From positions 1 through 26,890 of the IMG/VR virus record IMGVR_UViG_3300033141_004014: a DNA stretch of 26,890 bases. One strand, written 5' to 3'. Both the position numbers and the translations under genes were made by a program. The stretch is from a virus. Of this stretch, positions 1 through 26,890 are shown one piece after another. Position 1 is the stretch's first letter; each line of letters starts with the position of its first letter. Under the pieces are notes generated by a model. The model saw nothing but the letters and a program-made list of their open reading frames with translations. It was not told where the DNA came from and made no database searches.

Positions 1-26
1 TAAACGATGATGTATATTGTCATATG

Positions 27-50
27 ATTGCATGCCCGAATCCATGCAAT
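27..50. promoter_or_regulatory. inverted repeat near left edge
   Basis: Perfect 8-bp arms ATTGCATG (27-34) and CATGCAAT (43-50) enclose an 8-bp centre. It lies upstream of a large terminator and the replication gene. It could be an operator or part of a structured leader; nothing in the sequence decides between these. Confidence 0.3.
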
Positions 51-60
51 ATTACATGAG

Positions 61-135
61 AGCCGTAAATCGACACGTGGGTGCGCCGACTATTTGGTGC
101 GCCGGTTCGGCACGTGTCGGTTTGCGGCTTTTTTT
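61..135 (+). terminator. large hairpin terminator or structured leader
   Basis: Bases 61-79 pair with 111-129 over 19 positions, 17 Watson-Crick and two G-U in RNA, and a run of seven T (129-135) follows directly. The 31-nt loop holds a 9-bp direct repeat, GGTGCGCCG, at 80-88 and 96-104. The shape is that of a factor-independent terminator for a gene left of the window, or an attenuator in the leader of the replication gene that starts 18 bp later. The long loop with internal repeats is unusual for a simple terminator. Confidence 0.65.
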
Positions 136-152
136 GCGTTACAGGGGGAGCC

Positions 153-1079
153 ATGGCAACGCAACGCTATATTTCTACGTCGTTTTGGGAGGACGCCTGG
201 ATCAGGACCATCGATCCGCTGGCGCGCTATCTGTATCTTTACCTGTTGACCAACCCGCTGACCAACATTGCAGGTGTATATAAAATCACACGCGATCGTA
301 TCTCTTTTGATACAGGCATAGATGAACGGTCGTTAAACCCGATGCTCGAACAATTTCGAGCAAAAAATAAAGCACATTACGTTGACGATGAATGGATCGT
401 GATTCCCAACTGGCCGAAACACCAGAAATGGCGACAACGGTCAAAAATCAAGGAGGGAATTGAAAATATCCTCTATGAATTGCCAAAACCTCTATTATCG
501 AAACTTTGCGCCATAGGATATCAGTACCCTATGGATACCCTATCCATAACTTACGATAAGATATCCATACCCTATACATATGATTCGAACTATTCTGATT
601 CTGATACTGAATTTGATACTAGAACTAGAAGTGACGGTTGGGAAGTCACAGATGAAGCGGCTGTGGATAACTCTGTGGATAACTCGGGGCCTTCTTCTGT
701 TGTTTTGTCTGTTGTTGAATATTTGTCAAAAGAGACCGGAAAACCGTTTTCTCCCAATGATCGCGAGACACGAGCTCTCATCGGCGCGTTGCAGTCCGGC
801 GGGTATTCGGAAGACGATATGAAGCACGTGATTGCTATCAAAAAAGCACATTGGACGGGGAAGACCACGAGCGACGGAAAGCGACTTGAGGATTTTCTCC
901 GCCCGGCAACGCTATTTAAGTTTGACAATTTCGATCGGTACTTATTGGAATACAATCGCAGAAAAGAAACCACGCCACCCAGCAGTCTGCCGTTCTGGAT
1001 ATGTGCATCGTGCGGACATAAAAATACGCACACCGGCGACCAGTGTTTGAAATGCGGGAAATTTGCCGAAAGCGCTTGA
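153..1079 (+). CDS. phage replication protein (DnaD-like, conserved phage C-terminal domain) with zinc ribbon
   Basis: A 308-aa protein if started at ATG 153, which has AGGGGGAG just upstream; an ATG at 81 is also open but lies inside the hairpin region. The N-terminal ~110 residues look like the winged-helix region of phage replication organisers. Residues ~210-275 match the conserved phage C-terminal domain, with the pattern TGKPF...R.LI.ALQ.GY...D...VI..K...W.......FLRP.TLF...FD.YL. The tail carries CxxC...CxxC (CASC and CLKC), a probable zinc ribbon. Proteins of this type usually bind the phage origin or help load the host helicase. A long low-complexity Ser/Asp/Thr linker (~150-200) separates the halves. 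Family assignment is by pattern memory, so the exact role is inferred. Confidence 0.75.
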   Translation: MATQRYISTSFWEDAWIRTIDPLARYLYLYLLTNPLTNIAGVYKITRDRISFDTGIDERSLNPMLEQFRAKNKAHYVDDEWIVIPNWPKHQKWRQRSKIKEGIENILYELPKPLLSKLCAIGYQYPMDTLSITYDKISIPYTYDSNYSDSDTEFDTRTRSDGWEVTDEAAVDNSVDNSGPSSVVLSVVEYLSKETGKPFSPNDRETRALIGALQSGGYSEDDMKHVIAIKKAHWTGKTTSDGKRLEDFLRPATLFKFDNFDRYLLEYNRRKETTPPSSLPFWICASCGHKNTHTGDQCLKCGKFAESA

Positions 1080-1125
1080 CCATGGCGTACCATGCCATCC
1101 ATATTGACATGCAAGGGGATCAGTT

Positions 1126-1284
1126 GTGGAAATAAAAGCATGGATCAACTGGCAGCTTCTTTTCGGAATATCTGTGGACAAGCGATGGGATTCCAGGATC
1201 ATGCTTGTCCTCGACATAGGACCGGCAACAATTCAATTTTTATTCAAAAAGCGCAAGGAGGGTTGTGGTGAAAGCACGAGTTAA
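1126..1284 (+). CDS. small phage protein, unknown
   Basis: A 52-aa reading frame starting at GTG 1126 with AAGGGG 8-9 bases upstream. It contains aromatic and hydrophobic stretches (KAWINWQLLFGISVD, IGPATIQFLFKKR) with no clear membrane helix. Its end overlaps the next gene start by 17 bp, the compact style of the rest of this region. Small proteins with a GI...D then IGP...FLFKK pattern are common in phage early regions, but I do not know a function. Confidence 0.55.
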   Translation: MEIKAWINWQLLFGISVDKRWDSRIMLVLDIGPATIQFLFKKRKEGCGESTS

Positions 1285-1525
1285 GGACATGCCCAAGATA
1301 TGGGCGGAGAAGGCAGGACTTAGTCAAGTGTATACGGTATCAGTAGGGGGCTGTTGGTGGACATCGTACCACACGGCACATGTCGGAGGGATTATTGAGG
1401 TTGTAGAGTATACCGGCAAAGCACATTACTTCCAAGATACAGACAACACACCTTGGCGCCCCGTGTCTTGGCACCCCGACTGGCTAGAAATACTACCCGA
1501 AGAGCCGGAGCACAAAGGCTGCTAG
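1268..1525 (+). CDS. small phage protein, unknown
   Basis: An 85-aa protein rich in Trp and His. Two GTG codons in tandem (1265 and 1268) follow AAGGAGGG; 1268 has the better spacing. The sequence reads as a small beta-rich fold ending in a PVSWHPDWLEIL segment. No catalytic motif is visible. It is translationally coupled to the preceding small gene. About 140 bp without a convincing gene follow. Confidence 0.6.
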   Translation: MKARVKDMPKIWAEKAGLSQVYTVSVGGCWWTSYHTAHVGGIIEVVEYTGKAHYFQDTDNTPWRPVSWHPDWLEILPEEPEHKGC

Positions 1526-1668
1526 GACATGGGCCATAGCAGACTCATGGCCGAGGGCTGGGGCGGTGAAAAGCCTCGCCGATATCGTGGACTTGCTACC
1601 GTTTGAGGTGCAAAAAAAGGACTTGCATACACACTGAATCGCTGGCTGCCGTTGCCGGAGGTGGAGGA

Positions 1669-1914
1669 ATGACTACTGCTGAATCAATTTTGGAAACAAT
1701 TGGGCGCGAAGCAATGGAGCGCCTTTGCCGGGAATTCGGCGGCACGACGCTGTATATTCCACTCCGGCCGCCGGAAGTGTTACGAAATGAAAAAATCGTA
1801 ACACTTTTTTCCCATGCCCTAAAAGCCGGTGGCACGTGTATGTCGGCGTACAACGAATGCGCACAAGAATTCGGGCTTTCCGTGCGCCGGGTGCAGGAGA
1901 TAATCGCCGGATGA
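1669..1914 (+). CDS. Mor-like transcription activator family protein
   Basis: An 81-aa protein started at ATG 1669 with GGAGG 7 bases upstream; an in-frame ATG at 1603 has no ribosome site. Residues ~15-32 (ERLCREFGGTTLYIPLRP) match the dimerisation segment of Mu Mor/C proteins, whose usual pattern is L...LGG...YIP. The C-terminal half ends in a helix-turn-helix, AYNECAQEFGLSVRRVQEII, matching the family pattern of ELA..YGLS...V..I. Members activate middle or late phage promoters as dimers. It is a candidate regulator of the structural genes or of the cargo block downstream. Confidence 0.75.
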   Translation: MTTAESILETIGREAMERLCREFGGTTLYIPLRPPEVLRNEKIVTLFSHALKAGGTCMSAYNECAQEFGLSVRRVQEIIAG

Positions 1915-2057
1915 ACATTCCGTATTTTTACTACCTGTTTACTCATGCCGGGCATACGTGGAAAACGCTTGTAAAAGTTGACGTCAAAGCGCAAGAAAAC
2001 GTGATTTTTTTATCGAAAAAGACGGTGATCGGCTCGAACCCAACCAATCCGGCATGA
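1911..2057 (+). CDS. small phage protein, unknown
   Basis: A 48-aa protein whose ATG overlaps the stop of the Mor-like gene (ATGA), implying translational coupling. It is Tyr/Phe-rich at the start, then mixed charged. Its stop overlaps the next short frame, also as ATGA. No recognised family. Confidence 0.5.
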   Translation: MNIPYFYYLFTHAGHTWKTLVKVDVKAQENVIFLSKKTVIGSNPTNPA

Positions 2058-2122
2058 AAGTCGTTGCGGACTTCCACCACGCGTATTTTCAAGCGCTTTC
2101 CGTGGGCTATCCGCAAAATTGA
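2054..2122 (+). pseudogene. 22-codon remnant resembling the start of a phage glycosyltransferase-like gene
   Basis: A frame of only 22 codons starts with ATGA coupling to the previous gene and begins MKVVADFHHAYFQAL. This resembles the N-terminus of phage proteins of several hundred residues that begin with a DFHH motif and are often annotated as glycosyltransferase-like. Here it stops at once, and 66 bp later the ABC cassette begins. I read it as the left stub of a gene cut by acquisition of the cargo block; a genuine micro-protein cannot be excluded. Confidence 0.35.
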
Positions 2123-2188
2123 AAAAAATGAACTTTCCTAGAGGACTTCGCATATATCCCTCGGGTATCCTATTGCCAGGAGGCTATT

Positions 2189-3493
2189 ATGAAGCACATT
2201 TTTGTATTTCTCATTATGGCATTTCTTTGTTTTTCGCTCTATGCAACTGGGCAGTCCGATCCAAATGACGGACCGGAACCGATTGAGTTTTCCGTCCTCT
2301 ATTCGGGCATAGGGACGTATGACAAAGGAACTGCTACCGAATGGACCAATGTCGGTTGGGCATTCGAACAGGTAAAAAAAGATTTCCCGGAAGCTGTTAT
2401 GCGTGGTATGCAGGTCGATCTGTCGGACGGATCGCAACTGACAATGACGACGTTTCTTGCCGCGGGGAAAGCACCGAACGTCTACATGGACACGCTGGTT
2501 CGCAGCTCTACGTATATCACACCGGACTTTGCGTTGCCCCTTGACGAGTACGTGAGAGACCTCGCGAAATATCCGGAGGATACCCTGGCACCATACCGGC
2601 GCAATGGTGATCTATTGGCATTGCCGCAACCGGGAAGTGCTCAAGGCATGGCTATTAATCTGGACATGATGAAAGACATCGGCTACGAAGTTCCCGACAA
2701 CTGGACGATTGCCGATTTTCTGGAAATGGCCGAGCTCGTAAAGCAAAAATACAATGGCGAGAAATGGGCCACGGGCATGTTTGCCGGCAATCAAAGCGGT
2801 GACTACTTGATCAACAACTGGTTCGCTGCCTTCGGGTGCCGGTACTATGATCCAGGAGATTACTCGCACACAGTCATTCGGGATACCGGAGGCGCACAGG
2901 TGCACGCATTTTTCCAGACGCTTATGAAAAACGGGTACATACGCCAGGACGCAGCAACGCAGGTTGACGACGACTACGTTCTCGATTGGGCGCGGGGGAA
3001 TCTCGCAGCTACGGCGTTTTTCCAATCATGGACAAAGCATTATTTCAAGGTATTGATCGACAACGGAGAAATAAAGGAGCCGTTCGAATACAAGTTCGTG
3101 CCGTTCCCCCGTGCGGAAGGTGTCAATCGAGTTCCCACGTACTACATGAACGGCGCAATTGTCGTGCACAAGAGCGGATCAGCGGCCGACCCGATTGCCG
3201 CGCGGTTCGCAGAATACCTGAACGGTGCAAAGATTCAGACCGCGGAGGTTTTGCTCAATTCCGTGCTTCCCACCAGGACCGATGTGACGGCAAAGCCTGG
3301 CGACCCGTGGACCGCGCAGATTGCCGATATTGTCGCAGAGAACGGCATTTTTGATGTCGGGCTTACCAATGAAAAATTCGGCGCTACCAGACCGCAGCAC
3401 TATTCAATCCTTCAAAAAGTGCTCAATCTCAAAAATACCCCCCAGGAAAGTATCGCCGAATATGAAAAAGCGCTAAACGAAGCGCTCAAGTAA
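2189..3493 (+). CDS. ABC transporter extracellular solute-binding protein (family 1, sugar type)
   Basis: A 434-aa protein with AGGAGG upstream of ATG 2189. Residues 1-20 form a signal peptide (charged start, hydrophobic core, cut near LYATGQSD). There is no lipobox cysteine at the junction, so it would be a soluble periplasmic protein or be anchored otherwise. The body has the usual two-lobed family 1 layout: an LTMTTFLAAGKAPNVY segment early, LPLDEYV, ALPQPGSAQGMAINLDMM, then NNWFAAFG and a C-terminal helix set. Such proteins capture sugars, oligosaccharides or glycerol phosphates and deliver them to two permeases, which follow here. Substrate cannot be told from sequence. Its presence in a phage operon is unusual. 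Confidence 0.85.
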   Translation: MKHIFVFLIMAFLCFSLYATGQSDPNDGPEPIEFSVLYSGIGTYDKGTATEWTNVGWAFEQVKKDFPEAVMRGMQVDLSDGSQLTMTTFLAAGKAPNVYMDTLVRSSTYITPDFALPLDEYVRDLAKYPEDTLAPYRRNGDLLALPQPGSAQGMAINLDMMKDIGYEVPDNWTIADFLEMAELVKQKYNGEKWATGMFAGNQSGDYLINNWFAAFGCRYYDPGDYSHTVIRDTGGAQVHAFFQTLMKNGYIRQDAATQVDDDYVLDWARGNLAATAFFQSWTKHYFKVLIDNGEIKEPFEYKFVPFPRAEGVNRVPTYYMNGAIVVHKSGSAADPIAARFAEYLNGAKIQTAEVLLNSVLPTRTDVTAKPGDPWTAQIADIVAENGIFDVGLTNEKFGATRPQHYSILQKVLNLKNTPQESIAEYEKALNEALK

Positions 3494-3525
3494 TCTGTCG
3501 GCGGGACAGTCTTCCCGCCATTCCC

Positions 3526-3584
3526 GCGTCCGCTCGTGCTGCCGCAACATTCGTGGCAACCGGGTTCAATTCCCGGTGGACGCA
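3526..3584 (+). other. tRNA-like fold lacking a D-arm
   Basis: Acceptor arms GCGTCCG (3526-3532) and TGGACGC (3577-3583) pair over 7 bp with one G-U. CCGGG/CCCGG (3560-3564, 3572-3576) enclose the canonical T-loop TTCAATT, and A3584 sits at the discriminator position. A middle hairpin, TGCCGC/GTGGCA, carries a 7-nt loop AACATTC, giving CAT at the anticodon position, but the usual U33 is A. Only 7 nt stand where a D-arm should be and no CCA is encoded. It lies in the leader of the permease gene and overlaps that gene's possible GTG start. A separate perfect 7-bp hairpin (3500-3519) precedes it. It could be a tRNA relic, an old attachment-site scar or an RNA element; a working tRNA is unlikely. 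Confidence 0.45.
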
Positions 3585-3585
3585 G

Positions 3586-4416
3586 ATGAAATATCTCCTG
3601 CTTTTTCCGGCAGTTCTGGCCGTAGCGCTTTTTTTGCTATGGCCAATAGGGGAACTCGTTCGCTATTCGACGCTCAAAACGAATTTCATAACTACCTCGA
3701 GCGTGGGCCTGCTCAACTATCGCAATATGTTTCACAACACGGTATTTTTGCGTTCATGGGGAAACTCGTTTTGCTACATGGCAATCATGGTTGCTGCCAA
3801 TATGGTCGTTTCAACGGGAATTGTGTTGATAGCGTTTACGCTAAAAAAACGGTGGCATGATTTTATCAGGATATCGTTCTACGTGCCGGTCCTGGCGGCG
3901 GGAGTTATTATTGCTCAGGTCTGGCGATGGGTGTTCCATGCGCGTGGGCCGATCAACTGGATTCTGTCATTTTTCGGCGTCGATCCGATTTATTGGTTCG
4001 CGCAAGGAATCACTGCGATCCCGGCGGTCTCTCTTGTGGTCGTTGTTTCCGCATGGGGCGGAACGGTCATAATCCTACTTGCCTATGTGTTGTCTATCGA
4101 CCCGGCGCTATATGATGCGGCAACGATTGACGGCGCCACGTGGGGGCAAATAAAGCGACGGATTGTTCGTCCTCTCATGTGGCCGGCCATAGCCATGGTA
4201 TCCCTTATGGCTATGATTGCAGCCGCGCAAGTCTTCGAAACGATCTATGTGCTGGCTCCATATGAATACTCGGCAAGCGTTACGTTTCACATATACCGTG
4301 AAGCGTTTGTTTTCGGGCGGTTTGGCTATGCAAGCGCGCAAGCAATCATGCTATTGCTGGTGACGGCTGCAATGACAATCGGGAAAAAAAGGATAGAACA
4401 GGCAATAGGAGGATAG
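3586..4416 (+). CDS. ABC sugar-type permease, MalF/UgpA-like
   Basis: A 276-aa inner-membrane protein from ATG 3586 (GGTGGA upstream); a GTG at 3553 in frame would add 11 residues but lacks a ribosome site. It has about six hydrophobic segments, beginning with MKYLLLFPAVLAVALFLLW. The cytoplasmic EAA loop is present as YDAATIDGATWGQIKRRIVRP (four residues from each end vary in the family), the contact for the ATPase. It forms the translocation channel with the second permease and receives substrate from the binding protein upstream. No ATPase gene follows, so it would rely on a host ATPase of the MsmX/UgpC kind. Confidence 0.82.
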   Translation: MKYLLLFPAVLAVALFLLWPIGELVRYSTLKTNFITTSSVGLLNYRNMFHNTVFLRSWGNSFCYMAIMVAANMVVSTGIVLIAFTLKKRWHDFIRISFYVPVLAAGVIIAQVWRWVFHARGPINWILSFFGVDPIYWFAQGITAIPAVSLVVVVSAWGGTVIILLAYVLSIDPALYDAATIDGATWGQIKRRIVRPLMWPAIAMVSLMAMIAAAQVFETIYVLAPYEYSASVTFHIYREAFVFGRFGYASAQAIMLLLVTAAMTIGKKRIEQAIGG

Positions 4417-4420
4417 CTAT

Positions 4421-4642
4421 ATGAAACTTGTAAACATAGAATTATTCGGCAATGCCGAACAAGAAAAAATCTGGGTGAATCCGGAACAGATATGCTACAT
4501 CATCGCTCGCGAGAGAAAAAATTCTTCTAGTTTTACACCGACGTGGGGAATAGAACTTATATTTGGAGACCATACGCTTTTACTCGAAGCGCGGGGCAAA
4601 GAAGAAGTCCAGCGCCTGGTTTCTGACTTATGTCAAAAATAA
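4421..4642 (+). CDS. small FlbD-like protein, function unknown
   Basis: A 73-aa protein with GGAGGA and good spacing before ATG 4421, inserted between the two permease genes and overlapping the second by 13 bp. The pattern WVNPEQICYI... then a hydrophobic strand, HTLLLEARGKEEVQRLVSDL, resembles the short FlbD-like fold (N-P-x-x-I-x-x-I, then a basic loop and V...V..L). FlbD-type proteins occur in flagellar clusters and also as loose small phage genes. The similarity is weak. Interruption of a permease pair by an unrelated small gene is not typical of a bacterial ABC operon. Confidence 0.5.
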   Translation: MKLVNIELFGNAEQEKIWVNPEQICYIIARERKNSSSFTPTWGIELIFGDHTLLLEARGKEEVQRLVSDLCQK

Positions 4643-5442
4643 TTATCTTAATAGCGGCGGTGCTGCTCCTCGTCCCGCCGTATTTCATGGTTATCGGCAG
4701 CTTCCAAGACATACATGGCGTATTTATTATGCCGCCGAGGCCGCTGCCACTACACCCAACGCTTGAGAATTACCGAAAATTGCTATCAACTGACGGCGTG
4801 GTCAGGTGGGCATTCAATAGCGTGTTCGTTGTCGCCTGCGTCGTAGTGTTGTCTGTAATCGTGGCGGCCGGTGCCGGGTATGCGTTTTCGGCATATCGAT
4901 TTCCGCTGAAGCGGGTTCTGTGGATGCTTTTGCTTATGGGCATTATGGTCCCGAGGATTTCAGCAATCGTGCCGCTGTTCGTAGTAATCAATCGCTTGAA
5001 ATTGTCCGGCACCATGATTGCTGCTGTGCTTCCCGTAATCGCATCGCCAATCAATTTCTACCTGGCCCGAACGTATTTCGAAAGCATCCCCAAGCAATAC
5101 ATAGAATCGGCGCGCATCGACGGTGCGAGCGAAACGCAAGTATTAGCAAACATTATCGTTCCGGTCGCCCGGCCGATCATCGCTACGATTGCGCTATTCT
5201 CGGGCATTGCAGCGCTCGGTGATTATATATGGCAAATGCTTATATTGCAGGACGAAAAAAAATATACGCTGATTGTCGGGCTCACAAAAACAATCATGAA
5301 ACGCGGCGGGGCGGATATGGGAAACCTGAATCCTATCGGACAATCCATGGCCGCCGGCTGCATTCTGTTGCTGCCTATCCTGGCGATCTTTTTGGTCGCC
5401 AACAAATATTTCACGCAGACCATTCAGGGGGTAAAAGACTAA
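4630..5442 (+). CDS. ABC sugar-type permease, MalG/UgpE-like
   Basis: A 270-aa membrane protein beginning in the last codons of the small gene before it. It has the standard MalG plan: first helix (IILIAAVLLLVPPYFMVIGS), the FxxxxxP...L.NY segment, a WAFNSVFVV second helix, and an EAA loop, YIESARIDGASETQVLANI, followed by IVPVARP. It is the second half of the channel. Spacing and overlaps put it in one transcript with the binding protein and first permease. Length is normal for the family, so the importer core is intact except for the missing ATPase. Confidence 0.85.
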   Translation: MSKIIILIAAVLLLVPPYFMVIGSFQDIHGVFIMPPRPLPLHPTLENYRKLLSTDGVVRWAFNSVFVVACVVVLSVIVAAGAGYAFSAYRFPLKRVLWMLLLMGIMVPRISAIVPLFVVINRLKLSGTMIAAVLPVIASPINFYLARTYFESIPKQYIESARIDGASETQVLANIIVPVARPIIATIALFSGIAALGDYIWQMLILQDEKKYTLIVGLTKTIMKRGGADMGNLNPIGQSMAAGCILLLPILAIFLVANKYFTQTIQGVKD

Positions 5443-5654
5443 TGGCACGAAAAATTCATATCAAGGGAATGTGGCTGTGCCGCGCGTGTGGCGTGGCGAG
5501 CGATATTCACAACTGGGAAGAAACGCCGATCTATGCTCCGTTCTTCGAGTGTCCGCATTGCGGGTCAATCGTCAATGTTACGCGAGCAAATGAAAAAGCG
5601 GAATTCGACAAAACGGAAAAGTCGAAGCCGGGAAGACCGAAAAAAGAAGAATAA
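5442..5654 (+). CDS. small zinc-ribbon protein with AT-hook-like tail
   Basis: A 70-aa protein whose ATG overlaps the permease stop (TAATG), with AGGGGG about 10 bases upstream. Cys pairs CRAC and CPHC are spaced as a rubredoxin-like zinc ribbon (residues ~10-42). The C-terminus, KPGRPKKEE, contains the GRP core of an AT-hook, a minor-groove DNA-binding motif. This suggests a small nucleic-acid binding protein. Similar zinc-ribbon micro-proteins are frequent in phages; the role here is unknown. Confidence 0.6.
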   Translation: MARKIHIKGMWLCRACGVASDIHNWEETPIYAPFFECPHCGSIVNVTRANEKAEFDKTEKSKPGRPKKEE

Positions 5655-5701
5655 AATAGTCATTGCGGCCGTCGCCACAGCGGCAATGGGAGGACAACAA
5701 C

Positions 5702-6472
5702 ATGACAATAGCAATCATTATCGGGCGCGGAGGAAGCAAGCGGTTGCCGAGGAAAAACGTATTGCGGTTCTGCGAGCATCCGCTCATCGCCTGGTCAATC
5801 GTTCAGGCAAAGTGTTCGCATCGTATCGATTGGGTGTACGTAAGCACGGACGACGACGAAATAGCAGCCGTTTCTCGGGAATATGGAGCCGAGGTTATCC
5901 GGCGGCCCGAATGGCACGACGCCGATCTTGTTTCGGCCAATCGCCCATATCGGCATGCGATGAAGGAACTCCTCATGGAATACGGCGAAGAGTTTAACAC
6001 GGCGGTAACTATCCTTCCCACGTCACCGCTGAAGCGGCCGCAAGACATGGATCTTGGTATAAAACTGGCTCATGATTACGGGTTGCAGGAAGTGATTCCT
6101 ATCAGCAAGCGGCGGGAAACCATGATCTATCGGGTCACGCATCCGTTTACTGCGCGCACGGTATTTTTGGACAAGGGATACCATTTTGCCGGCCCCGGCG
6201 CATCATGGAACGTGTGCAACCCGAGAGGCTATATTGCGTTCACCGAAGCGTTCAGCGATTTAGACCATACGCTCGATGATCGAGCCATGCACCATCTGGA
6301 GGAAAGCCCGAGGCTGGATGTCTCGTACATAGAAGTCCCGTTGTGGCAACAATTCGAAGTGGACACGCAAGAGGAATGGGCTTTGGCGGAAGTGCTCATG
6401 GAGCACTACATATTAAAGGGCAAAGGCCCGGAGGTTTATTATGAGTACGCAGGAAGAAAAAATCACGAGTGA
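5702..6472 (+). CDS. acylneuraminate (nonulosonate) cytidylyltransferase-like
   Basis: A 256-aa protein with GGGAGGA seven bases before ATG 5702. It opens with the nucleotide-binding loop IIGRGGSKRLPRKNV, close to the family's ARGGSKRLPGKN, then YVSTDDDEIAAVSREYGAEVI and ILPTSPLKRPQDMD. The C-terminal DTQEEWALAEVLM matches the family pattern D(T/S)xE(E/D)..LAE. The family activates sialic, legionaminic or pseudaminic acid as the CMP-sugar in the cytoplasm. The loop starts IIG instead of the usual IIPA. Overlap with the Maf-like gene suggests that gene uses the CMP-sugar made here. Which sugar is used cannot be told. Confidence 0.78.
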   Translation: MTIAIIIGRGGSKRLPRKNVLRFCEHPLIAWSIVQAKCSHRIDWVYVSTDDDEIAAVSREYGAEVIRRPEWHDADLVSANRPYRHAMKELLMEYGEEFNTAVTILPTSPLKRPQDMDLGIKLAHDYGLQEVIPISKRRETMIYRVTHPFTARTVFLDKGYHFAGPGASWNVCNPRGYIAFTEAFSDLDHTLDDRAMHHLEESPRLDVSYIEVPLWQQFEVDTQEEWALAEVLMEHYILKGKGPEVYYEYAGRKNHE

Positions 6473-7826
6473 CATGAAAAATGAAATCCCCATTGAATCG
6501 GCATACCGAAGCAATTCGAGTCAATTCAATTTTGGGACCATGATGAAACAGCAAATACATGAGGAGTACAATAGCGCGTATAACCATCAGCATATTCTTG
6601 CAATGATTAACGCCGGGCGTGCATATGATATCAGCCAAGAGCCAAGGCAACACGGCCCGGTGTTCGTTATCGGGTCCGGTCCGAGCCTGGACTTAAGCAT
6701 CAAGCATCTGAAAAAATGGGACGGCGGAATCGTGTGCAGCACGAGTCAAGCGCTTACGCTCATGTATCACGGGATAGAACCCGATTACATTGTTGCGCTC
6801 GATCCGTTCAGCCAATGGGACGAACTGGCCGGCGTAGATTGGTCAAAAACGAAGGCGAAATTGGTCGCTCATCCGGGAGTATGGCCCGATCTATACGAAA
6901 ATTGGCCGAATAAGGTGTTGCTGTATCGGCAAAACATCGGGAGGCCGGATAGCTTTTACGCGACCACGCAAAAGCATATGTATTCGGTGCGCGGCGGCAC
7001 GCGGGACATGACGGAATTCAAATTGCTTATTCTGACCGAGCTCACGTTGCTTGCATGCTCGCCGCCCCTCCAGGTGTTTGTCGCGGATAAGGTCGGGTAT
7101 GGGACGGTGTTTCTCGCAGGCTGCGACTTCGGATTCCCACACAACAAGAGCCGATTTACTATGTATACAGTAAAACGACCGGCAAAGGCCGCTTCTCCGG
7201 GGAATGCGCCAACGATCGACGTGCCTATCGAATGGGAAGAGCACGAATCGCTCCTAGACATAGAATCGCTTCGGGCTGCGGCCGAAAAAGAGCAAAACGA
7301 GGTCATAAAAAGCGACAACGGGGTGTATACGCAAAAAATCCACCTGTTTTACAAAAAAAACTTCATTACCGGCTGGCGCCTGTCCCTGAAAACCATGTAT
7401 ACGACCGACAAGGGAACGATTACCGAGATTCCGTACACGAGCATCGAGAAGGTGATAAAAAATAAGGGCAAAGCAAAGCGGCAGACGCCCGAATACATCA
7501 AGCGGGTCACGGAGCAGTACCTGGCGCGGTCGGGTGCGTTTGTTATCGAAAGCGAGGACGGCGCTATGAGCTTTGTGGAAACGCAGAACCCTATCGTCGA
7601 TCTGTATTCATACATGATGAACATGCGCAAGCAGCTTTATTGTCCTAAGTGTGGGATACATGCGCATGCAGACGACGGGAAGGACCATTCCGGGGAACCG
7701 TGCGCCAGGTGTGGCGGCAAGCTTGAGCTCAAAAACAAAATAGGTATTGCCAAAAATATGGAACGGATTCAAGAGCTTATGAAATACGTAGAAAAGTATG
7801 AAGCGCAAAAAAAAGCGGCCGACTAA
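6441..7826 (+). CDS. DUF115 / Maf-type glycosyltransferase-like protein with C-terminal zinc ribbon
   Basis: A 461-aa protein with GGAGG before ATG 6441, overlapping the cytidylyltransferase by 32 bp. Residues ~74-121 (FVIGSGPSLDLSI through GIEPDYIVALDP) are the signature of the DUF115/6-hydroxymethylpterin pyrophosphokinase MptE-like family, shared with the Maf proteins that put nonulosonic acids on flagellin. A second block, GTVFLAGCDFGFP, is also typical. The C-terminus adds a zinc ribbon (C401, C404, C421, C424) and a basic coiled tail, not part of Maf proteins I know. Together with the upstream enzyme it suggests phage-directed glycosylation of a host surface or flagellar protein. Confidence 0.75.
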   Translation: MSTQEEKITSDMKNEIPIESAYRSNSSQFNFGTMMKQQIHEEYNSAYNHQHILAMINAGRAYDISQEPRQHGPVFVIGSGPSLDLSIKHLKKWDGGIVCSTSQALTLMYHGIEPDYIVALDPFSQWDELAGVDWSKTKAKLVAHPGVWPDLYENWPNKVLLYRQNIGRPDSFYATTQKHMYSVRGGTRDMTEFKLLILTELTLLACSPPLQVFVADKVGYGTVFLAGCDFGFPHNKSRFTMYTVKRPAKAASPGNAPTIDVPIEWEEHESLLDIESLRAAAEKEQNEVIKSDNGVYTQKIHLFYKKNFITGWRLSLKTMYTTDKGTITEIPYTSIEKVIKNKGKAKRQTPEYIKRVTEQYLARSGAFVIESEDGAMSFVETQNPIVDLYSYMMNMRKQLYCPKCGIHAHADDGKDHSGEPCARCGGKLELKNKIGIAKNMERIQELMKYVEKYEAQKKAAD

Positions 7827-7840
7827 TTGTCGGCCGCTTT
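7807..7840 (-). terminator. bidirectional terminator, GGCCGAC hairpin copy 1
   Basis: Perfect 12-bp arms at 7812-7823 and 7829-7840 flank the loop TAATT. Eight A (7807-7814) become a T8 tract on the minus strand, so it should strongly end the leftward operon. In the rightward direction only TTT follows, after the stop of the Maf-like gene. The left arm overlaps that gene's last codons. Confidence 0.8.
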
Positions 7841-7843
7841 GGA

Positions 7844-8137
7844 TTATGCCTCCTCTATTGTGACGTCAGGAAATGCCGCAAAAAACGTAGTATGTTTTGT
7901 ATTATTTTCGAAAAAATCATACATATCGATTTCCAGTTCATCGACCGTGAAAATATCGGCAGGCTTTTCACCTTGCCAAATAGATTCGCGAAGCCAAAAA
8001 TATCGACCGCGTGGTGTTCGATATAGCGTCAATGCTATTCCATTGGCGAGCCGATTAGCTCCATCGCGATAGTAATTGTCGGCCAATTTCTCGGCAGTTT
8101 CGGTATTGTATCGCTTTCCGTCTATGATTTTTTTCAT
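7844..8137 (-). CDS. small mobile-element protein, unknown
   Basis: A 97-aa protein started at the ATG at 8137, with AGAGGAG upstream; the longer frame to 8212 lacks a ribosome site. It begins MKKIIDGKRYNTETA and continues with TLYRTPRGRYFW, the pattern of a very common short hypothetical protein of phages and conjugative elements. Function unknown. It is last of three leftward genes and ends at a T8 terminator. Confidence 0.7.
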   Translation of the reverse strand: MKKIIDGKRYNTETAEKLADNYYRDGANRLANGIALTLYRTPRGRYFWLRESIWQGEKPADIFTVDELEIDMYDFFENNTKHTTFFAAFPDVTIEEA

Positions 8138-8139
8138 CG

Positions 8140-8358
8140 CTATTTCTCCTCTGGAATTAATGCAACATTGGTAAAACATGAATCGCCGATCCGAATTGCC
8201 AGAACCGAACAACCGGATTGCATTTCGGCGATATCCTGAACTGATAGGACCGGAATACTTGCAAGCCGGTCCTGTACGCTATCGTACACATCGACGATAG
8301 CGAATTTTTTGCGTAAAGATTTTTCCTCTTTACTCATCATCATTTTTTGTTTTTCCAT
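8140..8358 (-). CDS. small protein, unknown
   Basis: A 72-aa protein with GAGGAG about eight bases before the ATG at 8358. Its stop lies two bases before the next gene's ATG, so the two are coupled. The N-terminal 20 residues are Lys/Met-rich, and the rest is mixed alpha/beta. No family recognised. Confidence 0.55.
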   Translation of the reverse strand: MEKQKMMMSKEEKSLRKKFAIVDVYDSVQDRLASIPVLSVQDIAEMQSGCSVLAIRIGDSCFTNVALIPEEK

Positions 8359-8403
8359 TTCCTCAACTCCTCGAGAAAGATTTAACGACTAGGTCGTCAA
8401 GAA

Positions 8404-8428
8404 ATCGGCCGACATATAGTCGGCCGAT
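8404..8428 (-). terminator. GGCCGAC hairpin copy 2
   Basis: Perfect 10-bp arms ATCGGCCGAC and GTCGGCCGAT surround ATATA, 12 bp past the stop of the leftward 165-aa gene. On the minus strand it is followed by TTTCTT, a weak U tract, so termination may be partial. The core is the same as in two other hairpins of this window. Confidence 0.55.
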
Positions 8429-8439
8429 AATTTCACGAA

Positions 8440-8937
8440 CTAGCTTACAAGCTCGATCTTGTCTTTTTCGATTGCCGGCATTCGACCATGCCATGGCCAA
8501 TCGTGCAAACGTTGTATCGTCATTTCACTGCAATAGTAATGCGTAGGATTATCGGCATAGGCGATTTCGTCGAAATATAATTCTACGCCGTTTACGAATT
8601 TTACTTCCAATGTTCGCCTATCAACGCCGTTGTTTCTATCGGCGTCCGATGCATTGCGCCAATAAACGTTAATGCTTTTGATGTCGCCTATAAGTAGAAT
8701 TGACGGATTCCGCAAAACAATTCTTGCAATTTCATTGTCGGTGTCTTTGCGGAATCCAGTTATCTGGCACTCCTTGTGATACCAGACAGCAATGCGAGAT
8801 CCATTGGTAGTGTACGGACTCTTTTTTTCTACGCATAGAGATATGCCGTCAGCATACAGATATGCCGTAGTGTAATACAAATTGTCGGCGCGCATTTCGC
8901 GCTTAACAATCGCTTTTAATGATTTCGTTTCAGCCAT
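8440..8937 (-). CDS. phage protein, unknown
   Basis: A 165-aa protein preceded by the leader TTTTTGAGGAGTTATTGAA, the same leader type used by two rightward genes. It is rich in Tyr, Asn and Asp with alternating strands; no catalytic motif or membrane helix. It is first of the leftward group and faces the divergent control region. Confidence 0.6.
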   Translation of the reverse strand: MAETKSLKAIVKREMRADNLYYTTAYLYADGISLCVEKKSPYTTNGSRIAVWYHKECQITGFRKDTDNEIARIVLRNPSILLIGDIKSINVYWRNASDADRNNGVDRRTLEVKFVNGVELYFDEIAYADNPTHYYCSEMTIQRLHDWPWHGRMPAIEKDKIELVS

Positions 8938-9281
8938 TTCAATAACTCCTCAAAAATTGATATCAATATTAATGCATAAAGTATGCCATGCCATGGCATT
9001 ATAAATCGTTGCTATATGGCAAGTTGCGATTTCTTTGTATCTCCATTATCTCAATGTGTGTCACATTGCCATGCCATGCCATGGATCGGCAAAAAAGTGT
9101 ATCAATAGCGCGCAATCCGAAAAAATCGCGCTCTGTGGTGTGTCAAAAAATATCGAGCTCTTGCGATAATGCCAATTTGTAAATCATTGCATAGCAAGTA
9201 TTTACCGATTGGTATATTGTCTCCAACATGGCATGGTATATGCATATATAATAGTACAATCTTTTTTGAGGAGTTGCAGAA
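8938..9281. promoter_or_regulatory. divergent control region with several palindromes
   Basis: This 344-bp stretch has no credible gene. It holds ATTGATATCAAT (8956-8967) and ATGCCATGGCAT (8988-8999), both perfect 12-bp palindromes. It also holds CAATGTG-TGT-CACATTG (9052-9068), followed at once by three tandem TGCCA words (9067-9081) ending TGG, AGCGCG/CGCGCT arms near 9106-9131, and CATGGCATG at 9228-9236. The density suggests operators for the two divergent operons, or an origin-type iteron region. Confidence 0.5.
9247..9252 (+). promoter_or_regulatory. -10 box for the rightward small-gene operon
   Basis: A perfect TATAAT lies 30 bp before the first rightward ATG, just after the CATGGCATG palindrome. 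No good -35 hexamer is found at 16-18 bp, so an activator may be needed. Confidence 0.4.
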
Positions 9282-9514
9282 ATGGAAAAGAGTATATCGG
9301 AAATCAGGAAATCGAACGGCCATATAGGATTTTTTGCATCCTATATGGTTCGGTTTATGAAGTGTATCGCGCCAATGGAGAAATCTATATGGCGCCAACC
9401 GACAATATTTTTCCGGTTGGAAGCGATTATCGGCTTGGCAGATTCTACGGTTTCGACCGTCAAGATTCATGGCGAGTTCTTGAAAGCGTCGATTTTATAA
9501 AGGAGTCAAAATGA
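9282..9514 (+). pseudogene. small phage gene with a frame switch
   Basis: ATG 9282 has an excellent GAGGAG site eight bases upstream, but its frame (72 codons, ending 9500) reads as poor protein. The -1 frame, entered around the T6 run at 9330-9335, gives ILYGSVYEVYRANGEIY then a GSDYRLGRFYGFD segment, a protein-like stretch ending at 9514, where it couples to the next ATG. The switch sits inside a perfect 11-bp inverted repeat (9320-9330 / 9338-9348). Either one base is missing or gained in the T run, or the shift is programmed. Function unknown. Confidence 0.5.
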
Positions 9515-9690
9515 ACGAACGACAATATGTCAATGAAATGTGCGCGCGCCAATCGGACGCGCGCCATTGGTTAAGCGTAGCAAGGTACATAATCGAAGAA
9601 TCGGCTGAATGCCGAAAAAATCTTGAATTGCGTTTTTCCGCATTGGATGAAATCCAAAGGCTAATAAAGGAGTCTTACCAATGGAAATAG
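9511..9690 (+). CDS. small phage protein, unknown
   Basis: A 59-aa helical, charged protein, with AAAGGAGTC before ATG 9511. The start overlaps the stop of the preceding frame and the end overlaps the next start, the tight packing of a small-gene phage operon. No family recognised. Confidence 0.55.
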   Translation: MNERQYVNEMCARQSDARHWLSVARYIIEESAECRKNLELRFSALDEIQRLIKESYQWK

Positions 9691-9899
9691 GCGAAAAAAC
9701 AGAACTAGGCTTCGAGTTTGTAGAAAGTGCCGTGCTAAGAAAAGTATATCGATACCGAGGATATACGATTACTCGGCAATACGGACCTATGCTCGAGAAA
9801 TGGATAGTAAGCCGGAAAGCCGGAATTGCTATCGCAAAAACAGAACTGATGATCGATGCGAAAGGTCTCATAGACTGGATATGCATCGGAAATAGATAG
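9681..9899 (+). CDS. small phage protein, unknown
   Basis: A 72-aa protein with AAAGGAGTC 9-10 bases before ATG 9681. A beta segment, VYRYRGYTITRQYG, is followed by a helical, hydrophobic end. It lies in the same transcript as the two genes before it and is closed by the hairpin at 9910-9936. Function unknown. Confidence 0.6.
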   Translation: MEIGEKTELGFEFVESAVLRKVYRYRGYTITRQYGPMLEKWIVSRKAGIAIAKTELMIDAKGLIDWICIGNR

Positions 9900-9909
9900 C
9901 GCGCAATCG

Positions 9910-9936
9910 ATCCGGCCGACTAAATGTCGGCCGGAT
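9910..9936 (+). terminator. GGCCGAC hairpin copy 3
   Basis: Perfect 11-bp arms ATCCGGCCGAC and GTCGGCCGGAT surround TAAAT, ten bases past a stop codon. The following TAGTGG is not U-rich, so it may work as an RNA-end stabiliser or weak terminator. Confidence 0.45.
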
Positions 9937-9981
9937 TAGTGGCATGCTATCATGCTAATATTTTTTGAGGAGTTAGAAGAA

Positions 9982-10263
9982 ATGGCAAGATTTTATGGTA
10001 CTGTTAGCGGCTCCGGAAAAACACTATCCACAAAAACCGGATCGGCAAAAACCGGCTTAACGGTCAAGTGCCGCGGCTGGAATGTTGGCGTATCGGCGCA
10101 AACATTTATTGACTGTACAGGTAAGGACGGAATTGACATCTATGTTGATTCCGGATCAAGTGAAGCATCGGCGCCAATACGAATCGGAACCGTGTTTGAA
10201 GCAGAAAACGGAGGAGAACCGATATTTGTACCGAATCTTGACATGCGCCGACTCCAAAAGTAA
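9982..10263 (+). CDS. conserved small phage protein (MARFYGTV type)
   Basis: A 93-aa protein from ATG 9982 with the leader TTTTTTGAGGAGTTAGAAGA. It opens MARFYGTVSGSG, then TGLTVKCRGWNVGV, a pattern that recurs in small uncharacterised phage proteins (MARFYG.(I/V).G....T..G....G....GWN.GV). Probably all-beta. No function is known to me. Confidence 0.65.
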   Translation: MARFYGTVSGSGKTLSTKTGSAKTGLTVKCRGWNVGVSAQTFIDCTGKDGIDIYVDSGSSEASAPIRIGTVFEAENGGEPIFVPNLDMRRLQK

Positions 10264-10280
10264 CGAACCAATCGCCAATT

Positions 10281-10311
10281 AATAGCGCGCTAATCGGCGC
10301 GCTATTTTTTT
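10281..10311 (+). terminator. strong factor-independent terminator
   Basis: Perfect 10-bp arms AATAGCGCGC (10281-10290) and GCGCGCTATT (10297-10306) around TAATCG, with a seven-T run at 10305-10311. It ends the small-gene operon. Confidence 0.85.
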
Positions 10312-10348
10312 GCTTGCCATTTATGCAATGGTTTTATATCACACACCT

Positions 10349-10897
10349 ATGGATAGCATAAATCTTTTGAGCGTTCGGCAACCGCACGCGACACTTATTT
10401 GTAGTGCGCTAAAAACCGTAGAAAATAGAGCATGGAATACGAAATTCCGCGGCAAGATTTATATTCATGCAAGCTCTATCGACAACAACGATTTATTCGA
10501 CGAAATGTATCCGTTGCCGCTTTTTCATGAATATAACAGATGCTTCGATCTTGACGGCAATCAAATAAAAAAATCAAAAATTTTGACCGTGAAATCTGAT
10601 AGACTCGTACTGAAAAACAAGGCATATATACGAGAATACCGATTGCTAAAAACGGAAATATCGAAGCAATTGGAAAACGATACGCTATTCTGCGCGCATT
10701 CGATTGTCGGTATGGTCGATATTGTAGACGTGATACAGAACAGCAAATCGCCGTAGTCAACGGCCGGTTCGTATCATTTCATATTGGAAAATGCCGTATT
10801 ATTCGGCAAGCCGATACACAATGTTAAAGGCCGCTTGAAAATATGGACCATGCAGGCTAAACTTGACGAAACGCCCGTAAAATGGGTTTCTTCGTAG
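10349..10897 (+). pseudogene. ASCH/PUA-domain protein gene interrupted by an in-frame amber codon
   Basis: From ATG 10349 the frame gives 135 residues with ASCH landmarks: LSVRQPHATLI, VENRAWNTKFRG, then IYIHASS. After ...NSKSP it meets TAG (10754-10756). The same frame then continues without a shift for 46 residues (SYHFILENAVLF..KPI, then KGRLKIW) to a second TAG at 10895. This tail is exactly what completes the ASCH fold, so the gene is split by one codon, plausibly TGG to TAG. ASCH proteins bind RNA or modified nucleotides. No good ribosome site precedes the start, which suggests decay. Other genes here use TAG as a true stop, so wholesale recoding is unlikely. Confidence 0.7.
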
Positions 10898-10912
10898 AGG
10901 AGGAGAGATATT

Positions 10913-10990
10913 ATGCCGAATGATCCTAGTGCCGGACAGCGTTTCAGAGCGAATCTTCCCCGAGCCATTGTCCGCGGCCGGTTGAGATAA
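10913..10990 (+). CDS. 25-aa Arg-rich micro-protein
   Basis: ATG 10913 follows AGAGGAGGAGAG at good spacing. The short product ends in several Arg residues and stops 22 bp before a strong terminator. The near-ideal ribosome site is the main support. It might also be the remnant of a longer gene. Confidence 0.4.
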   Translation: MPNDPSAGQRFRANLPRAIVRGRLR

Positions 10991-11012
10991 AAGCGAAACG
11001 CGAAAAAACAGC

Positions 11013-11047
11013 AAGCCGCCCCGGGCATTATACGGGCGGCTTTTTTT
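11013..11047 (+). terminator. strong factor-independent terminator
   Basis: Arms AAGCCGCCC (11013-11021) and GGGCGGCTT (11034-11042) pair over nine bases with a 12-nt loop, and seven T follow (11041-11047). It separates the ASCH region from the PAPS reductase gene, whose ATG is four bases further on. Confidence 0.85.
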
Positions 11048-11050
11048 ACG

Positions 11051-11548
11051 ATGAAGCGTTTGTATAATTCTATTTTTCAAATTGCGGAAACGTGCGTTGA
11101 CGTGGCGTGTATGTTTTCGTGCGGGCGCGATTCAACGGTTATGCTGGATCTTTTTATGCAATATGCGCCGAACACCATAAAGCATGTAATTTTCCTGTAT
11201 TTTTGCCCCGAGCTCTCCTATGAAGAAAAGATTTTGCGCTATTACGAGGATCGATATCGCATAAACATTATTCGACGCGCGCATCCCGATGTAGGGTACT
11301 TGCTAAATTACCGAGACAAGAAACACAAAGTAACAATGGGCCAATTTGAAAAAGCTATTCGTGCCGAGGGGTATAGCTGGATTGCATACGCTTACCGGAA
11401 AGATGAAAGCCTGCAAAGACGAGGGCAATTATCGCTTGCTCCGAACGGGATTGACGCAAAATACAGGAAATTGTTTCCCATTGCGGAATGGGCTCAACGC
11501 CATGTAAATAAGTGTCGCGGCAGAAAAAAAACTAAGAAAATCTCTTAG
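11051..11548 (+). CDS. PAPS reductase/sulfotransferase-family protein, C-terminally truncated
   Basis: A 165-aa protein starting right after a terminator, with no ribosome site. It has a PP-loop at S23-C-G-R-D-S28, a variant of SGGxDS, followed by TVMLDL; the second Gly is Cys and the usual Lys is Arg. Later FPIAEWAQRHV matches the conserved (F/L)PI..W...D(V) segment, but the last ~15 residues (Lys/Arg-rich, read through an A8 run) are not family-like. Phage members sit beside ParB-type nuclease and DNA methyltransferase genes and may act in DNA modification. This one is shortened and probably not fully working. Confidence 0.6.
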   Translation: MKRLYNSIFQIAETCVDVACMFSCGRDSTVMLDLFMQYAPNTIKHVIFLYFCPELSYEEKILRYYEDRYRINIIRRAHPDVGYLLNYRDKKHKVTMGQFEKAIRAEGYSWIAYAYRKDESLQRRGQLSLAPNGIDAKYRKLFPIAEWAQRHVNKCRGRKKTKKIS

Positions 11549-12173
11549 GGATTATGGATCGCTGTCGCCTGTAGTATGGAACAAGCGGACCGGGAATATA
11601 GTTGCGGGACACCAGCGCCTTGAACAAATGGATTCGATATTAAAATCTACCGCATATGAGCTTACCGTTGCCGTTGTCGATTTAGAGCCGGAAACGGAAG
11701 TGAAAGCCAATGTCACGCTTAACAATCCGTCGGTTATGGGCGAGTGGGACGAAGAAAAATTGGCTGAAATAAAGACGGAGTGGCCTGACATAAATTTTGA
11801 AAAGGATCTCGGGTTCGACAAATATGACATAGACCTGATTTTTGCAGATACTCAATTATCAGAGGACGTGTTTACCGCGTTCGAGCAACAGCAAGACGTG
11901 AAAAACGAGGTTGATAGAATTCGGGAAATTGACAAGTTGAAAGAGGCAAAGCGCGAACACCGCGCGGCCGTAAGCACCGAAAACGCAGAAGGCACCACTC
12001 ACGAAATCGCAAAAGATGATTACATGGTGACATTTGTTTTTCCCAACAATTCCGAGAAACATGATTTTATGCGGTTGATAAAAGAAAAGCCTGCAGAGCG
12101 TTACGTGAAACATACAAAACTCTATGATATTCAAGACGGGAAACTAAAAGCATATGGCAGCGCCGAAGAATAA
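11508..12173 (+). pseudogene. ParB/Srx-like nuclease gene lacking its N-terminus
   Basis: The open frame from 11508 encodes AAEKKLRKSLRDYGSLSPVV, then NKRTGNIVAGHQRLEQM, the core ParB-like motif (S....G...P..V......N.(I/V).GHQRL) found in phage ParB/methyltransferase proteins. Upstream of it the frame is closed (TAA 11505) and has no start codon; the first ATG (11628) lies after the GHQR motif. The beginning overlaps the last 41 bp of the PAPS reductase frame. The C-terminal part is a helical, charged region of ~130 aa. I infer a deletion or small indels that destroyed the junction; translation from 11628 would give a 181-aa protein without the catalytic loop. Confidence 0.55.
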
Positions 12174-12636
12174 AAAAAAGGAAACCCGCGGACGGCCTTC
12201 GAAATACAGCGCCATATATGCGCCCATGGTGGCCGAAATGCTTGCGAGGTCTGGAATGATCGACAAGCAAATGGCCGAATACATGAGTGTTTCCGAATGG
12301 ACAATCAATAACTGGAAAAACAAACATCCTGAATTTGCCGAAGCGATAAAACGGGGCAAGGACGAACCGGACGACAAGGTGGAGGCGTCGTTGTTGCGGT
12401 CCGCTTTGGGCTATACGGAAGACGAAGTGACGGCGGAAAAAGACGAAAACGGAAACATCGTAAAACAGCATCTGACGCGGCGATATTTTGCTCCTAACGT
12501 AACCGCTCAAATATTTTGGCTAAAAAACCGTCGGCCCGAACGCTGGCGCGACCGCCGCGAAATCGATCATGTTGTAGACGACCCGCTGGAAAAATTCGCA
12601 AAAGCCGTGGATAGATATTTTGGTAACGATCGGTGA
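12154..12636 (+). CDS. terS: terminase small subunit
   Basis: A 160-aa protein beginning with a Lys/Arg-rich arm and RGRPSKYS, then a helix-turn-helix (MIDKQMAEYMSVSEWTINNW, followed by KNKHPEF) that recognises the packaging site. The C-terminal TAQIFWLKNRRPERWRDR is characteristic of phage small terminases. It overlaps the preceding frame by 20 bp and the large subunit by 17 bp. It would bind phage DNA and load the large subunit for packaging. Confidence 0.88.
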   Translation: MAAPKNKKKETRGRPSKYSAIYAPMVAEMLARSGMIDKQMAEYMSVSEWTINNWKNKHPEFAEAIKRGKDEPDDKVEASLLRSALGYTEDEVTAEKDENGNIVKQHLTRRYFAPNVTAQIFWLKNRRPERWRDRREIDHVVDDPLEKFAKAVDRYFGNDR

Positions 12637-13879
12637 ATGGCAATTTTCAGATAAGCAAGCGGCCGTATTTCAGCATGCTATCTGCGACAATCCCTATCAT
12701 TTAATCCTCGAGGGCGCGGTCCGCTCCGGGAAAACGCACCTAAACAATGTGTTGTGGCTTTATCATGTCGGGAAAATCCCCGGACCACGCAAAGACTTTA
12801 TCATGACCGGCCGAAGTATCGGGAGCCTCGAACGCAACGTCATTTCGCCTCTCGAAGACCTCCTCGGGAAAACGATACGCATGGACAATTTCAATCGGTT
12901 CGCGCTTGGCAAGCACACTATGAATTGTTTCGGGGCGGACAACGAATCATCCTACAAAGCAATGACGGGAATGACGTCTTACGGCTGGTACGCGAATGAA
13001 GTCACGAACCAGCACCCGAACACCATTGTAGAAGCGTTCAACCGATGCTCCGGAGCCGGTGCGCGCATATTTTGGGACACTAACCCAGACCATCCGTACC
13101 ATTTCGTGAAAACCGACTACATAGACAAAACGGGTATTCGCAACCAGGACAATCGATTGGCGATATCCGCGCACCATTGCCGCCTTGAAGACAATCAATT
13201 TCTGACCGCCGAGTACATAGAGAACGTCAAACGCAACACTCCATCGGGAATGTGGTATGACCGCCGCATCAAGGGATTGTGGGTCGCTGCGGAAGGCATA
13301 ATCTACGAATCATTCGACCGCGGCACGCATACCTGCGAACCGTTCAAAATACCCGATGATTGGCAACGAGTACGCGGAATCGACTTCGGGACGGTGCACC
13401 CGTTCGTTATGCTGTGGGGCGCAATTGACGGAGACGGCCGACTCTATATTTATCGAGAGTATTTCAAAACAAACACGCTGATCCGCCACCATGCCGAACG
13501 AATAAAAGATTTGTCGAAAGACGAGCACTACATATGGACCGTGAGCGACCACGACGCCCAGGAACGGCTGGAATACGAAGCACACGATATTCCGACACAG
13601 CCGGCGAACAAGGCGGTGCTCCTCGGGCTGGACAAAGTAGCACAGCGCATGGTCGATCAAATAGACGGAAGGCCCCGAGTTATGATATTTAATACATGTA
13701 CCGAACTAATACGGCAATTGGGTGTATACTGTTGGCGGCCGTATGAAGAGGGAAAGTCGTACCGAGAAGAACCGTTGAAGGTTGACGACGACGGCCCGGA
13801 CGTGTTGCGGTACATTGTTATGGAATTGGACTACAATACCACGCCAATCATCGAATCGGGGTTCCGCGGCCTAAACTAA
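12620..13879 (+). CDS. terL: terminase large subunit
   Basis: A 419-aa protein, probably from TTG 12620. Walker A is GAVRSGKT (32-39). The region YGWYANEVTNQ (~121-131) holds the Walker B/catalytic carboxylate area. The C-terminal RNase H-like nuclease shows the acidic set RGIDFG (D255), SDHDAQ (D310, D312) and DDDGPD (~389-394). Length fits the PBSX/Terminase_3-6 type. It pumps DNA into the prohead and cuts the concatemer. Confidence 0.93.
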   Translation: MVTIGEWQFSDKQAAVFQHAICDNPYHLILEGAVRSGKTHLNNVLWLYHVGKIPGPRKDFIMTGRSIGSLERNVISPLEDLLGKTIRMDNFNRFALGKHTMNCFGADNESSYKAMTGMTSYGWYANEVTNQHPNTIVEAFNRCSGAGARIFWDTNPDHPYHFVKTDYIDKTGIRNQDNRLAISAHHCRLEDNQFLTAEYIENVKRNTPSGMWYDRRIKGLWVAAEGIIYESFDRGTHTCEPFKIPDDWQRVRGIDFGTVHPFVMLWGAIDGDGRLYIYREYFKTNTLIRHHAERIKDLSKDEHYIWTVSDHDAQERLEYEAHDIPTQPANKAVLLGLDKVAQRMVDQIDGRPRVMIFNTCTELIRQLGVYCWRPYEEGKSYREEPLKVDDDGPDVLRYIVMELDYNTTPIIESGFRGLN

Positions 13880-13889
13880 GGAGGCGACA

Positions 13890-15323
13890 ATGCCCCAAAA
13901 CACAGACGACATACTACGAGCGATACAGAGTGATAACCAGGTTATCGTATCGAACATGTTCCGCGATCTCATAGACGAGCACAAGCGCAACGAGGCCGGG
14001 ACGCAAAAAAAATTCTGGTTACGATACAAGCAAGAGCGGTCCGGGGTTCCCATATACCAGAAGGAGTTTGCCAATTACGAGAAATGCGTGGAGCGTGTTC
14101 CCAATGATTTTTATGGTGATATCGTGGATCTCAAAACCGGATACATGGGAAACGAGATTATCATCGAAATTGACGATCGGCGGATAGGCGAAACTGCCGC
14201 AGACGAGCAAAATGCATTTTTGACGCGATTCGCGCACAGGGAATCGACCGGTGACGCGAATAGCGAGCTCGTAAAAATGGCGGCTATTACCGGGAAAGCC
14301 TATCGGCTGCTATATGCTGCAGCAGACGACGCGGACGCACATATCATGAATATTGACCCGTGGGAAGCAGTTGTGTATTACGATGCTCGCATGGATCGGC
14401 CGTCCTACGGAATGCGATACTGGCAAGTAGATGTTCGGGAATTCGGGATGACCCGGAAGTCGGAAATCAAAGAATCCAAGCGTTACCGCATCGAATGGTA
14501 CGACGAAACGTTTGTAACATACTACATGGAGGACGACCAGGGGCTGATTGTTCTGGACGAATCAAAAGGGACGGTCGGACGGCAACCGCATTTTTTCGCC
14601 GGTGTGCCGCTCATTGAGTTCAAAAACAATGAGGAAGCGTTGTCCGAACCCAAGAAGGTCGTTGATTTGATCGACGCATACGACGCAATTACCAGCGACG
14701 CGACAAGCGAAGTAGAGCAATTGCGCATGGCGTACATGTGGGCGCGCGGCGCCGGAATGAAACTGAATGCCGAGTTCGAGAGACAGCTCGAACAGACGGG
14801 AATCTGGCCGTTGCCGCAGGACGGCGAAATCGGATTCGTGGGAAAAAATCTTGGCGGTGCCGCACCGTTCGTTATGGAAATCCTCGGGGAAATCCGGCGG
14901 AACATTTACAGCTTCGCGAAAAGCATTGACCTGTCCCAGGACAAAGGCGGGAACATGCGGGTAATCGGCTGGCAGATTGCAATGCTGCGATTGGAAATGT
15001 CGGCTCAGGTCACGGAACGAAAATTCAAAAAATCCTATAATCGGCAATACGAAATGCTTACCGCGTTTTGGCGGGAAAATAAGCGCGTCGCGATCGATCC
15101 GTATTCGCTGCGCTACGTGTTTACGCGGAGATTCCCGAAAGACATCGATCAGGAAATCGATACGCTGGTCAAGGGCATGTCGGTGCTGCCGCTGGAAACG
15201 ATTTACGCTCTCATGTCGTTTATCGACAATCCCGCCGAGCTCGCGAAAAAGTTTAAGGAAGAGCGGCCGGAAATGCAGTCCATTATAAGCGGGCTGGAAA
15301 ATGCCGAATCTGAATTGGGATAG
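13890..15323 (+). CDS. portal protein, SPP1 gp6-like
   Basis: A 477-aa protein with AAGGAGGCGAC before ATG 13890. The order (terminase, portal, MuF) and features such as ERVPNDFYGDIVDLKTGYM, IDAYDAITSDATSEVEQLR and a long helical C-terminus identify the SPP1 gp6 portal family. It makes the dodecameric ring at one capsid vertex through which DNA passes. Its end overlaps the MuF gene by 23 bp. Confidence 0.9.
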   Translation: MPQNTDDILRAIQSDNQVIVSNMFRDLIDEHKRNEAGTQKKFWLRYKQERSGVPIYQKEFANYEKCVERVPNDFYGDIVDLKTGYMGNEIIIEIDDRRIGETAADEQNAFLTRFAHRESTGDANSELVKMAAITGKAYRLLYAAADDADAHIMNIDPWEAVVYYDARMDRPSYGMRYWQVDVREFGMTRKSEIKESKRYRIEWYDETFVTYYMEDDQGLIVLDESKGTVGRQPHFFAGVPLIEFKNNEEALSEPKKVVDLIDAYDAITSDATSEVEQLRMAYMWARGAGMKLNAEFERQLEQTGIWPLPQDGEIGFVGKNLGGAAPFVMEILGEIRRNIYSFAKSIDLSQDKGGNMRVIGWQIAMLRLEMSAQVTERKFKKSYNRQYEMLTAFWRENKRVAIDPYSLRYVFTRRFPKDIDQEIDTLVKGMSVLPLETIYALMSFIDNPAELAKKFKEERPEMQSIISGLENAESELG

Positions 15324-16272
15324 CCTGGACAAGCGAGTCGCCCGAGCGCTCGCGCAAATACAAAGCGCCGGCGAAAAACGGCTTCTCCTCGCATATGCCC
15401 AGGCGCTGAAAGAAATCCGAACAAAGATGAGCCGATTGTACCAGAAGGTCAAAACGCCGGACGGGAAGTTGACGCTCGCCGAAATGACCAAGTATAACCG
15501 GTACGCAACCCTGGACAAAGAAATCAGCGATCTCATGCGCGACACGTACAAAATCGCCGTGGGAGATATCGATCGCATAGCCGAGGAGGTCTACGAGGCG
15601 AGCTATTTCCGGTATGCATGGGCATTCGACCAGCATGCGCAGGTATCGCTCTCGTGGGGATTGATAAACCGTGATGCGATTGCAGCCGCTACAGGGAATC
15701 CGCTTGATCTCATTGCAAAAAACACGCTCGAGCCGGCGATGCGGAACAGAATTCGCACGGCAATAACGCAGGGACTGATCCAAGGCAAAAGCTATCCGAA
15801 AATGATGCGCGAGATCATGAACGCCATGGGAAACAATGCCTATGAAGCTATGCGGATCGCCAGGACCGAAGGTCAGCGCGCGCAATCGCTCGGGACCGAA
15901 GCGATATATGACGTGGCGCGGAAAAACGGCATTGCCGGACGCGAGATATGGGACGCGACGCTGGACGGCAGAACGCGGCCGTCGCATCAGGCGCTGGACG
16001 GGCAGGCCCGCGGGGAAGACGGCTTGTGGCGCGTTTCGCATAACGGCGAAATGCTCGAAACCCCAGGCCCGGTACTTTCCGGCGTGGCAAGTTTCGATAT
16101 CAATTGCAGGTGCCGCCGCCGATTTGAGGTGGAAGGGTTTGCGCCGATCATTCGCCGCACGCGCGACGGCGGGATTATTCCGTACACCACCTATGACGAC
16201 TGGCGCGAGCGCCTGGACGACTCCGGAGCATACATCCCGACTCCCGAGCAAGTTGACAAAATCAGAGCGTAA
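15301..16272 (+). CDS. minor head protein, MuF/SPP1 gp7 family
   Basis: A 323-aa protein. The central MRIARTEGQRAQSLGTEA, then TLDGRTRPSHQALDGQ and FDINCRCRRRF near residues 265-275 are the conserved MuF landmarks (R..A.TE....N/Q, W.....RTR..H..LDG, NCRC). The N-terminal half is helical. It binds the portal inside the capsid and may be ejected. No extra toxin or nuclease domain is fused, as it ends about 50 residues after the CRC motif. Confidence 0.9.
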   Translation: MPNLNWDSLDKRVARALAQIQSAGEKRLLLAYAQALKEIRTKMSRLYQKVKTPDGKLTLAEMTKYNRYATLDKEISDLMRDTYKIAVGDIDRIAEEVYEASYFRYAWAFDQHAQVSLSWGLINRDAIAAATGNPLDLIAKNTLEPAMRNRIRTAITQGLIQGKSYPKMMREIMNAMGNNAYEAMRIARTEGQRAQSLGTEAIYDVARKNGIAGREIWDATLDGRTRPSHQALDGQARGEDGLWRVSHNGEMLETPGPVLSGVASFDINCRCRRRFEVEGFAPIIRRTRDGGIIPYTTYDDWRERLDDSGAYIPTPEQVDKIRA

Positions 16273-16275
16273 CGG

Positions 16276-16304
16276 TTGCCTATGGCATGCTATAGCGGTA
16301 TATT
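16276..16304 (+). promoter_or_regulatory. candidate sigma-70 promoter of the Tas-TIGR locus
   Basis: TTGCCT (16276-16281), exactly 17 bp, then TATATT (16299-16304) lie just after the MuF stop. A start near 16311 would give a ~14-nt leader containing the GGAGG of the Tas gene. The spacer overlaps a near-palindrome, CTATGGCATGCTATAG (16280-16295), of the GGCATG type also seen in the 8.9-9.3 kb control region; it could be an operator. Confidence 0.5.
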
Positions 16305-16325
16305 GGATGGCATGGAGGCGAATAG

Positions 16326-17234
16326 ATGGGTAAAGAGGCATTAAAGATACCGTTCCTTGACCCGGAAGACGATCCGGCAATGTTTGACACCAGCCGGCAC
16401 ATTCCAAAAGCCGAAAACGGCGAGTATGCGAAGTGGAATTATATCGTCGTCGATCCCGTTGAACACATGGTTTGGCATAATATCCGCCGGGAGCGACCGG
16501 AAAAACTTGACGATCTGAAGTCTGCGATTGACGAGCGCGAGCAATTGTTAAAGCTGAGAATAAAGATTTCCAATCAGTTGCTGGCGTTCGCCCGGAGAAC
16601 CGATAGCGAATACAGCAAAGAAGTCCTGGAAAAAATGTTCGAAGAGGCCACCGCGCTTGAAGCGGCTTCCCGGAAAAAGCTCGAAAAATTTGCGATTGAA
16701 TACCGGGAATATGACACGCTCATGAATGCGTGCATGAGCATCCGGGGAGTCGGTCCATTGACGGCGGCATATTTGATCGTTTATGTGGATTTGACGAAAG
16801 CGCCGAATTGTTCGAGCGTATGGAAATATGTCGGGTATCACGCGGCATCATGGCAGAGATACCAGAAGACCGTAGCGGGAGGCGGCAACAAGAAATTGCG
16901 CACGGCGCTATATCGGACGGCCTGCGCCATGATAAAACTCGGTAGTCCCTATGCGGAGGTCTATTACGCCAGGAAAGACAAAACCAGCCAAAGCGAACTG
17001 ATGACCAGTTCGTACAATACGCAAGGAGTTCGCGTACAATGCGCATGGAAAGACACAAAACCGTCGCATCGCCATGGGGATGCAATGCGCGTCATGATGA
17101 AGCATTTTCTTCGTGATTACTGGAAGGTGGGGAGGACCATTATGGGACTTCCGATCAATGATCCATACGCAGCGGAGCACCTTGGACACGAGCACATAAT
17201 CCCGCCGCAAGCGCGCGGCTGGCCTATGGAATAG
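16326..17234 (+). CDS. tas: TIGR-associated protein (Tas), Nop/IS110-C-terminal-type RNA-guided DNA-binding protein without nuclease domain
   Basis: A 302-aa protein with ATGGAGGCG before ATG 16326. Residues ~55-130 are a long charged helical (coiled-coil) stretch. Residues 138-217 carry the block known from IS110/IS116 transposase C-termini: SIRGVGPLTAAYLIV (138-152), SVWKYVGYH (164-172) and a GGGNKKLRTALYRTA... run reaching SPYAEVYYARK (185-216). In Tas proteins this corresponds to the Nop-like guide-RNA-binding domain. The N-terminal 50 residues are too short for the IS110 DEDD/RuvC domain, and no HNH motif is seen, so it best fits a nuclease-less TasA-like member. The ~85-residue C-terminus is basic and not recognised. 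No terminal inverted repeats flank it. A 36-bp dual-guide array follows 17 bp downstream, which is the key support. Confidence 0.88.
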   Translation: MGKEALKIPFLDPEDDPAMFDTSRHIPKAENGEYAKWNYIVVDPVEHMVWHNIRRERPEKLDDLKSAIDEREQLLKLRIKISNQLLAFARRTDSEYSKEVLEKMFEEATALEAASRKKLEKFAIEYREYDTLMNACMSIRGVGPLTAAYLIVYVDLTKAPNCSSVWKYVGYHAASWQRYQKTVAGGGNKKLRTALYRTACAMIKLGSPYAEVYYARKDKTSQSELMTSSYNTQGVRVQCAWKDTKPSHRHGDAMRVMMKHFLRDYWKVGRTIMGLPINDPYAAEHLGHEHIIPPQARGWPME

Positions 17235-17251
17235 AGTTTTCCAAAATGATC

Positions 17252-17655
17252 AAGCGAGCCAAAGGTAGGAAGACACCCACTTCGCGGAAGCGAGCCAAAG
17301 GTAGGAAGACACCCACTTCGCGGAAGCGAGCCATTATTGCGAAGACATCCAACGCCGAGAAGCGAGCCATACTGCATAAGACACCCAGAGTGGTGAAGCG
17401 AGCCACGGTGCGCAAGACACCCACTGTATCAAAGCGAGCCACGACGAATAAGACACCCAAAACAGCGAAGCGAGCCATTATTGCGAAGACACCCAAGGCC
17501 GAAAAGCGAGCCACGAAACGGAAGACACCCACTCTGCTTAAGCGAGCCAGACGAAACAAGACACCCACTCTGCTTAAGCGAGCCAGACGAAACAAGGCAC
17601 CCACTTGGCCGAAGCGAGCCAGCAAATCAAAGACACCCAGAGCGCTTAAGCGAGC
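17252..17655 (+). repeat. TIGR array: 11 units of 36 bp, alternating repeats and 8-nt variable guides
   Basis: Every 18 bp from 17252 a constant 10-bp word starts: AAGCGAGCCA (type A: 17252, 17288 ... 17612) alternates without exception with AAGACACCCA (type B: 17270, 17306 ... 17630). Each is followed by 8 variable bases. There are 11 complete A+B units (396 bp), then a twelfth partial A word (17648-17655) that runs into the terminator. Only two constant-word variants occur: AAGACATCCA in unit 3 and AAGGCACCCA in unit 10. Guide pairs in order are aaggtagg/cttcgcgg (units 1 and 2), ttattgcg/acgccgag, tactgcat/gagtggtg, cggtgcgc/ctgtatca, cgacgaat/aaacagcg, ttattgcg/aggccgaa, cgaaacgg/ctctgctt, gacgaaac/ctctgctt, gacgaaac/cttggccg, gcaaatca/gagcgctt. 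In described TIGR systems the transcript is cut to 36-nt tigRNAs with two spacers that direct Tas to DNA; period and design match. Confidence 0.9.
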
Positions 17656-17677
17656 ACCCTTCGGGGTGCTTTTTTTT
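17653..17677 (+). terminator. terminator fused to the end of the TIGR array
   Basis: AGCACCC, the tetraloop TTCG, GGGTGCT, then a T8 tract (17670-17677). The left arm begins inside the last partial type A repeat word, so the array transcript ends exactly at its last repeat. This fixes the array's transcription direction as rightward. Confidence 0.9.
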
Positions 17678-17783
17678 GCCCCTTGCTTTTTTCTTTCAAA
17701 TAATCATACAGTGTGGTACACTATATCATACACCGTGCGGAACATAGCCAAAATCCGTTACGTGCGGGGTTGCGAGGTACTAC
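17678..17783 (+). promoter_or_regulatory. spacer before the scaffold gene, possible promoter
   Basis: After the array terminator the head genes need read-through or a new promoter. TTTCAA, 17 bp, then TACACT (17695 to ~17723) is a weak candidate, overlapping the inverted repeat AGTGT-GGT-ACACT. No gene is seen. GAGGT lies seven bases before the scaffold ATG. Confidence 0.3.
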
Positions 17784-18416
17784 ATGGACGAAAATGAATT
17801 GATCGGGATGGTTCCCGAGGACAATCGCGAAGCGGTACAGCAATTTATCCAATCGTTGAACCCGCTCTCGAAGTTGGACGAAAAATCGGTCGGACGGTTT
17901 ATCGAGCAAAACGATGTGCTCAAAAGCTATCGGGATCGATTTTTCAAGGACAGCCTCGAGAATTGGCAAAAAAACAACCTGGACAAAATCTACCAGGAGC
18001 GATACGCGAAGGAACACCCGGAAGAGACCGAAGAGCAGAAACGAATCAAAGAGCTCGAAATAAAATTTGCGGAGAAGGACCGACAGCAGCAGCAGGCGGA
18101 ATTGCGACTGACCGCCCTAAACATTATCACCGAGATGGAATTACCGAAAGATGCGGCCAATTACATTTCGGGGAATGATGAGAAGGAGCTACGCAAAAGT
18201 GCCGAAGGACTCAAGGCGATATTGGACGCACACGAAGGAAAGGTGCGTGAGGGTATTATTCGTGAACATGGCCGGACGCCGGAGAAAGCAACAGACCATG
18301 GGGACAAATACTACACGATTGACCAGATCAACGAAATGTCGGCCGCCGAGTATTCCCAGAATTCAGACAAGGTCCTTGCTTCGATAAAATATCATCAATC
18401 CCTACAATCGAGGTAA
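17784..18416 (+). CDS. capsid scaffolding protein (DUF4355-like)
   Basis: A 210-aa, highly charged and helical protein directly before the major capsid gene, the usual place of the scaffold. The middle (~75-115) is a Glu/Lys/Gln coiled coil, and the C-terminal part has a Tyr-rich DQINEMSAAEYSQN segment. Scaffolds direct coat protein assembly and leave the prohead. Assignment rests on composition, size and position. Confidence 0.8.
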   Translation: MDENELIGMVPEDNREAVQQFIQSLNPLSKLDEKSVGRFIEQNDVLKSYRDRFFKDSLENWQKNNLDKIYQERYAKEHPEETEEQKRIKELEIKFAEKDRQQQQAELRLTALNIITEMELPKDAANYISGNDEKELRKSAEGLKAILDAHEGKVREGIIREHGRTPEKATDHGDKYYTIDQINEMSAAEYSQNSDKVLASIKYHQSLQSR

Positions 18417-18419
18417 TCA

Positions 18420-19265
18420 ATGGCTGATTATTTGATGAACCTAAAGCCGACTGTATGGAACAACGCCCTCATGACGGCTTTGCAGAAAAGCCTTGTCTAT
18501 GGGAACCTGACCAACCAGAATTTTACCGGCCAGGCGACCATCGGTGGGTCCGTTAAGTTCAACCAGATCGGCGAAGTAGACGTCAGCGATTATACCGCAT
18601 ACTCGGACATGACGTTCCAGACACTTGACGACGCATCCCTGACGATGGTCATTGCGCAAAAGAAATATTTTGCGTTCCAGTTGGACGAAACCGATGAGCG
18701 GTTCATTCCCGTTGACGTTCTTGCAGCCGGAATAGAACGCGGTAGCTATCGAATCCGCGACGGCATAGACACGTATATCGCAGGGAAATATAGCGACGCA
18801 GGCGTTACCTATAAAACGGCCGCGGCTCCGGCCGCATCGTCGTCGGGTACCATCGTGCAGCACCTTGCGGAGTTTGCCGAAACCATGACCGAGGCGAATA
18901 TCCCCATGGAAAACCGCTGGTGCGTGGTTCCACCGTGGGTAATCACAAAACTGACGCTCGCCGGCGTTACCGACAAAATGCCAAACGCAGACGTGTTTGC
19001 GCAGGGGTATGTCAACATGCCCATTGTCGGATTCTCGCGTGTGTACGTGAGCAACAACGTGCAGACCAGCGGGACGGTATACACCATCCTGGCGAGTTCG
19101 GGAACCGAGGCCATAGGCTACGCAGGCGCGATAAGCGGCAATATTCGTATCCGCCCGGCTGAAAAACGCCGAGCAACGAACGTTGACGGTCTATGGGTAT
19201 ACGACGCAAAAGTCATTCGACCGGATATGCTCGCATGTGCGTATCTTGCCGAGACGGCGAATTAG
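18420..19265 (+). CDS. major capsid protein
   Basis: A 281-aa protein starting three bases after the scaffold stop. It has the pattern of coat proteins of the P22/N4-like HK97-fold group: GGSVKFNQIGEVDVSDYTAY early, a QKKYFAFQLDETDE segment, ERGSYRIRDGIDTYIA, and a C-terminal domain with VDGLWVYDAKVIRPDML. Position between scaffold and connector genes supports this. It forms the icosahedral shell. Confidence 0.88.
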   Translation: MADYLMNLKPTVWNNALMTALQKSLVYGNLTNQNFTGQATIGGSVKFNQIGEVDVSDYTAYSDMTFQTLDDASLTMVIAQKKYFAFQLDETDERFIPVDVLAAGIERGSYRIRDGIDTYIAGKYSDAGVTYKTAAAPAASSSGTIVQHLAEFAETMTEANIPMENRWCVVPPWVITKLTLAGVTDKMPNADVFAQGYVNMPIVGFSRVYVSNNVQTSGTVYTILASSGTEAIGYAGAISGNIRIRPAEKRRATNVDGLWVYDAKVIRPDMLACAYLAETAN

Positions 19266-19277
19266 GGGAGGTGAATC

Positions 19278-19634
19278 ATGGCTGATACTCTTACGTCCAT
19301 TACTGTAATCGGGACGGCGCCGGTCACCGCCAACAGCATTACGTCTACGGCCGAAACGTGTACCATATCGGTAACCGACCTATCCCGGACGTTCGTCCGA
19401 ATGACAAACGTCAGCACTACCGCATCGGTAATCGTAAGCCTCGGAGCGAGCGACGACCCGATGGTGGCTGAGGGGATCGGAGCGTTGTCGATAACCATTG
19501 CGACGAACCAGACCGTATATGTCGGCTCCTCGTGGGATTCCGCGAGGTACAAAACGACCGGAGGCACAATCATATTTACGGTGCCGACCGCGGGAACGGT
19601 AACGTTCGAAGTCGGGTACATGACTCCGTACTAA
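19278..19634 (+). CDS. probable head decoration or capsid-associated protein
   Basis: A 118-aa protein with AGGGGAGGTG before the ATG. It is Thr/Val/Ser-rich and looks entirely beta, with repeated T.T..V pairs and a GTVTFEVGYM end. A small beta protein next to the coat gene is commonly a decoration or head-fibre base protein; no diagnostic motif, so the role comes from position. Confidence 0.55.
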   Translation: MADTLTSITVIGTAPVTANSITSTAETCTISVTDLSRTFVRMTNVSTTASVIVSLGASDDPMVAEGIGALSITIATNQTVYVGSSWDSARYKTTGGTIIFTVPTAGTVTFEVGYMTPY

Positions 19635-19643
19635 ACGATATTG

Positions 19644-19666
19644 GCGCGCCTTCGGGCGCGCTATTT
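19644..19666 (+). terminator. GC-rich UUCG hairpin, probably a partial terminator
   Basis: GCGCGCC, TTCG, GGCGCGC, then TATTT. The stem is strong but the U tract is broken, so it may attenuate expression between abundant capsid products and the connector genes. Confidence 0.55.
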
Positions 19667-19679
19667 AACGGAGCATGCT

Positions 19680-20342
19680 ATGTCGGTAATAACCCTCGCC
19701 GAAACCAAGGAATTTCTTAGAATATCCGCATCGACGTATGACAGCATAATCACTTCGCTTATTCCCACCGTTCAAGATCGTCTGCGCTATATCTGCAACA
19801 ATCCATTCACCGTTCAACCGCTCATAAATCGCGTTCATAGTCGATTCGGGTACTACCGCAACGAATACGACCGCTGGTATGACCGGGACACGCAGCTTTA
19901 CATCCTGGCGCAAGTAAACGCAACGTTTGACGCGAGCTCGGCAACGGTGACCTCCCGAGGTGAGAATTTCGCATCCGCGCAATTTGCATCGGGAATGGAT
20001 ATTCTCATAAAAGACAGCTATCGCAACGACGGGTATTTCACGATTGATTCGGTGAGTACGTCATCGCTGACCATTGCGAGCACGTTTTCAGCATCTTTCA
20101 ACGATGAGGCCACGGGAGCGACGATTTACTTCGCTGTGGTCAATTGGCCGAAGGGCATAAAGCCTCTTGTCGCCCAGTTGATACGGTATGATTACGAAGA
20201 GCGACCAAAGCTGACCGGCGTCCGGTCGGAAAGGCTTGGGCCGTATTCTGTGTCATATGGCGTCGATTACGGATACCCAAAGGCGTTGCTGGCGCCGCTC
20301 ATGGAGTATACCATCCCGCATTTCGGAGCAATGACACAATGA
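19680..20342 (+). CDS. head-tail connector protein (gp6/gp15-like adaptor)
   Basis: A 220-aa protein from ATG 19680 (GGAG six bases upstream). The start SVITLAETKEFLRISASTYDSIITSLIPTVQ (key residues only: L-x-x-x-K-x-x-L, D-x-x-I) is the family signature of adaptor proteins that bind the portal. Its C-terminal half has alternating strands and RPKLTGVRSERLGPYSVSY, typical of the group. It overlaps the next gene by 4 bp. Confidence 0.82.
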   Translation: MSVITLAETKEFLRISASTYDSIITSLIPTVQDRLRYICNNPFTVQPLINRVHSRFGYYRNEYDRWYDRDTQLYILAQVNATFDASSATVTSRGENFASAQFASGMDILIKDSYRNDGYFTIDSVSTSSLTIASTFSASFNDEATGATIYFAVVNWPKGIKPLVAQLIRYDYEERPKLTGVRSERLGPYSVSYGVDYGYPKALLAPLMEYTIPHFGAMTQ

Positions 20343-20668
20343 GCTATGCGGGATTCCTGAACCTGGTCGAAAGCGTGCAGGTTGCGCGGGAAACGATAAC
20401 CATGGACGGCATGGGAAGCTATAGTGCGGCAACGGTGTTGACTACGCTTAACAAGGCCGCAATATGGCAGATCGGAGCGGGAGACATCTATTTGAGCGAA
20501 CAGCAAATGCAGGTGTCCACCCACGTGCTCGCATGCCAGGCCGACGACGACGTGTTGTTTACCGACAAAATTGTATATGACGGAAACACGTATGAAGTGA
20601 CCGGGAGGCCGGACGACGTGTTTAACAAGGGGCGCGTAAAAACGCTCACGATGAAATTGATAAACTAA
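20339..20668 (+). CDS. head closure / head-tail joining protein
   Basis: A 109-aa beta-rich protein coupled by ATGA to the connector gene. It has DKIVYDGNTYEVTGRPDDVF followed by a final strand, the layout of SPP1 gp16/phage head-tail join proteins. Order in the neck cluster supports the call. Confidence 0.7.
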   Translation: MSYAGFLNLVESVQVARETITMDGMGSYSAATVLTTLNKAAIWQIGAGDIYLSEQQMQVSTHVLACQADDDVLFTDKIVYDGNTYEVTGRPDDVFNKGRVKTLTMKLIN

Positions 20669-21090
20669 TGGCCTATTGCATAGAAACATCGGGAAACTGG
20701 AACGGCAAAGAGGTCAAAATTGCCGCGAAAAAGGCGACGGGGAAAACGATGTTTGAGGTCGGTCTGATCGTCGAAGGGTATGCAAAAACGCTGAGTCCGG
20801 TTGATACCGGCCGATTGGCGGGAAGCATTACCACGCAGGCGAGATATACCGGCAGCAGTCCCCTCTCGCCGGCTTCCATGCTCGACGTAATTCATAGGCC
20901 GAACAGCGATTGGATTGTACTCGTGGGAACGGCGGTCGAATATGGACCGTATATCGAGTTCGGGACGTACCGAAGCCAGGCACAAGCCTTTTTGCGTCCG
21001 GCTCTCGCATTGGCAAGGGGACAGGCGATCACGGTCGCCATGCATAAAGGCCGGTTGCAACTCAAAGAATATTTGAGGAACGCGGCATGA
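20668..21090 (+). CDS. HK97 gp10-like neck/tail completion protein
   Basis: A 140-aa protein whose start overlaps the preceding stop by one base. It contains KTLSPVDTGRLAGSI, VGTAVEYGPYIEFGTYR and AQAFLRPAL, the invariant landmarks of the HK97 gp10 family (P.DTG.L..S, YA..vEfGT, PFLRPA). It acts at the head-tail interface. Confidence 0.9.
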   Translation: MAYCIETSGNWNGKEVKIAAKKATGKTMFEVGLIVEGYAKTLSPVDTGRLAGSITTQARYTGSSPLSPASMLDVIHRPNSDWIVLVGTAVEYGPYIEFGTYRSQAQAFLRPALALARGQAITVAMHKGRLQLKEYLRNAA

Positions 21091-21491
21091 AGCCATACCA
21101 GGCGATAGGGTGGACGCTGAACCAGACTACGGCGATAACCGCTATCACGAGTACTCGTATCTACCACGGGAATCGGCCGGAAAATACCGGCTTGCCGTGT
21201 ATCAATTATTTTGAATCCGGGATAGGGATTCGACAAAACGGCTATGAGACGCAGGACTATACGGTCAATTGTCGAGCTCAAGACCCGGGGGAAGCGCTTG
21301 ATTTGGCGCGAGAGGTAGTTGATTTGTTTCACGGGACATCTTCAACGGGAATATATGGGACACAAAACGGATTCGATATTATGCGAGCGTTTTTGTCCGG
21401 GATGCCGGGGGTATTACCCGAACCCGAAGATTCGATATACAATGCTCCGGTAACGATCACGATGGTTTACCCATCGTCAACGGTGAGTTAA
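21087..21491 (+). CDS. tail terminator protein (DUF3168/gp17-like)
   Basis: A 134-aa protein coupled by ATGA. Its start, INQ-like helix then ITSTRIYHGNRPENTGLPCI, followed by DPGEALDLAREVVDLF, fits tail terminators that cap the finished tail tube and join it to the head. Family by pattern and position. Confidence 0.72.
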   Translation: MKPYQAIGWTLNQTTAITAITSTRIYHGNRPENTGLPCINYFESGIGIRQNGYETQDYTVNCRAQDPGEALDLAREVVDLFHGTSSTGIYGTQNGFDIMRAFLSGMPGVLPEPEDSIYNAPVTITMVYPSSTVS

Positions 21492-21501
21492 GGAGGGCGC
21501 A

Positions 21502-22056
21502 ATGCCTGTTTACCAGAATACGTCAGTTGATACCGATAAACTGATTATCGGCAACTGCAAAATAGAAACGGCGGCCACCGCGGGCGGCACCTTTGTCAAT
21601 CTCGGCGCTGGGATCGTCAACGATTTTCAGCACGTAATCGAGAAATACGATGTACAGGCAGGGAACGCCCCCGACCCGATAGAAGGAATTGCCGAAGAAA
21701 CGTGCACGTGTTCATTCGAAATGATTGAGTACGACGCATCGGTTTTGACCGCGATCCATTGCGGGGCAATCATTACGTCTACGACTTCGAGCGTGGCAAC
21801 GATTCACGCCGGGGGACAAGACACAATGACTCCGCGAGCGTTCCGGCTGACCAACACGCGAACCATATCGGGAACGACCGTGCAAACGATTTTGACTATC
21901 TACTACGCAACGCTCGACAACGGCCCGTCGCTGCAATTCAAAAGTGACAACGATTCCGACCCGATAGCGGTCATGCCTGCTACGCTGACCGGAAAACGCG
22001 ACACAAGCCGAACGGCCGGATACCAATTGTACTGCATCACGCACGACGAAATATAA
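21502..22056 (+). CDS. major tail (tube) protein
   Basis: A 184-aa protein with AAGGAGGGCGC before the ATG. It is beta-rich with LIIGNCKIETA, CSFEMIEYDASVLTAI and TNTRTISG segments. It sits exactly between the tail terminator and the tail chaperone, where the tube protein belongs. No sheath gene is visible, which favours a siphovirus-type non-contractile tail. Confidence 0.78.
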   Translation: MPVYQNTSVDTDKLIIGNCKIETAATAGGTFVNLGAGIVNDFQHVIEKYDVQAGNAPDPIEGIAEETCTCSFEMIEYDASVLTAIHCGAIITSTTSSVATIHAGGQDTMTPRAFRLTNTRTISGTTVQTILTIYYATLDNGPSLQFKSDNDSDPIAVMPATLTGKRDTSRTAGYQLYCITHDEI

Positions 22057-22066
22057 GGAGAACTGC

Positions 22067-22477
22067 ATGGGAAACAAGGTTTATGATCTGGACACGCTGC
22101 GACCGGCAAAAAAACTGGTTCGGCTGGGAGGCAAGGAAATTGATGTTTCCTATATTCCAACCGCGATTACGTGGGAGGTTGATAACGTTGTCCGAGAGCT
22201 CGAAAAAATAAACCTTGAGAAAATGCAAGAAGGTGGGGATGAAACGAAAAAAGCGTTCGACCTCACCATTGATTTGTGCGTGCTGTTTTGCGAATGGAAG
22301 TACCCCGAACTGGACCGCCAATGGTTTCTTGAGAACACGGGACCTCAGCAGATCAACGCATTTGCGGAAATCATAAAGCAAACGCTTGAGGATGCGTATA
22401 AGGGCGCGGAGGCGTACCAAAAAAACTTGACAGCGGCCCAGGGGACGGAAACGTCCACCTCGGCCGCATCTTCGTAA
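22067..22477 (+). CDS. tail assembly chaperone, short form (gpG-like)
   Basis: A 136-aa helical protein with AAGGAGAAC upstream. It lies between tube and tape measure and carries a heptamer slip site near its end. Zero-frame translation gives this short form; its last 16 residues (T/A/S-rich) are made only without slipping. Such proteins coat the tape measure during tail assembly. Confidence 0.82.
   Translation: MGNKVYDLDTLRPAKKLVRLGGKEIDVSYIPTAITWEVDNVVRELEKINLEKMQEGGDETKKAFDLTIDLCVLFCEWKYPELDRQWFLENTGPQQINAFAEIIKQTLEDAYKGAEAYQKNLTAAQGTETSTSAASS
22420..22467 (+). promoter_or_regulatory. programmed -1 ribosomal frameshift signal
   Basis: The heptamer A-AAA-AAC (22420-22426) is in the correct zero-frame phase (CAA AAA AAC). 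Six bases later a structure starts: outer stem GCGGCC (22433-22438) with GGCCGC (22462-22467), enclosing a second stem GGACG/CGTCC capped by a GAAA tetraloop (22443-22456). The -1 frame is then open through the next gene. Confidence 0.88.
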
Positions 22478-22479
22478 GC

Positions 22480-22740
22480 ATGGCGTTGCTCTATCCATGG
22501 GCAACGAAAGAATACCTGCTATGGAACATGACGATTGGTCAGATTTTGCTGTACCACAATCTCGGCGTAGAAATGAAATACGGCAAGAAGGGCAACGGGG
22601 AAAAAAGCTCGGTGCGAAACATGAGCTATGACCAGGTAAAGCAACTCCGCGAAGAAATGCGCCAACAGGGATTGATTGACGAAAAGGCGCGAAGCGATGC
22701 GAAGAAGGAAAAATACCGCGCCAAATATGGAGACGTGTAA
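22480..22740 (+). CDS. tail assembly chaperone extension (gpT-like), read by -1 frameshift
   Basis: An 86-aa frame that has its own ATG but continues open upstream to the slip site. Slipping at 22426 fuses 120 residues of the short form to about 104 residues, making a ~224-aa protein. The extension has a W.TKEYLLWNMTIGQILLYHNLGVEMKYG region and a Lys/Arg-rich end, as in gpT domains that bind tube subunits. Independent initiation at 22480 has no good ribosome site. Confidence 0.78.
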   Translation: MALLYPWATKEYLLWNMTIGQILLYHNLGVEMKYGKKGNGEKSSVRNMSYDQVKQLREEMRQQGLIDEKARSDAKKEKYRAKYGDV

Positions 22741-25086
22741 ATGCCCAATCTAGGCGATATGGTCGTTCGCATTGTCGGCGACAATGTAGAATTCGACCAA
22801 TCCATAGACAAATCCCAGGACAAGTTAGACCGATTCGAACAAAAAGCGCTAAAAGTCGGAAAAAACCTTACGAAGTTTGTAACGCTGCCCATTTTGGGAG
22901 CGGCCGGCGCGGCGGTGAAATTTGCCGTGGACGCAGAAGAAACGGCGGACAAATTCGCAATTGCATTCCGCGGAATTGAAAAAAAGGCGGAAGCCACTGC
23001 TAAAAATCTTGCAGACAATTACGGGCTTGCCTATAGCGAATCTCAGCGATTGCTTTCCTCTACCGGCGACCTGCTGAAGGGATTCGGCGCGAACGCTAAT
23101 CAAGCGCTCGATTTGTCGGATCGCGTTCAGCGGCTTGCCGTAGACCTTGCCAGCTACAACAACATTCAGGGTGGTGCCGCGCGTGCCTCGGAAATTATCA
23201 CGAAGGCAATGCTCGGCGAACGTGATGCGCTTGTTTCTTTGGGTACGAAAATATCTGAAGCCGACATTGAAACCCGCCGTCTTGAGACCGGCACGAAAGA
23301 CCTTACCGGCCAGGCAAAACTACTGAATGACTCCATGATTACCCTGGACTTGATTGTGGAACAATCCGGGGATGCTATCGGCAATTTTGACCTCACCTCG
23401 GGTTCTACCGCGAACCAGATGCGGATCATGAAAGCACGCATCGTGGACGTGGGGGTCAGCTTTGGCAACCTTATGCTCCCGGCGGTCAATAAAATTGTTA
23501 CCGGGATAAACGACCTGTTGTTAGTGATAAATGACCTAAATCCCACCGCAAAGCGATTTTTGCTAATAAGCGGCGGGATCGCTGCCGCGCTTGGTCCAGG
23601 AATAATTGTCGTGGGGCAGCTGGTAAAGGGATTCCGTACTACCGTAACGGCAATCAAGGCCGTTATCGTTTGGGTGAAGGCCCTGGACATTGCGACAAAA
23701 ACGACAATTATCGGATTGGTAATTGGTGCCGTTGCCGCATTGGCCGGAACGATTGCGTTGCTGGCGAGACGGACAAGGGAGGCGCGCGAGGAACAGGAAG
23801 ATCTCACAGAAGCATATGAAGACTATGCGGGTGTGGAAAAATCAGAACGTCGCATAGCGCTCGAAAAATTGAGGGCATATGAAGACGCTGTGTATTGGCA
23901 CAAAGCACTTTCAGACGAACTAGAATTCGCCATAGAACTATACGGGAAGGACTTGTCTAAAGTCCAAGAAGAGGACCTAAAGGCTCGCAAACTAGAAATT
24001 CAGGCATTGAAAGAAGAGATAGACGCATTCGAACAGCAACACGTAGTTATCCAAGAGGGGTCAAAACTGCGCGCTGAAATATGGGCGGAGTCTGAAAAAG
24101 CATTAATAGCAGAATTGGCGTTGATAGATTCTCGTGCCGAACTCGCCCAATCAACAGGAGAAGACATAAACGTAGTCGAAGAGAAACGGCTGGCATTGTT
24201 GCGCGAAATAGACAACCAACTTGAGCAGGGGCAAAAAGTCGAAAACCTTCGCATATTTATCGCCGAACACCAAGAATTGCTGGACGACTACGAGGAAGAA
24301 TTGCGCTTGCTGGAAGAAAAAGAGGAGGCCCTTAAGCGGCTGGATGACGCTACTAGCGAGTCCTATGCCAACACAAAAGCCCGAATAGAAGATGAATCAA
24401 ATCGGCGAGTAAATTTATTGAGACAACGACTTAACGGCGTGATTACAACACGGGAGGCCGAAGCCGAAGCTCATGCAAAAAAAATGGCCGAACTTGAGGA
24501 AGAGCGGCAACGGCAAATGTCGATTGTGAATTATGCGATTTCCGGGACAAAAGAGTTCGCGAGCGCGGCGGGTGGATTGCTCGATGCGTACTATGAAAAA
24601 AAGAAATCGCAATACGAAGAAGATACCGATGAATATAAAAAGATCGTATACAAGCAAGCAAAAGCGGCTCGGGATTTGGCTCTTTTCCAGGTAGCGATTG
24701 ATACTGCTTCCGCGATCATCGGTTTTCTGGCGCGTCCAGGCGGGTGGGCCGGTTTGGCTTTGTCCGCTCTTGCGCTGATTACGGGCGGGATCCAGGCGGC
24801 TGCAATAAAGCGGCAACCCCTCCCCCAAATGGCCGAAGGCGGTATTGTTATGCCGCGGCCCGGCGGCGTGCCGTTGATTACCGCGGAAGCACACCAGCCG
24901 GAAGTCATTTTCCCGCTCGACGAACTGAATCGATTCGTTTCCATGATCCCCGACTATTCGGAATCAATCACGGAACCCCAGACCATCCACCTGCAAGTAA
25001 CCATGGATTCGCGACCCATCCTTGACAAAATATTCCCGGCGACGCGCAACGGTTCCGTGTTGATTGATGCGCGAGCGGTAACATAG
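22741..25086 (+). CDS. tail tape measure protein
   Basis: A 781-aa protein and the longest gene here. It starts MPNLGDMVVRIVGDNVEFDQ and a LTKFVTLPILGAAGAAVKFA segment typical of tape measures, then a YNNIQGGAARASEIITKAML block of the tape-measure core. Hydrophobic segments occur at ~275-340. Residues ~350-600 are a continuous Glu/Lys coiled coil. The C-terminus has GGIVMPRPGGVPLITAEAHQ and EVIFPLDEL. By the usual scaling of about 1.5 angstrom per residue the tail would be roughly 115 nm long. Confidence 0.92.
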   Translation: MPNLGDMVVRIVGDNVEFDQSIDKSQDKLDRFEQKALKVGKNLTKFVTLPILGAAGAAVKFAVDAEETADKFAIAFRGIEKKAEATAKNLADNYGLAYSESQRLLSSTGDLLKGFGANANQALDLSDRVQRLAVDLASYNNIQGGAARASEIITKAMLGERDALVSLGTKISEADIETRRLETGTKDLTGQAKLLNDSMITLDLIVEQSGDAIGNFDLTSGSTANQMRIMKARIVDVGVSFGNLMLPAVNKIVTGINDLLLVINDLNPTAKRFLLISGGIAAALGPGIIVVGQLVKGFRTTVTAIKAVIVWVKALDIATKTTIIGLVIGAVAALAGTIALLARRTREAREEQEDLTEAYEDYAGVEKSERRIALEKLRAYEDAVYWHKALSDELEFAIELYGKDLSKVQEEDLKARKLEIQALKEEIDAFEQQHVVIQEGSKLRAEIWAESEKALIAELALIDSRAELAQSTGEDINVVEEKRLALLREIDNQLEQGQKVENLRIFIAEHQELLDDYEEELRLLEEKEEALKRLDDATSESYANTKARIEDESNRRVNLLRQRLNGVITTREAEAEAHAKKMAELEEERQRQMSIVNYAISGTKEFASAAGGLLDAYYEKKKSQYEEDTDEYKKIVYKQAKAARDLALFQVAIDTASAIIGFLARPGGWAGLALSALALITGGIQAAAIKRQPLPQMAEGGIVMPRPGGVPLITAEAHQPEVIFPLDELNRFVSMIPDYSESITEPQTIHLQVTMDSRPILDKIFPATRNGSVLIDARAVT

Positions 25087-25096
25087 GGAGCCATAC

Positions 25097-26818
25097 ATGA
25101 GAATTGCATATGAAAATTTGATTGACGCAAATATAGCCGTCATAGAAGCGAGCAGCGAAGACACCTTATACCCGATAGAAAACGTGCAGGACCAAAGGCT
25201 ATCTACTGCGTGGCATAGCAGCGATACGTCAACACAAACAATCATCGTTGACCTTGGGAAAAAATGCTCGGTAGATACGGTTATAATCATGGGTCACAAC
25301 CTGGTCACGAATGCCACAATTCAGGTAAACGCTAATGATATAATTCGGTATGCCTCTACTACGGGTGCTATGACCTGGTACGCATCTACGCAAACATCCG
25401 CTGAAACGATTACCTATAATGCGGGAATGGCGCTAAAATTTATCACCTCGGCAGCTTACCGATACTGGCAATTCACATTACTCAATTATGCCACCCCGGC
25501 CGCACGAGAATGGACCGCAATTGTGTGGTGCCCGGAATTATCCAAGTTTGTCACGCTTTCAAGAACCTTAACGTCGAATCTCGTAGCGACTAGCGGGAAC
25601 GGGATTAATTGGGAAACGAGCGAAACAGGCGAAAACAAACGCTGGACGTCGTTGGTATGGGTCGCCGAGCTTACGCTTTTTGTTGCGGTCGCATGGGGCG
25701 GTTCCGATGAACGAATAATGACTTCTCCGGACGGGACAACATGGACTGCGCGCGCAACTGACGGAAGGGATGGAAAAACATGGCTCTCGGTTGCGTGGTC
25801 CGCGAGAAAAGAATATTTCATAGCGGTGGCGGGCGATTCGTCAACGACAAGTACGGTAATTTATTCCACAGACGGGGAAACATGGGCGAATAGAACGGCG
25901 GCCACGGCTGGAGAATGGGCAAGCGTGTGTTGGGGAGAAGAAGCCGGTGTTTTTGTTGCTGTGGGAACAGCCGCGACAACGGCAACCGTAATGACCACCT
26001 CTTCAGACAACGGGACAAGTTGGACAGCTCGAACGGCAGCCGCAGCGAACGAATGGCGTTCCGTCTGTTGGTCTTCCAAATTGCGTCTGTTTTGCGCAGT
26101 TGCGTCCTCGGGAAGCGGGAACCGAGTAATGACATCTCCAAACGGGACAACATGGACTGCGCGAACTTCGGCTGCGGATAACAACTGGCGAACGGTGATA
26201 TGGGTGGACGAGCTTACGCTTTTTGTGGCCGTGGCCGATAGCGGCACGCAAGACCGCGTTATGACATCTCCGGACGGTGTTACATGGACGAGCCGAACGA
26301 CCACGGATCATGAATGGGCGTGGGTCGCCTGGTCTCCGGAATTGAGCCTTTTGGTAGCAACAAACAGGGAAGACGCATCTCCCATTGTCATGACGTCCCC
26401 TGACGGCATTACCTGGACCGACAGAACGGGAACTGATGGAAACATTGAAATAGGTCGGCTGTGGCTCGGCGAATACTTGGATATCGATCCTACGTCCCTC
26501 GATAGTTTTTCGGTAAAAAAGAAGCGCAGCGATCGCGTTATATACGGCAGAAATCGTCAAAAATGGGCGGACGAGGGAGTTGGCTGGCGCGAGTTTAGTC
26601 TGGATTTCCCCCCGTCTAACAGCACGATGGTAACGGCAATCCAGACCATGTATGATGCGGTTGGGAATCATAGCAGCATCGTATTCTGCAATTTTGACTC
26701 GATCCGTGACTATGAAATCGTTGAGCCGGTCTATTGCAGCATTGTGGGAGAATTAGAATTTCGGCACAAGGGGCGGCAACGCTACGAATACAGCCTTACG
26801 CTTGAGGAGGACCGGTAA
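25097..26818 (+). CDS. distal tail-type protein with an inserted seven-bladed beta-propeller
   Basis: A 573-aa protein with GGGAGCC before ATG 25097. Residues 1-131 form a discoidin-like beta domain (LYPIENVQDQRLSTAWHSSD; VDTVIIMGHNL; YRYWQFTLLNY). Residues ~138-447 are seven repeats of 40-50 aa with the pattern W.(S/T)V.W....L.LFVAVA......VMTSPDG.TWT.RT, i.e. a beta-propeller of the SPDG.TW kind. From ~449 the tail protein resumes (EIGRLWLGEYLDI ... EFSLDFP ... IVFCNFDS). The two outer parts look like one ancestral domain with the propeller in a loop, just after the YWQFTL strand. The propeller probably faces outward and may bind host glycans; no binding data can be read. Confidence 0.8.
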   Translation: MRIAYENLIDANIAVIEASSEDTLYPIENVQDQRLSTAWHSSDTSTQTIIVDLGKKCSVDTVIIMGHNLVTNATIQVNANDIIRYASTTGAMTWYASTQTSAETITYNAGMALKFITSAAYRYWQFTLLNYATPAAREWTAIVWCPELSKFVTLSRTLTSNLVATSGNGINWETSETGENKRWTSLVWVAELTLFVAVAWGGSDERIMTSPDGTTWTARATDGRDGKTWLSVAWSARKEYFIAVAGDSSTTSTVIYSTDGETWANRTAATAGEWASVCWGEEAGVFVAVGTAATTATVMTTSSDNGTSWTARTAAAANEWRSVCWSSKLRLFCAVASSGSGNRVMTSPNGTTWTARTSAADNNWRTVIWVDELTLFVAVADSGTQDRVMTSPDGVTWTSRTTTDHEWAWVAWSPELSLLVATNREDASPIVMTSPDGITWTDRTGTDGNIEIGRLWLGEYLDIDPTSLDSFSVKKKRSDRVIYGRNRQKWADEGVGWREFSLDFPPSNSTMVTAIQTMYDAVGNHSSIVFCNFDSIRDYEIVEPVYCSIVGELEFRHKGRQRYEYSLTLEEDR

Positions 26819-26890
26819 ATGGCGGGTTCGCAAATATCTACCAGTGTTACGATAATCAATAGTCTGCTCGGGTTCCAGTCTATAAGTTTT
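26819..26890 (+). CDS. start of next tail gene (partial)
   Basis: ATG 26819 follows GAGGAGGACC and overlaps nothing; the frame is open for 24 codons to the window edge (MAGSQISTSVTIINSLLGFQ). Too short to identify; position suggests a tail tip protein. Confidence 0.6.
   Translation, partial: MAGSQISTSVTIINSLLGFQSISF

What the first reader, a model, noticed from the sequence alone, without database searches (positions are those of the whole stretch)
16276..17677. A TIGR-Tas system: RNA-guided DNA-binding protein plus dual-guide array in a phage head operon
Seen: a 302-aa protein with an IS110-C-terminal/Nop-type block, then 17 bp later 11 units of exactly 36 bp. Two different 10-bp words alternate strictly every 18 bp, each followed by 8 variable bases, and the array ends in a strong terminator. 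Known: TIGR-Tas systems of phages pair a Nop-domain Tas protein with an array processed to 36-nt tigRNAs carrying two spacers. Inference: this locus is a member, with its own repeat words and guide set; its natural target is unknown.
Basis: partly seen in the sequence, partly recalled or inferred. Interest (0 to 1): 0.97.

Follow-up and report, generated by a model that had tools for sequence, protein, structure and literature searches.

The report
Phage RNA-guided TIGR-Tas locus, TasH-like
A bacterial virus carries a gene for an RNA-guided DNA-binding protein next to a string of 11 paired guide sequences; it is a clear new member of the recently described TIGR-Tas family, related to the DNA-cutting type (TasH) but apparently missing one residue of the cutting site.

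Summary
ORF 16326-17234 (302 aa) passes NCBI's curated TIGR-Tas cut-off (115.2 bits against 100). Its closest solved structure is TasH of Salicola phage CGphi29 (E=3.8e-70; fold Z 29.9 over 299 residues, HNH region included). The array (17252-17654) has 11 units of exactly 36 bp: edge AAGCGAGCCA, 8-nt spacer, loop AAGACACCCA, 8-nt spacer. It ends in a truncated edge repeat and a terminator. The SpTasH locus has the same edge, a loop one letter different and the same spacer length, so this is a TasH-clade system, not a nuclease-free TasA. All 26 viral loci found by protein similarity alone carry such arrays. An edge-repeat base pair covaries (C-G/U-A), spacers turn over between near-identical loci, and a related phage shows the empty site. 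New detail: HNH column 23, probably a metal ligand, is D or H in nearly all relatives but Ser here, on a branch about ten times longer than its sister's. That suggests a naturally nuclease-impaired TasH that binds rather than cuts (inference). No targets were found. Guide processing and DNA binding are untested here.

The parts
16326..17234 (+). tas gene, 302 aa, TasH-clade TIGR-associated protein
   Evidence: NCBIfam NF052498 115.2 bits; PDB TasH E=3.8e-70; fold Z 29.9
16326..16496 (+). N-terminal HNH-fold region (residues 1-57); codon 23 (16392-16394) is Ser where relatives have Asp or His; D21, R24, N38, H47, H51 kept
   Evidence: alignments of the clade, HNH profile against PDB
16731..16967 (+). 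IS110 C-terminal / Nop-type RNA-binding block (residues 136-214)
   Evidence: Pfam PF02371, E=1.5e-05, above gathering score
17252..17647 (+). TIGR array, 11 units of 36 bp: edge AAGCGAGCCA, spacer A (8), loop AAGACACCCA, spacer B (8)
   Evidence: covarying edge pair
17648..17654 (+). 3'-truncated edge repeat AAGCGAG closing the last unit
   Evidence: sequence; the same closing element in the SpTasH locus
17652..17677 (+). terminator-like hairpin with T-run
   Evidence: 6 such sites found in the stretch against 3.0 expected; this one has 8 pairs and a run of 8 T
16276..16304 (+). weak promoter-like site upstream of tas (TTGCCT-17-TATATT)
   Evidence: 2 found in the stretch against 1.2 expected, so not significant
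16273..17783 (+). stretch between minor head and scaffold genes that holds tas and the array; 85 bp at the same place in relative L122, without tas

Best explanation
A phage-borne TIGR-Tas system of the TasH clade, carried as cargo in the head operon. The array is transcribed to the terminator and, by analogy with SpTasH, cut within each edge repeat into 11 tigRNAs of 36 nt. A Tas dimer would hold one tigRNA through the near-identical edge and loop repeats. Spacers A and B would pair with opposite strands of one DNA site, 5'-A-(0 to 2 nt)-revcomp(B)-3'. Because one HNH metal-ligand position is Ser, the complex most likely binds and bends DNA, blocking transcription or replication, with little or no cutting. 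Shown here: homology, fold, array anatomy, co-occurrence, spacer turnover, empty site. Inferred: guide processing, DNA binding, loss of cutting, biological role.
For: Curated TIGR-Tas model passed. TasH and TasR are the best PDB sequence matches and best fold matches. The characterised SpTasH locus has an identical edge repeat, a loop one letter different and 8-nt spacers. Arrays sit beside tas in 26 of 26 viral loci found by protein alone. Edge positions 4-7 covary C-G 220 / U-A 76 against 25 U-G or C-A. Spacers are replaced while flanks stay. Empty site in L122. Ser at HNH column 23 and a long branch.
Against: No small-RNA data. No target found. H47, H51 and N38 of the HNH motif are kept and His25 lies near, so cutting may survive. 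The array has no clear 5'-truncated edge. Spacer duplication reduces guide diversity.
Confidence: 0.9

Rival explanations
1. The same TIGR-Tas system, but the nuclease is active: His25 or another residue replaces the missing ligand and the complex cuts its target like SpTasH.
For: HNH fold aligned along its length with TasH; N38, H47 and H51 conserved; His25 next to the motif (sequence).
Against: Column 23 is D or H in nearly all relatives, including sister L020; long branch.
Confidence: 0.38
2. The array encodes a lysine-rich repeat protein (KRAxxxKTPxxx), since 36 is a multiple of 3 and frame 17246-17797 is open.
For: Open frame of 183 aa.
Against: Frames stay open by chance in 14% of shuffles of the spacers; related arrays hold 160-222 stops in each of the three frames; the frame reads through the terminator and past the next gene's start; spacers of 7 or 9 nt in relatives break frame.
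Confidence: 0.01
3. The protein is an IS110-family transposase or a remnant of one, and the repeats are unrelated.
For: Pfam and PHROG names say transposase; fold Z 15.6 to IS621.
Against: IS110 equivalog 28.5 bits against a cut-off of 140; N-terminus HNH-like; tas and arrays always occur together in this clade.
Confidence: 0.01

Closest known systems
SpTIGR-TasH of Salicola phage CGphi29 (NC_020844, SLPG_00018; PDB 9w04, 9vzx, 21kl)
   Same: 44% identical protein, full-length fold match, identical edge repeat AAGCGAGCCA, 8-nt spacers, 36-nt unit, array downstream closed by truncated edge and terminator, structural-gene neighbourhood
   Different: Loop AAGACACCCA instead of AAGACAACCA; Asp30 of TasH is Ser23 here; the short 'HCEITG' stretch before the HNH motif is absent; different guides and different phage
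TasA (nuclease-free Tas proteins, e.g. FpTIGR)
   Same: If the HNH is dead it would work like TasA: guided binding without cutting
   Different: Keeps an HNH fold and lies inside the TasH clade (100/97 support)
TaTasR (PDB 9mty)
   Same: Nop fold (Z 19.4) and dual-repeat array
   Different: TasR has a RuvC domain, 9-nt spacers and UG...CCA repeats (paper); only 27% identity over the aligned part
IS110 / IS621 bridge-RNA recombinases
   Same: C-terminal RNA-binding fold (Z 15.6)
   Different: No DEDD domain, no bridge RNA, array instead

Membership tests
TIGR-Tas | Tas protein of the family with Nop/IS110-type RNA-binding domain | tested here: met
   NF052498 115.2 bits against 100; PDB E=3.8e-70; fold Z 29.9
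TIGR-Tas | two distinct alternating repeats of 8-12 nt with short spacers, next to tas, mostly 5-15 units | tested here: met
   10-nt repeats, 8-nt spacers (as in SpTIGR), 11 units, 17 bp downstream
TIGR-Tas | array ends in 3'-truncated edge repeat and terminator | tested here: met
   AAGCGAG then hairpin and T-run
TIGR-Tas | array begins with 5'-truncated edge repeat | tested here: inconclusive
   First edge is complete; a TTTTCCA plus 8 nt precedes it at a loop position; the paper calls this feature typical, not universal
TIGR-Tas | edge and loop share box C/D-like ends; edge has an extra, covarying pair | tested here: met
   AAG...CCA in both; edge 4-7 C-G 220, U-A 76, mixed 25
TIGR-Tas | processing into 36-nt tigRNAs bound by Tas | not testable with these tools
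   needs small-RNA sequencing
TIGR-Tas | tandem-spacer DNA targeting of both strands | not testable with these tools
   no natural target found
TasH (HNH nuclease subtype) | N-terminal HNH fold and descent within the TasH group | tested here: met
   fold aligned over residues 1-301; tree
TasH (HNH nuclease subtype) | intact HNH residues incl. Asp/His at column 23 | tested here: not met
   Ser23; D or H in nearly all relatives. So: TasH clade by descent, not filed as an active TasH nuclease
IS110 transposase | full IS110 equivalog | tested here: not met
   28.5 bits against cut-off 140

The most novel reading that the evidence does not exclude
A naturally nuclease-dead TasH: a phage keeps a TIGR array and an HNH-fold Tas but has lost cutting, and uses it as an RNA-guided DNA roadblock or repressor. 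L036/L008, with Asn at column 23 and both downstream histidines replaced, would be an independent second case.
Probability: 0.55. Interest if true: 0.65.

Novelty: new member of a known kind. Interest (0 to 1): 0.5.

Why it matters
The natural role, targets and spacer origin of TIGR systems are open (PMC12045711). This locus brings a phage clade in which spacers turn over while repeats and flanks stay, an empty-site relative, and possible natural losses of TasH cutting. If confirmed, such losses would argue that guided binding alone is useful to phages.

Tried and rejected
Coding reading of the array: rejected. Homing into the DNA polymerase gene in relative G025: the polymerase looked split, but all 36 relatives found without tas also have it as two segments, most of them adjacent and some with other inserts between, so the cassette is cargo at a junction. 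Targets: no excess over shuffled spacer pairings in 1.24 Mb of TIGR-phage DNA (2/45/703 hits at 0/1/2 mismatches against 0-3/23-37/627-693), none better than chance in the window's own phage or L122, none in polymerase relatives. Three window guides scanned over IMG/VR gave 22, 70 and 56 stretches; no shuffled control could be run for these scans, none of the hits lies in metagenome 3300033148 (that of the near-identical contig), and gene sharing with the window was weak. Homologues in bacterial genomes: none in the one pattern-based scan, which misses distant relatives. Host: not identified; the ABC-transporter query gave nothing. Supplementary tables of the TIGR paper could not be read, so whether this contig is listed there is unknown. 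Rfam and tRNA scans of the window: nothing. PADLOC (2023, older than TIGR): nothing for the window protein. In the fold search other families below rank 9 are common helical arrangements and were not interpreted.

Full report
The observation. The window is a phage fragment (an IMG/VR record), 99.996% identical to part of a 38.6-kb IMG/VR contig. ORF 16326-17234 encodes 302 aa, and 17 bp after its stop lies an array of 11 units of exactly 36 bp. Each unit is AAGCGAGCCA, 8 nt, AAGACACCCA, 8 nt. The compound pattern occurs 11 times and never in 100 shuffles. The array closes with AAGCGAG and a hairpin with T-run. Units 1 and 2 are identical, and units 3/7 and 8/9/10 share spacers, so the array seems to grow partly by duplication and recombination of units (sequence; inference).

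What it is. The protein passes the NCBIfam TIGR_Tas_endo cut-off, 115.2 against 100 bits. In the PDB its best sequence matches are TasH (E=3.8e-70) and then TasR (6e-15). An AlphaFold2 model (mean pLDDT 89.5) aligns to the TasH-tigRNA-dsDNA complex 9w04 with Z 29.9 over 299 residues, to TasR with Z 19.4 and to IS621 with Z 15.6. The matched TasH is that of Salicola phage CGphi29, one of three systems studied in the TIGR-Tas paper (PMC12045711). Its locus has the identical edge repeat, loop AAGACAACCA, mostly 8-nt spacers and the same closing element. The published anatomy (alternating 8-12-nt repeats, most often 5-15 units, truncated edge then terminator) fits.

The clade. A search from seven members found 26 viral loci by protein alone; all 26 records also carry a dual-repeat array of period 36, as do the three further Tas-bearing records reached in other ways. 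One record, G027, found through its array, has a mini-array but no Tas detected in its 42.6 kb. Neighbouring genes differ: terminase and portal, DNA polymerase, helicase, exonuclease, ParB-like protein. So the cassette behaves as cargo rather than a fixed part of one operon. For the window, relative L122 (portal 60% identical) has minor head and scaffold genes 85 bp apart with no tas, where the window has 1511 bp.

RNA evidence. Edge positions 4 and 7 are C-G in 220 units and U-A in 76, against 14 U-G and 11 C-A; loop positions 4 and 7 mostly do not pair. The detection pattern allowed all four combinations. The paper describes an extra covarying pair in TasR edge repeats. This identifies AAGCGAGCCA as the edge. 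Shared descent inflates these counts; U-A loci fall in more than one place of the tree, whose deep forks are open. Spacers turn over while flanks stay: G025 and G026, with Tas genes 90% identical over the 234 bp available, share no unit; G007 and G008 at 92% share 7 of 16.

The HNH domain. The clade's N-terminal profile resembles colicin-type and maturase HNH nucleases. In the printed alignments column 23 falls on the first His of the motif, a metal ligand in colicin E7 (established knowledge). That column is D or H in nearly all relatives, including the active SpTasH, N in L036, and S in the window. D21, R24, N38, H47 and H51 remain. On a tree of the Nop part alone the window sits beside L020 (97/95), inside a nine-member group with SpTasH (100/97), and its branch is 1.42 against 0.15 for L020. 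This suggests changed constraint after loss of cutting. It is inference: His25 might compensate.

Targets. With the pairing geometry that I derived from the paper's 8-nt 3' overhangs and its gap tolerance, no excess of targets was seen, and IMG/VR scans gave hits that cannot be told from chance. The natural target stays unknown.

Conclusion. TIGR-Tas membership is about as sure as sequence and fold can make it. The most likely action is RNA-guided DNA binding by a Tas dimer with 11 guides, with reduced or no cutting. Guide processing, binding, cutting and biological role need experiments.

Noticed in passing
L009 / G027 (IMGVR_UViG_3300006792_000002), about 39,300 of the contig, - strand: A TIGR-like mini-array of about three units with terminator, but no Tas detected in the 42.6-kb contig: an orphan array, a lost tas, or an incomplete contig.
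   Followed up: partly
L036 / L008 (IMGVR_UViG_3300032163_000079), tas gene: Second TasH-clade protein with a degraded HNH motif: Asn at column 23 and Arg/Gln in place of the two downstream histidines, yet with an intact array.
   Followed up: partly
G025 (IMGVR_UViG_3300033150_000902) 40017-47793: TasH cassette sits between the two genes of a split DNA polymerase; relatives hold various other inserts at the same junction, which looks like a cargo hotspot.
   Followed up: yes
G025 against G026; G007 against G008: Spacer sets wholly or half replaced between arrays with near-identical tas genes: useful for studying how TIGR arrays gain spacers.
   Followed up: partly
window 2189-5442: Solute-binding protein and two ABC-transporter permeases of sugar type inside a phage contig.
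   Followed up: no
window 5663-7826: Cytidylyltransferase and MptE-like (DUF115) genes, as in surface-glycan pathways, in the same phage.
   Followed up: no
window 11628-12173; L031:2063-2956: ParB-like similarity about 4 kb upstream of tas in the window, and a ParB-like gene directly upstream of tas in L031; the TIGR paper reports tasA-parB operons.
   Followed up: no
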